Assembly (NCBI GenBank): GCA_937873695.1
Contig: CALMYL010000020.1
Span: 1 to 64,000 of the forward strand
Direction: 5' to 3'
Length of the DNA: 64,000 nt
DNA from: an uncultured Ignavibacteria bacterium
GTDB taxonomy: Bacteria > Bacteroidota > Ignavibacteria > Tepidaquicellales > OLB5
In this document: positions 1-64,000 of the stretch, in pieces
How positions within the stretch are numbered: the first letter of the stretch is position 1
Layout of the letters: every line of letters starts with the position of its first letter
Made by a program: the position numbers and the translations under genes
The notes under the pieces: generated by a model
The model's database searches: none
What the model saw: the letters and a program-made list of their open reading frames with translations, nothing else
What the model was told of the DNA's origin: nothing

Positions 1-23
1 AAAACTTAAATTATCACTCTTAA

Positions 24-1001
24 TTTTTTGTCCATTTTTTTGAGGGCATTCCATATCCACCGAACGCTGAACCAGAAGAAATAAACTTTGATATTTTTAC
101 GAAGGATGCTGACAAAGTTAATGTTAAAATTATGGGAGGTCTTTCCGATATTTCTAGTCCCTCTGGTGAATATGGAGTTTATTTTTATTGCAATGATAGA
201 TTGATTGCAAGAGCTTTAACAACTAGTGTGGTAGGATTTGAAACTGGAACTTTGGGAGTACCACATCCTTCTATGTCATTAGCAAAAGTTTTTGTCTTTC
301 TTAAAGGACCTGCAGATTTAATGCCATGGAATAGTAGTAAATCGAATATTAATGCGAATCATGAAGTATTTATTGGAATAAAGCCATACATAATACAAAC
401 ATTAAAACAATTTACTTCATTATCAAAAAGAAAATCTTGGAAGAGTGACGTATTTCCATTTAAAGAAGGTGAAATCAAATCACGAGAAATTAAGAATATA
501 AAGGAACTCAAAAGAATCAAATTCCCTGACCTACCAGATGGAAGAATGTCTCAAGATAAAGTACTAGCACAAATCAATGAAAATATCGTAGATTCAAAAC
601 CTTGGACTAAAGCTATTTACGAGAACTTTCAATTTACTAAAGTTGTTGAGAAGCAAAAATTATCAGATAAAAATTTATTAAATTTGATTTACATTGACAC
701 TATTTTCGAAATGTCTCTTAAGCAATATTTAATATATGAAAGCAATTTGGCGATTTCGGATTCTGAGTTTATTTCCTTAATGAAGGACAGAGATAAATTA
801 ATTATTGAAATTAAGAAATTGTCTGGTCTTAATAACTCTAAATGGAATAAAATCTGGGAAAAAATACAATATTATCATAATTTAAAAGACAGGTCTCAAT
901 ATAGCAGGAATAATGTTAATATTGATGATAGTGATATAACCATATTCAGAGATAACTTAAAAGTATTATTTATTGAACTCTTTGGGATTAATTTGTTATA
1001 A
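24..1001 (+). CDS. GHKL (HATPase_c_3/MORC-like) ATP-binding protein, 3' part only
   Basis: This is the C-terminal part of a large GHKL-type ATPase. The recognisable piece lies just after the ATP-binding fold: YGVYFYCNDRLI, then VFLKGPADLMPWNSSKS (about residues 54-71 counted from the ATG at 132), followed by NANHEVF. This block is characteristic of the HATPase_c_3 family of standalone ATP-binding proteins seen in accessory and defence regions. The N-box and G-boxes are missing, so the protein cannot be complete. The frame is open from 24 (an in-frame stop lies at 21-23) and family-like sequence precedes the ATG at 132. That ATG is therefore probably not the true start. Either the window edge cuts the gene or a frameshift in the T-runs at 24-41 separates it from its N-terminus. 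The segment is AT-rich compared with the core genes. A HEPN-type gene follows 110 bp downstream. Confidence 0.55.
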   Translation, partial: FFVHFFEGIPYPPNAEPEEINFDIFTKDADKVNVKIMGGLSDISSPSGEYGVYFYCNDRLIARALTTSVVGFETGTLGVPHPSMSLAKVFVFLKGPADLMPWNSSKSNINANHEVFIGIKPYIIQTLKQFTSLSKRKSWKSDVFPFKEGEIKSREIKNIKELKRIKFPDLPDGRMSQDKVLAQINENIVDSKPWTKAIYENFQFTKVVEKQKLSDKNLLNLIYIDTIFEMSLKQYLIYESNLAISDSEFISLMKDRDKLIIEIKKLSGLNNSKWNKIWEKIQYYHNLKDRSQYSRNNVNIDDSDITIFRDNLKVLFIELFGINLL

Positions 1002-1111
1002 TAGAGAATATACCTACATGAAAATATACTGAAATTAATTTTATTAGTTAGAAGTATTGAGAAGATCCTTAATGCTGATAGAACAGAAAAAATAATTAAT
1101 GATATGAAATA

Positions 1112-1936
1112 ATGCCTGAATTAAAACTTTCATTGTTGCATAATTCACATAGTTTTTTAAAAGAAGCCTTAGAACGTGCACTAGAGGCTGAAAATGACAT
1201 CCAACAATGGAAATTTGCAATTTTGTCTCTTGTACAGGCAATAGAATTATCAGTTAAAGAAAAATTAAGAAGAGAGCATTGGGTTTTAATTTATAGAAAT
1301 GTTGACTCACAAGATCACACAGTATCATTAGAACAATCAATTAAACGATTAGAGCAAATTTGCAAAATAGATGTCAGTTCGAAAGATATTGATGCTATTA
1401 AAATTGCTTCCCGCTGGAGGAATGCAATAGTTCACTTTGAAATAGAATTTAATATTGAGACTGTAAAATCTATTTTCGTTAAATTATTTTCCTTCCTTGA
1501 CTATTTTCACAGAAAACATTTACAAGAAAATTTAATGAATATCCTTGATACTGCATTATGGGATGAGGCAATGAGTATTAAGGAATACGCAAGAGAAATA
1601 TACGAAAGGGCACAAGTTCGATTCCAAGAAGATAAAATTGAAGCAGAATTTGTTTGGAATTGTCCCAATTGCGATATGCCCTCATTTGTAATTCAAGACG
1701 ATATTAATACTTGTTATGTTTGCGGATATGAAGATGATGTAATCCAATGTGAATCATGTCAAGAATTTTTTTTAATTAGTGATACTGAAGCCGTTGAACA
1801 ATATGATTACGAAGGTAGTGAAATCAGGAACTTGTGCTTCAAATGTAAAGAAGATTATTTAGAAGAATTAGACTATAGCAGTTACTATGGGGATGACTAT
1901 CCAGATTACCCTGAATATTCCGAAGACCCCGACTGA
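1112..1936 (+). CDS. HEPN-like domain protein with C-terminal zinc ribbons
   Basis: I do not recognise a named family, but the architecture is clear. Residues 1-150 are helical and carry R103-N-A-I-V-H108, the Rx4H form of the HEPN RNase motif with the usual polar residue after the arginine. Four CxxC pairs follow (C184/C187, C201/C204, C213/C216, C242/C245), enough for two zinc ribbons. The tail (about 253-274) is Asp/Tyr-rich. HEPN proteins are commonly RNases of toxin or anti-phage systems, and zinc ribbons often bind nucleic acid; an RNA-cleaving or RNA-binding role is inferred. It follows the GHKL ATPase fragment on the same strand and ends before a strong terminator hairpin. Its AT-rich composition suggests acquired DNA. 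It could also be a non-catalytic HEPN protein. Confidence 0.65.
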   Translation: MPELKLSLLHNSHSFLKEALERALEAENDIQQWKFAILSLVQAIELSVKEKLRREHWVLIYRNVDSQDHTVSLEQSIKRLEQICKIDVSSKDIDAIKIASRWRNAIVHFEIEFNIETVKSIFVKLFSFLDYFHRKHLQENLMNILDTALWDEAMSIKEYAREIYERAQVRFQEDKIEAEFVWNCPNCDMPSFVIQDDINTCYVCGYEDDVIQCESCQEFFLISDTEAVEQYDYEGSEIRNLCFKCKEDYLEELDYSSYYGDDYPDYPEYSEDPD

Positions 1937-2051
1937 GTTGAGTGTCTCTGTTTTATTCACCTCACACACAAACAGATCATTCGGTATAAAGCGACCTCTC
2001 CACTGTCAGAGCCATCTGCCAATGCAGACAAGAATCCGGTTCTGCGACCTG

Positions 2052-2100
2052 CCCCTCTCCAACTCCAAAGGAGTCCCTTCGGGAAAGGAGAGGGGTTTTT
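2052..2100 (+). terminator. Palindromic repeat acting as terminator
   Basis: Outer arms CCCCTCTCC (2052-2060) and GGAGAGGGG (2087-2095) enclose two smaller hairpins (ACTCC/GGAGT and CCC/GGG) and are followed by TTTTT. It belongs to the dispersed CCTCTCC/GGAGAGG repeat family found elsewhere in the window (about 3634, 5250, 5405, 54120). It probably ends transcription of the HEPN gene. Confidence 0.6.
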
Positions 2101-2114
2101 AGTTTTACACTTCC

Positions 2115-3827
2115 CTACACCTCACACACAAACAAACCGTTGCATTCACTGTTTAATTTGCTGAGTGATTCAAAGCCGACTTCAGCTACTACGTAGCTAG
2201 AGCCTGTTGTTGTTGAGGTGTATTCCTCCTCAATGCGGCGGATATCGAGTCCGCGGAGGCTTTGCTTATCATCATAGCGTATGTACAGGCGCAGCGTGAA
2301 GCCGGTTTCGGGCAAGCGGTTGTCACGGGTGACGTCAATTGGTTCTTCGCCAAAAGAAACACACCCCGTCAACGCCTTCGGCGTTGCCACCCCTCTCAAG
2401 AGGGGAATTTGGTTCCGGAATTTCTTCAGCTTCTTGTACCCATACTTATAGTTGTAGGTAATGGCGGATATATCCGAGAGCACGGCGGAGCCTGTTGGGT
2501 GGCTGCCGGCGCCTTTGCCGGTAAAGAGCTGTTTATCGCTGTAAACACCCTCAACTTCAATTCCGTTATACTCGTAATTTATGCCCGCAAGCGGCTCACC
2601 GGCCGGCACAAATTTGGGCAGCACGTACGCGCGGAATCCGGCGGAGGTTTTATGTATCCCGGCAATAAGCTTAATGCGCAGGTTATTTTTTGCCGCGCAG
2701 GTGATATCAAAGGCTGTGATATTCTGTATGCCAAGGTTAAACACCTCAGCGGGTTTAAGTATCACCCCGAATGCGTGCACTGCAAGCAGGCACAGCTTGT
2801 ATTTAGCGTCGGTTCCGTTCACATCAAGTGTCGGGTCGCTCTCGGCAAATCCCGCACGCTGTGCCTGCGTAAGGGCATCGGCGTATGAGAGTTTATCGAA
2901 CTCCATTTTGCTGAGTATATAATTACTCGAGCCGTTGAGTATTCCGCGTACTGAGCTTAAGAGCTCGTTATCGTAATACTCCTCAAGCGTGCGAATGATG
3001 GGAATACTTCCCGCGCAGGCGGCTTCATAGAGCAGTGATGCGCCGGTTTGCTGCTGCAGCAGGTAGAGCAGCTCAAAGTTTTCGGCGAGGACCTTTTTGC
3101 CTGCGGTAACAACGCTCCGCCCTTTTGCAAGTGAATCAGTGATAATTTCAAGGGCTGCATCAGCGTCACTGGTGAGCTCAACAATCAGGTTATGCTCCGT
3201 GCTTTCAAGCACTTCGTGCTTACTGAATGTGAAGTGATCCATATCAATGCTGCGGGGCTTGGATTTATCCTTCACACAAATTTTCCCGATGGAAGCTTTG
3301 AGTCCCTGGGAATGATTGAGCACATCATAGAGCCCCTGCCCCACACAGCCAAAGCCGAAGAGTCCGATGTTGAGGACCCCAGAATTAACGGACTTTGATC
3401 CCATCTCAAGAACTGCCGAGGCAGTCTTAAGGGAATTAATATTATCTGTGTCCCAATCCGCCAATGGCGGACCGGTTTGGGACACCACATGTTCGCGAAA
3501 CTCTGTTTCGCTGAGCGAAGCTGAAGCTTCGCAGGATAGTGCGTTCCCAAGCGGAAGCTTGGGAACGAGGGTATTGTTGGGAACGAGAGTATTGCTGTGA
3601 ATGAGGGGAGAGACAGAGTTTTCGTGCTTTGCACCCCTCTCCTTTGGAGAGGGGTCGGGGGTGAGGTCAATAGCTTGGAGACGTGCCACCGGCACGTCTG
3701 TACAGGAGTTTATATTAATTTGGGGTATTGAAGCTGTGTGGATAGTTTCATCAGCATGATAGTTTTTCTCACCATTCGGAGATTGAGATCCCCGCCTGCG
3801 CGGGGATGATAAAGAGGTCTTACTCAT
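2115..3827 (-). CDS. hom: Homoserine dehydrogenase with in-frame repeat insertions
   Basis: Homoserine dehydrogenase reduces aspartate semialdehyde to homoserine, the branch point to methionine and threonine. The enzyme proper begins near residue 150: dinucleotide motif GFGCVGQG (158-165), central AGKKVLAEN, and DVNGTDAKYK (335-344) carrying the catalytic Asp340/Lys344 pair. At 570 residues it is far too long. Residues about 6-140 are translated palindromic repeats (peptides such as LSSPRRRGS, LTPDPSPKERG, SCEASASLSE), and a second insertion, IPLLRGVATPKALTG, sits at 474-488. Without them the protein would be about 415 residues, near family size. The start at 3827 overlaps the stop of the upstream PLP enzyme as ATGA, which implies translational coupling. 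An internal ATG at 3404 (Met142) lies just before the core and could instead start a normal protein. The SAM-I riboswitch at 5773-5900 probably controls the pair. Confidence 0.93.
   Translation of the reverse strand: MSKTSLSSPRRRGSQSPNGEKNYHADETIHTASIPQININSCTDVPVARLQAIDLTPDPSPKERGAKHENSVSPLIHSNTLVPNNTLVPKLPLGNALSCEASASLSETEFREHVVSQTGPPLADWDTDNINSLKTASAVLEMGSKSVNSGVLNIGLFGFGCVGQGLYDVLNHSQGLKASIGKICVKDKSKPRSIDMDHFTFSKHEVLESTEHNLIVELTSDADAALEIITDSLAKGRSVVTAGKKVLAENFELLYLLQQQTGASLLYEAACAGSIPIIRTLEEYYDNELLSSVRGILNGSSNYILSKMEFDKLSYADALTQAQRAGFAESDPTLDVNGTDAKYKLCLLAVHAFGVILKPAEVFNLGIQNITAFDITCAAKNNLRIKLIAGIHKTSAGFRAYVLPKFVPAGEPLAGINYEYNGIEVEGVYSDKQLFTGKGAGSHPTGSAVLSDISAITYNYKYGYKKLKKFRNQIPLLRGVATPKALTGCVSFGEEPIDVTRDNRLPETGFTLRLYIRYDDKQSLRGLDIRRIEEEYTSTTTGSSYVVAEVGFESLSKLNSECNGLFVCEV
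2371..2405. repeat. Palindromic repeat near the 3' end of hom
   Basis: Two adjacent hairpins, AACGCC-TTC-GGCGTT (2371-2385) and CCCCTCT/AGAGGGG (2390-2405), encode the inserted peptide IPLLRGVATPKALTG in hom on the minus strand. A related element, ending in the same CCCCTCTCGAGAGGGG type hairpin, lies at about 58918-58985. Confidence 0.75.
3412..3807. repeat. Stack of palindromic repeats inside the hom reading frame
   Basis: At least six different palindromes lie within this stretch: ACTGCC/GGCAGT (3412-3425), GTGTCCCAA/TTGGGACAC (3448-3485), the GAAGCTGAAGCTTCGC unit (about 3507-3568, same family as four copies near 5080-5490), CCCCTCTCC/GGAGAGGGG (3634-3654), GACGTGCC/GGCACGTC (3680-3698) and ATCCCCGC/GCGGGGAT (3788-3807). 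All are read through without a stop in the hom frame. Confidence 0.85.
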
Positions 3828-5011
3828 TTCGCCACCTCATTGCTAAGCTCGTTGGCGAGGATGAAATCGAGTCTGCCGAATGCCTGCTTGAGGTCGTTGA
3901 TAAGATCATCGGCATTTTCGATGCCTACGCTTAAGCGTATCAGTGAATCTTTGATGCCTGCATTGCGGCGTGTATCAGTAGGGATTGACTTATGCGTCAT
4001 TTGCGCGGGGTGGCAGAGCAGTGATTTAACTCCCCCGAGGCTCTCGGCAAGTTTGAAGAGCTCGGTTAACTGAGTGAACTTCCCTGCTGCGGCTTCCGTA
4101 TCGGTCTTAAGTGTGAATGAAACCACGCCGCCGAATCCGCCTTGCTGCTGCTTTGCAGCCACTGCGTGATTTTTGTGCGAAGCGAGCCCGGGGTAATATA
4201 CTTCATCAACCAGCTCAACGGTTTGTAAAAATTCAGCTACCTTCTGCGCATTCGCGGAGTGCTTCGCCGCGCGAAGCGAAAGTGTTTCAATCCCGCGTAT
4301 TGTTAGCCATGAATCAAATGGCGCTAGTATAGCTCCGCTTGAGTTTTGGATGAATTTTATTTTTTCGGCAAGCTCCGGGGAATTAACGGCAACGAGTCCC
4401 GCGATAACATCACTATGTCCTGCCAGGTACTTTGTCGCGCTGTGTATGACGATATCCGCGCCAAGTGTTAGCGGCTGCTGCAGCGCCGGTGATGCGAAGG
4501 TGTTATCAACCACAAGCAATGCATTATTCGCATGCGCGGCTTTTGCGATCTCTGAGATATCGCTGATCTTCAATGTTGGATTGGTTGGGGTTTCAAGCCA
4601 GATGAATTTTGTTTGCGGAGTCATGTTATCAACCACATTGATGATATCGGTGGTATCAACATATTTTATTTTAATGCCAAGGCGTGAATAAATGTGTGTG
4701 AATATGCGGAACGTTCCGCCGTAGATATCATCTACTGCAAGGACTTCATCGCCGGAACTGAGGAGTTTGATAACCGCGTCAATTGCGGCGAGTCCCGAGG
4801 CGAACGCAAAGCCGTGCGTGCCCTCCTCGAGTGAGGCGATGAGTTCTTCGAGGACCTTGCGTGTTGGGTTGTTGGTACGGCTGTAGTCGTAGCCTTTGTG
4901 CACGCCCGGCGCGGACTGCTCATACGTGGATGTCTGGTAGATGGGTGTTGAAACGGCTCCGGTGAGCTTGCATGTTGGTACTGCGTGTATCGCTGCTGTT
5001 TCGAATTGCAT
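3824..5011 (-). CDS. metB: Trans-sulfuration PLP enzyme (cystathionine gamma-synthase-like)
   Basis: This is a Cys/Met-metabolism PLP-dependent enzyme of about 395 residues, the normal size for the MetB/MetC/MetZ class. Visible signatures are YSRTNNPT (phosphate-cradle region, about 43-50), ASGLAA (72-77), the VVDNTF aspartate region, and HSATKYLAGHSDV with the PLP-binding lysine at about residue 194. I chose the ATG at 5011 because a GGAG Shine-Dalgarno lies 7-8 bases upstream; an ATG at 5035 would add eight residues. The SAM-I riboswitch upstream and the translationally coupled hom downstream argue for a biosynthetic enzyme that makes cystathionine or homocysteine from activated homoserine. 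Cystathionine gamma-lyase or methionine gamma-lyase cannot be excluded from sequence alone. Confidence 0.85.
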   Translation of the reverse strand: MQFETAAIHAVPTCKLTGAVSTPIYQTSTYEQSAPGVHKGYDYSRTNNPTRKVLEELIASLEEGTHGFAFASGLAAIDAVIKLLSSGDEVLAVDDIYGGTFRIFTHIYSRLGIKIKYVDTTDIINVVDNMTPQTKFIWLETPTNPTLKISDISEIAKAAHANNALLVVDNTFASPALQQPLTLGADIVIHSATKYLAGHSDVIAGLVAVNSPELAEKIKFIQNSSGAILAPFDSWLTIRGIETLSLRAAKHSANAQKVAEFLQTVELVDEVYYPGLASHKNHAVAAKQQQGGFGGVVSFTLKTDTEAAAGKFTQLTELFKLAESLGGVKSLLCHPAQMTHKSIPTDTRRNAGIKDSLIRLSVGIENADDLINDLKQAFGRLDFILANELSNEVAK

Positions 5012-5074
5012 GGTGATTCTCCTTTTTATGGGCATGTGAGCCCTTTATGGTTTATGAAATGTGTGTTTGTTCAT

Positions 5075-5560
5075 CTCTGCGAAGCTGAAGCTTCGCGTGA
5101 TAGTGCATTCCCAAACTGGAAAGTTGGGAACGAGGAAACTATTACCCCGTTGTTGGTCTTGTGTCCAACAATATTTCAGCTCTGCGAAGCTGAAGCTTTG
5201 CGGGATAGTGCGTTCCCAACTGGAAAGTTGGGAACGAGGAAGACCTCTCTCCTACCCCTCTCCTCGGGTCGTCAGCTCTGCGAAGCTGAAGCTTCGCGGG
5301 ATAGTGCATTCCCAAACTGGAGTTTGGGAATGAGAATATCGCTGTATTCGCAGAGTCCCTTTCAGGAGACTCCGCGGAGACGTATGATTATCAAGACCTC
5401 TCCCCTACCCCTCTCCTCGCGTCGTCAGCTCTGCGAAGCTGAAGCTTCGCGGGATAGTGCATTCCCAAACTGGAGTTTGGGAATGAGAATATCGCTGTAT
5501 TCGCAGAGTCCCTTTCAGGAGACTCCGCGGAGACGTATGGACTCTGCGGAGACGTAAAGC
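5075..5560. repeat. Repeat cluster in the leader of the methionine operon
   Basis: Four copies of a 55-60 bp unit (about 5078, 5180, 5275, 5429) carry the palindrome GAAGCTGAAGCTTC followed by a second hairpin of the TTCCCAAACTGG...TTTGGGAA type. Two copies belong to a 154-bp tandem duplication (5241-5394 and 5395-5548) that also holds a CCCCTCTCC element and an AGTCCCTTTCAGGAGACT palindrome. The rest of the stretch from 5036 to 5716 shows no gene; an open frame on the plus strand is only translated repeat. Confidence 0.85.
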
Positions 5561-5716
5561 TTTTGAGAAATCGCGATTGACGGATTGAGGTTCCCGCTTT
5601 CCTGCCTGAACTGCCGTTACGGCAGGCAGGCGCGGGAATTGCATGAATCAGGATTGATGATGATACAGATATGAGAATAAAAAGAAGTGTGTGAAATTTC
5701 TTTTACGGTATAAAAT

Positions 5717-5746
5717 AAAAAAACCTCTAAAGCAGGCTGTTAGAGG
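5717..5746 (-). terminator. Riboswitch expression-platform terminator
   Basis: On the minus strand CCTCTAA (5746-5740) pairs with TTAGAGG (5730-5724) around a 9-base loop and is followed by seven U residues (5723-5717). It lies about 26 bases downstream of the SAM-I aptamer, where an attenuation terminator is expected. Confidence 0.85.
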
Positions 5747-5772
5747 CGTTGTTGTAGCAAACCTTTATACCT

Positions 5773-5900
5773 GTTTATCTGCCTTCAATTTGAAATTGAA
5801 GAAGGAGTTAGCACCTATCACGTTTTTTGCCGGTTTAAAAGCTCAACGCGGGTTGCTAAGACTATCATCGGGCCTGACCCTCAAGTCTTTCTTGATAAAC
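5773..5900 (-). promoter_or_regulatory. SAM-I (S-box) riboswitch aptamer
   Basis: Read on the minus strand, the segment has the S-box landmarks in order: P1 5' strand GTTTATC, then AAGA, TTGAGGGT, AGGCCCGATGA, GCAACC, GGTGCTAA, TCC, and the P1 3' strand GATAAAC. The P1 arms (5900-5894 and 5779-5773) are fully complementary. It lies upstream of the metB-like and hom genes on the same strand and is followed by a terminator, so high SAM should stop transcription before the operon. Unusually, about 700 bases of repeat-filled leader separate it from the first gene. Confidence 0.93.
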
Positions 5901-5954
5901 GTCACTTAGCAGTGACAAAAATATTTAAAAGAACGCTTTGAATAATTTGTGATA

Positions 5955-5987
5955 CAAAGATAATATAAAAGAAACATTAATGTCAAA
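5955..5987 (-). promoter_or_regulatory. Bacteroidota-type promoter of the methionine operon
   Basis: On the minus strand TTTG (5987-5984) and TATCTTTG (5962-5955) are separated by 21 bases, matching the Bacteroidota -33 TTTG / -7 TAnnTTTG consensus. It lies about 55 bases upstream of the SAM-I aptamer. Confidence 0.7.
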
Positions 5988-6003
5988 TAGTTTAAAGATC
6001 ATA

Positions 6004-6078
6004 GTTGACAATTGACAGTTGATAATTGACAGTAAATAATTGACAGTAAATAATTGACAGTTGACAGATTGCAGTTGA
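6004..6078. repeat. TTGACAG-type short tandem repeat
   Basis: TTGACA and TTGATA units recur about every 10-15 bases, with AATTGACAG appearing several times. The same pattern returns at 43403-43440 and 57526-57560. The rest of 6079-6331, upstream of the desaturase, is AT-rich without a recognisable gene. Confidence 0.75.
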
Positions 6079-6331
6079 TTGTTGGTTAAAAGTTAATTGA
6101 TAAATGCTATTTGTTTTTTAGTATTTGTTATTTGGCATTTGGTAATATAGGTTTTTATTGGTTTGAAATATGTTTATATTTGTTTCGCATACGGCAATTT
6201 CATCCAGTCTGCTTAACAAAATCAGTAATTTAACGATTTAGTTTCACAATGGACCAGGAAGTGGTCTGTATATTTATCCGGTATTCAGGTTTTAAAGGCA
6301 CCGGACAAAAAACTCAAATTAAATTCAATTC

Positions 6332-7093
6332 ATGTTCATATTATTTTTTATTGTTCACTGGTATCTGGCATTGTTTTTTCAAACCTTTTTTCACCACCGC
6401 TACGCATCACACCGCGCATTTAAAATGAATAAATTCTGGGAACGCACATTTTATGTGCTGGCGTATTTAGCACAGGGTTCATCGTATATGAGTCCGCGTG
6501 CATACGCTATAATGCACAGGATGCATCATGCGTATACTGATACGCCAAAGGATCCACATTCACCTTTGTTCTTCAAAAATGTATTTGCTATGATGAAACA
6601 TACGCGCAGAATTTACCAGGATATATTCTTTAAAACGTATGAGCCTGAAAAGCGTTTCGTGAAGGATATTCCGGACTGGCCATGGTTTGACAGGTGGACA
6701 GTTACAAAAACCTCGAAGGTTTTATGGAGCGTGTTCTATATAGCTATATATTTCTTCTTCGCGCCATCATACTGGTACTTTCTTCTGCTGCCGGTACAGA
6801 TAGTAATGGTGCCTTTCCATGGAGCAATTGTAAACTGGTTTGCCCATAAATACGGCTACAGGAATTTTGAAATGAAAAATACTTCAACAAACCTGGTTCC
6901 GGTGGATCTATTCCTGATGGGAGAGGCATATCATAACGACCATCACAAGTACGCTTCGGCAATAAACTTTGGAGTAAGATGGTACGAAATAGACCTGACT
7001 TATTATATAATACTGGGATTGGGAAAACTGGGAGTATTAAAACTGCAGGATAAATACCGGGCGGATGAAATAGCGGCAATGAATGAAGCATAA
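6332..7093 (+). CDS. Acyl-CoA (delta-9 type) fatty acid desaturase
   Basis: This is an integral-membrane di-iron desaturase that introduces a double bond into acyl chains. All three histidine boxes are present: H22-x4-H27, HRMHH (62-66) and HNDHH (201-205), together with the NWFAHKYGYR segment (168-177) of the acyl-CoA desaturase family. Hydrophobic segments lie at about 1-20, 38-50 and 130-165. At 253 residues it is shorter than many SCD-type enzymes but has the complete catalytic core, as in many bacterial members. It stands alone between the repeat region and a minus-strand terminator. Its likely role is adjusting membrane lipid unsaturation. Confidence 0.92.
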   Translation: MFILFFIVHWYLALFFQTFFHHRYASHRAFKMNKFWERTFYVLAYLAQGSSYMSPRAYAIMHRMHHAYTDTPKDPHSPLFFKNVFAMMKHTRRIYQDIFFKTYEPEKRFVKDIPDWPWFDRWTVTKTSKVLWSVFYIAIYFFFAPSYWYFLLLPVQIVMVPFHGAIVNWFAHKYGYRNFEMKNTSTNLVPVDLFLMGEAYHNDHHKYASAINFGVRWYEIDLTYYIILGLGKLGVLKLQDKYRADEIAAMNEA

Positions 7094-7114
7094 GGCAACG
7101 CCGGAAGCCAAGCC

Positions 7115-7162
7115 GAAAAAAAATGCTGCCGTAAAAACTATTAAATAGTGTTTAACGGCAGC
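7115..7162 (-). terminator. Rho-independent terminator after the 7240-7644 gene
   Basis: On the minus strand GCTGCCGTTAAA (from 7162) pairs with the TTTACGGCAGC segment ending near 7124 and is followed by ATTTTTTTT. It is placed to end the minus-strand gene 7240-7644. The plus-strand side lacks a T-run. Confidence 0.7.
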
Positions 7163-7239
7163 GGGGGATTTGCGCGTGAGTATGCGCAGCGAAACAAAAT
7201 CTGCTTAATTAATAACTACAACTCAAAATTAAACCCTTT

Positions 7240-7644
7240 TCAGGAAAGAATATTTTCAAACTCGTTATACTTAAGTTTGTTCAGAACGTACTTATCCTTT
7301 GTATCTACTACATAAAATTTTTCAAGCTCAACAACTTCGAAGTAAGCGTGCATTACTACCGTGTACATTTCGTCAGAGAAATCATAAACAGACTTAATGT
7401 ACTTTACAATGGTATCAATATTAAGCAGCGCTTCATACCAGTTGCCCTTTATAATCTTTGAAATTATCAGGACATTCTTTTTTGACCTGGTAACCACGGG
7501 TGTAATATAGAACTCAAGCACTGTGTTTTTTGAATTTGTGCATCTCATAGGGGCAAGATATTTTCCGGTTGAACACTGTTTATTGAGCAAAATTTCCTTC
7601 AATATACTACCCTGCAAACTTTTGGATCTTGCTTTTTCCGTCAT
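7240..7644 (-). CDS. Unknown small protein, paralogue of 9319-9735
   Basis: I do not recognise a family. The 134-residue protein has no signal peptide or membrane segment. It aligns along its whole length with the product of 9319-9735: ILLNKQCSTGKYL versus ILLKNNCSFEKYL, YITPVVT versus FLTPAVT, IKGNWYEALLNI versus INGNWFESIRDI, and LEKFYVVD versus FEHFYTID. The conserved ITP.VT, GNW(Y/F)E and (E/H)FY.(V/I)D motifs suggest a small alpha/beta fold. It is divergent from the helical-repeat gene 7798-9249, and its paralogue lies at that gene's other end. The three may form one functional unit; function unknown. Confidence 0.75.
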   Translation of the reverse strand: MTEKARSKSLQGSILKEILLNKQCSTGKYLAPMRCTNSKNTVLEFYITPVVTRSKKNVLIISKIIKGNWYEALLNIDTIVKYIKSVYDFSDEMYTVVMHAYFEVVELEKFYVVDTKDKYVLNKLKYNEFENILS

Positions 7645-7704
7645 TTATTTTCAGCAGTTTCAAAAATAGTAAGCGCGGTCACAATTTCAAAAGCAATGTT
7701 TACC

Positions 7705-7778
7705 ATTGTAACCATACAGATTTTTCTTTATCTTTGATTTCACGCGAATTTAGAATTTTTTTTCGGTTATTGTAACCA
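7705..7778. promoter_or_regulatory. Candidate operator: GGTTA/TAACC half-sites
   Basis: ATTGTAACCA occurs at 7705-7714 and again at 7769-7778. The second copy forms part of a perfect palindrome, GGTTA-TTG-TAACC (7765-7777). Further GTAACC or TAACC half-sites occur upstream of the paralogous gene 9319-9735 (9725, 9801, 9821, 9877). A shared regulator is inferred only. Confidence 0.35.
7706..7736 (+). promoter_or_regulatory. Candidate promoter of the helical-repeat gene
   Basis: TTG (7706-7708) and TATCTTTG (7729-7736) are 20 bases apart and fit the Bacteroidota promoter pattern. The start codon lies at 7798. Confidence 0.5.
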
Positions 7779-7797
7779 GAATTTATACGGGCAGTTT

Positions 7798-9249
7798 ATG
7801 AAAAAACTTCGCATTTTTGACCTTCTATCCTCAATTCAACCCATTGAATTAAAACGATTCCATAAATACATGCAGTCTGATTCGCTGTTCAACAGCAGAG
7901 ACTATATGCCGCTTGTTGATACACTGCTGAGTTTTTACCCGGGATTCAGTGATAAAAAGCTTACCATGGAACTTCTGTATTCTTCATTATACCCGGGAAA
8001 GAAGTACAACAACAGGGTGATAATTTCAAGACTTTCTGAGCTGAACAGAATGACAGAGAATTTTATTCTAACCATAAAACTTGAACTGGATACAACCCTT
8101 AGAAGCAGAGTTTTGGGCGAAGCCCTGATGAACAGGAAAGCTTATGAGACATTTGACCTGCTGCTTGCCAGGGCTTTGAATAACGAGATGAACATCAAAA
8201 AGATAAGCGAGAGGCAATTATACGAGCTTGACCAGCTGCTGATGCTGAAAGGACAGTGCCTGGTTGAAAGGGAAAAGTTCATAGAGACCCATGAATTACT
8301 GGAACAGAACATTGAAGTATTCATGATATACATTATGACCCGGCTTTTAACAATGTACTGCGCCATTAAGAACATAGAAAATTTTCAGATAGCCGGCACA
8401 TCAGTAAAAAGCCTGGCCGCCATGATGAATAACATAGATATAGAAGGACTTGTGAAGAACCTTAAGGGAAACAGACTTTCAGCATATATGAGGGTTATGC
8501 TGCAGATATACAGACTGTATGATAAGAAAGTGAATGACACACTGTACTTCCGGGCAAAGAAGGAATTCCTTTCGAATATTGATGTTTTTGAGCAGATATC
8601 GAAGTTCACCATATTCAGTTTTCTTTATTCATATACAATTACTCAGCTAAATAGCCGAAGAACAGAGTTTGTAAACGAAGTTTACGAACTTCTGAGGCTG
8701 ATAATTAAACATGACGCATACAGAAAGGCCGGCAATGAGTATATGCCTTCAATGCTTTTCAGAGAGATGGTACTGACCGGGCTGAAACACAATGATGTGA
8801 AAGGTACTGAAAAATTCATTGCGGACTACACACTTAATCTGGCGCCTGAATACAGGGCAGCTATGAGCAAATACAGCACGGGAAAGATATTTATGCATAA
8901 TAAGATTTACTCAAAGGCGCTTAAATGTTACGATGAATGCCCTAAAAACATTAAAATACTTAACCTGGACATGAAAATTGACACATTAGTATGCCTATAT
9001 GAATTGGGGTTAATAGACCGATCAAGGGATGAAATAGCCAAAAACTATACACTTCTTGCAGGAAGCAAGAATATAACAGTATTCCAGAGGAAATCTTTCA
9101 AAATTTTCAATGTAATCATGGAAAAACTGATCAAGCTGAAGCTGGATTTCAGTTCACTCAATAAAAACAAGCTGACAAAAGAAACTTCTTCAAAAAAAAT
9201 ACTTCATTACAAGGACTGGATATTAAAAAAGATAAGTGAAATAAAGTAA
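7798..9249 (+). CDS. Conserved helical-repeat protein of unknown function
   Basis: A 483-residue soluble protein, almost entirely alpha-helical, without signal peptide or membrane segment. The N-terminus (LLSSIQPIELKRFHKYMQS, then LLYSSLYPGKKYNNRVI) resembles a family of uncharacterised Bacteroidota/Ignavibacteria proteins in which a short LYPGK-type N-terminal module precedes TPR-like helical pairs. Paired helices continue to the C-terminus (for example KYSTGKIFMHNKIYSKALKCYDEC near 360-383, clearly TPR-like). Such scaffolds normally mediate protein-protein contacts. Two paralogous small genes flank it, both on the opposite strand. A candidate TAnnTTTG promoter precedes it. Its role is unknown. 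Confidence 0.75.
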   Translation: MKKLRIFDLLSSIQPIELKRFHKYMQSDSLFNSRDYMPLVDTLLSFYPGFSDKKLTMELLYSSLYPGKKYNNRVIISRLSELNRMTENFILTIKLELDTTLRSRVLGEALMNRKAYETFDLLLARALNNEMNIKKISERQLYELDQLLMLKGQCLVEREKFIETHELLEQNIEVFMIYIMTRLLTMYCAIKNIENFQIAGTSVKSLAAMMNNIDIEGLVKNLKGNRLSAYMRVMLQIYRLYDKKVNDTLYFRAKKEFLSNIDVFEQISKFTIFSFLYSYTITQLNSRRTEFVNEVYELLRLIIKHDAYRKAGNEYMPSMLFREMVLTGLKHNDVKGTEKFIADYTLNLAPEYRAAMSKYSTGKIFMHNKIYSKALKCYDECPKNIKILNLDMKIDTLVCLYELGLIDRSRDEIAKNYTLLAGSKNITVFQRKSFKIFNVIMEKLIKLKLDFSSLNKNKLTKETSSKKILHYKDWILKKISEIK

Positions 9250-9318
9250 GCTGACTGACAGGGACGAGTGCTGAATGGGGCGGGAAGATTGAAAATTTGC
9301 CTGAGAAACAATATTTTT

Positions 9319-9735
9319 TCAGGATCTTTTCAGGATCTTTTCAAGATTTTCTACAGTGATCTTTCCAAGTTTACTGCTTTTAGCAAAATCTATTGTGTAG
9401 AAGTGCTCGAATTTTATGTTGCTTATATAAATATGAAAGAAAAAAGTGTACTTGTTAGGCTGGTAATTGTAATGATGTATTATGAACGACAAAAGATCTT
9501 CGATATCCCTGATGCTTTCAAACCAATTGCCGTTAATAACCCTTGTAATGAATAAAATACAACTCTGCCCGGCGGTGACGGCAGGGGTCAGAAAGAGCTC
9601 TTCCCTGATATCATCCTTGGTTTTTATATACTGAAATTTAGTAAGGTATTTTTCAAATGAACAATTGTTCTTTAACAGAATGTTCTTTAATTGTGATTCA
9701 AGTTCAACAGGATTAGCAGAAATAGTAACCTCCAA
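9319..9735 (-). CDS. Unknown small protein, paralogue of 7240-7644
   Basis: This 138-residue protein is the second member of the pair described at 7240-7644. It shares the ILLKN.CS..KYL N-terminal segment, TPAVT, the GNWFE block and the C-terminal LEKIL. It has no signal peptide or membrane segment. It converges on the helical-repeat gene 7798-9249, from which it is separated by 69 bp. The region upstream of its start (9736-9900) carries several GTAACC/TAACC half-sites like those in the promoter region of its paralogue. A plus-strand open frame across the same DNA (9268-9555) lacks any protein-like character and is taken as a shadow. Confidence 0.7.
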   Translation of the reverse strand: MEVTISANPVELESQLKNILLKNNCSFEKYLTKFQYIKTKDDIREELFLTPAVTAGQSCILFITRVINGNWFESIRDIEDLLSFIIHHYNYQPNKYTFFFHIYISNIKFEHFYTIDFAKSSKLGKITVENLEKILKRS

Positions 9736-10286
9736 ATTTCCCTTTATTTACTATAAAAATATACAAAAACCACAATATTCTCAACAATCTACTTCATAAA
9801 GTAACCAAAAACCAGAGCAATAACCACAAAAAAAATGCTTGTAAATACAAAAATTTCAAACATTTGCTGTCTTAAAGTAACCTGTTCTTTTTAGCCACAA
9901 TATTAACAAATAAAGATCCGGAGAAACTACTTATAATGCATGAACACCGGATATTCCGGATCAATTCAGACGCATGATATAAGAACAAAATACCATAATA
10001 CAAATATAATACATATTTCAGTAAATTGGTGCAGCCAATACCGTGAAAGAGCTATAATCTAACTAATATCACTACGTAAACCCTAGACCGTAATAGTACA
10101 ATTTTCGTAACTGTTTTATAACAAAATGCCTTAGAATTCTGATAGAAATTGCATTTCTTATACCGTGATTAGAGTAAATACTTGTCTATAACTACCTGCG
10201 TGACCAAAAAGATTGATTTAAAAGGCTAATTTTGAAGTAATAAAGGAACAAAAAGGGACAATTAACTAATAAATTATAACAAGACA
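9736..10286. other. Intergenic region, 550 bp, no gene seen
   Basis: AT-rich DNA between divergent genes. It contains scattered GTAACC half-sites (9801, 9821, 9877) and a CCGGA-TAT-TCCGG palindrome (9947-9959). A TAATTTTG box at 10227-10234 could be the -7 element for the gene at 10287, but no convincing -33 box was found. No reading frame or RNA gene is recognised. Confidence 0.6.
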
Positions 10287-11930
10287 ATGAAAAAGCTATT
10301 ATTTGCTGCATTATTTCTTTTAACAGTCAGTTTATCACATTCGCAGTGGATCTCCAATTTTGGGGATAAAGGCGGTGATGTGAATTTTTCGAGCGCTAAA
10401 GGCAACGCCGTTACTACTGATGCCTACGGTAACAGCTATGTAACCGGCTACACTTATGAAGGCGCTACTTTAAATGACATTGTTACTATAAAGTACAACT
10501 CACAGGGTGATACTTTGTGGGCAAGGAGTTACAATGGTACAGCCAATAAGAATGATGAAGGCACCGGAATTTATGTAGATGCTTACGGTAACGTTTATGT
10601 GGTTGGATTCGCAGAGTTTACCAGCAAGGCAACTGATGTTGTAGTGCTTAAGTATTCACCTGAGGGTACCCTTTTGTGGAACCTGCCATATGCAAAAACA
10701 ACGGACCCGTTTATTGATAAGGGCCTTGCAATAGCAGCTGATTTGAACGGTTTTGTTTATGTAACAGGATTTACAACAAACATAGACGGCAGAACGGATA
10801 TATTTGTAAACAAATACGGATCAGCAGGCCTTATCTGGACTTCTGCTATGGAAGATGGCGGTACCGGGCTGGATGCAAAGGGTTTATCAATAGCAGTAAC
10901 CAGAAGCGGCAATATATACGTAGCGGGTTATATCACCGGCGCAGCAAGCTCAGAAGATATAGTTGTCATAAAGTATAACAGCGCAGGAGAAAAACAGTGG
11001 CTGCGCTCAGTAAACGGTAATGTAAACCAGAGTGATAAAGCGTGGGGAATAGTTGTTGATGAGCTGGATAACTGTTTTATAACAGGTTATATCACAAATT
11101 CTGTGGGTAACGCTGATTGTTACACCGCAAAGATCAATTATGCAGGTATATTCCTTTGGTCAACAACTTACGCCGGAGGCGGAAACCAGACAGATAAAGC
11201 CTGGGGAATTGTGGTAGATACAGACGGCGCCGTATACATTGCAGGTGAAACTACAGACGCATCTTTTAATGTAAATTACGTAACAGTTAAGTACTCAGCA
11301 GCAGGTGCGCCAATATGGAGCTCTTTCTATAACGGCACAGGTAACGGAGAAGATGTTGCCTCATCAATAGGATTGGTAAGCAGCAATAGTGTTGTTGTGA
11401 CAGGAAAAAGCTGGGGAACCAGTGATACATATGATTACGCAACAGTAAGATACAACAAAGATTCAGGCGTACAGAACCAGGTTAACATATACAGCTTCAC
11501 AGGAACATCTTATGATATTGCTATGGATATAGCAGTAACACCAACAAACAAAGTAATAATAACAGGATTCAGTGAACTGGTTATTGATAACGCGGCTAAC
11601 ATGTCTTACATATCCACAACTTCACTTGATTTCAGCAGTGAGCTAACAACGGCTAACACCACGCCATACCGCTATTCATTGCATCAGAATTACCCGAACC
11701 CGTTTAACCCTGGCACAACCATAAGTTTTGAACTTGCGGCGGGTAATAATGTAAAACTGGCAATTTATGATATGCTTGGAAGAGAGAGTTCGGTCCTGGT
11801 AAATCAATATTTAAGTGCAGGAAGTTACACGATCAATTTTACAAATTCAAATTTGGCATCAGGCATATACTTCTACCGTTTAACAGCGGGAAGTTTCACG
11901 GATATCAAAAAAATGACTTTAGTAAAATAA
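10287..11930 (+). CDS. Secreted SBBP beta-propeller protein, type IX sorting domain
   Basis: A 547-residue exported protein. A signal peptide (MKKLLFAALFLLTVSLSHS) is followed by SBBP-type beta-propeller repeats with the recurring pattern DAYGN.YV.GY...., VKYNS.G...W, for example near residues 45-75, 97-130 and 150-180. The last 85 residues form a type IX secretion (T9SS type A) sorting domain: HQNYPNPFNPGTTISFEL, AIYDMLGRE, ASGIYFYRL and the terminal KKMTLVK. The protein is therefore expected to cross the outer membrane and be anchored or released at the surface. Its binding target is unknown. A TPR gene follows 35 bp downstream on the same strand and may be co-transcribed. Confidence 0.9.
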   Translation: MKKLLFAALFLLTVSLSHSQWISNFGDKGGDVNFSSAKGNAVTTDAYGNSYVTGYTYEGATLNDIVTIKYNSQGDTLWARSYNGTANKNDEGTGIYVDAYGNVYVVGFAEFTSKATDVVVLKYSPEGTLLWNLPYAKTTDPFIDKGLAIAADLNGFVYVTGFTTNIDGRTDIFVNKYGSAGLIWTSAMEDGGTGLDAKGLSIAVTRSGNIYVAGYITGAASSEDIVVIKYNSAGEKQWLRSVNGNVNQSDKAWGIVVDELDNCFITGYITNSVGNADCYTAKINYAGIFLWSTTYAGGGNQTDKAWGIVVDTDGAVYIAGETTDASFNVNYVTVKYSAAGAPIWSSFYNGTGNGEDVASSIGLVSSNSVVVTGKSWGTSDTYDYATVRYNKDSGVQNQVNIYSFTGTSYDIAMDIAVTPTNKVIITGFSELVIDNAANMSYISTTSLDFSSELTTANTTPYRYSLHQNYPNPFNPGTTISFELAAGNNVKLAIYDMLGRESSVLVNQYLSAGSYTINFTNSNLASGIYFYRLTAGSFTDIKKMTLVK

Positions 11931-11965
11931 CCTCCATTTAAAAACTATTTTCTAGATAAAGAAAA

Positions 11966-13318
11966 ATGAAATCTATAAATAAAATAGAAAATACCAATAG
12001 AAATAGCTTTGAAGAGGTTGATTTACTTAACAAACAAGCTGATGAAGCGAGAAAAGATAACAACAACCTCTCATTGAGCCTAAGCAAAGAAGCTATCAGC
12101 CTGGCACAGCTTTCAGGTTACAGCAAAGGGCTGGCCAAAGCTTTCTTAAACGCAGGCATCTCCTGCAGGCTCTCATCAAATTTTGAAGCAGCTATTGAGT
12201 ATTACCAGGAAGCATTAAATATCAACAGAAGGCTTAAAGATAAAAGAGCCGAATCAAGGACACTTAACGCAATTGCAAACGTATATTACAGTTTAAGCAA
12301 CTTTGAAAAAGCGATTGAATACTACGATGAGTGCATATTTGTGCTCCAATCAATCGGAGATATGACCTTTGAAGCAGCAGTTCTCACAAACAGAGGACTT
12401 TCATACCAGCTTAACGGCGATCTGAAAGCCGCTTTAAACAACTATCTTGAAAGCTTAAGCATTTACAAAAGCAGTAATACAGATATTCACTATGCATTGT
12501 ATAACAACCTCGGAATAGTTTACCTGGAAACAGGCAGCTACCAGGAGTCATTATTATACTTTACAAAGGCATTAAAAGAGACCCAGGAATCCAAAAACAT
12601 CATGGATGAAAGCTTTACACTTGCAAACATCGGCAGGACATATATTTATATGAGCGACTTTGCAAACGCTATTACATACTTAAGTGAAGCAATGCTGATC
12701 ATGAAAAAGTACGGCAACAGGCAGGCTGAAACGCAGGTTTTCGCTAATCTTGCCAAAGCATATATGAAAATGAGATGTTTTCCGGAAGCAATTAAATATT
12801 ATAACCGCGCATTGAAGTACTACAAAGAAATAGGCGATAAGAGCTCTGTAGACCATACCTTATGCGAGCTTGGCGAACTGTACTTTGAGCTCAATGACTA
12901 CAAGACAAGCAAACAGTTCTTTATGGATGGTCTTGAAGTATCACAGAAGATAAATGACATAATGAACGTAGTAAGAATAAACACAGGTCTTGCAAGGTTA
13001 TACCTCAAATTCAGAGATACCGAAAAAGCAATGAGCTTTCTGGATACCGCAGAGAAACTCGCAAAGTCAGCAAAATCATACAAAGATCTCAGTAAGATTT
13101 GCATGGTGTACAGCGAAAATTACAGTATCAGCGGCAACTTCAAAGAAGCTAAGTTATTCCTTGACAAACATTATAAGTATCTTGAGAAGATGAACAATAT
13201 CACAGAATCAAATAAAATTCAGGCAATAATGCTTGGACATATAAAAGATACAGAAGTAAAATCAGAACCGGCTTATTATTACAATCTTCAGAAAGATCAA
13301 ATACTAAGCATTGCATAA
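11966..13318 (+). CDS. TPR-repeat protein
   Basis: A 450-residue protein built almost wholly of tetratricopeptide repeats of about 40 residues, running from about residue 20 to 420 (for example GLAKAFLNAGISCRLSSNF, then EAAIEYYQEALNI, with the A-x3-YY and A.A.Y pattern recurring about ten times). It resembles the 40-residue TPRs of Rap/LGN-type proteins. There is no signal peptide or membrane segment, and no GGDEF, kinase or HTH domain is attached, so it is a pure interaction scaffold. It lies 35 bp after the secreted propeller gene and ends before a strong terminator. Partner unknown. Confidence 0.9.
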   Translation: MKSINKIENTNRNSFEEVDLLNKQADEARKDNNNLSLSLSKEAISLAQLSGYSKGLAKAFLNAGISCRLSSNFEAAIEYYQEALNINRRLKDKRAESRTLNAIANVYYSLSNFEKAIEYYDECIFVLQSIGDMTFEAAVLTNRGLSYQLNGDLKAALNNYLESLSIYKSSNTDIHYALYNNLGIVYLETGSYQESLLYFTKALKETQESKNIMDESFTLANIGRTYIYMSDFANAITYLSEAMLIMKKYGNRQAETQVFANLAKAYMKMRCFPEAIKYYNRALKYYKEIGDKSSVDHTLCELGELYFELNDYKTSKQFFMDGLEVSQKINDIMNVVRINTGLARLYLKFRDTEKAMSFLDTAEKLAKSAKSYKDLSKICMVYSENYSISGNFKEAKLFLDKHYKYLEKMNNITESNKIQAIMLGHIKDTEVKSEPAYYYNLQKDQILSIA

Positions 13319-13342
13319 AACGGCTTAACAACCAATCCCCCT

Positions 13343-13379
13343 GGAAAGGCGGTTACAATAAACCGCCTTTCCCATTTTT
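13343..13379 (+). terminator. Rho-independent terminator after the TPR gene
   Basis: GGAAAGGCGGTT (13343-13354) pairs with AACCGCCTTTCC (13361-13372) over a 6-base loop, followed by a T-rich tail (ATTTTT). Confidence 0.85.
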
Positions 13380-13490
13380 CCCAAAAAACGGGGCGAGAGG
13401 CAGCAGGTTAATTGATTGAAAAATTCGACAAAGGATAATGAAGTAAAAAGTGAAATTTTTTCGCCGGAATCAGAACAAACAAAATAAAAC

Positions 13491-13538
13491 GTTCTCATCC
13501 CCCTGAGAACAGGGCGGCCGCAAGAGCCGCCCTTTTTG
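13491..13538 (+). terminator. Double hairpin, probable terminator
   Basis: GTTCTCA/TGAGAAC forms a first hairpin (about 13491-13509). AGGGCGGC (13511-13518) and GCCGCCCT (13526-13533) form a second, followed by TTTTGTT. It lies between convergent genes, about 115 bp after the first terminator. The DNA in between (13380-13490) could encode a small RNA, but nothing specific is recognised. Confidence 0.65.
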
Positions 13539-13562
13539 TTATCGCACACTAAAACCGTGGAT

Positions 13563-13841
13563 CTATTTAGCTGAGTCTTTCTGTTTATTCTCTCCCCTGT
13601 TCTTGCAGTTCATACAGATAATTCTTTCATTTTCACGGGCTTTCTTCCGTGATACTTCAAGCACATCAGCGGAGCACTGCTTCAGCGAGCCGCAATCGCG
13701 GAAAGTATGATAAGTTTTTGCTGAATTGCTTGTGCATACGTAAACAATATCGTTATCGCCCGGCAGCGGAGGTTCATCCTTAGAACAGGAAAACAAGATC
13801 AGGCATGAAGCGATCAATATAAAGTATTTAATAACTATCAT
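13563..13841 (-). CDS. Small lipoprotein with His/Cys motif
   Basis: A 92-residue lipoprotein. The signal peptide ends in a lipobox (LILFSC, Cys about residue 19). The mature part carries VYVCTSNSAKTYHTFRDC, then C and CMNC. This resembles a short bacterial module with the pattern Y.T..G.KYH...C...........C..C, which occurs alone or attached to nucleases and surface proteins and probably binds a metal. The C-terminus is Lys/Asn-rich. It lies 56 bp downstream of the secreted endonuclease I gene on the same strand and could share its transcript. Function unknown. Confidence 0.75.
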   Translation of the reverse strand: MIVIKYFILIASCLILFSCSKDEPPLPGDNDIVYVCTSNSAKTYHTFRDCGSLKQCSADVLEVSRKKARENERIICMNCKNRGENKQKDSAK

Positions 13842-13897
13842 AAAATCTATCTAAGCAAGTTTTTCAACCGGTTTTTTTACCGGGTTATATTACCGGG

Positions 13898-15544
13898 TTA
13901 TTTTACCAGTATCATACGTTTTGTTTCAGAGAAACTGCCGGCCGTAAGTTTATAAAAGTATACACCGCTGGTTATCATAGAAGCATTCCAATCTGCAAGA
14001 TAAACACCGGGTTTCAGGGTTTGGGAAACCAGTGTATTAACTTCCCTTCCCATAATATCGTAAACTGCAAGCTTTACAAATCCAGCCAAGGGCACGCTGA
14101 ACTTGATATTTGTCACAGGATTGAAGGGGTTGGGATAATTCTGTGATAAACTGTATTCTCTCGGAATCTCTCCTGAAACCGGTGTGATACCGTTGACCTG
14201 TCCGCACATACCGTTGAGGGCTATTTTCATTGTACTATCGCTGTTGTTGATAGTCAGCTCACCTGTGTACGGTGTATTTGAGGCTATTGGAGTAAACTTG
14301 ATCTTAGCATATCCAAACTGGTTTGCGGATATTGTCGAGGGGAAACTTTCAACTGTAAACACGGGATTGTTTGATGTAACCGAGCTTACGGTAAGATTTG
14401 TATTGCCATAATTGCAGATGGAAACGAAATAGCTCACCGTATCGCCTGGGTTTGCGAGAGTATCAAATTTTACTGAAAACGGCGAAGCGGTTATTTTAGC
14501 TTTTGGGGGAGTGTTAAGTGTTGTATAAAATGCCGCTATTCTTTCAACAAGTTCCGGGTGATCGGCAAACGGGTTACGGTTATTCTGGAATTGTTTTACC
14601 CGGTCATTACGCAGTCTTTCGCGGGCGTCAACCGTATCCATCAAATGGAACTGTCTGAGGGCGGTTTCCTGGGATAAGGCAAGATACGAACCCCAGTTCT
14701 GGTGTCTTAATACAAAATAAAAAATTGAGCGTGCTGCGTTGCCTTTATGTTTATCACGCGGTTCAAAAACTATGTTATTATTAGCATCACGCCCCAGTTT
14801 TGAACCGCCATCCTGGTATGTTATGCCTGATACAACAAATCCAAAGGCATAGTTTGCTCTGCGGTTATTTGGTTCAGCGTCTGTTGGGAATAAATGATGC
14901 AAGTCGCTAACCATCGGGTCGTTGCTGTTGAAAAAGCTCTGCGGCCATGTATGTTCGGTGTTAAATCCAAGGTTCTGTGCAATTGTCCTGTTAGTAGCGT
15001 ATATTTTTCTGCCTATATAAACACACTCAATAGTATCCCCGCCGTAATCATCAACAGTCTCGAACATTCTGTCACGGGCTGTATTGTAGCCAAGCGTAAT
15101 TGCACCGGTTGAAGTAAATGTTTTTAGTGCGGCTTTAAGCGGCTCATCGCTTAGTCCCTGTGTGAATGCATACTGCACATCAGGATATTTTGAAGTGGCA
15201 ATTAGTCCGTACACCAGCGAATAATGCAAACCGCCGTTAGGCACTTTTGCATCAAGCAATAGAAACGCGCGGTATGTTAGGTTCTGGTAAGATGAATAAA
15301 TAACCCATAGTGCGGAGCTATCGCCTGCGGCAATATTCAGCGTGTTTACACGCGTGAAAAAAAACGGCGAAGTTGACCTTATTGAAGTTACGTTAATTAA
15401 CTTGTTAGTCGGATTTTTTACGTAGATAAGTGAACTATCAAGAGTCTTTGTAATTGAAGTATCCAGGTTCACCGTAAACGGAACTATTTGTGAAAATGCT
15501 GATGAGCATAACACAACTGCAAGTAATACAATAATTTTTCTCAT
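13898..15544 (-). CDS. Secreted endonuclease I-family nuclease, type IX sorting domain
   Basis: An exported non-specific DNase/RNase of the EndA/endonuclease I family (beta-beta-alpha metal finger). A signal peptide (MRKIIVLLAVVLCSSAFS) is followed by an Ig-like segment. The nuclease core carries TEHTWPQSFF (near residue 200; the His is catalytic and the Asn/His residues downstream bind metal), DLHHLFPTDAEPNNRRANY, FEPRDKHKGNAARSIFYF and DHPELVERI. A second beta-domain follows, and the C-terminus is a T9SS domain (LSQNYPNPFNPVTNIKFSV, VYDIMGREV, terminal KRMILVK). It probably degrades extracellular nucleic acid for nutrient recovery. The small His/Cys lipoprotein lies directly downstream. Confidence 0.93.
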   Translation of the reverse strand: MRKIIVLLAVVLCSSAFSQIVPFTVNLDTSITKTLDSSLIYVKNPTNKLINVTSIRSTSPFFFTRVNTLNIAAGDSSALWVIYSSYQNLTYRAFLLLDAKVPNGGLHYSLVYGLIATSKYPDVQYAFTQGLSDEPLKAALKTFTSTGAITLGYNTARDRMFETVDDYGGDTIECVYIGRKIYATNRTIAQNLGFNTEHTWPQSFFNSNDPMVSDLHHLFPTDAEPNNRRANYAFGFVVSGITYQDGGSKLGRDANNNIVFEPRDKHKGNAARSIFYFVLRHQNWGSYLALSQETALRQFHLMDTVDARERLRNDRVKQFQNNRNPFADHPELVERIAAFYTTLNTPPKAKITASPFSVKFDTLANPGDTVSYFVSICNYGNTNLTVSSVTSNNPVFTVESFPSTISANQFGYAKIKFTPIASNTPYTGELTINNSDSTMKIALNGMCGQVNGITPVSGEIPREYSLSQNYPNPFNPVTNIKFSVPLAGFVKLAVYDIMGREVNTLVSQTLKPGVYLADWNASMITSGVYFYKLTAGSFSETKRMILVK

Positions 15545-15649
15545 AGGCTGCTAAAATACTTCAAAATTGGGCAATATTCAATTTGATAATTTGGGTGAAA
15601 TGCCGAATTGATACGGCAAAATTACCCTAAATTTATATATATTTATAGA

Positions 15650-15679
15650 TTGTAAACATCTATTAATATTATATTTTTG
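15650..15679 (+). promoter_or_regulatory. Promoter of ispE, near-leaderless
   Basis: TTG (15650-15652) and TATTTTTG (15672-15679) are 19 bases apart. The ispE ATG lies only 5 bases beyond the -7 box, so the transcript should start at or very near the start codon. Confidence 0.6.
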
Positions 15680-15684
15680 TAGTT

Positions 15685-16608
15685 ATGAAAAATACATTCA
15701 AGCAGAGTATATATAGAGTAAAATCACCGGCAAAGATAAATATAGGACTCAGGGTGCTTTCAAAAAGGAAGGATGGCTTCCATAACCTTGAAACGATATT
15801 CTATCCGATAAAGATATATGATAAAATTACAGTTAAGATAAAGAAGCTTCCAGTTTTGAACGGGAATAATAACATTAGTGTTAAAACCGATTCAGAAGAA
15901 AATATTTCAGGGAAGAATAATATTTGCTACAAAACCGCAGAGCGGTTTTTAGATACTTTCGCTATCCAGGGTTCACACAAGATTGTTATCACTATCAAAA
16001 AGTATATACCAACCGGAGCGGGACTCGGCGGCGGCAGTTCAGACGCCGCCAGCGTGATAAAGATATTACTCAAACATTTCAGGAACGATAAAGGTCTTAT
16101 CTCTTTCTTAGATTCACCAATACGCAGGAAGATGCTGAAACAAGTTCAGTATGACAAACTTTTGGGTTTTGCCATGGATATAGGCAGCGATGTTCCGTTC
16201 TTTCTGCAGGCGAAGCCTGCATATGCATTGGGCCGCGGTGAAAAGCTTACTCCCCTACCGGATTTTAAATTACCCGGAAAAATACTTCTGGTAAATCCGG
16301 GGATACATATTTCGACGCCATGGGCGTTTAAGTCACTCGGTATTAAACGCTTCAAAAAGAAATTGATGGGAAGTGTGAAGAAGTTCAGTGCAGATAAGCC
16401 TGAGCTGATGATAAATGACTTTGAAAGAGTTGTGTTTAGGAAGTACCCGGAAATTGAGAAGATAAAGTATGATATGTACAGCTTCGGGGCATCGTATTCA
16501 TTAATGAGCGGAAGCGGTTCAACTGTTTACGGGATATTCAGTAATAAGGATATAAAAGCGGCTGAGAGATATTTCAAAATGAAAAAGCACAGGGTGTTTG
16601 TGAGCTGA
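15685..16608 (+). CDS. ispE: 4-diphosphocytidyl-2-C-methyl-D-erythritol kinase
   Basis: IspE phosphorylates CDP-methylerythritol in the MEP pathway of isoprenoid synthesis. GHMP-kinase motifs are complete: SPAKINIGL (14-22, catalytic Lys17), FHNLETIF (32-39), the ATP loop PTGAGLGGGSSDAAS (109-123), GSDVPFF (167-173) and a C-terminal LMSGSGSTVYGIF. Between the ATP loop and GSDVPFF the protein has extra residues, about 144-158 (SPIRRKMLKQVQYDK). These are encoded by a GCTGAAACAAGTTCAG-type dispersed repeat (copies also at 53539 and 53701), so the gene carries an in-frame insertion. The total of 307 residues is still near the upper family size. It stands alone behind a TAnnTTTG promoter and ends at a bidirectional terminator. 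Confidence 0.95.
   Translation: MKNTFKQSIYRVKSPAKINIGLRVLSKRKDGFHNLETIFYPIKIYDKITVKIKKLPVLNGNNNISVKTDSEENISGKNNICYKTAERFLDTFAIQGSHKIVITIKKYIPTGAGLGGGSSDAASVIKILLKHFRNDKGLISFLDSPIRRKMLKQVQYDKLLGFAMDIGSDVPFFLQAKPAYALGRGEKLTPLPDFKLPGKILLVNPGIHISTPWAFKSLGIKRFKKKLMGSVKKFSADKPELMINDFERVVFRKYPEIEKIKYDMYSFGASYSLMSGSGSTVYGIFSNKDIKAAERYFKMKKHRVFVS
16129..16157. repeat. In-frame dispersed repeat inside ispE
   Basis: GATGCTGAAACAAGTTCAG (from 16131) followed by TATGAC matches, with one base change, the reverse complement of the element at 53539-53564. The palindromic core is CTGAA/TTCAG. It encodes MLKQVQYD within the ispE frame. Confidence 0.8.
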
Positions 16609-16686
16609 TATTAATTGCAGCAGAGTCCCATTCAGGAACTGCAAGGGCAGCCAGATACTATGCGAAGACGGAAAATATGGTATAAA

Positions 16687-16715
16687 GAAAAGACAGGTCT
16701 ATGACCTGTCTTTTC
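16687..16715. terminator. Bidirectional terminator between convergent genes
   Basis: AGACAGGTC (16691-16699) and GACCTGTCT (16703-16711) form a 9-bp stem with a 3-base loop. T-runs flank it on both strands. It serves ispE on the plus strand and the minus-strand gene ending at 16739. Confidence 0.85.
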
Positions 16716-16738
16716 GCGTTTCAATAATTAGTTACAGA

Positions 16739-17692
16739 CTAAAAGCTTACCGCTACATTGAATGTAGGGAATTGCTTTATCTGGTATGTGTAGGGCGATA
16801 CCCTGTTCTGCATTCTGAAGCCGGTCTCAACTTTTATCTTACTGTTATAAGTTGAAATAACCCATGCAGCATCCGCTGCGCTTAAAATGTGATTTACAAT
16901 TGCGGTAATGGGTCCGATCTTCGCATAATCAAAAAAGTCATTTGCTTTTTGTCTATCAGCCGCGTAATTTGTAAATACGGGGTCATGGTATGTCTGGTAA
17001 TTATATGGTCCCGCGGCCTTGGTGGGCACGTGTTCAAGATTTGTCCACCCTGCCTGGAAGTTCTGATATTTGCCAATCAACTCGTAATACTGCTGCGAGC
17101 CGTATTCAGGCATAGTGTGTGAAAAATTCGCGCGTTCGCAGACCATTATCTGTTCACGCAAAACATCCCTGTTGGGTTCATCGGGGTCAATACCGCCGGA
17201 CTCACTGAATCCTTCATTTTTAAGCCAGCGCGCGTATGTGCGTACGTCCCAATACTGGTCTGCATAAGCCTGATATTCTTCTTCTTTTTTATTTCCTTTG
17301 CTTTCAAAATAAGCAAATGTAGCCCATGCCAGCACTTCCACACCGAAAAATATTCCTGCTTTCAGATAATTGCCTCCGTAAAACTCACCTGCCCCGGGGA
17401 TAACCGCGGAGAGCAAAACGCCCAATCCGACTGATTTCTTTTTTTTCTTCACCTGCAGGTTATCTTCCGCGCCGCTGAAGATATTTTCTTCTGAGTTAAG
17501 AGAAAGAAGTTCCTGCGTCCTTACCGGATGAACCTGCTGATACACTGTACCCTGTTCAAATTTATCATCAATTATCAGTTTACCTGAGCTTTCCTTTTTA
17601 TTTAAGGAAAAATTCTGCAGGTTTAACTCCTGAGAAAATAATGATGAGGAAATTAATACCGTTAAAAGTAATGCAGATAATGTGATTTTCAT
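16739..17692 (-). CDS. Exported DUF5683-like envelope protein
   Basis: A 317-residue protein with a signal peptide (MKITLSALLLTVLISSSLFS). After a low-complexity stretch ending in KKKKK it has a hydrophobic glycine-rich block (SVGLGVLLSAVIPGAGEFYGGNYLKAGIFFGVEVLAWATFAYF split here: motif IPGAGEFYGG, about 95-104) typical of DUF5683-like proteins, and a second hydrophobic segment near 262-285 (GPITAIVNHILSAADAAW). The C-terminus is amphipathic beta (FNVAVSF). It is the last gene of a minus-strand set with truA and a paralogous protein (18471-19283) that has the same order: signal, VPGMGHVYA block, then VGAVLINHLISG segment. Presumed inner- or outer-membrane associated; function unknown. Confidence 0.75.
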   Translation of the reverse strand: MKITLSALLLTVLISSSLFSQELNLQNFSLNKKESSGKLIIDDKFEQGTVYQQVHPVRTQELLSLNSEENIFSGAEDNLQVKKKKKSVGLGVLLSAVIPGAGEFYGGNYLKAGIFFGVEVLAWATFAYFESKGNKKEEEYQAYADQYWDVRTYARWLKNEGFSESGGIDPDEPNRDVLREQIMVCERANFSHTMPEYGSQQYYELIGKYQNFQAGWTNLEHVPTKAAGPYNYQTYHDPVFTNYAADRQKANDFFDYAKIGPITAIVNHILSAADAAWVISTYNSKIKVETGFRMQNRVSPYTYQIKQFPTFNVAVSF

Positions 17693-17697
17693 ATTTT

Positions 17698-18468
17698 TTA
17701 ATAAGTTACTTTTGATAAAAATAAAGCTTTAGCAGGTACATACTGTATCTTCATTTCATCTCCGTTTTTAAATTTTTTGATAAATTCTTCTTTGGTTAAA
17801 TCTCCCGAAGCAACTTTGATCATAGCGCCCACAACAGCCCTGACCATAGAGTGAAGGAAGCGGTTAGCCGAAATTGTGAATTCAATGATACCATCTTTTT
17901 TCCGTTTTACATCACAAGAATATACAATACTTCTGAAATCGTGCTCATCTTTTTTGTTCTTGCAAAGCGAGCGGAATGAGTGGTTACCCTTTATCACTGT
18001 GCAAAAACTTTTTGCAGCTTTGATATCAAAACTGCTTCTAAGCAGCAGGAGTTTATCACCTTCGATAGCTCTCTTAATTTCAGTGAGCCTGTAAACATAC
18101 TCCCTGCGCTTTGCGGAGTATCTTGCATGAAATTCAGGCGGAGCCTTCCTGATATCCTTAACTACTATATCATCGGGCAGCAGCGCGTTTAATGAAACCA
18201 GTAATCTGCTTAAGCCCGTTTTTTCAATTCTGCTTTTCTCTATCTTAAAATTGGCGCATTGCCCGTAAGCGTGCACGCCTGCATCTGTTCTGCCTGCTCC
18301 ATTGAGCGTTACCTTTTCGCCCGGCAGCAATACAGATAATTTTTCTTCGAGCGTCTGCTGAACACTTCGTTCGGTTTTCTGCCGCTGCCAGCCTGAATAA
18401 TTCTTCCCGTCGTATTCAACAATCAGTTTTACATTAACCTGATTTACGGCTGCCAAGTGTGAAGACAA
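17698..18468 (-). CDS. truA: tRNA pseudouridine(38-40) synthase
   Basis: TruA converts uridines 38-40 of the tRNA anticodon arm to pseudouridine. Landmarks: EYDGKNYSGWQRQ (18-30), the catalytic motif GAGRTDAGVHA (57-67, nucleophile Asp62), FHARYSAKRREYVYR, and the C-terminal FLHSMVRAVVGAM. At 256 residues it is normal in length. It is packed between two DUF5683-like genes with gaps of 2 bp (upstream) and 5 bp (downstream), so the three are surely one transcript. The first ten or so residues before VNVKLIVEYDG are poorly conserved and the exact start could be a few codons later. Confidence 0.96.
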   Translation of the reverse strand: MSSHLAAVNQVNVKLIVEYDGKNYSGWQRQKTERSVQQTLEEKLSVLLPGEKVTLNGAGRTDAGVHAYGQCANFKIEKSRIEKTGLSRLLVSLNALLPDDIVVKDIRKAPPEFHARYSAKRREYVYRLTEIKRAIEGDKLLLLRSSFDIKAAKSFCTVIKGNHSFRSLCKNKKDEHDFRSIVYSCDVKRKKDGIIEFTISANRFLHSMVRAVVGAMIKVASGDLTKEEFIKKFKNGDEMKIQYVPAKALFLSKVTY

Positions 18469-18470
18469 GC

Positions 18471-19283
18471 TCAGAAACTTTTGGAAAGACTGAATTTAAT
18501 TCCGTCTATCCTGTTGTTAAAATTCTTTATTACCGAGGCATTCATCCTGAATCCGCCTGAAGATCTTTCTTTCAGTTCATCGTTATAGCTATTGGCTGCA
18601 AACACAGCACTGATACCGCTTATAAGATGATTAATAAGCACAGCGCCCACAACAAAAAGCCTGTCGTTAAGTGTTCTATCGCCTGCTATTTTATCAGAGC
18701 GGTAAAGCCTGCGCTCTTCATCGGAATTCCACCAGAAGTAGTAGCCATTTTCAGGCAGGTACAGCTTTTCATACTCGCCAAACCTCAGCTTTTCGTTGTT
18801 ATACTCATCTACGTTGCTGTAATTGGCAATATCAATAAAGAACTTATCATCGCGGGCTTTGCTGCCAACGGTAATGCCCGCATGGGTTGAGGCGTAGCTG
18901 TAAGAATCATCAAGCATCCAGTTGCCGTAAATACTGAATGCGGCGTAAGTAAGCCACAACGCAGCTTCGGAAATCATGAAATACTTTCCTGTATTGAATC
19001 GGTCAGCATAAACGTGTCCCATTCCGGGAACAAGCAATCCGTATATAAAAGCAAGTCCGGGTGATTTTTTAGAACCCCTCGTTTTAGCGGTAGTTTTGTT
19101 ATCACCTGTTATGGAATCAAGAAAGGATAAATTTGATCTCATCTCAACAGGAGCAGTTACACTTCCTGTCAGCGGAATGACCTTTTTATCACTGTTTTTC
19201 AGTCTGAATTCAGGCTCAAACTTTGCCTGTGAAAAAAGTGTAAACGGTAATAACAAAAGTACAGCGATCTTCAAAAATCTCAT
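18471..19283 (-). CDS. Exported DUF5683-like envelope protein, paralogue of 16739-17692
   Basis: A 270-residue protein with a signal peptide (MRFLKIAVLLLLPFTLFS). A hydrophobic block with GLLVPGMGHVYADRFNTGKY (about 84-103) matches the IPGAGEFYGGNYLKAG block of the protein encoded at 16739-17692. A second segment, VGAVLINHLISGISAVFA, matches that paralogue's IVNHILSAADA. The C-terminus ends in a beta-like IKFSLSKSF. It is the first gene of the three-gene set with truA. Duplicate envelope genes around a tRNA-modification gene suggest an old local duplication. Function unknown. Confidence 0.75.
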   Translation of the reverse strand: MRFLKIAVLLLLPFTLFSQAKFEPEFRLKNSDKKVIPLTGSVTAPVEMRSNLSFLDSITGDNKTTAKTRGSKKSPGLAFIYGLLVPGMGHVYADRFNTGKYFMISEAALWLTYAAFSIYGNWMLDDSYSYASTHAGITVGSKARDDKFFIDIANYSNVDEYNNEKLRFGEYEKLYLPENGYYFWWNSDEERRLYRSDKIAGDRTLNDRLFVVGAVLINHLISGISAVFAANSYNDELKERSSGGFRMNASVIKNFNNRIDGIKFSLSKSF

Positions 19284-19345
19284 TAATATATTATTTATTT
19301 ATTATTCTTTACAAAAAAAGCCGGGAAAAACGCTTCCTGAGCATA

Positions 19346-21196
19346 TCACCTGCTGAGCGCCTTTTCCATTACTTTAACAAACTCATCTGCCTTTAAAAAT
19401 CCCGTTATTCTCAAGTCTTCCATTTCTTTTCCGTTCTTATCAATAAACGCAACTACAGGCAATCCCTGTATTTTGAATTTACCTTCGATTTCTTTATCAC
19501 CTTTGGTGAGATCGACCTTGATATTATTGAATTTTTTGGAAAGTTCAATGACTTTGGGATCAACATACGTATATTTATCAAGTTCCTTGCATTGCGCGCA
19601 CCAGTCAGCATAAAAATCGATAACAGTAGGCTTATCTTTTGCCTGCGCAATTGAGCCATCTATCAATGTCTGTGTCTGCAGCATCTGCCATTCATACTTG
19701 CCGGTTCCGACCGGTGTCTGCTCACCAAAATGCAGGTTCATAGAACCCCATACAATTACTGCAATAGCTATAAAATATTTTATCCTTGTATAAGTCGGCG
19801 CATTAATTGCTTTCCTGTCAATTAATATCAGGTATGCACCGCTGAGCACGAGGAATATCGGGAATATAAGTTCATACAGCTCAACTGACATGAGCGGCTG
19901 CGCGGTATAGAGCGCAAGACCTATCATCATTAAACCGAAAATTATCTTCACACCTTCCATCCACTCACCTGAGCGCGGAAGTTTGGTGATTGAGCTTGAA
20001 AACATCGCAAGGAAAACATAGGGCAAACCGAGACCGAGTGAAAGTACAAAGAACATTATGAATCCCAAAAACGGACTGCCAATTTGACCGACATAAACAA
20101 GCAAACTTAATACTAACGGACCGATACATGGAGCGGCTATGAATCCGACAGTTAAACCCATTAAGAAAGTACCGAAGTACCCCTGGCGGTTCTTACCGCT
20201 GAAGTTAGCCAGTGACTGCGGAATCTTAATTTCATATACCCCGAACATGCTGAGCGCAAGTGCGAGGAAAATAAGTACCAGCAGACCTATCACAAGCGGT
20301 GATTGCAGCAGGCTGCCGAATACGCCGCCTGTTAAGGCGGCAACCAGTCCAAGTACAGAATACGTTACTGACATGCCCAGAACATAGAAGAGGGCCATTA
20401 ACAGCTTTCCGCCCTTGCTGTTTGATACCTGCGCACCAAAGTAGCTTATTGTAATTGGTATAAGCGGGTAAACGCATGGAGTCAGATTCAGCCCGATACC
20501 CAAAACAAAAATTATAAGCAGAGCAACGAACATCCCGTTCTCTTCAATATATGCAGCTATTTGGTTTGTGTTTTGCGGAGTTGTTGACTGCTGAGTTGTA
20601 TCTCTTTTATTTTCTGTAAGCTGAGAAGTTTTGGAAGTTGTATCTTTTTTCTGTGAGTTATCAACTGAATCAGTTTTTTTAGTTGTATCTGCAGGAGTCT
20701 CCGTTTTTGATGTATCTACTTTCGCGGTATCTTCTTTTATAACAACTGTTACACTGAATGGAGCTTCTTTGGGAGCGAAGCATGCTCTATCATTACATGC
20801 CTGGTAATTAAGTGTACCGGTAACATCGTATTTGCCGGGCTTGATATCTTTTGGAGCCTTCAGATTTACGCCTATAGTAATAGAGCCTTCATATACATCA
20901 AGCTCAGTTTCAGAGAAGCTGAACTTAAATTTGTGTGAGCCGGGCCATGAAATTTTTCCAACTTTAAGGCTGCCGCCATCTATTGTGAGTGTTGTTGGAA
21001 TAAGATCCGGGTCACTAACGCTGTTAGCGTTGATATGATATCCGCCCTGAACATCAGCTTTTACATTGATGCGTATGTTTTCACTGGGATAGAAATCCTT
21101 CTTTTGGGGGGCTGCAGTAACTGTTACGTATTGTTGTGCGTAGCTTAGGGTTGTTAGTAATAGAACTAATAAAACAGAACCTACTGTTTTTGCCAA
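19346..21196 (-). CDS. dsbD: Thiol:disulfide interchange protein DsbD
   Basis: DsbD carries electrons from cytoplasmic thioredoxin across the inner membrane to periplasmic partners. All three modules are present. A signal peptide and periplasmic Ig-like domain (about 20-150) contain the YQACNDRACFAP cysteine pair. A Thr/Lys/Asp-rich linker (about 155-215) follows. The CcdA-like membrane domain has eight helices and the redox cysteines of NLTPCVYPLIP and GFIAAPCIGPL. The C-terminal thioredoxin domain has WCAQC (Cys533/Cys536) and a cis-Pro motif (IQGLPVVAFID). The 616 residues match the family. It may supply reductant for cytochrome c maturation or for the Cys-rich metal proteins encoded nearby. 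Confidence 0.95.
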   Translation of the reverse strand: MAKTVGSVLLVLLLTTLSYAQQYVTVTAAPQKKDFYPSENIRINVKADVQGGYHINANSVSDPDLIPTTLTIDGGSLKVGKISWPGSHKFKFSFSETELDVYEGSITIGVNLKAPKDIKPGKYDVTGTLNYQACNDRACFAPKEAPFSVTVVIKEDTAKVDTSKTETPADTTKKTDSVDNSQKKDTTSKTSQLTENKRDTTQQSTTPQNTNQIAAYIEENGMFVALLIIFVLGIGLNLTPCVYPLIPITISYFGAQVSNSKGGKLLMALFYVLGMSVTYSVLGLVAALTGGVFGSLLQSPLVIGLLVLIFLALALSMFGVYEIKIPQSLANFSGKNRQGYFGTFLMGLTVGFIAAPCIGPLVLSLLVYVGQIGSPFLGFIMFFVLSLGLGLPYVFLAMFSSSITKLPRSGEWMEGVKIIFGLMMIGLALYTAQPLMSVELYELIFPIFLVLSGAYLILIDRKAINAPTYTRIKYFIAIAVIVWGSMNLHFGEQTPVGTGKYEWQMLQTQTLIDGSIAQAKDKPTVIDFYADWCAQCKELDKYTYVDPKVIELSKKFNNIKVDLTKGDKEIEGKFKIQGLPVVAFIDKNGKEMEDLRITGFLKADEFVKVMEKALSR

Positions 21197-21359
21197 TTTT
21201 ACCTGAATTTAGTTAATTTTTAATGATTTATACGGTAAAATTATTCATAGATTAGGTTAAATTCAATGGAAATTGTTAAATAAAAGTAAGTTTATATTTG
21301 AAGAAAATCAAGGCGATTTGAGGATGGAAATCACCCCCAAACCGGCCTTGAAAATTGAT

Positions 21360-23588
21360 TCAAAATAACAGCTTATAAGTTAACCTGAGATTAAATCCCG
21401 GCTCAGGCAGTATTGATTTAATTCGCGATAAATGATTTCGGTAGATGCGGTTCGTGATGTTATCAGCATTTAAAGAAATGCTATGGATCATGCTTCCGGT
21501 TTGACCGGTGTATTGCGCAAATGCGCCAAAGATAATATAACCCGGAGTGCTTTGTTCAAATTCATCGAGCCGCTTTTGTGCAGCGGCATATTCTGAATTT
21601 ACACCAAACTGCAGTGAACCGTTGTTATAGATAATTTCACTCTCCCCTTTCAGCGGCGGCATTTGCGGAAGCGGTGAGGAAGAATTCCTTATTTCACCGT
21701 AAGTATAACTGAGCGAAGAGTTGAATTCTACCTTTTTGCTCATCTTAAGTTCTATCTGCGTTTCAAATCCGGTAAGCATTGCATTCACACCTGTTGTCTG
21801 GTAAACAGGAAGGAGAGTCGCGACATTCAGTCTTCCTGTATTACGGGCAATGATGTAATCATTAATGGAATTATAGAAAAAAGTGATCATAGCATACTTT
21901 GTTTTATCTTTATAGTACATAAATAATTCTGAGCCGTATGCTGTTTCCGGTTCAAGATGCGGATTGCCTATTTCATAGGAGTAAGCCGCAAGGTGCGGAC
22001 CGTCTGAATATAGTTCTTCTATGGTTGGAACACGTGATGAGCGGCTTAAGCCCAGACCGGCATTCAGATTTTTCCCAAGTGCAAGGACTGATGAAAGCGA
22101 AACAGAAAACGTATTAAAGCTGCGGCTGTAAACAGAATCAAGATTCGCAAGCTGGATAACCTGATCAGGCTTGATGCTGTTATAGTCATATCTTGCGGAA
22201 AACTCCATGCTAAGCCTGCCGGATGCCCTTATTTCTTCTGTGAAATAAAACGCAGAGTTAAGAGATCTTGTGGGAGGAGAAAAAACAAAACCGCCGATAT
22301 TAAAATCCCTGTATTCAAAAGATGTGCCTAAGGTCCCCTGCGTAAAGATACCCTTTTTAGTATGGATCAGATTTAAATAGCCGTTATAATCCAGTATCCT
22401 GAATTCTGCCCCAATAATCCCGGGGGCTTCATATTCAGTATGTCTGTAATAGGTCCTTGCAGCATCAAGATCAATATGATCAATAAAGCTGCTTTCAATT
22501 TTGTAATGCAGTTTAAAATTATAACCCCGTTTAAGCATTGAAATATCGACACCATTTGGATGAGCGCCAACAAATCCGCCGGGTATGCCGTAATCAGTAT
22601 TGTATTCACGCACGGAAAGTCCGGTAAATCCCCATTTCCTGATGAAGCTAATACCGCCTGCCAGATTTACAGTCTTAATATCAGAATTTTTCAGTTCACC
22701 TTCCGGCGTATGCTGGTCAGAAGTGCGCCTGTAGCTGGCTTCAAGCCTGGCTGCGAAGCTGCCGTACGGGATAACAACAACTCCTGAGCTGAGGTATCCC
22801 CTGTTAGAAGTTTCCCCGAACCCTCCAAGTTTCAAACTGAACTTAGAAGGCAGGTATTGAGGTATCTCATATCGTATTACATTAATTACACCTCCAATAG
22901 CCGAAGGTGTTTTAAGCAGAATTTTAGGACCGCGCTGAACTTCGATTCGTTCAGTTGTGAAAGGTTCCACTGTTACTGAATGATCGGGTGAAGTTGCAGA
23001 AAGATCTATTGTCTTCATGCCGTCTTCTGTAATAAGGACCCTATCCCCGCTCAAACCCCTATATACCGGGCGTGAAGGCGCGGGACCCATTGAGCGGATA
23101 GAAATTCCTGTCTGGTTCTTTAAAGTAAGCGCAAGCGTTTGACCCAGATCACGGAGTAACTCTTTTTCTTTTAAGACTGCTGAAAGTTCAAGAAGATCAT
23201 CAAATTTTGATTTAGGATGATCATCTGTTACTGTAATGACACCTGTTGTAAAACCAAGTGAGAACATTCTGAAATAGTAAACATTTTCACTGCCCGGGCT
23301 TACGATAATTTCTTCAGTGAAATTTTTATAGCCTGCCAAAGACAACTGGACAGTATATTTCCCTGAAGCTACCACAGGAATGCTGAACTCACCTTTGGTA
23401 TCAGTAAACACAGATGTTCCCGAAGGCAGTATCTTAATGTAAACATTTGATAGCGGCGCCTGGTCTTCCGCATCAGCAACTACACCTTTTACATACAGCG
23501 AATCTGTGTATACGTTTTTAGTACCAAACAGGAAAATACCTCCTGTCAGTATCAACAGGAGGTAGTATTTCATTTTAATTCTGCACAT
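21360..23588 (-). CDS. TonB-dependent outer-membrane receptor, ZnuD-like
   Basis: A 742-residue receptor. A signal peptide is followed by a carboxypeptidase-regulatory-like beta domain (about 30-110), a plug domain (about 145-250) and a beta-barrel ending in an aromatic residue (LRLTYKLLF). The plug carries SMGPAPSRPVYRGLSGDRV, SATSPDHSVTVEPF and ERIEVQRGP, close to the pattern of ZnuD-type zinc receptors. The barrel has YGIPGGF and a histidine-containing loop. The ATG overlaps the stop of the upstream lipoprotein gene (TAATG), so the two are coupled; an internal ATG at 23573 is an alternative start. With the His/Cys-rich small protein upstream, metal uptake (zinc or copper) is the best guess. 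Confidence 0.88.
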   Translation of the reverse strand: MCRIKMKYYLLLILTGGIFLFGTKNVYTDSLYVKGVVADAEDQAPLSNVYIKILPSGTSVFTDTKGEFSIPVVASGKYTVQLSLAGYKNFTEEIIVSPGSENVYYFRMFSLGFTTGVITVTDDHPKSKFDDLLELSAVLKEKELLRDLGQTLALTLKNQTGISIRSMGPAPSRPVYRGLSGDRVLITEDGMKTIDLSATSPDHSVTVEPFTTERIEVQRGPKILLKTPSAIGGVINVIRYEIPQYLPSKFSLKLGGFGETSNRGYLSSGVVVIPYGSFAARLEASYRRTSDQHTPEGELKNSDIKTVNLAGGISFIRKWGFTGLSVREYNTDYGIPGGFVGAHPNGVDISMLKRGYNFKLHYKIESSFIDHIDLDAARTYYRHTEYEAPGIIGAEFRILDYNGYLNLIHTKKGIFTQGTLGTSFEYRDFNIGGFVFSPPTRSLNSAFYFTEEIRASGRLSMEFSARYDYNSIKPDQVIQLANLDSVYSRSFNTFSVSLSSVLALGKNLNAGLGLSRSSRVPTIEELYSDGPHLAAYSYEIGNPHLEPETAYGSELFMYYKDKTKYAMITFFYNSINDYIIARNTGRLNVATLLPVYQTTGVNAMLTGFETQIELKMSKKVEFNSSLSYTYGEIRNSSSPLPQMPPLKGESEIIYNNGSLQFGVNSEYAAAQKRLDEFEQSTPGYIIFGAFAQYTGQTGSMIHSISLNADNITNRIYRNHLSRIKSILPEPGFNLRLTYKLLF

Positions 23589-24433
23589 TAGTTAACCCTG
23601 ACCGGTATATTCCTTGTTCCGTACACCAGGTTTGCATCCCTGAAGAGTCTAATAGAAAGAAGTGTTGTTCCCGATGCAATACCTTCAATTTTAAATGAAA
23701 ACTCACCGGGCTTGTTGGTAAACAAAGCAATTCCATCCGGATTAGTTAAAGCACTTAATGTGTAAGCGCTGCATGGCTGAAATCTGGCACCTTCTTTATC
23801 AAACCAGTATATCTTTAGCCTGTTTGTAGAAGAGCCAGAATTTATTACTATGGTATCTCCGGTCTGTATTCCGGCTGAATCTCGGGCAATAATCTGGTTT
23901 GAAGCAGTATCAACAATAACAAAACCTGCGGGGTCGGGAATGGCGCACGGATCAACTTTTACAGGTATATATGGAGTTGTGAAATCAGAGTGACCCTGAT
24001 GAAGGATCTTTATCTGCATGGATGTTGTATCGGGATTGAGCGAAAGTCCTTTTAAATGAAAAGCCCAGTCATTGGGATTATCCATTTCGGTTTCAATTAC
24101 CGATGCGTCACGGATAGTGAAACCAAGCGTATGACTGCCGTCATTTGGGGGATCAATTACGTTCCGGTTCTCACCCCAGAAAAATACTTCCCAGTGTGCG
24201 GATAAAATATTATATGGTGCTTTCAGTGTATCACCGGTTCTTACAACAGCGTTAAAAACGCTGAGTAAGGTATCGGTGCTGCCTTCGGCAATTATGAAGA
24301 GCCCTGCGGGCTCAAAGTGCTCGCTTTGGGGAGTAGTTACATTATCTTCTCCGCAGCCATTGATAAATAAAACAGGAATAATAATAACAGCAAACAGAAC
24401 CAATAAAGCAAAATGCTTTTTGATAATATGCAT
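23588..24433 (-). CDS. Lipoprotein of unknown function, coupled to TonB receptor
   Basis: A 281-residue lipoprotein: hydrophobic signal ending FINGCGED (lipobox Cys about residue 27), then a predominantly beta protein with two similar halves (EPAGLFIIAEGSTDTLL and DPAGFVIVDTASNQII, each followed by RTGDT or QTGDT), which suggests an internal duplication of an Ig-like or cupredoxin-like unit. It precedes the ZnuD-like receptor with overlapping stop and start, so it is probably its surface or periplasmic partner. Substrate binding is inferred only. Confidence 0.8.
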   Translation of the reverse strand: MHIIKKHFALLVLFAVIIIPVLFINGCGEDNVTTPQSEHFEPAGLFIIAEGSTDTLLSVFNAVVRTGDTLKAPYNILSAHWEVFFWGENRNVIDPPNDGSHTLGFTIRDASVIETEMDNPNDWAFHLKGLSLNPDTTSMQIKILHQGHSDFTTPYIPVKVDPCAIPDPAGFVIVDTASNQIIARDSAGIQTGDTIVINSGSSTNRLKIYWFDKEGARFQPCSAYTLSALTNPDGIALFTNKPGEFSFKIEGIASGTTLLSIRLFRDANLVYGTRNIPVRVN

Positions 24434-24483
24434 AACAAAGTCCTTTCTTAATTTAGAAATTCAAATAATAAAACGGAATGTTG

Positions 24484-24771
24484 TCATGCTGAGGGAGGAG
24501 CTTTGTTGTTTAAATTAAACTGGAGGAGTAAATTTACGAGCGGCGCAGGGTTATCATGCAGAATGAATTCAACAGTAAATTCAGCTGTTACGTAATCCTG
24601 TGGAGATATTACGGTTTGATTCAGAGAGTTATTGAGGATACACTCTGCACATTTGGATTCATCAGTACCATCGGTATAATGGTCATGATGATGGAAAATA
24701 TCAGCCCCGTTAACGGCAAAAACTGCCGCTAAAAGAAAAAGCGAGATCAAATATTTCCTTAAATTACTCAA
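24484..24771 (-). CDS. Small His/Cys exported protein ending in APP (DUF2946-like)
   Basis: A small exported protein. I take the TTG at 24771 as start because it gives a clean signal peptide (SNLRKYLISLFLLAAVFAVNG); an upstream ATG at 24897 would add 42 unconvincing residues. The mature part has IFHHHDHYTDGTDESKCAEC, a probable metal site, and ends NLNNKAPPSA. Small His/Cys proteins ending in RAPP or KAPP are found beside metal-related TonB receptors (DUF2946-like). The gene sits 50 bp upstream of the lipoprotein-receptor pair on the same strand, consistent with one metal-uptake operon. Similar APP/GPP-ending proteins precede the receptors at 33538 and 38874. Confidence 0.65.
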   Translation of the reverse strand: MSNLRKYLISLFLLAAVFAVNGADIFHHHDHYTDGTDESKCAECILNNSLNQTVISPQDYVTAEFTVEFILHDNPAPLVNLLLQFNLNNKAPPSA

Positions 24772-24966
24772 TATTATGCAATAGTAATAATAGTTGTTAA
24801 TTGTAACAAGGCATAATTTAAAAGAGTTCTTCAAAAACCAGTGAAAATGATAAAAAGCAGCTAAATGAACAAAATTTGAAAATTGAGAAGTATTCAATGT
24901 TTTAACATATTTTATTATATTTAGGCATCATCTATCCTGTTAATTTTACCTGAGAAAGGAAAAACA

Positions 24967-26031
24967 ATGAGTACTGAAAACGGAATATCCGCCGGATCAA
25001 AACGTCCAAAAAAATTCCTCAAGATCATATTGGTTTTACTATCCGTAGTAGTTATTCTGTGTGTTGTGGTATATATTTCATTCCAGGTGAGCCCCTGGCC
25101 ATCTGCGCTGCTGATAAGAAGCGCATTTACAAAAGATGGTGTAAAACTGAATGATGAACTTGGTAAACATGTGAAGGGAGATATCAGTTCTGAGCTGAAT
25201 TTACAGTATATACAGGGTGATGATGATGCATATCTTGACCTTTATTACCCTGAAAATTTCGAGGGGAAAGAGAATCTGCCTCTGATAGTATGGGTGCATG
25301 GCGGCGCATTTATTGCAGGAGATAAGAGTGAGATATCAAACTACTGCAAAATTCTCGCATCAAAAGGTTATATAGTAGCCGCGGTAAATTATTCTCTTGC
25401 TCCCTCAAAAAATTACCCGCTGCCGGTCAGCCAGGTCAACAGCGCGATAGGCTTCCTGTACAAAAACGCGGGAAAGTACAAAATAAATACGGAACAAATT
25501 TTCCTGGGCGGTGACTCGGGGGGCGCGCATATCAGCGCTCAGTTAAGCAATGTATTCGCAGAGAGATCATATTCTGATCTTCTGCAGGTGGTACCATCAA
25601 TTGAGCCAAGCCTGCTTAAGGGTGTTATTTTATACTGCGGACCGTATAACGCGGAGCTTGTTAATATGGAAGGGGCTATGGGCGGATTCCTCAAAACCGT
25701 GTTGTGGTCATACATGGGCAGTAAGGATTTTATGAATGACCCCGGGATAAAATCGTTTTCAGTTTCAAACTATTTAACAGGAAATTTCCCAAGGGCTTTC
25801 ATTTCAGTCGGGAATGAAGATCCTTTGGGGCCTCATTCACATGAACTTGCCTCCAGGTTAGTATCAAAAGGGGTAAAAGTTGACAGTCTTTTTTTTCCGG
25901 GTGATCACAAACCGGGATTACCGCATGAATATCAATTCAATATGGATACAGAAGCGGGGAAAATTGCGCTTGAAAGGACAGTTGAGTTCATTAAGAGTTT
26001 TTCAGCTGTGACAACAGACAGCACAAAATAG
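24967..26031 (+). CDS. Membrane-anchored alpha/beta-hydrolase (HSL-type esterase)
   Basis: A 354-residue esterase of the hormone-sensitive-lipase/carboxylesterase group. An N-terminal membrane anchor spans about residues 17-38. The oxyanion-hole motif HGGAF is at 111-115, the nucleophile elbow GGDSGG at 181-186 (Ser184), and the remaining triad residues are likely the Asp of GNEDPLGPHS and the His of DHKPGLPHEYQF. It should hydrolyse short-chain esters at the periplasmic face of the inner membrane; the substrate is not evident. It interrupts the metal-related genes on the opposite strand and ends at a bidirectional terminator. Confidence 0.9.
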   Translation: MSTENGISAGSKRPKKFLKIILVLLSVVVILCVVVYISFQVSPWPSALLIRSAFTKDGVKLNDELGKHVKGDISSELNLQYIQGDDDAYLDLYYPENFEGKENLPLIVWVHGGAFIAGDKSEISNYCKILASKGYIVAAVNYSLAPSKNYPLPVSQVNSAIGFLYKNAGKYKINTEQIFLGGDSGGAHISAQLSNVFAERSYSDLLQVVPSIEPSLLKGVILYCGPYNAELVNMEGAMGGFLKTVLWSYMGSKDFMNDPGIKSFSVSNYLTGNFPRAFISVGNEDPLGPHSHELASRLVSKGVKVDSLFFPGDHKPGLPHEYQFNMDTEAGKIALERTVEFIKSFSAVTTDSTK

Positions 26032-26032
26032 A

Positions 26033-26062
26033 AAAAAAAATCCCGCTTTTGAGCGGGATTTT
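26033..26062. terminator. Bidirectional terminator
   Basis: TCCCGCT (26041-26047) and AGCGGGA (26052-26058) form a hairpin with A-run upstream (26032-26040) and T-run downstream, between the convergent esterase and YHS genes. Confidence 0.85.
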
Positions 26063-26118
26063 GGTAACAATTTCAGCGTTGTGCTGGTGAAAAACACCAA
26101 CAACCGGGGCCTTCAATT

Positions 26119-26616
26119 TTAGTTTTTAGGACCGTTTTTGTATTTGTCGGGGTCATTCTCAAATTTCTTTACGCATGATTTACAGCAAAGATAATATTTT
26201 GTTCCTTCATGCATCACGAAAACGTCTTTTGATTCTATCTTCTCTCCCATTACCGGGCATGTCATTTCTTCTTTTATATAATTCATCGGTTCTTTTTTGA
26301 ACTTTGCAACGCAGCCATCGCAGCAGAAAGTGTAATCTTTGCCGTAGTAACTGAATTTAACTCCCTGGCCTTCGCCAATTGCTTCGCCTGATACTGGGCA
26401 GGTCATACCTGTTGATACGGTTGAGTCACCGCCGGCATTTCCGTGTTTATCGCAGCATTTGCCGTCTTCCGGTTTTGTATCATTGCTTGATTTCATATCG
26501 CCGCAATGATTTGATGATTTATCCTTGCAGCAATCTTTTTCCTGGCTGTATGAGTTTGAAACTGACAGTGCGAATAATGCAATAAATAATGATGCTAAAA
26601 ATAATCTGGTTTTCAT
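26119..26616 (-). CDS. Exported protein with two YHS/TRASH-type metal-binding domains
   Basis: From the ATG at 26616 the protein has a signal peptide (MKTRLFLASLFIALFALSVS); an ATG at 26643 would add nine residues before it. A Cys/His-rich segment (CC, HC, CC) follows, then two tandem YHS-like domains, each with CPV.GE at the start and CC..CV.KF at the end (CPVSGEAIG...FCCDGCVAKF and CPVMGEKIE...LCCKSCVKKF). Such domains bind heavy metals, often copper, and occur in periplasmic or surface metal-handling proteins. It lies 41 bp after the HYC_CC_PP-like gene on the same strand, so a shared metal-sequestration role is likely. Confidence 0.85.
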   Translation of the reverse strand: MKTRLFLASLFIALFALSVSNSYSQEKDCCKDKSSNHCGDMKSSNDTKPEDGKCCDKHGNAGGDSTVSTGMTCPVSGEAIGEGQGVKFSYYGKDYTFCCDGCVAKFKKEPMNYIKEEMTCPVMGEKIESKDVFVMHEGTKYYLCCKSCVKKFENDPDKYKNGPKN

Positions 26617-26683
26617 TTTATAAAATTGATTTAGTTTAAACAAAAAGTTATTTCAAAAAAGCTTTAGTTGAAATATTTTAAGT

Positions 26684-27100
26684 TTAAATCCGCAGAATTG
26701 AGTTTGTCAGATAAGTATCAGTAGAGTACTTTTGTGGCGGCGAATAGTTACCTGTAATGTTACCTATCAACTCAGGATGAAATCCTGTTTCAGCAGGTGA
26801 ACTATATTGAATTGTTCTGGAAGTTAAATTTGAGTTTGAATTCTTCAGATCGTGGTAAAGATCAGCGGTTTGCTGAGTTTCATTCACAGTGCAGCCGCAG
26901 TGACCTGAAATTCTTTCATTGAGGGTAAGTTTGAGATGCTTGATACAGCACTGTTTAACCGTTTTGGTGACGTGGCAGCAATTATCTTCCATACTGCCTT
27001 CAGTACAATGGCGGAATGTACCCCAGTTCAGCATTAATACTGAACAGGCAATAAGCACAGAAAGAGCGGTTTTTGTTATATTTTTCAGTAAATTCCTCAT
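26684..27100 (-). CDS. HYC_CC_PP-like exported small protein
   Basis: A 138-residue exported protein with a hydrophobic N-terminus (about 12-27). Mature part: FRHCTEGS, then DNCC, QCC and HCGCTVNE, and near the C-terminus NYSPPQKYSTDTYLTNSIL. The order H-x-C, CC, PP with a hydrophobic end matches the HYC_CC_PP pattern of small Bacteroidota proteins encoded near TonB-dependent metal receptors. The histidine and cysteines probably bind metal. It is followed by the double-YHS gene and preceded by the REP array. Confidence 0.75.
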   Translation of the reverse strand: MRNLLKNITKTALSVLIACSVLMLNWGTFRHCTEGSMEDNCCHVTKTVKQCCIKHLKLTLNERISGHCGCTVNETQQTADLYHDLKNSNSNLTSRTIQYSSPAETGFHPELIGNITGNYSPPQKYSTDTYLTNSILRI

Positions 27101-27180
27101 ATATTCACAACAAATATAACGAAATTTTACATTTATAGTTCCATAGAAATATGGTAGTTGTGGATATAACTTTACAAAAA

Positions 27181-27410
27181 TGTCACCGCTTCGCGGTTAT
27201 AAAAGCTTTGTATAGTTTCATTGTTACAATAATATCACCGCTTCGCGGTTATAAAAGCTTTGTATAGTTTCATTTTTACAATAATGTCACCGCTTCGCGG
27301 TTCAGAAGCATAGGATTAATGCATTATTACAATAATGTCACCGCTTCGCGGTTCAGAAGCATAGGATTAATGCATTATTACAATAATGTCACCGCTTCGC
27401 GGTTATATAT
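27181..27410. repeat. Left REP array, five copies of ACCGCTTCGCGGT
   Basis: The hairpin ACCGC-TTC-GCGGT occurs at 27185, 27237, 27289, 27340 and 27391, spaced 51-52 bases apart. Two spacer types alternate, one with AAAGCTTTGTATAGTTTCAT and one with AGAAGCATAGGATTAATGCA, each ending TTACAATAAT. The same units recur to the right of the transposase. Confidence 0.92.
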
Positions 27411-27468
27411 AAATCAGATAACATAGCCTAAAAGTGTAAAATTATTTACTTCATATTGTATCGATATC

Positions 27469-27535
27469 AAACCCCGAAGGGGTGAAATTATTGTAGGTTT
27501 ATATTTGGGCATAAGATCAAACCCCAAAGGGGTGA
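27469..27535. repeat. Second REP type, left side
   Basis: ACCCCGAAGGGGT (27471-27483) and its variant ACCCCAAAGGGGT (27521-27533) form hairpins followed by GA(A/C)ATTATTGT. Relatives lie to the right of the transposase at 28079 (inverted), 28468 and 28516. Confidence 0.85.
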
Positions 27536-27589
27536 CATTATTGTTAGATTTCTTTGGGCTAAAAATAATCTTCGAACCAGCAATATTAT

Positions 27590-28051
27590 TTATTCAATCC
27601 ATTCGAACAAATATTTTTCATTAAATTCTATTTCGAATTTTTTCAGCAATTCCAGGTATTCTTCCTTAAATGTCTTCTTCTTATGATGTTTCTCCTGATT
27701 CAGTATATAATTATATACTTTTTCAATTTGAGATTTGGAATATGAAAAAGCACCGAAACCCGATTGCCAGCTGAATTTACCTTTTACCCAATGATTATCA
27801 TTAATGAAGTTAGATGAATTATTTTTGACATCCCTTGCCAGATCAGAAACAGACAATGACGGTCTTAATCCGATAAATGCATGTATATGATCCTGCATTC
27901 CGTTAACAATAATTGATTTGCATTCTTTTCCTGTGATAATTCCTGAAATGTACTTGTTCAACTCTGATTTATTTTTTTGTTGAATTAGATTTTGTCTGCC
28001 CTTTACAGCGAAAACCAATTGGATGTAAATTTGTGTATATGTTCCGGCCAT
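27590..28051 (-). CDS. REP-associated tyrosine transposase (IS200/IS605 TnpA-like)
   Basis: A 153-residue Y1-type HUH transposase. The metal-binding HUH pair is in DHIHAF (His55 and His57), and the catalytic tyrosine lies in YNYILNQ (Tyr115, with Gln119 four residues on), followed by EKHHKKKTFKEEYLELL. Length and motifs match IS200/IS605 TnpA proteins. No terminal IS ends or TnpB are visible. Instead the gene sits between two arrays of small hairpins, the arrangement of a domesticated REP-associated transposase that mobilises REP elements. The frame is intact, so it may be active. Confidence 0.93.
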   Translation of the reverse strand: MAGTYTQIYIQLVFAVKGRQNLIQQKNKSELNKYISGIITGKECKSIIVNGMQDHIHAFIGLRPSLSVSDLARDVKNNSSNFINDNHWVKGKFSWQSGFGAFSYSKSQIEKVYNYILNQEKHHKKKTFKEEYLELLKKFEIEFNEKYLFEWIE

Positions 28052-28076
28052 TTATTTTTTGTATAGTTTTATAATG

Positions 28077-28350
28077 TCACCCCTGTCGGGGTTTTGATTA
28101 CAATTATAATAATTTTTCTACAAAAATGTCACCGCTTCGCGGTTCAGAAGCATAGGATTAATGCATTATTACAAAAATGTCACCGCTTCGCGGTTCAGAA
28201 GCATAGGATTAATGCATTATTACAATAATATCACCGCTTCGCGGTTATAAAAGCTTTGTATAGTTTCATTGTTACAAAAATGACACCGCTTCGCGGTTCA
28301 GAAGCATAGGATTAATGCATTGTTACAAAAATGACACCGCTTCGCGGTTT
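28077..28350. repeat. Right REP array
   Basis: An inverted copy of the second REP type (ACCCCTGTCGGGGT, 28079-28092) is followed by five ACCGCTTCGCGGT hairpins at 28131, 28182, 28233, 28285 and 28336, again 51-52 bases apart and in the same orientation as the left array. Confidence 0.92.
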
Positions 28351-28465
28351 GGTACTTTAAAGTTTAACTTTTGCGATAATAACACGCCTACGGCACTAAA
28401 ATAATCAGCCCGGTATTCGCTCATTAAATCTTTGTGCTTTTCGGTTTTACAAATTATACATAACA

Positions 28466-28530
28466 TAACCCCGAATGGGTGACATTACTGTAGTCTACAA
28501 TGTATAGATATCAAAACCCCGAAGGGGTGA
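28466..28530. repeat. Second REP type, right side
   Basis: ACCCCGAATGGGT (28468-28480) and ACCCCGAAGGGGT (28516-28528), each followed by GACATTA. Between 28351 and 28465 no gene or further repeat is seen. Confidence 0.8.
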
Positions 28531-28591
28531 CATTATATGAATATTTAGAGAATTCATAAATAATATATTATCGATTCTTAGTCATAAATAA

Positions 28592-31042
28592 TCATTTAAT
28601 CAAAATCATTTTTTTGGTTTCAGAATACTCTCCGGCTGATAATTTATAAAAGTATAGCCCGCTGGGATGATTTGATGCATCCCAATTGACCTGGTATGTG
28701 CCGGGTGAGAGGTGTCGGTTGATGAGGGTGGTAACTTCTCTGCCGAGTATATCATACACAGACAGGAATGTCTGTGCCACTGATGAAGCTATGGGAATTG
28801 TGAAGCTAATGGTTGTTGACGGATTAAACGGGTTTGGATAATTTTGGGAGAGTAAATATTCTTTTGGGATATTGGTTTGTATTTGCGTTACGGGAATAAT
28901 ATTCCCGTTATATTCCCATATTCCCCTGCCATGTGTAGCAACGCGGAGCTTATTTTGCTGCAGGTTATAATCCAGATGAATTGAAACCGTATTCGGCAAT
29001 CCTGAGGCGAGTTCACTCCACGTAGTGCCAAAATTCTGTGATATAAACACGCCAATATCTGTTGCTACAAGCAGGGTATTGGTACTGCGGCCCGGCCAGT
29101 AGAACATCCCGTCGTTTACGGGAATATCCGGTAAGTTACCTGATACATCAAACCAGTTTATTCCGTAATTTGTGGTTTTATAAACATGACCGCCGCCGAA
29201 TCCGCTAAAAGTAACTAATGCGGCCGCAGAAGAATCAGGGTGAAAATTAATACTTGTGATGGTCCTGATTGGAAGCCCGTCAATTCTGTAATCAAATGTT
29301 GCGCCGCCATCACTTGAAAGAAATACGATATTGTTCGAAACAGTATAGATATGTTCCGGTTCACTTTGGGAAATTGCAAGCTGCGAAAGTATCCCTGCCG
29401 TTCCGGCGGAATAAACAAACCAGTTGTCGCCGTTATCGGTTGACTTAAATACTCTTTCACGGGCAGTGTAGAATATCCCGGCGGAATCAGGGTGACTTAT
29501 TATTGGCGCGATCCATGATGCCCTGCCGAAGAGACCCGCAGTATCAATAGCCCAGTTCAGGCCATTATCAGTCGAGCGTTTTATCCTGTTAAACTGATTT
29601 TCAGCAAGAATAAAATTTGTATTTACATTCTGGAAACATGCGTCACCTCCATCACCGCCAAAAATAAGCACGTCCCAAATCTGCGAGCCTGTTGTCTGCT
29701 GAATGCCGTTATCCTGTGTGCCGCCTACCATATGCAGCCCGTTTGAGGGATTTGAAGCAACCCTGTAGAATTGCGTTAAGTTGAGATCTGTATTAACGTT
29801 TGCCCAATTATTGCCCGCGTTGGATGATGAATATACTCCGCCATCAGTTGCGACAATTATTTGAGCGGGATTAAGCGGGTTAAAATCCATATTATGATGA
29901 TCAACATGAACAGGTCCCGCAGATGTATTGGTAATCTTAGTGAAGGTTGTTCCATTTGTTGTTCTCCATAGATCGATCAGTCCTAGATAAGCTATGTTTG
30001 GATTGACAGGATTTACGTGAATATAAAGATCATACCATCCCTGGTTAGCGCCTGTAAAATTATTCTGCAGTAAGGTATAATTCATGCCCCCGTTAGTGGA
30101 TTTATACACGCTTGCGGTTGTTCCCATGTATGATACGGCATACATAATTTCAGGCACGGCATTACATAATGCAATATGATTGCGTGTTCCCAGGGTGAAA
30201 GGAGTATATGCATTGAATGTATTACCACTATCAAGCGATATTTTATAACCGCTGCCCTGCCCAATGCAATATACTTTCGCGCCATCGGGTGAAAAGAGAA
30301 CATCATCACACCTGCCTGAAACATATTGAACCCACGAAGTGCCTGAGTTTGAGCTTTTGTGCAAACCCGCAGTACCCATAGCAGCGAAAAGGATATTGCT
30401 GTGATTTGGGTCAATTACTAATCTCGAAAAATATGTGTTAGCCGGCAGCCCTGCCGTATAGTTGATCCAGTTATTACCGCCGTTTGTTGATTTAAGCAAT
30501 CCGCTGCCTGAATACGAGTATGTAAAATATGTAGCTTCACCCGTTCCGTAATAGATAATTTCAGGATTGGTTTTATCAATTGCCAGGGCGCCAGATGAAA
30601 GGGTGACCTCGAAATCAGCTTTAGGCAGCCAGTTAAGTCCGCCGTTAGTTGATTTCCACACTCCCCCATAGGCTGCAGCAATGTATATTATATCAGGATT
30701 AACAGGATGATACTTCACGGAAACAATACGAGATGAAACATTGCCGTAATAAATATTCACCGCAGGAGTTGGACCAATGCTTACCCACTCATCAATACGG
30801 TCATAATACCCCGCAGAATTCAACAGACTCATTTTTTGGATAACTGCGTTTTGGTAAGCGTTTGGAGGAAGACCTGCATTTGGAAATATCCTTTGTTCAT
30901 AGAACCATTTTTCACGCTCAAAGGAATTCCGGTATCTTACTTCATCAGGAACATTTTTATATATATCAATTCCCTGATCATTAATCTGAGAATTAACTGC
31001 AGCCGCAAGAAACATTAATATTACAGCAATTACTTTGTGCAT
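28592..31042 (-). CDS. Secreted BNR/sortilin-like propeller protein, type IX sorting domain
   Basis: An 816-residue exported protein. A signal peptide (MHKVIAVILMFLAAAVNS) is followed by a large beta-propeller with repeated BNR/VPS10-type blades ending in S.NGG.NW or S.D.G.TW (for example WKSTNGGLNW, LKSTNGGNNW, KSSNSGTSW). The C-terminus is a T9SS domain: LSQNYPNPFNPSTTISFTI, VYDILGREV, PSGLYFYKL, terminal KKMILIK. Within it, between FTIPIAS and VYDILG, stand extra residues VAQTFLS encoded by a palindromic repeat. It is presumably a surface glycan- or protein-binding protein or a hydrolase; no catalytic residues can be assigned. It is the nearest gene to the right REP array. Confidence 0.88.
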   Translation of the reverse strand: MHKVIAVILMFLAAAVNSQINDQGIDIYKNVPDEVRYRNSFEREKWFYEQRIFPNAGLPPNAYQNAVIQKMSLLNSAGYYDRIDEWVSIGPTPAVNIYYGNVSSRIVSVKYHPVNPDIIYIAAAYGGVWKSTNGGLNWLPKADFEVTLSSGALAIDKTNPEIIYYGTGEATYFTYSYSGSGLLKSTNGGNNWINYTAGLPANTYFSRLVIDPNHSNILFAAMGTAGLHKSSNSGTSWVQYVSGRCDDVLFSPDGAKVYCIGQGSGYKISLDSGNTFNAYTPFTLGTRNHIALCNAVPEIMYAVSYMGTTASVYKSTNGGMNYTLLQNNFTGANQGWYDLYIHVNPVNPNIAYLGLIDLWRTTNGTTFTKITNTSAGPVHVDHHNMDFNPLNPAQIIVATDGGVYSSSNAGNNWANVNTDLNLTQFYRVASNPSNGLHMVGGTQDNGIQQTTGSQIWDVLIFGGDGGDACFQNVNTNFILAENQFNRIKRSTDNGLNWAIDTAGLFGRASWIAPIISHPDSAGIFYTARERVFKSTDNGDNWFVYSAGTAGILSQLAISQSEPEHIYTVSNNIVFLSSDGGATFDYRIDGLPIRTITSINFHPDSSAAALVTFSGFGGGHVYKTTNYGINWFDVSGNLPDIPVNDGMFYWPGRSTNTLLVATDIGVFISQNFGTTWSELASGLPNTVSIHLDYNLQQNKLRVATHGRGIWEYNGNIIPVTQIQTNIPKEYLLSQNYPNPFNPSTTISFTIPIASSVAQTFLSVYDILGREVTTLINRHLSPGTYQVNWDASNHPSGLYFYKLSAGEYSETKKMILIK
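28757..28776. repeat. Palindrome inside a type IX sorting domain
   Basis: CACAGACA (28757-28764) and TGTCTGTG (28769-28776) form a perfect 8-bp stem with a 4-base loop. It encodes VAQTFLS in place of the normal short turn of the sorting domain; the other five T9SS domains in this window lack it. Confidence 0.7.
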
Positions 31043-31071
31043 TTTTATTTTAAGTAGTATTTACTCAATCT

Positions 31072-31545
31072 TTAATCTGAGTAAAAATATACGGCTTTAC
31101 CGTTTAAGCCATCATTTATTTCACCGTAAAATGTTTCATCCATTTTCACTTCCAGTTTATCAATCGTCAGATACCTCGCGGTAATTTCGACTTTGTTGTC
31201 TTCGTAAACCCGGAGTTTAACGTAATTGTAGAGATATCCTCCGAATCCTTTTAAATATATCATCACAGTTTCAGATGACGAAATGAAAGCAATATTTTTG
31301 CCGATAACACCGGCTGCAAAATATTCATATGGCAGGATATCCATCCCCCCGATCGCATCTGGAGCTTTGGCTGTATCGCCCTCGGAAACCAGCAGGCAAT
31401 CCTTATAATGAATGACAGCATTCACCCTGTACCCGCTGTTGAGGGCTTCCAGGATTTGGATAAAATTAGTTAATTGTTTTGGTTCAGAATGAACACCTGA
31501 AATGAGCAGAAATAAAAACGGTAATATTTTTAGTGATTTGAGCAT
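31072..31545 (-). CDS. VirK-family exported protein
   Basis: I take the ATG at 31545 because it gives a signal peptide (MLKSLKILPFLFLLISGVHS); an ATG at 31599 would add 18 residues. The mature protein, about 140 residues, has the pattern of the VirK family: a hydrophobic segment leading to ALNSGYRVNAVIHYKDCLL, then DAIGGMDILPYEYF, and a beta-rich C-terminal part with VKLRVYEDNKVEITARYL and VKMDETFYGEI. VirK proteins are small periplasmic or secreted proteins of unclear function, named from a plant-pathogen virulence gene. It is preceded on the same strand only by a distant, divergent gene, and lies 29 bp upstream of the secreted propeller gene. Confidence 0.75.
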   Translation of the reverse strand: MLKSLKILPFLFLLISGVHSEPKQLTNFIQILEALNSGYRVNAVIHYKDCLLVSEGDTAKAPDAIGGMDILPYEYFAAGVIGKNIAFISSSETVMIYLKGFGGYLYNYVKLRVYEDNKVEITARYLTIDKLEVKMDETFYGEINDGLNGKAVYFYSD

Positions 31546-31638
31546 AAAATCCGCAGTTATATTAATCAATTGTTTCCAAATTGCCATTAGTTTTAACAAA
31601 ATTCAATGTCATATTTTGTTTAAAAAGCCGGTAATCTA

Positions 31639-31669
31639 TTTGATTTAACGCGCGGAAATTGTATTTTTG
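31639..31669 (+). promoter_or_regulatory. Bacteroidota-type promoter
   Basis: TTTG (31639-31642) and TATTTTTG (31662-31669) are 19 bases apart, 35 bases upstream of the ATG at 31705. Confidence 0.7.
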
Positions 31670-31704
31670 TTCATTAATAAATTAATAAATCAACTAACAA
31701 CAAA

Positions 31705-32232
31705 ATGACAGATCTAAATTCACAGCTTAATGCTGTAAAATCAAAAGAGAACTTCCTTGAGAAGATAACAAGGATTATCCCGGGTTATGACGGGTATGTT
31801 AACAGGGATAATTCCCGTGAGCTTGATACAATATTAAGGAATACACTTGCAGCAAGACTTGACGCAAATCATGTAAAGCTGAAAAATGTGATATTGAACC
31901 TTTCGCAGCGCGGAAAACTTTTTGAGTCAGATGGCATTGATAAACTCGATAAAAAGCTGCAACTTTGCGTTGGCAAGTTCAAAGCGGCCGCACGCGGCTA
32001 CAGCGGAGCTTTTGATGTTGTAAAAGTTAAGGAAGATAAACTTAACCAGCTTTACCAGTTTGATGCGAGCCTTCTTAACAATGTTGATGTGATCTCAGCT
32101 GCATGCACAGATATGGATAACAACTCAAAAGCGAATGTTGACGTTAAGGCTGATATGGATAAAGCCGGGCTGCTGATGGATGAACTAGTGAAAATGTTCG
32201 ATCAGCGCGAACAGATTTTAAACACGGTATAA
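31705..32232 (+). CDS. Conserved helical protein of unknown function
   Basis: A 175-residue soluble protein, predicted helical or coiled-coil. Its IIPGYDGYVNRDNSRELDTILR segment (about 24-45, core IIPGYDGY) and GYSGAFDVVKV (98-108) are features I associate with a widespread family of uncharacterised bacterial proteins. No signal peptide, membrane segment or catalytic motif is visible. It has its own TTTG-N19-TAnnTTTG promoter and is followed by a strong hairpin terminator, so it is probably monocistronic. Function unknown. Confidence 0.75.
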   Translation: MTDLNSQLNAVKSKENFLEKITRIIPGYDGYVNRDNSRELDTILRNTLAARLDANHVKLKNVILNLSQRGKLFESDGIDKLDKKLQLCVGKFKAAARGYSGAFDVVKVKEDKLNQLYQFDASLLNNVDVISAACTDMDNNSKANVDVKADMDKAGLLMDELVKMFDQREQILNTV

Positions 32233-32241
32233 GCACATTAT

Positions 32242-32574
32242 TTGATATTTAAGAAAAAGAAAATAAGGAAAACCAGGGTATTGCCTGCAGTGTTTGCAGG
32301 TAATACCTTTTCTATTAACGCTTTCCTCTTTCTGTGTGCGCTCGGGTTCATTATTGCAGGTATAGATCTTAGTACAGAACTTGCACGCGAGAAGAACGAA
32401 ATAAATTTTGTGCTGGATAACCTTGAAGACGGATGCAACATACCGCAGCTTTCTCCCAAGGGCCTCGATAATATTTCTCTTCCGTTCCAGTTAAGAACAC
32501 CTGAAGTACATAATTTTAATTACTCGCATATATTCAAAACCTCTGATACAGACAGGGGTCCCCCCGCAGCTTAA
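32242..32574 (+). CDS. Small membrane protein ending in GPP, ahead of outer-membrane genes
   Basis: A predicted 110-residue protein with a hydrophobic segment (FSINAFLFLCALGFIIAGIDL, core LFLCALGFIIAG) and the C-terminal motif TDRGPPAA. The TTG at 32242 is an uncertain start: a terminator-like hairpin (32277-32311) lies inside the first 25 codons, and the real start may be downstream (a GTG lies in the hairpin loop). Comparable small proteins ending in APP precede the receptors at 38874 and 21360-23588. It lies ahead of an outer-membrane barrel gene and a TonB receptor on the same strand, suggesting a helper of that system. Confidence 0.5.
   Translation: MIFKKKKIRKTRVLPAVFAGNTFSINAFLFLCALGFIIAGIDLSTELAREKNEINFVLDNLEDGCNIPQLSPKGLDNISLPFQLRTPEVHNFNYSHIFKTSDTDRGPPAA
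32277..32311 (+). terminator. Strong hairpin with T-run
   Basis: GGTATTGCCTGCA (32277-32289) pairs with TGCAGGTAATACC (32295-32307), one G-T wobble, 5-base loop, then TTTT. It lies 44 bp after the stop of 31705-32232 and probably ends that transcript, although it overlaps the start of the next reading frame. Confidence 0.7.
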
Positions 32575-32670
32575 TTTAACTCAGTTTATTTTTGTTCATT
32601 TTTGAACTCACTGCACAACAATACGTTGCCGCAGCGCTGTATTCATTTATTAATTTAAAAAAGAAAACAA

Positions 32671-33474
32671 ATGAGAAAATTAGGCGTTTTACTCTGTGCA
32701 TTTTTATTACTTTCCGCATCAGCAATATACACTCAGCCCAAATTAACGCTTCACTTAACCGGAGGTTATGGAGTGCCGCTTGGTGATTTTAAAACCGATC
32801 TGCCTCCAACCAGTCCGGTAACAGAAGATAACAGGGCAGACGCGGATTACTTTCCGTATTTCACAAAGCAGCTGTTAAATTTCGGGGTTGACGGAAAGCT
32901 TGCTTTCGGGAAACAGGGTAATGCAAGGGTCACAATGGGATTAACATATAACATGTTCAGCAACAATGCAGACGCAATATTCAGGATAAATCCGAATAAT
33001 GATCTTGCAGTAACTACTTTTAAGCCAAAAGTAAATGTACTTTCAATATCACTGGGCGGCGAGTGGGCATTTGCACCAAAGAAAAAGGTTAACCCGTTTC
33101 TGGGGGCAGGTGTTGCGGCAAACTTTTTCAGCGGAGAGTTTGAATTTGGCAGAGAGGTACGCATCAAGGGCGCACAGAGGACCGGACCAATGGATATGAA
33201 ATCAGAGACCAGGATAGGGATTATCTTTGACGGCGGAATTGATTTCCATCTAAGTCCGCAGGTAGGTGCCATAATAGGCGTTAAGTACCACATGATAAAT
33301 CCTTTGGGCAAAGGCGCGGATGACCCGAGTGAAGTAGGGGCAAACGAGATCGATCTTGGCGACCAGGAACATACAGAAGACGGCAAAACATTTCCCAACA
33401 GAACGATCAGTTCAATTAACGGATATGTTGGTGTATCATTCTATTTTGGAGCTCCAAAAACTGTTAAAAAATAA
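32671..33474 (+). CDS. Outer-membrane beta-barrel protein
   Basis: A 267-residue protein with a signal peptide (MRKLGVLLCAFLLLSASAIYT). Amphipathic beta-strands alternate with polar turns (LTLHLTGGYGVPLGDF, VNVLSISLGGEWAF, VNPFLGAGVAANFF, IGIIFDGGIDFHL, INGYVGVSFYFG), as in OmpA/OmpW-like eight-stranded barrels. It lies before the TonB receptor gene 33538 but a terminator hairpin separates them. Probable structural or small-solute porin; no ligand evident. Confidence 0.8.
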   Translation: MRKLGVLLCAFLLLSASAIYTQPKLTLHLTGGYGVPLGDFKTDLPPTSPVTEDNRADADYFPYFTKQLLNFGVDGKLAFGKQGNARVTMGLTYNMFSNNADAIFRINPNNDLAVTTFKPKVNVLSISLGGEWAFAPKKKVNPFLGAGVAANFFSGEFEFGREVRIKGAQRTGPMDMKSETRIGIIFDGGIDFHLSPQVGAIIGVKYHMINPLGKGADDPSEVGANEIDLGDQEHTEDGKTFPNRTISSINGYVGVSFYFGAPKTVKK

Positions 33475-33493
33475 TAATCTGTTTACAAATGAG

Positions 33494-33520
33494 GGGAGCA
33501 GTTCAAAGCCTGCTCCCTTT
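33494..33520 (+). terminator. Rho-independent terminator
   Basis: GGGAGCAG (33494-33501) pairs with CTGCTCCC (33510-33517), followed by TTT. It lies between the barrel gene and the TonB receptor gene. Confidence 0.7.
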
Positions 33521-33537
33521 ATAATAAGCTCCAATTT

Positions 33538-35823
33538 ATGAAAACAATTTTTATCACAGCCGTTATGCTGCTGCTTGCCATAGATCTGTTCTCACAGGTA
33601 ACTGTTCAGGGCAGAGTCATTGACGCAGTATCAGGTGAACCTCTGGCAAATACATCAATATATATTAGTGATGTTCAAAAACTTATAACTTCTGACAGTG
33701 ACGGGAATTTTTTATTCCCGGATTTACCCAGGGGATTTTTAAAGTTCAGGTTTTCATTACTGGGGTACAGATCATTAAGCATAGTAATTGAAACTGACAA
33801 GATTGATACGCTTCTGGAAGCAAAAATGATGCAGGAAAATATAAGTACAGAAGAGATACTTGTTAATGAACTAAGACCGGACAAATCTTACCCCAGCTCG
33901 GAAATAAACTCAAAGGAATTGATGCGATTTGGAGCGATGAATATTTCTGAAGCAGTTACAAAAGTACCGGGCGCATGGCAGCTTTCAACAGGTACAGGGA
34001 TTTCAAAACCGGTTATACGGGGATTATACGGCAACAGGATAGGCATAATGGTGAACGGGATAAGATTTGATAACCAGCAATGGCAGGATGAACACGGACT
34101 AGTAATGAGCAGTGACGGCATAGATAACGTAGAAGTGATAAAGGGACCTCGCAGTCTTCTTTACGGCCCCGAGGCGATAGGCGGAGTTGTAAGCATTACC
34201 GATGAACATCCTGCGCCGGTAGGCGAAGAAAATGCTGACCTGAGTACTAAGTTCTACACAAACACCCTGGGAATACTTGCAGATATCGGGATGAAAGGCT
34301 CCGGGAAGGATTTCAACTGGCTGGTACGATTTGGCGGAGAAACCCATGCTGACTATCTTGACGGCAATGAAGACAGGATACCGCAAACAAGATTCGGTGG
34401 GTATACCGTAAAATCTGCAATTGGTTACAACAAAGCAAGCTGGGTAAGCAGATTAAACTACAGCTATACCAACTATACTTACGGAATTCTAGAAGCTCGT
34501 GATTTTGAGAAAGAAATAGCATCAAACGAAACAAGATTTGACCGCAGTTTTAACGGGCCGCATCATCAGTTAAAAGTTCATAACCTGGTACTATCAAATA
34601 CTGTCATAAAGGAAAGATCGAAATTCAGGTTTAACATTGGATATACATACAACCGCAGGCAGGAACGTGAAGGCAATGATGAACGTTTTTTACCCGATAG
34701 TCTGCAATTCGGAAATCTGGATATGATACTGAACACTGCTTCAATTGATGCCGGCTGGATATATACACTGAATAAATACACAGAGGTTACTTTAGGTACA
34801 CAGGGATTTATACAATCTAACACAAATCACGGCCAAAGAAGGCTGATACCGGATTCTGATGTAAGGTCTATTTCAGCTACAGCTATGTTAAATTACAGGA
34901 AAGAGAAATTTACTTTTGATGGCGGAGCAAGGTTTGATATATTCAGTGTTAAAACGGTTGAGTACGGAGTTAACAATTCACTTGATTACTACCCGGCAAT
35001 TGATCCAACATACAGGTCAGTAAACGGTTCAATGGGAATGACATATAAATTATTCAAGCCGCTGTTATTTAAAGCAAATTTATCGACCGGTTTCAGGGCG
35101 CCAAATCTTGCGGAGCTGACTTCTAACGGACTGCATGAAGGCGTATTCCAGTATGAGCTGGGCAACAAAGATTTTACAAGTGAGCAGAGCATTGAAGGAG
35201 ATCTTGGCCTGGAATTTGAGAGCAAATATGTTTCGGCGGAAATTTCAGGATACATTAACAAAATTAACAATTACATTTACCTAGGGCAGACAAAGGACAC
35301 ATTGCGCGGCTATCCTGTGTTCCGTTACTTCCAGAATGATGCCACGCTAAGAGGACTGGAAGCTGACCTGACGATCAAACCCTATGATTGGTTAAGCCTG
35401 AGAACAACATATTCTACTGTAATAGCAGCCAGAAGTGATGACGTGAACCTGCCGTTAATTCCCGCAGATAAGATTACAGCTGCTATACACATAGAGATGA
35501 ACAACTGGAAATTTTTCTACTCGCCATATTTTGAGATCTCATCTCTCACCGCGCCGGCAAAAACCAGGCTTGGTGAAAATGAAACAGGAGTACCGGCTTA
35601 CACTATCTTTAATGCAGGTTTTGGCTGTGACCTTAGATTTGAAAAACAGCTTATTAATATAACTATCAGCATCAATAATCTGCTGAACAAAGTGTACACA
35701 GATTTTATGTCGAGGATCAAACTTCTTTCTGCGGAATATAACGGCAGAATATTTAATGCCAATAATATTGGCAGAAATATTGTGCTGGCTGTAAAATTAC
35801 CGTTCAAACTTTCGTATAATTAA
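33538..35823 (+). CDS. TonB-dependent receptor with carboxypeptidase-like N-domain
   Basis: A 761-residue outer-membrane receptor. Signal peptide, then a carboxypeptidase-regulatory-like domain (QGRVIDAVSGEPLANTSIYI, about 24-43, running to 100), plug (about 120-225: SEAVTKVPGAW, KPVIRGLYGNRIGIMVNGIR, VEVIKGPRSLLYGPEAIGGVV) and a beta-barrel to the C-terminus (NIVLAVKLPFKLSYN). The plug lacks the SATSPDH pattern of the 21360 receptor. It is the first of three receptor genes in 33538-41024. Its ligand is unclear; the DEHGL motif in the plug and the small GPP protein upstream hint at metal, and downstream PepSY suggests iron. Confidence 0.9.
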   Translation: MKTIFITAVMLLLAIDLFSQVTVQGRVIDAVSGEPLANTSIYISDVQKLITSDSDGNFLFPDLPRGFLKFRFSLLGYRSLSIVIETDKIDTLLEAKMMQENISTEEILVNELRPDKSYPSSEINSKELMRFGAMNISEAVTKVPGAWQLSTGTGISKPVIRGLYGNRIGIMVNGIRFDNQQWQDEHGLVMSSDGIDNVEVIKGPRSLLYGPEAIGGVVSITDEHPAPVGEENADLSTKFYTNTLGILADIGMKGSGKDFNWLVRFGGETHADYLDGNEDRIPQTRFGGYTVKSAIGYNKASWVSRLNYSYTNYTYGILEARDFEKEIASNETRFDRSFNGPHHQLKVHNLVLSNTVIKERSKFRFNIGYTYNRRQEREGNDERFLPDSLQFGNLDMILNTASIDAGWIYTLNKYTEVTLGTQGFIQSNTNHGQRRLIPDSDVRSISATAMLNYRKEKFTFDGGARFDIFSVKTVEYGVNNSLDYYPAIDPTYRSVNGSMGMTYKLFKPLLFKANLSTGFRAPNLAELTSNGLHEGVFQYELGNKDFTSEQSIEGDLGLEFESKYVSAEISGYINKINNYIYLGQTKDTLRGYPVFRYFQNDATLRGLEADLTIKPYDWLSLRTTYSTVIAARSDDVNLPLIPADKITAAIHIEMNNWKFFYSPYFEISSLTAPAKTRLGENETGVPAYTIFNAGFGCDLRFEKQLINITISINNLLNKVYTDFMSRIKLLSAEYNGRIFNANNIGRNIVLAVKLPFKLSYN

Positions 35824-35864
35824 AAAAGCAAGAATTTATTACTTAATAAATCCATTTACAGAAA

Positions 35865-38033
35865 TTGAAATACTTATTGTTATTGTTAATTTGTTTCCTT
35901 ATCAGCTCTTCTTCTGTTTTTACCCAGGATGAAGAGGATAATGAGGAATATGAATCAAAAGAAGAAATTACAGATACAACAAAGAAAAAGATCACAGCAC
36001 TTGAAGAGATAGTGGTCACCGGGACAAGAAGCGAAAAGAAGATAATAGATATCCCCTATTCGGTATTCAGGGTCAGCAAAAAAGAATTTACATTCGGGCG
36101 CGACCTGAACGCAAAGGATATTTTACAGGATGTGCCGGGTCTTTTTATACAGACAAGGTACGGCAGCGAAGTAAGGTTATCTATCCGCGGCTTTGGAACG
36201 CGTTCAAACTCAGGTGTACGCGGCATAAGGATTCTGCAGGACGGCATACCGGAATCTGAACCCGACGGAGAAACCACACTGGACGCAATAGATTACACAT
36301 CACTTGGTGGTGTTGAAGTTGTTAAAGGCAACCTGTCATCACTCTACCCGAACTCACCCGGCGGTGTTGTGAATTTTCTTTCTGATATGAACTTTACAAA
36401 AAGTTTTATAAAATTCACAGGAATTGCCGGCGAGTATAATCTTTTCCAGGGCGGGTTCAGGGCAGGAATAGCCGGTAAGAGCACTAAATTATTCGTCTCT
36501 CATACCTATAAAAGCTATACCGGATACAGACCGCACGGCGCGGAATTTACTCACCTGCTGAACATGAATTTCGTAACATTCCCCGGCAAAAGATCATCAT
36601 TGATGCTGCTGGGCAATTATTTACGGGGGCTCGCAAGATTTCCGGGCGCACTTACTGAAGGCGAGTACAACACTGACCCCTTCCAGCCTTACTTCCAGTC
36701 AGTTGCAAGTGATATAAGGAGAATGACTCAAAGAGCAAGAGTGGGACTGAAGTTTAAAACTTCGTGGGGCAAACTTAACAGTAATGAATTTGAAATCATT
36801 GGGTATGGGGCTGTTAAGGATATGCAATACACTACAAATACTTTGTATTTCATTAAGTATAAATACACCACGGGCGCTACAGTTCGTTATACAGGAAGAC
36901 GCCAGTTATTTGGCAGAGATAATGAGTTCACGGCGGGTATTGATTACAACTTCGTGACCGGGCCGCTTACCTCATATAATAACTCAGCGGGCAGCAAAGG
37001 CGATGACCTTCAGAGTCAGAATACTGAGGGGCAAAGCAACTTAGGGGTATTTTTTGAAAACCAGTTCAATGTACTTAAAGGCAAACTTTACTTTCTGCTT
37101 TCAGGAAGGTATGACAAACTGAACATCAGCAATGATGATGAACTTTTTTCCGCAAGGAATTCTGAAAGGGATTTCAGCAGGTTCACCCCAAAGGCTGCTT
37201 TAAATTTTAAACTTACCCCAACAGTTTCTGCATACACCTCATTTGGGTTTGGCTTTGATACACCATCGGCGGCCGAATTAGAAAATTATCCACTGAGCTC
37301 TAACAGCGGTTTCACTACGTTAAATCCGGATATCAAGCCGCAAATTTCAAATAATTTTGAGCTTGGAATTAAAGGGAATGTTTTCAACAGGGGCAGCAGA
37401 ATATTCAAAAAAGCACTTTTTGAATTTATCTTTTTTAATACAATTGTAAAAGATGAGATCATACCTTTCATAATTAGTGACAGGGTGTATTACAGGAACG
37501 CGGCACAGACAAACAGAATGGGCGTGGAGAGCGGGATAAAAACAGAACCGTTTGAAAGAGTTGACCTTATTTTGAATTATACTTACACAAATTTTAAATA
37601 TGACCGTTATTCAGCGCAGACTTTTGACTCAACGGGTAACCTTGCAGAAGTAAGCTATAAAAATAACAGGGTACCCGCTGTACCGCAGCACCTGTTCAAT
37701 TTCATTCTTGAAGGTGAACCCGAAATTGCAAAGCACATAGACGGATTGCTTATTTTTGACTGCGATTATGCTTCATCAATGTTCACCGATGACAGGAACA
37801 CTGAATCAACAAGCCCGTATTTTTTTGCCAACGTGATGGCCGGTATTGATTACAAATCTGAACATTTTGATCTTATATTTGCCGCAGGAGTGAAAAATAT
37901 TTTTGACAGAAGGTATATAGGGTTCATAAATGTAAACGCCAACCCAGAGCAGCCCCGGGGTCAAAGGCGGTATTATGAACCAGGAGAGCCCAGAAATTAC
38001 TATGTATCACTTAATTTTAACTATAAGTTATAA
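35865..38033 (+). CDS. TonB-dependent receptor (FecA-like), paralogue of 38874-41024
   Basis: A 722-residue receptor starting at TTG (35865), which gives a signal peptide (KYLLLLLICFLISSSSVFT). An acidic segment (EEDNEEYESKEE) precedes the TonB-box-like EEIVVTGTRSEKK. The plug has RLSIRGFGTRSNSGVRGIRI and LQDGIPESEPDGETTLDAID, then VEVVKGNLSSLYPNSPGGVV. The barrel ends in YVSLNFNYKL. The gene 38874-41024 is a close paralogue: the same SIRG.G.RSN.G.RG.RIL.DGIPESEPDG pattern and plug length. The plug type is that of ferric-siderophore or dicitrate receptors; the actual ligand is not determined. Confidence 0.88.
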   Translation: MKYLLLLLICFLISSSSVFTQDEEDNEEYESKEEITDTTKKKITALEEIVVTGTRSEKKIIDIPYSVFRVSKKEFTFGRDLNAKDILQDVPGLFIQTRYGSEVRLSIRGFGTRSNSGVRGIRILQDGIPESEPDGETTLDAIDYTSLGGVEVVKGNLSSLYPNSPGGVVNFLSDMNFTKSFIKFTGIAGEYNLFQGGFRAGIAGKSTKLFVSHTYKSYTGYRPHGAEFTHLLNMNFVTFPGKRSSLMLLGNYLRGLARFPGALTEGEYNTDPFQPYFQSVASDIRRMTQRARVGLKFKTSWGKLNSNEFEIIGYGAVKDMQYTTNTLYFIKYKYTTGATVRYTGRRQLFGRDNEFTAGIDYNFVTGPLTSYNNSAGSKGDDLQSQNTEGQSNLGVFFENQFNVLKGKLYFLLSGRYDKLNISNDDELFSARNSERDFSRFTPKAALNFKLTPTVSAYTSFGFGFDTPSAAELENYPLSSNSGFTTLNPDIKPQISNNFELGIKGNVFNRGSRIFKKALFEFIFFNTIVKDEIIPFIISDRVYYRNAAQTNRMGVESGIKTEPFERVDLILNYTYTNFKYDRYSAQTFDSTGNLAEVSYKNNRVPAVPQHLFNFILEGEPEIAKHIDGLLIFDCDYASSMFTDDRNTESTSPYFFANVMAGIDYKSEHFDLIFAAGVKNIFDRRYIGFINVNANPEQPRGQRRYYEPGEPRNYYVSLNFNYKL

Positions 38034-38247
38034 GATTAAAAGGCAGGGCCGGCATTATTACTGCCGCTGAATAAAAGATGAATTATATATTTCACTATTA
38101 AAGGTAGTGAATAATAGTAGTTTATCCCACCAAAACTTCCTTTGAATTTCGCAAAGTTTAAGTTATTTTACTTTTGTTAAAGAAATTGAGCGAAGAATTT
38201 GTATTTTTTCGGCCGGCGTTACCGGTCAATATACCAGGAACCGAAAA

Positions 38248-38586
38248 TTGTTATCTAAGATAAGCGAAATCAAAATCAGAATAAAATCAACTCCGCTGTT
38301 CCGGGAAAATTCAGGAACGGTTGACGCCATACTTATTTTGCTTTTGGTTTCGTTTTTTGTTGTTGGCGCGGATCTCACGAAAGAAATGGCAAAGGGCGAG
38401 TTTATTTTCTTTGCCTGCATACTTACAGAAACACAGACCGCAGATGCGGCAGCGATACTTAATTCACTGAAGATCGATCCGCCGGTTATTGGCGTGATCA
38501 GCATTATCAGCTTTATTCCTCCAAAGAGTGACGTCTCGGAAATTTACCGCGGAAGAGCACCTCCTGAACTGCCCTCATATATATAA
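38248..38586 (+). CDS. Small membrane protein ending in APP, ahead of TonB receptor
   Basis: A 112-residue protein, TTG start, with one hydrophobic segment (about 27-43: ILILLLVSFFVVGADL) and the C-terminal GRAPPELPSYI. The segment VGADLTKEMAKGE parallels IAGIDLSTELAREKNE in the protein at 32242-32574, so the two are related. Each precedes a TonB receptor; here the gap to 38874 is about 290 bp and holds no convincing gene. Function unknown, possibly an accessory factor of metal uptake. Confidence 0.6.
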   Translation: MLSKISEIKIRIKSTPLFRENSGTVDAILILLLVSFFVVGADLTKEMAKGEFIFFACILTETQTADAAAILNSLKIDPPVIGVISIISFIPPKSDVSEIYRGRAPPELPSYI

Positions 38587-38873
38587 TATCAATGTTACGA
38601 TCGCTTTGATCTTTTTTGTTACATCGTGTTTTACAGGGTGCTGATTTTATCGGTTATGATTGGCATCCTCCGTTTAATCATACCGGTGCAGTATGCCGTA
38701 TACAAATGTACACAAAAAAGGAGCACAGCGATGATTTTAGTTTCATTTCATTTGTGATTAGATGGAGGCAGGTGCTGACCGAATTTCGCCAAAGAGGCGT
38801 TATGGATACGGATACCCCCTGCCTTCAGATTATTTTTTGACAATACTAATAATAATTAATACAGGAGCATATA
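38587..38873. other. Gap before the third TonB receptor gene
   Basis: About 290 bp without a protein-like reading frame. A weak GGCAGG / CCTGCC pairing (38766-38771 and 38819-38823) is visible but no clear riboswitch or terminator. A 74-codon open frame here lacks signal or motif. Confidence 0.4.
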
Positions 38874-41024
38874 ATGTTCAAGAATTATAGGTTTCTTGTT
38901 CTGCTATGCCTGTCAGTTGTATTCTCATTTCCTGTTTCAGCACAGGATGACCCGGTTGATACGCTGGAGTATAAAACCGACGAGATAATTATAACAGGTA
39001 CAAGAGTAGAGCAAAAGATCATTGATATTCCATACCCGGTATTAAGGATCAACCAGACAAGCTGGATAACCAGCAGAAAAGTTGGGGTGCAGGATGTACT
39101 TCACACTGTTCCTGGACTTTTTCTACAGCCCAGATATGGAAATCACGACACTAGAATAACTATACGCGGATACGGAAGCCGTTCTAATACCGGGATAAGA
39201 GGTGTGAGGATACTGCTGGACGGAATACCTGAATCTGAACCGGACGGACAGACAAGGATTGAAGCTATAGACTTCGACGCAATAGGAAGGATTGAACTTG
39301 TAAGAGGTTATTCATCATCCCTGTACACAAACGCACCGGGCGGTGTAATTAACTTTCTTACAGATAAGTACTTCCCTATATCTTTCTTCCAGCTTAACAA
39401 TGAATTCGGTTCATATGATCTGAGGAAGAACGGGTTTAAAATGGGTATTAACTCAAAGAACTCGAGATTCATGACTTCATACAGCTATCAGAACTACAAT
39501 GGTTACAGGCAGCACAGCCAGGAATACCAGACCAGACTGAATAGTCTGTTTGAAACAGACTTCACGCCGAATTCAAAACTTTCCGTATACGGTTATTATG
39601 TAAACGGAATAATAAAACTGCCGGGGGCTTTAACACTTGCGCAGTACAATGAAAACGATACAATTGCAAATCCAAGATCACTCAGCCGTGATGAAAAAAG
39701 GGACAGCAGAAAAGGCCGTGTTGGCGTTACATTGCTTACAAGCCTTGAAAAAGGCAGCATGAAGCATACCTTTGAAGCTACCGGTTACGGTACAGTGAAG
39801 ATCTTCGACAGGGTTGCAAGAACTTACCGTTTATTTACAAGGTACGGTATCGGCGGGTCGTTCAGGTATGTTAACAAATATACATTTGGCGGCAAAGTAA
39901 GATCAAAGCAGCGTACAAATGAATTCACTATAGGTACAGACTTGTTCTACCAGGATGGACCTATAAGAGAATTCAACAACATTGGCGGAACAAAAGGAGA
40001 TGACCTGATAGGGGTATCTAACGAGGTTATTGCAAATGTTGGCGCTTATGCATTAAACCAGTTCGAACTTGTTCCCCAGAAACTTTCGCTGCTTGTGAGC
40101 GGAAGATATGACAGGGTAATTTATGATTTCAAGGATGAACTTGCAGGATTCAGGGATACCAGCAGGATATTCGCAGAATTCACACCTAAGGCAGCTTTAA
40201 ACTTTAAACTGACACCACACATAGCACTTTATACTTCATTTGGCTTAGGTTTTGATTCGCCTGCAGGAAATGAACTTGATAACTATGTGTATTCATCTGA
40301 CCAGGGACAGCATACTATTAATCCTGATCTGAAACCACAGAAATCAACCAGTTTTGAAGCAGGTTTAAAAGGTGAAGTACTCAGCCTGAAGAAGAAATAC
40401 TTCATGAACACTTTCTTTGAAGTATCATTCTACAACACAAAGATAGAGGATGTTATTGTACCATTTGTTGTTGATGGTGATGTTTACTTCAGAAATGCTG
40501 CTGTATCAAAAAGAACCGGTATTGAAGTAGGAGTTAATTCGGAAGTTGTAAAGGGTCTCACATTAAAAGGAGCTTTTACATACCAGAATTTCAAATACGA
40601 TAAATACGAAGCGGGTACAATTGATTCAGCTGGCGCTTTAACCAATGTTGATTACAGCGGAAACCTGGAACCATCAAATCCTGAAATGTTCATATCGGGT
40701 GAAGCAATGTACCAGTATACTTTTGCGAAAAAGTATACCGTATACGTTAAATCAACTTTCCAGCATATCGGTGAGATGTTTGTAAACGACGCTAATGTTG
40801 ACAGTTTAAAGACAGCATCCTATTCTTTGGTAAATGCGCAGATCGGTGTTGATCTGAACTTTGATAAGTTCAGGCTTGTTGCATACGGCGGGCTAAACAA
40901 CATTACAGACCAGAAGTATGTAGCATTTATCAACATTAATTCAGATGCAAATAAAGATTATTACGAATCAGGTCCTAAGAGAAACTTCTTTGGCGGACTG
41001 ACACTGGCTTATATGTTCAGGTAG
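38874..41024 (+). CDS. TonB-dependent receptor (FecA-like), paralogue of 35865-38033
   Basis: A 716-residue receptor with signal peptide (FKNYRFLVLLCLSVVFSFPV, cleavage at SAQ). The TonB-box-like segment DEIIITGTRVEQK is followed by a plug with RITIRGYGSRSNTGIRGVRI, LLDGIPESEPDGQTRIEAID and IELVRGYSSSLYTNAPGGVI. The barrel ends FGGLTLAYMFR. It is a duplicate of the receptor encoded at 35865-38033, with the small APP-ending protein in between. A PepSY-associated membrane protein follows after a terminator. Ferric-siderophore uptake is likely by family resemblance, not shown. Confidence 0.88.
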   Translation: MFKNYRFLVLLCLSVVFSFPVSAQDDPVDTLEYKTDEIIITGTRVEQKIIDIPYPVLRINQTSWITSRKVGVQDVLHTVPGLFLQPRYGNHDTRITIRGYGSRSNTGIRGVRILLDGIPESEPDGQTRIEAIDFDAIGRIELVRGYSSSLYTNAPGGVINFLTDKYFPISFFQLNNEFGSYDLRKNGFKMGINSKNSRFMTSYSYQNYNGYRQHSQEYQTRLNSLFETDFTPNSKLSVYGYYVNGIIKLPGALTLAQYNENDTIANPRSLSRDEKRDSRKGRVGVTLLTSLEKGSMKHTFEATGYGTVKIFDRVARTYRLFTRYGIGGSFRYVNKYTFGGKVRSKQRTNEFTIGTDLFYQDGPIREFNNIGGTKGDDLIGVSNEVIANVGAYALNQFELVPQKLSLLVSGRYDRVIYDFKDELAGFRDTSRIFAEFTPKAALNFKLTPHIALYTSFGLGFDSPAGNELDNYVYSSDQGQHTINPDLKPQKSTSFEAGLKGEVLSLKKKYFMNTFFEVSFYNTKIEDVIVPFVVDGDVYFRNAAVSKRTGIEVGVNSEVVKGLTLKGAFTYQNFKYDKYEAGTIDSAGALTNVDYSGNLEPSNPEMFISGEAMYQYTFAKKYTVYVKSTFQHIGEMFVNDANVDSLKTASYSLVNAQIGVDLNFDKFRLVAYGGLNNITDQKYVAFININSDANKDYYESGPKRNFFGGLTLAYMFR

Positions 41025-41049
41025 TAATCATCTATCATAACAATCAGGA

Positions 41050-41112
41050 GGCAGGGTTACTCCCGGGGAATGAATTTTTTCTCCGGGAGCATTCTATACC
41101 CTGCCTTTTTTA
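41050..41112 (+). terminator. Nested terminator after the third receptor gene
   Basis: GGCAGGGT (41050-41057) pairs with ACCCTGCC (41098-41105), enclosing a CTCCCGG / CCGGGAG hairpin, followed by TTTTTTATT. It separates the receptor from the PepSY-type gene. Confidence 0.8.
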
Positions 41113-41122
41113 TTAAATACCA

Positions 41123-41704
41123 ATGGAGCAAATGAACAGGAATACGGACAGAAGAAAGAAGCAAGCGTCAACAATACGTTTCTTCAGAAAGATCCACAGG
41201 ACAACAGGGGCAATACTATTCTTATTCTTCTTTTTGACTGCAATTACCGGCTTAACCCTGGGCTGGAAAAAGAACAGCGGCGGATATATCCTGCCGGAAT
41301 CATTCAAGGGCAGCTCCACAAACCTGGATGACTGGATAAGTTTTGACAGCCTGCATACAATAGCGTGTAATATTGCAAGAGATTCAATTTCGCCCTCAAT
41401 TTCAACTGAGCTTGAAAGAATTGACGCAAGACCCGATAAAGGAATGGTAAAATTTGTGTTCCTTGAAGGCTTTTGGGGCGTGCAGCTTGATGGAGCAACC
41501 GGAGGACTTCTTCATATTGAAAGAAGAAGATCTGATTTTATAGAGAACATTCATGACGGCTCAATATTGGATCATTTGTTAGGTACAAAGAACGAAATAC
41601 TAAAGCTTATTTATACAACTATTATGGGTTTTTCGCTGTTACTGTTTACAATTACGGGTTTCTGGCTCTGGATAGGACCAAAGAGAATGAAAAACAGAAA
41701 CTGA
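41123..41704 (+). CDS. PepSY-associated transmembrane protein
   Basis: A 193-residue inner-membrane protein with two membrane helices (about 27-48 and 163-184) and a periplasmic region between them containing a PepSY-like segment (RIDARPDKGMVKFVF and VQLDGATGGLLHIERR). The first helix is preceded by RFFRKIHRTTGAI and the second by NIHDGSILDH, the pattern of PepSY_TM proteins, which are often iron-regulated and associated with siderophore reduction or TonB receptors. Here it follows the third receptor. The terminator in between could be bypassed. Confidence 0.85.
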   Translation: MEQMNRNTDRRKKQASTIRFFRKIHRTTGAILFLFFFLTAITGLTLGWKKNSGGYILPESFKGSSTNLDDWISFDSLHTIACNIARDSISPSISTELERIDARPDKGMVKFVFLEGFWGVQLDGATGGLLHIERRRSDFIENIHDGSILDHLLGTKNEILKLIYTTIMGFSLLLFTITGFWLWIGPKRMKNRN

Positions 41705-41801
41705 ACATAATTTCCTGTGACATACTAAAGACTTTTTTAAAATTACAGTAATGGTTAAATTTAAAAAAATAAGACCAGCACTAGAAACTAATCATAATCC
41801 G

Positions 41802-43403
41802 ATGAATACTGCATCCACAATTTTTGTTTTTTTATTCAGTTTACTGATGATAGATCCTCATTTACACTCACAATGGTCTAACTACATCATTTTCCCTTCG
41901 GCTGTGAACCAGATTGAGCCGACAATTACCCGGCATCAGTCAAACCAGCAGATACTTTTTGCGAGCGCATACACACTGAACCTGAACTCCAGAAGTGAAG
42001 GAACATATTTTTCAACCAACGGCGGCGCAACATGGACAGGAACTGATTTCTGCACAGGCGCTCCCGCGCAGAATCACGGCGGCGACCCCGGGACTATAAT
42101 AGATAAAGACGGTGTATTCATTTTAACTCACCTGGGGAATATCCAGTCAGGCATGTTTGCAAACACAACAACAAACTACGGGGTAAACTGGTCAGCAAAC
42201 GTTTCTATACAGTCTAACGTAGATGTTGATAAAGGCTCCCCCGGTACTGATGACGCGCCGGCAAGTTCTTTTTACGGCAGAAGTTATCTGGCATGGACTT
42301 ATTTTGTGCCGCCCTTCAGAATAGTAATGGCATATACAACAACAAACGGTTCAAGCTGGTCACCCATAATAAATGTAAACAATGGTTTCGGCGGAAACAG
42401 GTCATACGGTCCGGCAATATGTGTCAATCACACAGGCACTCTGTTCATTGTATGGGCTTCCGCTAATCCAAACTCTCCTTACACAGAAGATTACATTGGT
42501 GTATCACGCTCAACAAACGGAGGTGTTGATTATACCATTAATGAGAATGCCATTGATATAAACGGTATCAGAACCTCGCAGCTTAGCCCGTGGACAATAA
42601 GAGCAAACAGTTTTCCCGTGATCGATATTGATAAGACCGGCGGCCCGCGGAACGGATGGATATATATTGCCACAACAAGCAAAAATCTTGCCCCCGCAGG
42701 AAACGATCCCGATATAGTAATGTACCGTTCTACAGATAACGGAAATTCGTGGAGCACAGGTGTGAGGGTAAACCAGGACCCGATAAATAACGGGCGAAAT
42801 CAGTTCTTCCCCGCATTAAGGGTTGATGAGAACGGCGGAGTAAACATCATTTATTATGACAACCGCAATTCAGTTGATTCAGTTGATGTTTATCTATCCA
42901 GGTCAGAAAATGGCGGCAACACATGGAGCGATTACAGGGTAACAACCCAGAGATTCAAACCAAGATCAGTAGCCGGCGCAGGCGGCGGTAATATGGGAGA
43001 TAACCTTGGACTTACATCAGGCAACGGCAAACTGCATCCTGTATGGATGAGCAATCAGCCTGATGATGTGTTCAAAATATGGAGCGCGGTGATTGATTAT
43101 ACTACAATTGGAATAAATCAGATTAGCACAGAAATACCCGGTAAATTCAGCCTGAATCAGAACTACCCGAATCCGTTTAATCCTGAAACAAATATTGTGT
43201 TCAACATACCGGCGGCAGGAAGTGTTGCGGTTAAAATATACAACTCAGCAGGCGCTCTGGTAACCACACTGGCAGATCAGGAACTTGCTCCCGGACAGTA
43301 TTCAGTCAAATGGAACGCAGCCAATGAACCCAGCGGGATATACTTCTATACACTGGAATCAAACGGTTACAGGGAAAGTAAAAAAATGATATTGGTGAAG
43401 TAG
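41802..43403 (+). CDS. Secreted sialidase/BNR-like propeller, type IX sorting domain
   Basis: From the ATG at 41802 the protein (533 residues) begins with a good signal peptide (NTASTIFVFLFSLLMIDP); an ATG at 41751 would add 17 residues before it. The body is a six-bladed-type BNR propeller with repeated S.NGG.TW or S.DNG.SW blades (YFSTNGGATW, STNGGVDY, RSTDNGNSW, RSENGGNTW). Catalytic sialidase residues are not obvious. The C-terminus is a T9SS domain (LNQNYPNPFNPETNIVFNI, GIYFYTL, KKMILVK). A surface-exposed or released glycan-active or binding protein is expected. Confidence 0.85.
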   Translation: MNTASTIFVFLFSLLMIDPHLHSQWSNYIIFPSAVNQIEPTITRHQSNQQILFASAYTLNLNSRSEGTYFSTNGGATWTGTDFCTGAPAQNHGGDPGTIIDKDGVFILTHLGNIQSGMFANTTTNYGVNWSANVSIQSNVDVDKGSPGTDDAPASSFYGRSYLAWTYFVPPFRIVMAYTTTNGSSWSPIINVNNGFGGNRSYGPAICVNHTGTLFIVWASANPNSPYTEDYIGVSRSTNGGVDYTINENAIDINGIRTSQLSPWTIRANSFPVIDIDKTGGPRNGWIYIATTSKNLAPAGNDPDIVMYRSTDNGNSWSTGVRVNQDPINNGRNQFFPALRVDENGGVNIIYYDNRNSVDSVDVYLSRSENGGNTWSDYRVTTQRFKPRSVAGAGGGNMGDNLGLTSGNGKLHPVWMSNQPDDVFKIWSAVIDYTTIGINQISTEIPGKFSLNQNYPNPFNPETNIVFNIPAAGSVAVKIYNSAGALVTTLADQELAPGQYSVKWNAANEPSGIYFYTLESNGYRESKKMILVK

Positions 43404-43440
43404 TTGAGAGTTGAGGGTTGATATTTGACAGTTGACAGTT
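43403..43440. repeat. TTGACAG-type short repeat
   Basis: GTTGAGAG, GTTGAGGG, TTTGACAG and TTGACAG units follow the stop codon of the propeller gene, related to 6004-6078 and 57526-57560. Confidence 0.65.
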
Positions 43441-43471
43441 TGGGAAGTAATGATAATTTTTGAAGCAATTA

Positions 43472-43502
43472 AATCCGTTAAATAATTTAACGGATTTTTT
43501 AT
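43472..43502 (+). terminator. Terminator between convergent genes
   Basis: AATCCGTTAAA (43472-43482) pairs with TTTAACGGATT (43486-43496) and is followed by a run of T. The tail overlaps the stop codon of the minus-strand gene ending at 43499. Confidence 0.8.
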
Positions 43503-44806
43503 TTAACTATCACCATTCTTTTAGATTCAGTAAACGGACCGGCTTCGATCTTATATATATAAACACCTGAAGCAAGCCCGGGGTTCACAAACTTCAGCCG
43601 GTTAAAACCGGCGGGTCTCAATCCTTCAACAAATACTTTCACCTGCCTGCCAAGCAGATCGTAGAGCGTAATTTTAACGTTCTGCGGAGAGGCAAGTCTG
43701 TAAACAATGTTAGTAGAAGGATTAAAGGGGTTTGGATAATTCTGACCAAGCGAATAATCACGGGGTAAAGAAGTATTTCCGGGAGTAATGCCAATTACAG
43801 CAGTATTATATTTAAGAATTGCGCCATATGAACCAAATGCAAAGCCGAAAGTCGGAGATTTAAAAACCGCAGCATATACTGCAGTAGAATCCGGAGCGGG
43901 AACACCTATCCACGGCACATTCACGTTACCTGAATCAAGGTGAACAGCCCATGCCTGAGCGAATGCCAGCGGCATCCATATCTCTTTTTCAGTCCTGAAT
44001 GCCAGATCTCTTCCTATCCCGAACAAACCGGTATTAAAGTAATTCCAACTGGTGCAGCTGTTAAAGGATGTTGTTGTTATAGCTCCGAACTCAAAATCAC
44101 CTCCGGAAGCGACTATTTTATTTTCATTTATAACCGCTAAATCAAACAAAGGTTCAGGTGTAATACAGTATGTACTCCAGGAAGCTCCTGAATTAGTAGT
44201 TCTCCAAACAGCTCCAATGATATCATATTTACCTCCGCAAACATAACCTGTCGTTGAATTGATAAATTTAACTCTGTGCTTAGGGAAACCATACAAATAC
44301 GGACAGCCGGCGGTATCTATCTGACATTGATCCCAGGTATTCCCCCCGTTTGAGGTCCTGAAGATCTGTCCGCTGACACCCGCCGCATAGCCATGCAGTG
44401 AATCGGTATACTGAATTGTTGTGATAAGTACAGAAGTGTCAGGAAAATTTGTAATACTCCAGTTCAGCCCGCCATTAGTGGTTTTAAGCATAAATGTACC
44501 GTTGAAAAAATAATCATTTGATAACGCCCACCCAAGATTACGGTTCAGAAAAAAGACATCATCTATGTTATAGTTCAGTATTCCAGAATTCTGCAAACCC
44601 CAGCTTGCTCCGCCGTTTGTTGTATTAATTATTGTACCTGAGTCACCTGCAGCCCAGCCGTAAACTGAATCCACAAAGTAACATTTTGTCATTATTCTCT
44701 GAGTAGGAGACGGGACTCTCAGCCAATACTCCTGAGCAAAGATCTGCGATGAAAGTACAAGCAGAATGACCGTAATAAACAGCGAATTGTTTGCTTTTTT
44801 TATCAT
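43499..44806 (-). CDS. Secreted YCF48-like propeller, type IX sorting domain
   Basis: From the ATG at 44806 a signal peptide (KKANNSLFITVILLVLSS) is clear; an ATG at 44827 would add seven residues. The body contains YCF48-like/BNR blades with the recurring pattern D..(Y/L)GWA.G..GTI..T.NGG..W (for example VYGWAAGDSGTIINTTNGG). The C-terminus is a T9SS domain (LGQNYPNPFNPSTNIVYRL, LYDLLGRQV, KRMVIVK). It is a tandem duplicate of 44844-46136: same order, same spacing, many identical positions. Function unknown, probably surface binding. Confidence 0.85.
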   Translation of the reverse strand: MIKKANNSLFITVILLVLSSQIFAQEYWLRVPSPTQRIMTKCYFVDSVYGWAAGDSGTIINTTNGGASWGLQNSGILNYNIDDVFFLNRNLGWALSNDYFFNGTFMLKTTNGGLNWSITNFPDTSVLITTIQYTDSLHGYAAGVSGQIFRTSNGGNTWDQCQIDTAGCPYLYGFPKHRVKFINSTTGYVCGGKYDIIGAVWRTTNSGASWSTYCITPEPLFDLAVINENKIVASGGDFEFGAITTTSFNSCTSWNYFNTGLFGIGRDLAFRTEKEIWMPLAFAQAWAVHLDSGNVNVPWIGVPAPDSTAVYAAVFKSPTFGFAFGSYGAILKYNTAVIGITPGNTSLPRDYSLGQNYPNPFNPSTNIVYRLASPQNVKITLYDLLGRQVKVFVEGLRPAGFNRLKFVNPGLASGVYIYKIEAGPFTESKRMVIVK

Positions 44807-44843
44807 TAGAAGTTGTATGCTGCGCAAAAAAATATCACAGCAG

Positions 44844-46136
44844 TTATTTAACCAGTATCATTTTGATGGTTTTTTCAGCGCCGCCGGCTGATACCCTGCA
44901 GAAATAAACCCCGCTTGGTTCTGATGAGGCGTTCCATTTAACACTGTGGTAGCCGGGCGGCTGGTAACTGTTATGAAGCACATCAACCAGTTCACCTGTA
45001 ATATTGTACACACTTATTTTTACAAGCCCTCCCCTGTTCAGCATATATCCAATTGTTGTAACCGGATTGAACGGATTGGGATAATTTTGTTCCAGCATAA
45101 AATCATCAGGTAAATTTCCGGAATGGTTACCGTTTATTCCGATAACAGCGGTGTTATATTTAAAAATTGTGCCACCTGTCCCAAAGGACCACCCGAAAGT
45201 AGGAGACATAAATACAACCGAATTGATCGTTTCTACTCCAACAGCAGGTACCTGCGTCCAGTCTGAACTAAGATTTCCGGAATCAAGGTTCACCCCGTAT
45301 GCAGGCACAAAATTAAGCGGAACCCATAATTCGGCGGGCGTTCTAAATCCAAGGGAGAGACCCCTGCCCGGCAGCGGAGTAACCCTGTAATTCCACGAAA
45401 GACCGGCATCGGTTGAAAGCACCATGCTCATTCCATATTCAAGGTCACCTCCGGTGGCAATAATTCTTGATGACGTTATTGCTTTTATGTCATAAATAGG
45501 CTCAGCCGCCACACAATAAGTATACCAATGCGCGCCCCCGTTTGTGGTACGCCACACCATCCCCTGGATATCAATCTGACCTCCTGATACAAACCCTACC
45601 ATATTATCAATAAAATAGAATTGTTTTTTGGGCATCAGGTAAAGAAAAGAGCAGTAAGCGGAATCAATATAACAATTGAACCAGTTATTGCCGCCATTGG
45701 TGGTTTTATAGATAAGTCCGCTGGCGCCGCTCATAAATCCTGTTGCAGAATCAAGAAAGTAGATAGTATTAAATACAACTAATGAATCGGGGTACCTGGA
45801 GTCACTCCAGTTTACCCCGCCGTTGGTGGTTTTAAGCAGGATGGTACCGTGGAAAAAGAAATCATTCGAAACTGCCCAGCCTAGATTCCTGTTGATAAAA
45901 AATATATCATCTATAGGAAATTCGTTGGTCCAGTTCTGCTGCAGTACCCAGTTAGCGCCGCTGTTGGAAGTGTGCACAATTGTACCTGAATCACCGCAAG
46001 CCCAGCCGTAGACTGTATCAAGGAACTGCGCTTTCATAATTTTATGTGATGCGGGCGAGTTAACAGGCAGCCAATACTGCTGGGCGTTAACGCCCGTGCA
46101 GATCACTAAAACAAATATTATCAAAAAACTTCTCAT
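44844..46136 (-). CDS. Secreted YCF48-like propeller, tandem paralogue
   Basis: Signal peptide from the ATG at 46136 (RSFLIIFVLVICTGVNA). YCF48-like blades begin with LDTVYGWACGDSGTIVHTSN and recur. The T9SS domain reads LEQNYPNPFNPVTTIGYML, PSGVYFCRV, KMILVK. It is aligned along its full length with the adjacent 43499-44806 product (for example FLNRNLGWALSNDYFFNG versus FINRNLGWAVSNDFFFHG), so the pair arose by tandem duplication. The two genes lie 37 bp apart and are probably co-transcribed. Confidence 0.85.
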   Translation of the reverse strand: MRSFLIIFVLVICTGVNAQQYWLPVNSPASHKIMKAQFLDTVYGWACGDSGTIVHTSNSGANWVLQQNWTNEFPIDDIFFINRNLGWAVSNDFFFHGTILLKTTNGGVNWSDSRYPDSLVVFNTIYFLDSATGFMSGASGLIYKTTNGGNNWFNCYIDSAYCSFLYLMPKKQFYFIDNMVGFVSGGQIDIQGMVWRTTNGGAHWYTYCVAAEPIYDIKAITSSRIIATGGDLEYGMSMVLSTDAGLSWNYRVTPLPGRGLSLGFRTPAELWVPLNFVPAYGVNLDSGNLSSDWTQVPAVGVETINSVVFMSPTFGWSFGTGGTIFKYNTAVIGINGNHSGNLPDDFMLEQNYPNPFNPVTTIGYMLNRGGLVKISVYNITGELVDVLHNSYQPPGYHSVKWNASSEPSGVYFCRVSAGGAEKTIKMILVK

Positions 46137-46306
46137 ATAATGCAAAATATAACATATTAATGAAAATAAGGTTAGTCAAGAAAGTATCTCACATTGTTAA
46201 GTGTATTTGTTTATTAAAGTTAACCAATTTGTTTTCATTGCAATAGAAATTGCTTATTAGTAATTTGCGTGAACAATAAATATACAGCATTTACCAACTA
46301 TCCATC

Positions 46307-47662
46307 ATGCTAGATATAGAATATATCAGGGAAGAATTCCCTATCACAAAAAAACGCTTCCAGGTTTACGGCAGCACTGAACCGAAGAATTTAATTTACC
46401 TCGATCACGGCGCGTCCACTCACCCCTGCAGTACAGTATTAAATAAGTATATCGATTTCATAAAAAATTACTATTCAAACGTGCACCGCGGCAAACATTA
46501 TTTAAGCATGATAGCCACGGAGTTGTTTGAAAGGGTTTATGATACTATCTTTAAATTCATAAATGCGAGTAAACCTGATAATGCGATTGTACTTACCGCA
46601 AATACTACCAGCGCGCTTGATATGACCGCATGGCTGATGAAGGATTACGAAGGCATTACACTGGTTTCATTGATGGAGCATCACAGCAACGACCTGCCGC
46701 ACAGGCACAGGGGTGAAGTTTTGCATTTTGGCGTGAATAAAGATGGCACGCTTGATATGCATGACCTTGAACATAAACTTGCAAAACATAAAGTGAAACT
46801 TGTTGCAGTAACAGCTGCATCAAATGTAACAGGCTCAATTAATGATATACATAAAATCGCGGAGCTTGCACATAAACACGGCGCGCGGATACTTGTAGAC
46901 GCGGCGCAGATATTGGCGCATAAACAGATTGATGTAAAACCGAACAACGATCCGGGGCATATTGATTTTTTAGCAGCGGCGGGACATAAAGCATACGCTC
47001 CGTTTGGTTCTGCATTTTTATTCGGTCCGCGTGAAGTGCTCGATAGAGTACAGCCATACACTCCGGGCGGCGGGACTGTACTGTTTGTAAGCGAGCATGA
47101 TTACATTTATGCAAGTTCACCTGATAGACACCAGGGCGGGACACCAAACATAGCCGGCGCGATAGCGCTTGCGGAGTCACTTAACTTTCTATCCGCTGCC
47201 GGACTTGACAATGTAAGACAGCATGAAGTTGAATTGACAGAATACGCTCTCAGCAGATTAAAAGATGTACCTGAGATAAATATTCTTGGTGATATACCCG
47301 CCGGCAGCAGACTTGGTGTAATTACTTTTAATATTGGTGAGCTAAGCAACGGTCTGGTAGCTGATATATTGAACCACGAAGCGGCTATAGCAACAAGGAA
47401 CGGCAGATTTTGTGCGCATCCATATCTTAGCTTTTTACTAGGACGCAGTGATTCCGAAGAAATAATTGAGCGCTTAAGGCGCGGAGAGAAGTTTGATATC
47501 GGCGGAGCGGTAAGGATATCGTTTGGTATCTTTAACACTGAAACCGAAGTGGATGACGTAATTGAAAACCTGAAAATGATTGCCAACAGGAAATGGAAAG
47601 CAATGTATGATGATGATTCCGCCTACTTTGATTGCAAGGGTGTGCAGTTAAGCGCATCGTAA
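46307..47662 (+). CDS. Cysteine desulfurase-like aminotransferase class V protein
   Basis: A 451-residue PLP enzyme of the aminotransferase class V/cysteine desulfurase (SufS/Csd) group. Landmarks: LIYLDHGASTHPC, EHHSNDLPHR (SufS-type substrate histidines), VDAAQILAHKQIDV (Asp that binds the pyridine nitrogen), AAGHKAYAPFGSAFL with the PLP lysine near residue 228, RHQGGTPN, and TRNGRFCAHP with a cysteine near residue 368 at the position of the persulfide Cys. A role in sulfur transfer is likely; other class V activities are possible. No suf genes adjoin it. It ends in a strong terminator. Confidence 0.87.
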   Translation: MLDIEYIREEFPITKKRFQVYGSTEPKNLIYLDHGASTHPCSTVLNKYIDFIKNYYSNVHRGKHYLSMIATELFERVYDTIFKFINASKPDNAIVLTANTTSALDMTAWLMKDYEGITLVSLMEHHSNDLPHRHRGEVLHFGVNKDGTLDMHDLEHKLAKHKVKLVAVTAASNVTGSINDIHKIAELAHKHGARILVDAAQILAHKQIDVKPNNDPGHIDFLAAAGHKAYAPFGSAFLFGPREVLDRVQPYTPGGGTVLFVSEHDYIYASSPDRHQGGTPNIAGAIALAESLNFLSAAGLDNVRQHEVELTEYALSRLKDVPEINILGDIPAGSRLGVITFNIGELSNGLVADILNHEAAIATRNGRFCAHPYLSFLLGRSDSEEIIERLRRGEKFDIGGAVRISFGIFNTETEVDDVIENLKMIANRKWKAMYDDDSAYFDCKGVQLSAS

Positions 47663-47697
47663 GTTGTGATGGGCAATCGCAAAATAAGGAATTGTTG

Positions 47698-47725
47698 AGA
47701 CGACCTAAGGGTCGTCTTTTTTTTT
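47698..47725 (+). terminator. Rho-independent terminator
   Basis: AGACGACC (47698-47705) pairs with GGTCGTCT (47710-47717) and is followed by nine T. Confidence 0.9.
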
Positions 47726-47737
47726 GCCGGGCATTTT

Positions 47738-48025
47738 TTATTGCGCCCCTTCAGGGCTAGTGATGCATTTTGTGCTTTGTATCGATGGGCTTTGCCCATC
47801 GATAATTTATCACGCCCCGTTGGGGCTTTTTATATTTATAGTTACACCTACTTCGCCCGCCCAAGGCGGGCTCTTCTCCCCCTGTCAGGCCGCAGGACTG
47901 CCCGCGGCATGTGGGAGATTGAGAGGGGTTTTTTTTCAATTTTTGCTGTAATCATCAATCACATCAGGGCTAAAGCCCTTTTTTTATTTTATCCCATCCA
48001 CGGTCTAAAGACCGTGGCTAATCAT
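47738..48025. repeat. Cluster of unrelated short palindromes
   Basis: The 490 bp between 47663 and 48154 hold no gene but at least five palindromes: GCCCCTTCAGGGC, ATCGATGGGC/GCCCATCGAT (about 47780-47802), GCCCCGTTGGGGC (about 47813-47825), AGGGCTAAAGCCCT (about 47966-47979), and CCACGGTC/GACCGTGG (about 47998-48017). The AGGGCTAAAGCCC type recurs near 58753. Confidence 0.75.
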
Positions 48026-48154
48026 ACATAAAACTTGCTCCTGAGGATCCAATTTGGGAATTAGTAGATAGCACCCTCATACATTGTCCTCTGGCATTCA
48101 ATCATAAAAAATCATTGCTAAATCCTTATTTTTTAATTATATTACTTTTTTGAC

Positions 48155-49150
48155 ATGATGAATAGGGATATTGTTAGTTTAATTAATAATAATCAAGAGT
48201 TTATATTAACAAGCCACGTTAACCCCGATGGGGATTCAATAGGCAGTGAAATTGCTCTACAGTTATATTTGAAGTCACTTGGCAAAAACGCCGGAATTTT
48301 AAACTACTCCCCTACGCCTGATAATTACACATTCCTTGATAAGGAGCGCGTGATTGAGCAATTTAATGAAGCGAGGCATAAGGATAAAATCTTAAATGCC
48401 GACGTGATATTTATACTTGATACCAATGAATTCCAGCGTGTAAGAACACTGGCTCCTTACATACAGGCAAGTAAAGCAAAAAAGATACTGATAGATCATC
48501 ACCTGGGTTTTAACCCTGAGCAGTTTGATGAATATATAGTTGATACAGATTCCCCCGCAACGGGAGAAATGCTGTACAGGTTCTTTAAAGAGATAGAAGC
48601 ATCTGATGGCGGCAAGAAAGTGATCACCCGTGATATGGCTTTGGCATTATACACAGCCATAATGACAGATACCGGTTCATTTAAATTCAACCGTACTGAT
48701 GAGGAAACGCATACTATAATAGCCGACCTGCTGACATATGGACTCGATCCATACGAAATTTATTCAGAAGTATATAATAAAGCAACAATAGGCAGGCTTC
48801 ACCTGCTTGGCAGGTTTCTGAACAATGTAAATATGATGTATGACGGCAAGCTTGCGTATTCAATAGTATTGCAGAAAGATTTTGAAGAGACTTCCACAGA
48901 TGAATACGCTATTGAAGGATTCAGCTCGCATTTGATGAGCCTTGAAACAGTTGAGCTTGGTATCGTAATGACCCAGACCCAACGCGGCGTGAAGCTAAGC
49001 TTCCGCTCAAAAGATAAAGTTTTTTCGAACGAGCTTGCCAAAGAATTTGAGGGCGGCGGACATAAAAATGCTTCAGGGGCATTTGTTGTGGGCGGCGATA
49101 TTAAGAAGCTGGAAAAGGAAGTTACTGAGAAGGCGGAAAAATATCTTTAA
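48155..49150 (+). CDS. nrnA: Bifunctional oligoribonuclease/PAP phosphatase NrnA
   Basis: A DHH-family phosphoesterase that degrades nano-RNA and dephosphorylates pAp. Motif I is HVNPDGDSIGSE (21-32, His21, Asp25, Asp27), motif II LDTNE (89-93), motif III LIDHHLGF with DHH at 114-116, and motif IV TDTGSFKF. The C-terminal DHHA1 domain has the substrate-binding GGGHKNASGA. At 331 residues it matches the family (310-340). A PepA gene follows 81 bp downstream. In genomes without Orn this enzyme completes RNA turnover. Confidence 0.92.
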   Translation: MMNRDIVSLINNNQEFILTSHVNPDGDSIGSEIALQLYLKSLGKNAGILNYSPTPDNYTFLDKERVIEQFNEARHKDKILNADVIFILDTNEFQRVRTLAPYIQASKAKKILIDHHLGFNPEQFDEYIVDTDSPATGEMLYRFFKEIEASDGGKKVITRDMALALYTAIMTDTGSFKFNRTDEETHTIIADLLTYGLDPYEIYSEVYNKATIGRLHLLGRFLNNVNMMYDGKLAYSIVLQKDFEETSTDEYAIEGFSSHLMSLETVELGIVMTQTQRGVKLSFRSKDKVFSNELAKEFEGGGHKNASGAFVVGGDIKKLEKEVTEKAEKYL

Positions 49151-49231
49151 GACAAATAGCAAATAGTAAATAACAATAAAAATAAATCAATAAAAATTAA
49201 AATATAAAACTTATTTTACGCGGAGATATAA

Positions 49232-50746
49232 ATGAAAATCAAATATGATGTAAAGAAGATCAAGGATATAAAAGCCGATATAGTTTCATCGGTAACCTTT
49301 GAAGACCAGGTTTCAACAAAAATGCACTGGTTAAATACACTCTTCAAAGGTACACTTGATACATTAATAGAGACCAATGATTTTAAGGCAAAATCAAGCA
49401 CATCAATATTAACCTACCTTGGACCTGATAACAGAAGCAAAAGATTAATGGTCATTGGTTTGGGTAATTCAAAAGAAGTTACACTTGAGTCAATAAGGAA
49501 ATCATACGCAGCGGCAGCAAAAAGGCTTAATGCTATGAAGCTTACATCGGTTGGATTTGAAGTACCGGACCTTGCATACATAAAAAGCGTTACCAATGCT
49601 TCTCATTATGATATAATGCAGGCAATATGCGAAGGTGTATTTTTAACACAGTATTCACCCAAAAAATACCACGCAAAAAATGATTTTGCACCGTTCAATG
49701 AAGTTATATTCTTTACAGATTCACCCAAATATACCCGCGAAGCTTCAGAAGCGTTAAAGGATGCAAAAGTTATCTGTGATGCTGCAATAGTGGCAAGAGA
49801 GCTTGAGAACGAACCATCGAACTTTTTAACCCCTGATAAATTTGCTGAGTACGTAAAGAAATCATCTGCAAAAGCAGGTTACCAGGTAACCGTATTTGAT
49901 GAAAAGAAAATAGCACAGCTTAATATGGGCGGAGTGCTGAATGTAGGGAAAGGCAGTGTAAATCCCCCGAGATTTTTGATTCTGCAGTATTTCGGCGCCA
50001 ATAAATCAGAAAAGCCGGTAGTACTGGTTGGTAAAGGCGTTACATTTGATTCAGGCGGAATTTCAATTAAACCCGCAGCGGGAATGGACGCTATGAAGAT
50101 GGATATGGGCGGCGCAGCCGCTGTTGTTGGCGCATTTGAATCCATTGCAAGGCTGAAATACAAAATGAACCTTATAGGTTTAATTCCCGCAGTTGAAAAT
50201 ATGCCTGATGCAGGCGCATACAAACCGGGCGATGTTATTAAGAGTTACGGCGGCATTACAATTGAAATAGATAATACTGATGCTGAAGGCCGCCTGATAC
50301 TTGCGGACGCGCTTGAATATGCAGCTAACTATAAGCCTAAAGCTGTAATAGATCTCTGCACATTAACCGGTGCTGCAATTATATGTTTCGGTCATTTACT
50401 TGCCGGATTAATGGGTAACGATAAGGAGCTTAACAAAAAAATATTCGCAGCCGGCGAAAAGACATATGAGCGGGTATGGGAATTGCCGCTTTATAATGAA
50501 TATGACAAATTGATGAAGAGTGAGATAGCTGATATTAAGAATGCGGGACCTGCAAGGCAGGCCGGCACAATTATGGGCGGTATATTCCTGAAGAAATTTG
50601 TGCAGGATAAATATCCATGGGCTCATATTGATATCGCAAGCGTGGCAATGGGTCTGGGCGAGTCAACGGAAGATTATCATACTCCGGGCGCAACCGGATA
50701 CGGCGTAAGATTGCTTACTGAGCTTCTTAAACAATATTCACATTAA
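49232..50746 (+). CDS. pepA: Cytosol (leucyl) aminopeptidase
   Basis: An M17 leucyl aminopeptidase, a hexameric di-metal exopeptidase of cytosolic peptide turnover. The catalytic C-terminal domain has VGKGVTFDSGG (about 264-274, metal-binding Lys and Asp) and NTDAEGRLILADAL (348-361), the family signature with the catalytic Arg354. An N-terminal macro-like domain covers about 1-165. The 504 residues match the family. An MFS transporter follows 40 bp downstream, but no shared function is evident. Confidence 0.96.
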   Translation: MKIKYDVKKIKDIKADIVSSVTFEDQVSTKMHWLNTLFKGTLDTLIETNDFKAKSSTSILTYLGPDNRSKRLMVIGLGNSKEVTLESIRKSYAAAAKRLNAMKLTSVGFEVPDLAYIKSVTNASHYDIMQAICEGVFLTQYSPKKYHAKNDFAPFNEVIFFTDSPKYTREASEALKDAKVICDAAIVARELENEPSNFLTPDKFAEYVKKSSAKAGYQVTVFDEKKIAQLNMGGVLNVGKGSVNPPRFLILQYFGANKSEKPVVLVGKGVTFDSGGISIKPAAGMDAMKMDMGGAAAVVGAFESIARLKYKMNLIGLIPAVENMPDAGAYKPGDVIKSYGGITIEIDNTDAEGRLILADALEYAANYKPKAVIDLCTLTGAAIICFGHLLAGLMGNDKELNKKIFAAGEKTYERVWELPLYNEYDKLMKSEIADIKNAGPARQAGTIMGGIFLKKFVQDKYPWAHIDIASVAMGLGESTEDYHTPGATGYGVRLLTELLKQYSH

Positions 50747-50786
50747 TAAGCGTATATTAAAAGGTAAAAGAGGATAATTTAGCGGC

Positions 50787-52004
50787 TTGAAAAAAATCGA
50801 GTCTCCCTCGAAGATACTGCTTGTATTAACCTTAATTGAATTTATCAATTATTTCGACAGGCAGGTAGTATTTCCTTTGTTCAGTTTTCTGAAAACTGAT
50901 TTCGGCCTTAGCGATTTTGAGCTTGGGTTGATAGGAACAGTGTTCATGATAATTCATGCTTCATTTTCGGTTCCCCTTGGGATACTTGCTGATAAATGGG
51001 TACGGAAGAACATTATCGCAATGGGTGTTGCAATATGGTCAGTAGCAACCTTTATAACCGGATTAGTCCAGAATTTTACTCAGCTATTATTCACACGCGC
51101 GGCTGTTGGTATAGGTGAAGCGTCATACGCTCCCGCCGCAACTTCGCTTATAGCGGATAATTTCCCGCTCGAAAAACGCGCGCGCGCAAGCTCTATTTTT
51201 CACCTTGGTATGTTCTTTGGCGGAACGCTTGGAATGATACTTGCGGGTGTGCTTGGCTCAAAGCTTGGATGGAGAGCATGCTTTTTTATAGTAGCCATAC
51301 CCGGCATTATTCTTGCGCTTACTTCTTTAAGGATCAAAGAAGTAAAGCATGAGCATAAGAACACCTCGGAGGTTAACAGAACCAACATCCTGCAGCTGTT
51401 TAAAAACCCTGCTTATATTTTAACACTGCTTTCCGGAATAATGCTCACTTTCACTTCATCAGCTATAATAAGCTGGATGACACAATTCTTTATAAGATTC
51501 CATAATTATTCAGTTGACCAGGCTTCAATAACTATAGGGCTGGCGGTCATAATTGGCGGACCTATCGGTATATATTCAGGCGGGTACTTTAGTGATCTGT
51601 TATATAATAAATACAAAAAGCCAAGATCACTTGCGATGGCAATTGCTTTTATTCTTGCTACTCCGCTGATGTACATAACGTTGACAACACACAATGAAAT
51701 ACTACTGCTGATCACGCTTGTTCTTGCAACATATTTGATGACGTTCTATTACGGGCCTATGGTTGCGTTGATACAGGATATCGTTCCGGGTTCACTTAAA
51801 GCTACAGCTTTCGCGTTCTATCTGTTCACTGTCCATTTGATCGGTTCAACCCCGGCTCCCGCACTTATCGGGATAGTTTCTGACGCAAGCGATCTGCAGA
51901 AAGCTATGTTCCTTGTAGTGGCATCCAATTTAATTGGAGGAATAATGCTGCTTGTAACCAGCAGATATTTGATAAAAGAACGCTTAAAAACACAAAATTT
52001 GTAA
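50787..52004 (+). CDS. MFS transporter, spinster-like
   Basis: A 405-residue major facilitator transporter with 12 predicted membrane helices. The start is TTG (50787), with a GAGG sequence upstream. Visible motifs are FINYFDRQVVFPLFSFL (helix 1, as in Spinster-type MFS proteins), GILADKWVRKN (loop 2-3 motif A, LADKWVRK), and RAAVGIGEASYAPAATSLI (helix 4-5 region) with SSIFHLGMFFGGTLG. Spinster-like and sugar-phosphate transporters share this FDR start. Substrate not predictable. Confidence 0.9.
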   Translation: MKKIESPSKILLVLTLIEFINYFDRQVVFPLFSFLKTDFGLSDFELGLIGTVFMIIHASFSVPLGILADKWVRKNIIAMGVAIWSVATFITGLVQNFTQLLFTRAAVGIGEASYAPAATSLIADNFPLEKRARASSIFHLGMFFGGTLGMILAGVLGSKLGWRACFFIVAIPGIILALTSLRIKEVKHEHKNTSEVNRTNILQLFKNPAYILTLLSGIMLTFTSSAIISWMTQFFIRFHNYSVDQASITIGLAVIIGGPIGIYSGGYFSDLLYNKYKKPRSLAMAIAFILATPLMYITLTTHNEILLLITLVLATYLMTFYYGPMVALIQDIVPGSLKATAFAFYLFTVHLIGSTPAPALIGIVSDASDLQKAMFLVVASNLIGGIMLLVTSRYLIKERLKTQNL

Positions 52005-52142
52005 ATTCATTAGTTTAGGCTATTTGAAATTACGTGAAATTTTGACTAAATTATTAATAATGAATAAGATAAATTTGTAAGCCGGGAAAGTGATTCTGAA
52101 ACATAAATGAACATATTGTGATTTAAATAGTAAACAGTTTTA

Positions 52143-53525
52143 TTGGAAGATAAAGAGATAATAAATAATACAGAAAAGGGCGATAAACAGCACCAAAACG
52201 GCAAGTTTTTGAGATGTATAAATATTGACTGTATATTCAACAGTTCAAATGAACATGGTGCAATACGAAATACGTGCTCTCACCCGAATGTTGTGGTTGA
52301 AAGCCGTTTTGCTGATATAACGATCGCAATCTGCTCAGAGTTCAGGAGTAAAAAAGATTATACTTTTGAAAAACCGGCCACTATAGTTGAGACCAAAACC
52401 GGGGAAAAAACCGAAATAAAAGGAAGACCTGACGTTGGAATTGAGACGATAGAAAAGGTTACAACAAAGGAGCTTGAAGATAATATTAACAAACCCGCGG
52501 TAAAACCTGAGACAGCAACTGATGAACAGAAGAACATTAATGTTCAGGATCATATAAAACCCTTTGTAATAGAATCAGCCGCAGCAGAACCGCATGAGCT
52601 GACACCGGATGAGATATATAACCTGAGTACAAGACCCGGAACCGACTTCCTTGTTTTGAAAAAATTATACCAGCCCAACACCCGCAAGGGTCTTATAGGC
52701 TCAATAATATTCCATTTCTTCCTGCTGTTTGTAATGTACCAGACACTTGTTCCAAAAGAAGAAAAACATAATGGCGAAAACAATCAGCGCATAGTAGTTG
52801 TTGAAGATCTTGAAATGCCGAAGTTCGATCCGCCGGATATAGACAAGATAAAAGAAGAAGAGCAGAGACTTCTTGAGGAACAGGAAGTTAAGGATAATAC
52901 TAAGGACGTAAGGCCGAAGATACAAAAGAAAACAATTACGCCAAATATTAAACGTCCTGTTGATAACACAAAGGATACAAACATAAGCAAGCTTAACGAT
53001 ACGAACAAAGTTAACAACGATTCTAACCTGACCAAGAATCTGAGGGATACCAACAGGATCCAGATACCGGATTCACTTAAGGCTTCATATGATGAGAACG
53101 AAGTTGGTTTAAAGCTTTGGTTCCCGAAAGGATGGAAGCTTATTGATAACAGGACAGTTAATATGAACCAGAAAGAGTTCAGCGGTATTATACTTGCAAC
53201 TGATTCATTGAGTGAAGACCCCGGAGCAGTGAATATGTTCCTGTTGATCGACGACCCGCAGCACAGCGCGTATAATAAAGCTACGTACAAGAATCCATTC
53301 CAGATGGATGATTCGCTGGTGGTTGGTTATGTAACTGACCCAATAAAAGCAAGCGGCAAGAAATTTTCCACGAAGTATTACCTGTTCACTGATCCAACCG
53401 GAGCAAAGAACATTCAGGTGAATGTTGATTACGCATCACAGGCTATGATGGAAAAGTACCAGCTGATGGTGGATGCTGTAATTCGTTCGATCAAGATCGC
53501 TCCCCCGCCAAAGAAGGAACCGTAG
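52143..53525 (+). CDS. Cys-rich single-span membrane protein with TonB-like layout
   Basis: A 460-residue protein, TTG start at 52143, not recognised as a named family. The N-terminal cytoplasmic part has four cysteines (C25, C30, C45, C64) in a spacing that could bind a metal ion. A single helix spans about 184-202 (LIGSIIFHFFLLFVMYQTL), then a charged region (DPPDIDKIKEEEQRLLEEQE), a Lys/Asn/Thr-rich linker to about 320, and a compact C-terminal domain (EVGLKLWFPKGWKLIDNR to MVDAVIRSIKIA). The layout, one helix after a cytoplasmic head, then linker, then periplasmic domain, resembles TonB or energy-coupling proteins, but no TonB C-terminal motif is seen. It is preceded by the MFS gene and followed by repeats and queG. 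Confidence 0.6.
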   Translation: MEDKEIINNTEKGDKQHQNGKFLRCINIDCIFNSSNEHGAIRNTCSHPNVVVESRFADITIAICSEFRSKKDYTFEKPATIVETKTGEKTEIKGRPDVGIETIEKVTTKELEDNINKPAVKPETATDEQKNINVQDHIKPFVIESAAAEPHELTPDEIYNLSTRPGTDFLVLKKLYQPNTRKGLIGSIIFHFFLLFVMYQTLVPKEEKHNGENNQRIVVVEDLEMPKFDPPDIDKIKEEEQRLLEEQEVKDNTKDVRPKIQKKTITPNIKRPVDNTKDTNISKLNDTNKVNNDSNLTKNLRDTNRIQIPDSLKASYDENEVGLKLWFPKGWKLIDNRTVNMNQKEFSGIILATDSLSEDPGAVNMFLLIDDPQHSAYNKATYKNPFQMDDSLVVGYVTDPIKASGKKFSTKYYLFTDPTGAKNIQVNVDYASQAMMEKYQLMVDAVIRSIKIAPPPKKEP

Positions 53526-53535
53526 AACAAATTTG

Positions 53536-53731
53536 ATTGTCATGCTGAACTTGTTTCAGCATCTTCTAGCATACCTGCAAATTAAAAAGTAACCATAAAG
53601 ATAAAGAAACAAGTTTTTTTGGCGAAGCACTTTTTTGAATAAAATACCTGACTTAATTCTGCATTAACTATAAAATTGTTGATTATCGTGTAGGTTGGCA
53701 GACCCTGAAACAAGTTCAGGGTGACATGAAT
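53536..53731. repeat. CTGAAACAAGTTCAG-type dispersed repeats
   Basis: GTCATGCTGAACTTGTTTCAG (53539-53558, then CATCT) and its inverted partner GACCCTGAAACAAGTTCAGG (53701-53720, then GTGACATG) flank about 135 bp of intergenic DNA with no gene. One copy of the same repeat is inside ispE. The ATG at 53726 lies inside the repeat. Confidence 0.8.
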
Positions 53732-53749
53732 CTAGTTTGTCCACAAAAA

Positions 53750-54856
53750 ATGAATATTACAGACCAATCATTTAAAAATTCAATAGTATCAAAAGCCAGA
53801 GAGCTTGGTTTTTTTGCATGCGGATTCGCTAAGTATGAGGCGCTTGAAGCAGAGTCCGAAAAGCTGCGCAAATGGCTGGATGAAGGCAAACAGGCTGATA
53901 TGGCATGGATAGAGCGCGGATTCGAAAAGCGAAAAGACATCCGGAATATAATGCCTGAAGCAAAGAGCGTAATTTCGCTTGCTTTCAATTATTACACTCC
54001 CTTTGAGCATGACGAAAGCAAACCCAAAATTTCACGGTATGCATGGGGTAAGGATTACCACAAAATTTTAAAGAAGAAGCTGAAGGAGTTGTGTGAGGTA
54101 ATTGTGTTGACCTCACCCCCTACCCCTCTCCTAAAAGGAGAGGGGAGCAATACCTCTGAGATTTTGGCTGAATCTAAAAGTTTGAATAACATCTCACTAC
54201 CGGCTCCTGAATTGAAAGTAAAGGAAAGAATTCTATTGAAGAGTTATGTTGATGACGGTCCTGTGATGGATAAAGTATGGGCTCAAAAATCAGGTATTGG
54301 ATGGATGGGTAAGCATACTAACATAATTAATCCCGATTACGGTTCATGGTTTTTCCTGAGTGAAATTATTACCAATATTGATTTCGGGACTTACGATACA
54401 CCGATTGAAGATATGTGCGGAAGCTGTACGCTGTGCATTTCAGCCTGTCCAACCCGTGCAATTGAAAGCGAATATGTTGTAGATGCCAATAAATGTATAT
54501 CATATCAGACGATTGAAAATCGCGGTGATATTCCACCTGAAATTAACTTAGACGGCTGGATATTCGGCTGCGATGTATGCCAGGATGTGTGTCCGTATAA
54601 CTCACCTAAGTATAATCACGTGACTGAGGAAAGGGGATTTTGGCCATTACAGGAAATATCAAAGATACTTAAAGATGAAAGAAATGTAGAAGAATTGAAA
54701 GCGACCTCCCCCAACCCCCTCACCGAGAAACCGATTCAGGGACTTACCAAGGAGGGGACTTTAGAGCTTACAGAAGAACAGTTTGCAAAAACCTTCGCAG
54801 ACTCACCTGTTAAACGCACAAAGTATAAGGGCTGGAAGAGGAATTTGGCGAGATAA
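53750..54856 (+). CDS. queG: Epoxyqueuosine reductase with two in-frame repeat insertions
   Basis: QueG reduces epoxyqueuosine in tRNA to queuosine using a corrinoid and two [4Fe-4S] clusters. The clusters are clear: CGSCTLCISACP (with the following C) and CDVCQDVCP. The corrinoid-domain motifs SGIGWMGKHTNI and YVDDGPVMDKVW are also present. I take the ATG at 53750 as start because the earlier ATG at 53726 lies in a dispersed repeat. Two insertions do not belong to the family: VLTSPPTPLLKGEGSN and following (about residues 119-158 from this start, DNA about 54105-54222), and ATSPNPLTEKPIQGLTKEG (about 318-336). Both are translated CCTCTCC / GGAGAGG-type repeats. They lie between conserved blocks, so the enzyme may still work. 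Confidence 0.92.
   Translation: MNITDQSFKNSIVSKARELGFFACGFAKYEALEAESEKLRKWLDEGKQADMAWIERGFEKRKDIRNIMPEAKSVISLAFNYYTPFEHDESKPKISRYAWGKDYHKILKKKLKELCEVIVLTSPPTPLLKGEGSNTSEILAESKSLNNISLPAPELKVKERILLKSYVDDGPVMDKVWAQKSGIGWMGKHTNIINPDYGSWFFLSEIITNIDFGTYDTPIEDMCGSCTLCISACPTRAIESEYVVDANKCISYQTIENRGDIPPEINLDGWIFGCDVCQDVCPYNSPKYNHVTEERGFWPLQEISKILKDERNVEELKATSPNPLTEKPIQGLTKEGTLELTEEQFAKTFADSPVKRTKYKGWKRNLAR
54110..54147. repeat. In-frame palindromic repeat in queG (first)
   Basis: CCCCTCTCC and GGAGAGGGG arms around TAAAA form a hairpin (about 54124-54145) after ACCTCACCCCCTA. It encodes TSPPTPLLKGEG in the queG frame, a typical translated form of this repeat. Confidence 0.85.
54702..54760. repeat. 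In-frame repeat in queG (second)
   Basis: ACCTCCCCCAACCCCCT (from 54704) and the complementary-type AAGGAGGGG near 54749-54758, with a CCGATTCAGGG segment between. It encodes TSPNPLTEKPIQGLTKEG. Confidence 0.75.
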
Positions 54857-54895
54857 ATTAATATAAAATGAATATATTTAATAAATTAATATTTT

Positions 54896-56035
54896 ATGGA
54901 TAGAATAAAAATATTGACACTTCTGAAGGAAGGGGCTAAAACTTGGAACAAATGGCGCAAAGAAAACCTTGATGTTAAGATTGACTTAAGAAATGAAACT
55001 TTTAAAAAAAGTGATTTTTCGAAAATGCAATTGGATAACATTGACTTTACTGATTCTTTGATTTTAGATTCCGATTTCACTTCTAGCAAACTGACTAATG
55101 TGTCATTCAAAGATAGCTATATTGAAAATTGTAATTTTTCTAATGCGCTAATAAAGAACTCTAATTTTAAATTATCTCACTTAGTTTCAAGCAAATTTAT
55201 TTTCTCAAATATAAATAATTGCATTTTTGATGAAACATTCATCAATGAAACCATTTTCGATAATACCGAACTTTTGGAAAGTGATTTGAGCAATTCTTTA
55301 ATCAGTTTTACAATATTCAATTCTACTGATTTGGCCAAGAGTAATTTCCTTAAATCACAATTTAGCTACAATATTTTCGCAGACATAGATTTAAGTCAGG
55401 TTACCGGATTAGAAACAGTCATTCACGCTGCACCATCTACTATTGGAATAGACACTTTGTTAAATTCTGAAGGCAATATTGATGTTAAATTTTTGAGTGG
55501 AGCAGGAATTCCAGAGAATATAATTAGCAACTTTAAGAGTATCTTTGGCAACTCATATCAATTTTATTCCTGTTTTATTTCATATAACGAAAAAGACGGA
55601 AAATTTGCAAAAAAAATCTATGATAATTTAACGAATGCAGGAATAAGATGTTGGTTTGCCCCTGAAAACTTAAAGGCTGGAGATCCAATAGTGACTAGAA
55701 TACAGGAAGCAATGAACCAGTACGATAAACTTATCTTAATACTTTCAGAAAATTCTGTAAGTAGTAAATGGGTACAAAACGAAATTGAATTTGGACTACT
55801 TAAGGAGAAAAGGACAAATACAAGTTTTTTGTTTCCAATAGTACTGGATAAATCAATAAACGATTCTAGTTCTTTTGTTATTCAAGAAATGTTATCGAAA
55901 AGAGTATATATTGATTTTTCAGATTGGAAAAATGAAAATTTATTTAAGAATTCACTATCAAAATTAATACGGAGCTTAATATTAAGCGTTGCAATCGAGG
56001 CAGAGAAGGTCAGGAGAGATAAATTTGAAAAATAA
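54896..56035 (+). CDS. Pentapeptide-repeat/TIR-domain protein
   Basis: A 379-residue two-domain protein. Residues about 27-170 are a pentapeptide-repeat helix: Phe recurs every ten residues (41, 51, 61, 71, 81, 91, 101, 111, 121, then 141, 151, 161) in an A(D/N)xx-type pattern such as DFTSS, NFSNA, NFKLS. A linker with APSTIGIDTLLNSEG and FLSGAGIPENII leads to a TIR domain (about 222-365): CFISYNEKDGKFAKKIYDN, RCWFAPENLKAGDPI, LILSENSVSSKWVQNEIEFG. The likely NADase glutamate is Glu296, four residues after Trp292. The DNA is distinctly AT-rich compared with queG upstream. The next gene overlaps its end. TIR enzymes commonly cleave NAD or make signalling nucleotides in bacterial immunity; a defence role is inferred. 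Confidence 0.85.
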   Translation: MDRIKILTLLKEGAKTWNKWRKENLDVKIDLRNETFKKSDFSKMQLDNIDFTDSLILDSDFTSSKLTNVSFKDSYIENCNFSNALIKNSNFKLSHLVSSKFIFSNINNCIFDETFINETIFDNTELLESDLSNSLISFTIFNSTDLAKSNFLKSQFSYNIFADIDLSQVTGLETVIHAAPSTIGIDTLLNSEGNIDVKFLSGAGIPENIISNFKSIFGNSYQFYSCFISYNEKDGKFAKKIYDNLTNAGIRCWFAPENLKAGDPIVTRIQEAMNQYDKLILILSENSVSSKWVQNEIEFGLLKEKRTNTSFLFPIVLDKSINDSSSFVIQEMLSKRVYIDFSDWKNENLFKNSLSKLIRSLILSVAIEAEKVRRDKFEK

Positions 56036-56714
56036 TTTACAAGCCTTTCAGGCCTTTCAAGTATTTATGAATTATCCATATGATGAAGATTTTGAGCCTT
56101 TGTCAAATGCTATACATTTTGCAGTAATTGCGGCTGGTTTAATTCCCGTATGCGCCAAAGACTTGAGTATGCCAGATAAATCAAGACTCGATAATTTAAT
56201 AGAAGCAATAACTAATTGTAATTATTCAATTCATGATTTTTCGAAGAGTAAAGGAGAAGGTTCTGATAATTTTGCTAGGTTTAATATGCCCCTAGAAATG
56301 GGCATGGCTGTTTTTCACGCATTGTATACTCAAAGAATAAAACACAGATGCGCTTTTTTTGTTTCAACCCCCCATGATTATCAAAAGTTTGCTTCGGATT
56401 TGTCGGGCTTAGATCCTATATGTCATAATAATAATGAAATAACATTATTGACAGAAACATATGAATGGCTGCGAAAGATCAATCCACCTCTTTTTTCCAA
56501 TCTAGCAATTACTGTTGTCAGGGATAAATATTTATCATTTAAAGAAGAATTAAATAATATCGTAGGGTCAAGCAGTATTAATACACCCACCCATGATGAA
56601 ATTCAAGAATTGATGTATTGTATTTGTTCAAAAGAAAAATGGTGGGGATGGAGGGACAGTCCTGTCGGCCTGCTTGAATTTCCTGTTTTACCCCTAACCT
56701 ATAAGACAAAGTGA
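56025..56714 (+). CDS. Deoxyribosyltransferase-fold protein coupled to the TIR gene
   Basis: A 229-residue protein. I choose the TTG at 56025: GGAGAG (56013-56018) lies six bases upstream and the gene overlaps the TIR gene's end by 11 bp, so the two are translationally coupled. An ATG at 55989 in the same frame has no such signal. Motifs: VFMNYPYDEDFEPL (13-26), SRLDNLIEAI (53-62), SIHDFS (68-73) and RFNMPLEMGMA (85-95). The order N.P.D..F, SIHD, then N.P.E.G matches a family of uncharacterised proteins near defence genes, related in fold to nucleoside 2-deoxyribosyltransferases and TIR-like enzymes (the P-x-E-x-G being the catalytic-glutamate motif by analogy). It may process a nucleotide signal made or used by the TIR protein; unproven. 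Confidence 0.72.
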   Translation: MKNNLQAFQAFQVFMNYPYDEDFEPLSNAIHFAVIAAGLIPVCAKDLSMPDKSRLDNLIEAITNCNYSIHDFSKSKGEGSDNFARFNMPLEMGMAVFHALYTQRIKHRCAFFVSTPHDYQKFASDLSGLDPICHNNNEITLLTETYEWLRKINPPLFSNLAITVVRDKYLSFKEELNNIVGSSSINTPTHDEIQELMYCICSKEKWWGWRDSPVGLLEFPVLPLTYKTK

Positions 56715-56782
56715 GCTTTTCTGAATTAAAAGAGCTTTAATTGTAACCAGTAATAATCCGAAAATAAAGCTCATTTTCAACT

Positions 56783-57010
56783 ATGCCAAAATCGAAATTC
56801 CTGAAAATATTCGCGCTGATAGAGATGCTTTCGGCAACGATATTCCTTGCGCTTGCGCTGATATTTTTCCTTTCGCGAGATAGCATGGGCGGCGATGTAA
56901 TGATCGCGGCAATTTTCGGATTTATCGGTGTATGTTCATTCATAGCAGCTCCGCTGCTTATGAAATTCGCTAAAAAAGCTGAAGCAGAAGAACAGAAAAT
57001 CAAACATTAA
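56783..57010 (+). CDS. Small two-helix membrane protein
   Basis: A 75-residue protein with two membrane helices (about 8-29 and 38-60) and a charged tail (KKAEAEEQKIKH). No recognised family. It is followed 12 bp later by a DUF3592-like membrane protein on the same strand, so they are probably one transcript. Function unknown. Confidence 0.6.
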   Translation: MPKSKFLKIFALIEMLSATIFLALALIFFLSRDSMGGDVMIAAIFGFIGVCSFIAAPLLMKFAKKAEAEEQKIKH

Positions 57011-57022
57011 ATAATTAAAAAA

Positions 57023-57517
57023 ATGTCAACCTCACCGCGAAACGCTCCGCAAATATTGAAGTATATCGCTTTCGGTATGCTCAGTGTATCAGTTGTTTTG
57101 GTTATACTGGGAGTTTACTTTTACCAGAAAGAAGATGCATTTTTAAAGGAATGCAATCTTATTACATGCAAAATTACTAAAATTGAAGAAAAAAGACTCG
57201 GCAAAGCATATGTGACTTTCTCAGAAGTAAACGGTAATTACAAACCATATGTGTATTATGTTGAATACGACGCTTCTGAAAGTGACCTTGGTTACAATGA
57301 AGGCGAAGTGCATGAAGTTTATTACTATTCCAAAGATCCTGCCCAATCGCAGGTTAAAGGATTTTTTGAAAATCACATGACTTCATTCATATTGCTGATC
57401 GTAGGATTCGCCTTCATGCTTGATTTCCCGATACTATTAATGGTGGTGGCAAAAACTAAAAAGCAAAGAATGGCTCAACGGCAGTATGGAATAAAAGATG
57501 AAGTTATCAGTGAATAG
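57023..57517 (+). CDS. DUF3592-like membrane protein
   Basis: A 164-residue protein with two membrane helices (about 12-33 and 119-142) enclosing a periplasmic beta-domain: ITCKITKIEEKRLGKAYVT, then VYYVEYDASESDLGYNEGE and VHEVYYYSKDPAQSQVKG. This arrangement is typical of DUF3592 proteins, small envelope proteins of unknown function. It is linked to the small membrane protein upstream. Confidence 0.7.
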   Translation: MSTSPRNAPQILKYIAFGMLSVSVVLVILGVYFYQKEDAFLKECNLITCKITKIEEKRLGKAYVTFSEVNGNYKPYVYYVEYDASESDLGYNEGEVHEVYYYSKDPAQSQVKGFFENHMTSFILLIVGFAFMLDFPILLMVVAKTKKQRMAQRQYGIKDEVISE

Positions 57518-57525
57518 TTTATAGT

Positions 57526-57560
57526 TTACAATTGACAGTTGATAATTGATAATTGTTGAG
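57526..57560. repeat. TTGACAG-type short repeat
   Basis: AATTGACAGTTGATAATTGA and a further TAATTG unit, matching the pattern at 6004-6078. Next to it lie a TCCGGCAAAGCCGGA palindrome (about 57562-57576) and CCTTACTCCGCAGGAGGAAGG (about 57580-57600). Confidence 0.7.
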
Positions 57561-57681
57561 TCCGGCAAAGCCGGACGAAACCTTACTCCGCAGGAGGAAG
57601 GTTAATTGTTATTTAATAATTGACCCCGCTGTCACACTCCCCTTTCACTCATTGTCTAATAATACAAATAACCATAAAACT

Positions 57682-58134
57682 ATGATAAAATTCTTAATTT
57701 TATTACCTTCAATTATTTGTATGAATATACTTGCGCAGGATCAAAATGCTGAGGCTCTAAAGAAAGCTGACATTGATTTTTCAAATCTTTCCAAAGCAAA
57801 GGGGGTCAAAGAGGCTTTTATAGCTTACACAGCTGAAAACGGGGTTCTGTTAAGACCTTTTATGATGCCTGTAGTGGGGTATGATGCTGTTAAAAAGTTT
57901 ATGGAAGAGGGCGACAGTAATTTCCAGTTAACGTGGGAACCGCTGTACGCGGATGTCAGCACTTCAGGGGAAATGGGATATACTTACGGTCTGTATACCG
58001 CCGTGTATAAGGATGAAAAAGGAGTTGAGCAATCAATCCGGGGAACTTATGTATCGATATGGAAGAAAGATAAGGATGGTAACTGGAAATTTGTTCTGGA
58101 TACGGGGAATCCGGGCCTGGAGCCGAAGAAGTGA
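57682..58134 (+). CDS. Exported NTF2-like (SnoaL/DUF4440-type) protein
   Basis: A 150-residue exported protein; the ATG at 57682 gives a signal peptide (IKFLILLPSIICMNILA), whereas the longer open frame from 57553 is repeat-derived upstream. Motifs of a DUF4440-type NTF2 fold are visible: ADIDFSNLSKAKGVKEAFIAY, then GYDAVKKFM, YADVSTSGEMGYTYGLY, GTYVSIWKKDKDGNWKF. No catalytic residues can be assigned. Such proteins bind small ligands or have isomerase-like roles; function unknown. Confidence 0.8.
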   Translation: MIKFLILLPSIICMNILAQDQNAEALKKADIDFSNLSKAKGVKEAFIAYTAENGVLLRPFMMPVVGYDAVKKFMEEGDSNFQLTWEPLYADVSTSGEMGYTYGLYTAVYKDEKGVEQSIRGTYVSIWKKDKDGNWKFVLDTGNPGLEPKK

Positions 58135-58170
58135 AGGAGATCTATGAACATCGTTAACGAATTCAGTTTG

Positions 58171-58572
58171 TTAATTTGCTGTTAACACAACTTCAACTTT
58201 AAATCTGTCAGGATCCTCAAAAAAAACCGCATAATAATCTTTACCTCCCGCATATGGATGTTTATCCGGATAAAGGATGTTGACACCCTTACTCTTCAAT
58301 TCAAGAGTAAGATTATCAATAAATTCCTTAGAATCCGAGTGAAACGCCAAATGATTTAATCCTGTATTTTTTCTGTTAAAGGACTGTTTAAGGTACTTTT
58401 CTTCGGTCTGCACAAAAACCAGGTATGTATCACCTAGTAAAAAGCTGATGCCGAAATCCCATTTCTGGGATATTTCATAAGAAAACTTTTCTGTAAGAAG
58501 CCACTTCCAAAACTCTGTGGTTTTGTTAAGGTCAGATACATAGATTTCAACGTGATGTAATGTTCCATTCAT
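58171..58572 (-). CDS. VOC-superfamily (glyoxalase/bleomycin-resistance-like) protein
   Basis: A 133-residue VOC protein. Paired beta-alpha-beta modules are visible: LHHVEIYVSDLNKTTEFWKWL (about 4-24), LNHLAFHSDSKEFIDNL, and the C-terminal YYAVFFEDPDRFKVEVV with the typical FxDPdG..E ending (here DPDRFKVE). Metal ligands His7, His (of LNHLAF) and Glu near the C-terminus are in place. VOC proteins include glyoxalases and resistance proteins; the substrate is unknown. A TATTTTTG box at 58604-58611 (minus strand) may be its -7 element. Confidence 0.85.
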   Translation of the reverse strand: MNGTLHHVEIYVSDLNKTTEFWKWLLTEKFSYEISQKWDFGISFLLGDTYLVFVQTEEKYLKQSFNRKNTGLNHLAFHSDSKEFIDNLTLELKSKGVNILYPDKHPYAGGKDYYAVFFEDPDRFKVEVVLTAN

Positions 58573-58739
58573 AACTAAGCCAGGTAATTTATTTTTTAAT
58601 TTCCAAAAATACTGATAAGTTATGAATAATCGAAATGTTAAATGTAAATAAGAAAGCAGAGTAACTTAACAGTGGACTCTGCTATTCAATTATTAACGAA
58701 ACAAGGGGCACAAACAGTCTGTCTCAAAACATTGATTTA

Positions 58740-58985
58740 TCATGGTTGAGTCAGGGCTAAAGCCCAATTCCAGTTCAGAATCTCAAAATCCCCGGCTTAA
58801 AAGCCGGGGTTAACAAGGTTTTTCGACAAACTCACACAGCCCCTTGTTATGTATTTACATGTTGTAATATGCTGAGAGAAAAAGAACAAGGGGTCGCAGC
58901 CCCTTGTTCTTTTGACACCCCCTCCCGCCGCTGCGGGACAAGCAATCTTCACCATCGGTGAAGCCACCCCTCTCGAGAGGGGAAT
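58740..58985. repeat. Palindromic repeats between convergent/minus genes
   Basis: Includes GTCAGGGCTAAAGCCC (about 58750), CCCCGGCTTAAAAGCCGGGG (about 58790-58809) and an IPLLRG-type element ending CCCCTCTCGAGAGGGG (about 58965-58982), related to the one in hom at 2371-2405. No gene is seen between 58573 and 58993. Confidence 0.75.
58878..58914. terminator. Strong hairpin (terminator) in the 58.6-59.0 kb gap
   Basis: AAAGAACAAGGGG (58881-58893) pairs with CCCCTTGTTCTTT (58900-58912) over TCGCAG. A T-run on each strand makes it a bidirectional terminator, probably for the minus-strand A2M gene. Confidence 0.7.
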
Positions 58986-58993
58986 TTTATAGC

Positions 58994-61900
58994 TTAATCA
59001 GTAATTTCAATTTTTATTTCTTCGCTTGAGCCCCTTACATCTGGATAGTACATTAACATTCCCGTTGCGGGAATAACGTTATACTTACCCGGAATCTGCG
59101 CGCGCATAATGTAGGTGAACTCATATGTATCGCCATACAGGTAGGTTGCGAAGAATGTCACGCGGTTATCGCGGATATCTTTATCAGCGTACCACCATCT
59201 CCACCAGTAGTAATCATACCCTGTGTAATCCTTTTCATCTTCAATTGTATATGCCCAGTCATCCTTTATCACTTCACAACCTGCGGGAATCGGGTCTTCA
59301 AGCATGAAATACTGCATATCCTTATCTTTTGCTTCTACTCTAACCTTTACAAGTATTTCATCTCCTGATTTTACTTCACCGCCAAAGTAACGTTTCTGAT
59401 AAATTATCTTTTCATCATTATACTTTGAATATTTCTCAAGTTTAAAATATTCCTTGTGTACCCTAAATCCATTCTCGCGGGGCTGAATAACGCCCTCGCT
59501 GGTGAAATACCTCAGGTCACTTGATACATAAACCTTACCTGCTCCAGATTTCTCGATCTTGATATCATTCTGCCCTGCTTTAAGCTTAGAACCATGAATA
59601 ACGAACTTCAGGTCCTTTTCAAATACATCGGCTTTGGTCATTTTCTTATCAAGGATGAGCTCACCGTTAACTGATATCTTTACATTGTAATCAGGTTCAA
59701 GCTCCTTTGATGTTTTAAGGTAATCAACCATTGCGTAAATAATGAACGCAGTTGACTGAGTATTCCACCAGCCGCCGCCCTGGCGCTGCTGCATCAGCCA
59801 GCGAACTGCTTTGTTCATAAGTTCGGGGTTATCCTTTAAGCTAACCGGGTCCATAAGCAGAGCCTTTACAGCCATTGCGGTTGTTTGTACTTTATCATCC
59901 TGCCATGTGTAATGCCAGGTCTTTCCGCCCCAGTATGAACCGGATTCACCCATATCCTGCACATGCGATAAGAGCATCTTTGAATATTTATCGGCTGCTG
60001 CGGTATTACCAACATTCCTTGCAGCCATCGATAGCAGCGCGATTGAATAATCATTCATCTCAGTTTCACTAAGTATCTGGAACTGCTCTTCGAAGAGTTT
60101 TGTATCGGTATTTTCAGCATATGAAAGTGAATACAGCATATAAGCTCTTGTTGTAGCTTCAAGGTTTTTTTCCTTCAGTTGTGATTTAATTGCTTTTATT
60201 CCTTTGCTTAACACATCTTTTTTAACGGGGTAGCCTGCTTTATCACCCAGCGTTAAACCGTAAACTACATATGATGTCATAAACGGGTGTGACTGATCAT
60301 TTGTCCACCAGCCCCAGCCGCCATCATAATGCTGCATAGAGTACAGCCTGTTATAGCCGGCCTCAACCATTTTGGGCATATCTTTCTGCGTAGCTTCGCT
60401 GATAGGGGCATTCAGATCCTTAAACGCATTTGCTACAATTACAGTTGGCAGGAAACGCGACATGGTTTGCTCAACACAGCCGTACGGATAACCAACAAGC
60501 TCATCAAGTGCGCCAAGCATTGTTGCTGCAAGTGATGGCGCGACATTAAGCGTCAGCTTAGTGCTCCGCAGATCGGTATACTCAGGTATAGTTACAAATT
60601 TATAATCTGTTTTTTCGGGGTCAGAAATATCCATTGCCTGGTAATTTGCAAGCTGCAAGCCATGCGGCTGAAGCGGTATCTTAATTTCAACCGCGTCTGA
60701 TTCCTCATTTGTGAGTGCAGTTGCTGTGAGTTTTGCAAATCCGTTTGGATTTGTAACTTTTATCTTCCAGTCAATGCGTCTTTCTTCATTCTTACCCATG
60801 GTGATAGTCTGCTCACCGGCATCACCCATTATCTCGACGTTTTCAGCTTTAAATGTAAGCTTTGTAGTCTTTTCTGTTTCAAGATAGTTATGTATGATAG
60901 TAGAAATTGTTACTTCATCTTCCTGCTGCAGGAAGCGCGGTGTTTCCATTCTAACAAGCAGATCTTTGCGTGTAATTACAGTATTAACCTGTTGTCCGAC
61001 CTTGGTATCGCCGGTAATTACCCTTGAAGTAAGCGTCCAAGATGTCAAGTTATCAGGAAATTTAAACTGTACAGTAGCATATCCGCTTGCATCTGTCATA
61101 ACAGAGGGATTCCAGTAGATCGCATCGCGGAAATCACTTCGTACTTCAGCTTCAACAAATTCATCCTGATTTTTACCTAATTCTATCCCTGATTTATCTT
61201 TGCTGTCATAGAAGCCGTCACCATCAAGAGATTGCTTCATTTTTTTGGATTCGGTTTTTGGGGCATTTTCAGTTGATTTCTGCATATCATCCATTCTGCC
61301 GCTGCGAAGATTCAGCTGACCGCTGAGCACAGTCTCCTGGTCCTGCTGTGTGATATTATCAAGAACAAGTCCGCTTGAGCTGCTTTTTAGATTAACTTCT
61401 CTTACCTGTCCCTTAACAACTTTAAGTTCCTTTTCACTTTCGTTTGATTTTTTCTGCTGAACCACTCCGATAGTATAACTGCCTTCGGGTAGTTTGAATT
61501 CATACGTACCATCATCAGCGGTAGTTGCCGCTACAAAATCACCATCAATCACAATGGTAGCGTAGGCAATGGCATTGCCGTTCTTATCGGTAAGTTTACC
61601 TTTAATTGTGCCCAGTTCACCTTCTTTAAGTGATTTTACATCAAACCTTTCGTAAATAGTTATAAACCGTGAATAGCTGTAATATGAGTATGCATTACTG
61701 TAATGAATGCTAACCGTATTCCACTTAGGCGCATAGAAAAAGCTCTTTATATCCTTTGTATTATCAGGTTTTATCGCGTAAATGCTTTCATCAATTACAC
61801 CAAGCGATACCTCGGCATTGGGCACGGGATTTCCTGCCGCATCTGTGACCTTTATCATTACAGTGCCGTCATCCTTGGGTTTATATGATGTTTTATCTGT

Positions 61901-64000
61901 GGCAATATTTACTGTAAGGAATTTTTCTTCCGGCATTACCATCACTGATTTGCTTGCGGAATAGAACTGCCCGTTGCTGACGTATGCGGCTGAAATATAG
62001 AAATTGGGACTTGAGTTTTCACCGACTGTTATTTCAACAAGCTTTGATGTGCCTTCAATTTTTTCTACTGTGTAGGTTAAAATATTATCATTCTGCGTAG
62101 TGATAAGCACATTAGCGCCCGGTGTTGTTGTGACAATAAGCGCTTTGCATATCTCGCCGGGTTTATAGCTGTCTTTATCGGGGAAGATCTGCACTGTGCC
62201 TGATTCATTGTACCACCACCACATATCCCCTTTGGAAACGTAGCAGTAAGTATTATCGGTGACTTTTTTACCGCGACTATCGTAGGAATTTATTTCGATT
62301 GAATAGTACCCTTCGCCAGCGGCATCAAAGCTAACATTACCGATACCTTTATCATTTGTGCTGCCTTTTACGGTTGTAACATAATCTTTGCTCTGTTTGT
62401 AATCAGGGTAGCCTGTCCATGTAAGCCTGTTAACAACAGCTTCAAAGTTAACCTGTTTTGGTTTTTCGGCAAAATCCATTGCACGTACTTCAACATTTAT
62501 CTTTTCATCAGGTTTATACATGTACTTATCAACTTTTGATGTCATGAAGAAATCTGACCTGGTAACATAAACTGTCTTGGTCGAAGAAATTTCTCTTCTT
62601 GATTTATCGGTTACCTTAGCCTGAATGATATACATATAGTCAGTTTCATATGTAGCATTTCTATCCCAATACCACCAGCTATTGTATTTGGATTTAAAGT
62701 CCTCTTTCACCAGGTAATCGAAGTCAAACCTGCCTTCTTTATCAAGCTTACCTTTTCCGCTGAAGATAAAATCAGCGTTGTTATATTTCTGGTTATCATC
62801 CTGTGTTGCGTAATAATCTTCATACCACCATTTATACTCACTGAAGTACCACCATGGTTTGTAAAATGTCTGCTTGTACACATTATACTCAACTTCAGCA
62901 TCCTGAACGGGTGAGCCGAAATAATAATCGGCGTTTACAACGCCCTTAATGCTCTCGCTATCTAAGTACTGATCTTTATCAAGTGTAATGCCTACTTTGT
63001 ACTCAGGTTTTTTGTATTCTTCAACGGCAAAGGTGCCTGTGTACTGCTGACCCTTTTCAAGCTCAGCGTAAATATAATAATCACCCAGCGCAGCGTTCTC
63101 TTCAATTTCGTATGAACCTGAAAAACTTCCGTTGGAATTTGTTCTTAACACCTGTTTGGAAACTTCCGCACCGCGAGAGTCTTTAATACGCACGGTTAGA
63201 TCTTTTTCGGGGTAATTCTCAAATCCCGTGTTATTTGCTTTACGTATAACGCCTTTGAACTCAACAATTGATTTGGGTCTGTACACAGGCTGGCTTGGAT
63301 AAATATAAACACTGTACATATTCGCGCCATAACCAAAATACAGGTACGGATCAGATACGGCGATATCATCGCCTTTTCTGCCGATAATTAGCGGGTAAGC
63401 AACATTGTTTGCAGCAGCATAGTCTCTATCTTCCTGGTTCACATCCTTATAGAACAAACCGCGCATTGTTTTACCAACTCCAATTTTTCTTTGTCCCATA
63501 AAGAATGAAAGGTCAACATCGCTCAAAGGCTCACCAGATTTTCTATCAACAGTATATGCCAATAGCGCGTTGTTTGATGCCTCTGTAATTGTACCAATAT
63601 CGGTAACAAAGAAGCCTGTATAGGCTACTTTATTTTTGTAAGCCACTCTTACAACAAACGCACCTTTTTGTTTTGGTTTGTACGTGATGGTTTCATAGCT
63701 GTAATAATAATCGTTATCGCCTTCAACCTTCATGCGTTTATTAAAGCTGTCGACTTCATCGCATAAGCCGAGTAGATTTAAGCTGTCTTTGCTTAAAACA
63801 TCTATCTGATAATTGGAGGTCTGCCTTGAAAAAAATCCTTCAATATCATTTATTTTATAAATTTTAAAATTGAACTCCGCGTTTTTGCGCAGGTAGTAAG
63901 CATAGACATTTATAGTAACCTCATCACCTGAGGCGTACATATTATTGCTGTAAACACTGTACGACATATTGAAATCATCATTATCATTCTGTGAAAATGA
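58994..64000 (-). CDS. Alpha-2-macroglobulin-like protein, 5' end outside the window
   Basis: At least 1657 residues of a bacterial alpha-2-macroglobulin-family protein, a thioester protease trap or envelope guard. The thioester motif GCVEQ is present (Cys1164 to Gln1167 counted from the ATG at 63967), preceded by VGYPY and followed by TMSRFLP. MG-type beta-domains fill the N-terminal part, and the macroglobulin domain (EAEVRSDFRDAIYWNPSV, then DNLTSWTLTSRV) begins near 950. Between them, about 785-865, is a carboxypeptidase-regulatory-like domain (GTIKGKLTDKNGNAIAYATI). The frame stays open past 63967 to the edge, and the codons there (SFSQNDNDDF) look like the region after a signal peptide, so the start lies outside the window. 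No partner PBP1C gene is in view. Confidence 0.93.
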   Translation of the reverse strand, partial: SFSQNDNDDFNMSYSVYSNNMYASGDEVTINVYAYYLRKNAEFNFKIYKINDIEGFFSRQTSNYQIDVLSKDSLNLLGLCDEVDSFNKRMKVEGDNDYYYSYETITYKPKQKGAFVVRVAYKNKVAYTGFFVTDIGTITEASNNALLAYTVDRKSGEPLSDVDLSFFMGQRKIGVGKTMRGLFYKDVNQEDRDYAAANNVAYPLIIGRKGDDIAVSDPYLYFGYGANMYSVYIYPSQPVYRPKSIVEFKGVIRKANNTGFENYPEKDLTVRIKDSRGAEVSKQVLRTNSNGSFSGSYEIEENAALGDYYIYAELEKGQQYTGTFAVEEYKKPEYKVGITLDKDQYLDSESIKGVVNADYYFGSPVQDAEVEYNVYKQTFYKPWWYFSEYKWWYEDYYATQDDNQKYNNADFIFSGKGKLDKEGRFDFDYLVKEDFKSKYNSWWYWDRNATYETDYMYIIQAKVTDKSRREISSTKTVYVTRSDFFMTSKVDKYMYKPDEKINVEVRAMDFAEKPKQVNFEAVVNRLTWTGYPDYKQSKDYVTTVKGSTNDKGIGNVSFDAAGEGYYSIEINSYDSRGKKVTDNTYCYVSKGDMWWWYNESGTVQIFPDKDSYKPGEICKALIVTTTPGANVLITTQNDNILTYTVEKIEGTSKLVEITVGENSSPNFYISAAYVSNGQFYSASKSVMVMPEEKFLTVNIATDKTSYKPKDDGTVMIKVTDAAGNPVPNAEVSLGVIDESIYAIKPDNTKDIKSFFYAPKWNTVSIHYSNAYSYYSYSRFITIYERFDVKSLKEGELGTIKGKLTDKNGNAIAYATIVIDGDFVAATTADDGTYEFKLPEGSYTIGVVQQKKSNESEKELKVVKGQVREVNLKSSSSGLVLDNITQQDQETVLSGQLNLRSGRMDDMQKSTENAPKTESKKMKQSLDGDGFYDSKDKSGIELGKNQDEFVEAEVRSDFRDAIYWNPSVMTDASGYATVQFKFPDNLTSWTLTSRVITGDTKVGQQVNTVITRKDLLVRMETPRFLQQEDEVTISTIIHNYLETEKTTKLTFKAENVEIMGDAGEQTITMGKNEERRIDWKIKVTNPNGFAKLTATALTNEESDAVEIKIPLQPHGLQLANYQAMDISDPEKTDYKFVTIPEYTDLRSTKLTLNVAPSLAATMLGALDELVGYPYGCVEQTMSRFLPTVIVANAFKDLNAPISEATQKDMPKMVEAGYNRLYSMQHYDGGWGWWTNDQSHPFMTSYVVYGLTLGDKAGYPVKKDVLSKGIKAIKSQLKEKNLEATTRAYMLYSLSYAENTDTKLFEEQFQILSETEMNDYSIALLSMAARNVGNTAAADKYSKMLLSHVQDMGESGSYWGGKTWHYTWQDDKVQTTAMAVKALLMDPVSLKDNPELMNKAVRWLMQQRQGGGWWNTQSTAFIIYAMVDYLKTSKELEPDYNVKISVNGELILDKKMTKADVFEKDLKFVIHGSKLKAGQNDIKIEKSGAGKVYVSSDLRYFTSEGVIQPRENGFRVHKEYFKLEKYSKYNDEKIIYQKRYFGGEVKSGDEILVKVRVEAKDKDMQYFMLEDPIPAGCEVIKDDWAYTIEDEKDYTGYDYYWWRWWYADKDIRDNRVTFFATYLYGDTYEFTYIMRAQIPGKYNVIPATGMLMYYPDVRGSSEEIKIEITD

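Follow-up and report, generated by a model that had tools for sequence, protein, structure and literature searches.

An uncultured Ignavibacteria bacterium carries a pentapeptide-repeat/TIR gene that overlaps a second gene, coding for a protein with a deoxyribosyltransferase-like fold, and the pair raises the question of whether these genes form a conserved system and, if so, what it does. The window analyzed here is the 64,000-nucleotide stretch of contig CALMYL010000020.1 that contains the pair, and an initial annotation from the sequence proposed a compact defence or signalling module.

Organization of the locus

The TIR gene (coding for P0001) and the gene following it (gene 2, coding for P0002) overlap by 11 bp, and gene 2 has its own Shine-Dalgarno-like sequence 6 nt ahead of a TTG start, both as initially annotated; the TTG start is credible because relatives begin at about the same place (Table 1). 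The GC content over the pair is 0.28 to 0.35, compared with 0.38 to 0.43 in queG and 0.35 to 0.42 in the downstream genes, so the pair is indeed more AT-rich than its flanks. It is set among housekeeping genes, outside any defence island, and is flanked by queG and small membrane/DUF4440 genes. A short dispersed repeat (SPPTPLLKGEG-like in translation) is present at positions 54105-54167, 54700-54770, and 57542-57614 of the window; two of these copies are in frame inside queG, and many more occur throughout this genome and its genus.

Table 1. Features of the TIR/gene 2 locus, in window coordinates
Feature	Coordinates	Strand	Evidence
Pentapeptide-repeat/TIR gene (P0001, 379 aa)	54896..56035	+	ORF, Pfam, alignment, AF2 model
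DrHyd/NDT-like gene 2 (P0002, 229 aa, TTG start)	56025..56714	+	ORF, AlphaFold model, fold search, trees
Shine-Dalgarno-like GGAGAG for gene 2, within the TIR gene	56013..56018	+	sequence
Accessory insertion (~1.9 kb) separating queG from the gene at 56783	54857..56782	.	same-genus genome alignment

The pair is accessory DNA

Genomes of the same genus have queG and the 56783 gene adjacent, with the pair missing between them. In G397 and G405, 38 bp separate alignment blocks that lie 1.9 kb apart in the window (54848 and 56783), and in G398 the same flanking blocks are 109 bp apart, also with the pair missing. The pair is thus accessory DNA, and the small genes at 56783 and 57023, considered as further members, are rejected because they adjoin queG in relatives without the pair. 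P0002 has no match in 12 other genomes of the genus, and matches to P0001 there are weak and partial only. Relatives of P0002 are present in 8 of 294 genomes of the class, including that of the window, which is the only one within the genus. No mobile-element ends were identified at the inserted segment, but these sequence comparisons favour a recent insertion in the window over repeated losses among its relatives.

P0001 is a pentapeptide-repeat TIR protein

P0001 is organized with short N-terminal helices, a pentapeptide beta-helix at residues ~28-216, and a TIR domain at ~223-367, and Pfam, the AF2 model, and alignment all bear out the proposed combination of a pentapeptide helix, a TIR domain, and a putative catalytic Glu296. 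The repeats match PF13599 (E=2e-13; PF13599/PF00805 above cut-off), and the modeled helix resembles MfpA, HetL, and Qnr (Z 21-22), a predicted right-handed beta-helix as in pentapeptide repeat proteins, including MfpA and HetL. The TIR domain (PF13676/PF01582) is recognized both by sequence score, with a TIR_2 match to residues 227-346 (E=1e-24; 87.7 bits, cut-off 28), and by fold, the best structural match of the modeled domain (223-367) being the SPARTA TIR (Z 15.7). Glu296 aligns with the TIR catalytic position and is invariant among 16 aligned pentapeptide-TIR homologues, and the domain retains the motifs of catalytic TIRs.

Pentapeptide-TIR genes are frequent in the phylum and usually solitary, and P0001 shares 29 to 36% identity over its full length with this common family (up to 44% in the TIR part). 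None of 20 loci of the family has a gene 2 neighbour, and the idea that the family generally brings gene 2 with it is therefore rejected. In one genome (L091:5910-10211), a tandem array of three genes encodes pentapeptide-type proteins, of which two clearly have TIR domains.

P0002 belongs to an unnamed family with a predicted TIR/deoxyribosyltransferase fold

Sequence searches leave P0002 without a family name: Pfam returns only a sub-threshold match to DUF4062, NCBIfam, PADLOC, and PHROGs give no family, no NDT family of Pfam or NCBIfam matches at E<=1, and a search of the sequences of solved structures yields nothing meaningful. An AlphaFold model was built from an 18-sequence alignment (pLDDT 76, pTM 0.78). 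In VIA its best match is DNPH1 (Z 14.3, 127 residues, 2.5 A), with the SPARTA TIR (12.9), the RUN1 TIR (12.7), CMP N-glycosidase (12.1), and NDT (11.8) following; this match barely covers the C-terminal helices (~160-212). Foldseek also ranks TIR-STING, SPARTA, and NDT entries high, though its E values do not go below 1e-3 (best E 1.3e-3). The NDT effector of retrons is absent among the structural neighbours, an absence that excludes nothing. The predicted structure and the fold searches thus agree with the deoxyribosyltransferase fold first suggested for the second protein, and scores of 14.3, 12.9, and 11.8 against DNPH1, TIR, and NDT place the model in the TIR-DrHyd-SLOG clade with its Rossmann-like fold. 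As judged from the model, P0002 is an uncharacterised enzyme-like protein with the fold shared by DNPH1, NDT, and TIR.

Relatives of P0002 are present in 34 of 395 genomes of the phylum, and an alignment-based scan of GTDB species contigs recovers at least 549; single-sequence pattern scans of genome and viral contigs found nothing, and tblastn gave no match in phages. Thirteen positions (F14, P18, D20, R54, H70, D71, R85, N87, M88, P89, E91, S124, and D125) are invariant in 22 relatives from tblastn-type searches, a set free of motif-based selection. In a larger set, chosen in part by patterns including the NMPxE motif, nearly all of these positions are still invariant, and R54, D71, R85, N87, M88, P89, E91, S124, and D125 are invariant in 102 of 102. 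Glu91, the putative catalytic residue, lies within the invariant NMPxExG, which we take to resemble the ExG of NDT and DNPH1, a comparison that reaches Glu91 only. P0002 itself is divergent, ~31% identical to its nearest relatives and on a long branch (2.6-2.9).

The family is large and spread across many phyla, with some members on conjugative plasmids (examples of relatives are L031, L035, L046, L051, L053, L126, and L171). By eye, two Chlorobiaceae genes (L049:920-2356 and L054:3397-4782) have a gene 2 domain fused to an FGE-like (sulfatase-modifying-factor) domain, and the gene after each fusion starts with a DUF4062-like sequence. At L047:7716-11439 a gene 2 relative and the beginning of a DUF1156/HmaB-like methylase gene overlap (HmaB in PADLOC, E 1e-142).

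Gene 2 is usually preceded by a small basic gene and in one subgroup by a TIR gene

Among family members without a TIR gene, a mechanically picked 45- to 140-aa ORF lies directly upstream in 73 of 116, compared with 85 of 486 control genes. These small proteins have a median net charge of +14 per 100 aa, as could be expected of proteins that bind nucleic acids; some are DUF2188 proteins, and Lys-rich ones also occur. Gene 2 with a small Lys-rich or DUF2188 gene constitutes an uncharacterised two-gene unit found in many phyla.

The TIR-linked form is also conserved. With near-identical Chlorobiaceae loci counted once, there are 15 distinct TIR/gene 2 pairs besides that of the window in four phyla (ten in Acidobacteriota, two each in Thermodesulfobacteriota and Actinomycetota, and one in Chlorobiaceae). 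The expectation that the two genes would be conserved together is therefore borne out at the level of TIR plus gene 2, but the version with a pentapeptide-TIR is seen only in the window. The TIR-linked sequences and the window fall on one side of a careful 51-sequence tree (support 97/93), and in a 100-sequence tree TIR linkage is a single change. In the 51-sequence tree window gene 2 comes out on a long branch as sister to the TIR-linked sequences, a placement that the trees cannot separate from a nested one. The residues typical of that group (GEG77-79, A84, H107, and V113) are all present in P0002, and H107 is found in 19 of 19 TIR-linked members and 1 of 82 others. Over 129 distinct members, 19 have both the motif and an upstream TIR gene, 109 have neither, and 1 is discordant, namely a Chlorobiaceae sequence whose motif has a small deletion. 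A newly found motif carrier, L223, is also accompanied by a TIR gene and is a near-copy of L125, whose partner TIR includes a TPR part.

The window's TIR belongs to a different family from the usual partners. In a TIR tree it groups with pentapeptide-TIRs, apart from 18 partner TIRs (support 99), and a profile of Chlorobiaceae partner TIRs does not detect it at E 1e-3, whereas a pentapeptide-TIR profile does so at 2e-47. Because of this split and these profile results, the TIR-gene 2 layout is seen to be kept with a TIR from another family, and from the sequences the window's partner has apparently been exchanged. The picture would be the same if events ran in another order, with gene 2, its usual TIR already lost or never present, capturing a pentapeptide-TIR.

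Neighbours of the related pairs vary. The Chlorobiaceae pairs have a SLATT_1/DUF4231 gene coding for a two-TM protein 43 to 66 bp downstream, and some, as examples only, are near Septu PtuAB. The L120 pair is followed by a gene for a two-TM pentapeptide protein, an instance of pentapeptide repeats turning up again in the module, in this case in trans. Close to a Chlorobiaceae TIR/gene 2/SLATT operon, L038:9177-10352 codes for a fusion of a TIR with an FGE-like domain of GldK/PvdO type.

Relationship to known systems

TIR, DrHyd, and SLOG domains form one clade of NAD-targeting domains, in which DrHyd enzymes are described as NADase effectors (PMC9503650). The conflict effectors described for this DrHyd/TDS clade by the Aravind group (PMC9503650, PMC7159879, PMC8195603) offer a setting for gene 2, which fits by predicted fold, a single conserved Glu, and partner swapping; those systems are mainly STAND/VMAP fusions, however, and a stand-alone TIR+DrHyd pair was not found in these papers. 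TIR-like NADases of the DUF4062 type function in defence against phages (PMC13174449), and DUF4062/Swarozyc shares with the pair a TIR/NDT-related fold, one conserved Glu, an accessory distribution, and modular partners. It differs in that the pair is made up of two distinct genes, the partner being a canonical TIR, and gene 2 is rejected as a member (PF13271, 14.2 bits against a cut-off of 24.7). Retron-Eco1 defends through NAD+ hydrolysis by an NDT-like effector (PMC12405507), and retrons of type II (Ec86/Eco1) resemble the pair in having an effector of NDT-like fold regulated by partner genes, with NAD+ hydrolysis a presumed parallel. The pair has no reverse transcriptase or msDNA gene, gene 2 lacks a PADLOC match, and with queG and small membrane/DUF4440 genes as neighbours a retron with an NDT effector is rejected.

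Thoeris (ThsB TIR plus ThsA) is likewise a two-gene module of a TIR and a second nucleotide-related protein, but here the second protein is DrHyd/NDT-like rather than SIR2-SLOG or Macro-TM, and the window TIR is only weakly like ThsB; membership is rejected, as the TIR's neighbour is P0002 and there is no ThsA-type match in PADLOC or Pfam. Structurally, the window TIR matches that of SPARTA TIR-APAZ best, but the window has no short Argonaute or APAZ and a pentapeptide helix is present instead. Hailong (HalA) is rejected at 19.5 NCBIfam bits against a cut-off of 250. The open-licence literature searched describes no TIR+DrHyd gene pair, although prior mention elsewhere is possible, and the early impression that no named system has this exact composition holds for PADLOC, NCBIfam, and that literature.

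A proposed mechanism and its alternatives

The pairing of TIR with gene 2 is real and conserved by sequence comparison, involves an unnamed protein family, and has the appearance of an undescribed defence module directed at NAD or nucleotides. We infer its enzymatic activity, substrate, activation route, and anti-phage role. Our leading reading, held tentatively and at a little less than even confidence, takes the pair for a two-gene conflict module that is mobile and regulated by the TIR protein, with gene 2 as a nucleotide-cleaving executioner and the upstream protein as an exchangeable regulator. Gene 2 would be the constant part, most likely an N-glycosidase with Glu91 as a putative catalytic residue, which once switched on would cleave NAD+ or another nucleotide and so stop growth of the infected cell. 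For most family members the regulator would be a small basic protein (DUF2188, for example), and for one subgroup a TIR protein; in the window the pentapeptide-TIR may have replaced that subgroup's usual TIR. The pentapeptide-TIR would detect a trigger and oligomerise, make an ADP-ribose-type signal, or both, thereby activating gene 2. The assignment of roles follows from the active sites: Glu91 is replaced in 0 of 102 relatives, whereas 3 of the 15 distinct partner TIRs have another residue in place of the TIR Glu (Ser in L111, Val in L116, and Asp in L128), a contrast that makes gene 2 the likelier obligatory enzyme and the TIR the likelier sensor or activator. Both proteins may act, however, given that no part of the active-site signature is missing from the window TIR.

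A division of labour closer to Thoeris is possible but rather unlikely; here the TIR would make an ADP-ribose-type signal or deplete NAD+, and gene 2 would be a receptor, regulator, or hydrolase of that nucleotide. Glu296 and the catalytic-TIR motifs of the window, the Glu kept in 12 of 15 partner TIRs, and a two-TM protein 3' of the pair in two lineages, a plausible downstream effector, are all in keeping with it, as are inactive TDS-clade domains that can serve as nucleotide sensors (PMC9503650). It accounts poorly for the three partner TIRs without Glu and for a gene 2 Glu and surrounding polar residues that are invariant even in many relatives without a TIR partner. That gene 2 is instead a toxin neutralised or repressed by the upstream small basic or TIR protein, as in toxin-antitoxin systems, is improbable: the enrichment of short ORFs ahead of non-TIR members and the charge of their products fit such an arrangement, but those ORFs were selected mechanically, the TIR partners mostly retain their catalytic Glu, and a 379-aa pentapeptide-TIR would be an unusual antitoxin.

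It is very unlikely that the two genes are chance neighbours, a solitary pentapeptide-TIR gene having landed ahead of an unrelated gene 2. Such genes are indeed widespread in the phylum and mostly stand alone, but this one overlaps gene 2 and contains its ribosome-binding site, relatives lack both genes together at a single site, and it is exactly the TIR-partnered subgroup to which gene 2 belongs. Least probable is a housekeeping enzyme of nucleotide salvage or sanitation (DNPH1/NDT-like) with a regulatory TIR, to which the top structural match to DNPH1 might point; the sporadic distribution (one genome in the genus), the empty site in relatives, the conjugative plasmids carrying family members, and the varied partners all speak against it.

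Significance

The TIR/gene 2 unit brings together, as a conserved pair, two proteins from one NAD/nucleotide-processing superfamily, combining a swappable partner with an invariant enzyme-like core whose family is unnamed in Pfam, NCBIfam, PHROGs, and PADLOC. Our mechanistic reading extends with about even confidence to the suggestion that a TIR and a DrHyd-like protein constitute an undescribed class of anti-phage system, in which a constant nucleotide-cleaving enzyme would be controlled by sensors that are encoded upstream and can be exchanged (small basic protein, TIR, TIR-TPR, and pentapeptide-TIR), the window being a natural TIR swap. The pairing lets one ask which glutamate, Glu296 or Glu91, carries activity and whether TIRs interchange as activators, and the wider family with its small basic partner, present in many phyla, is a candidate for a further two-gene system.
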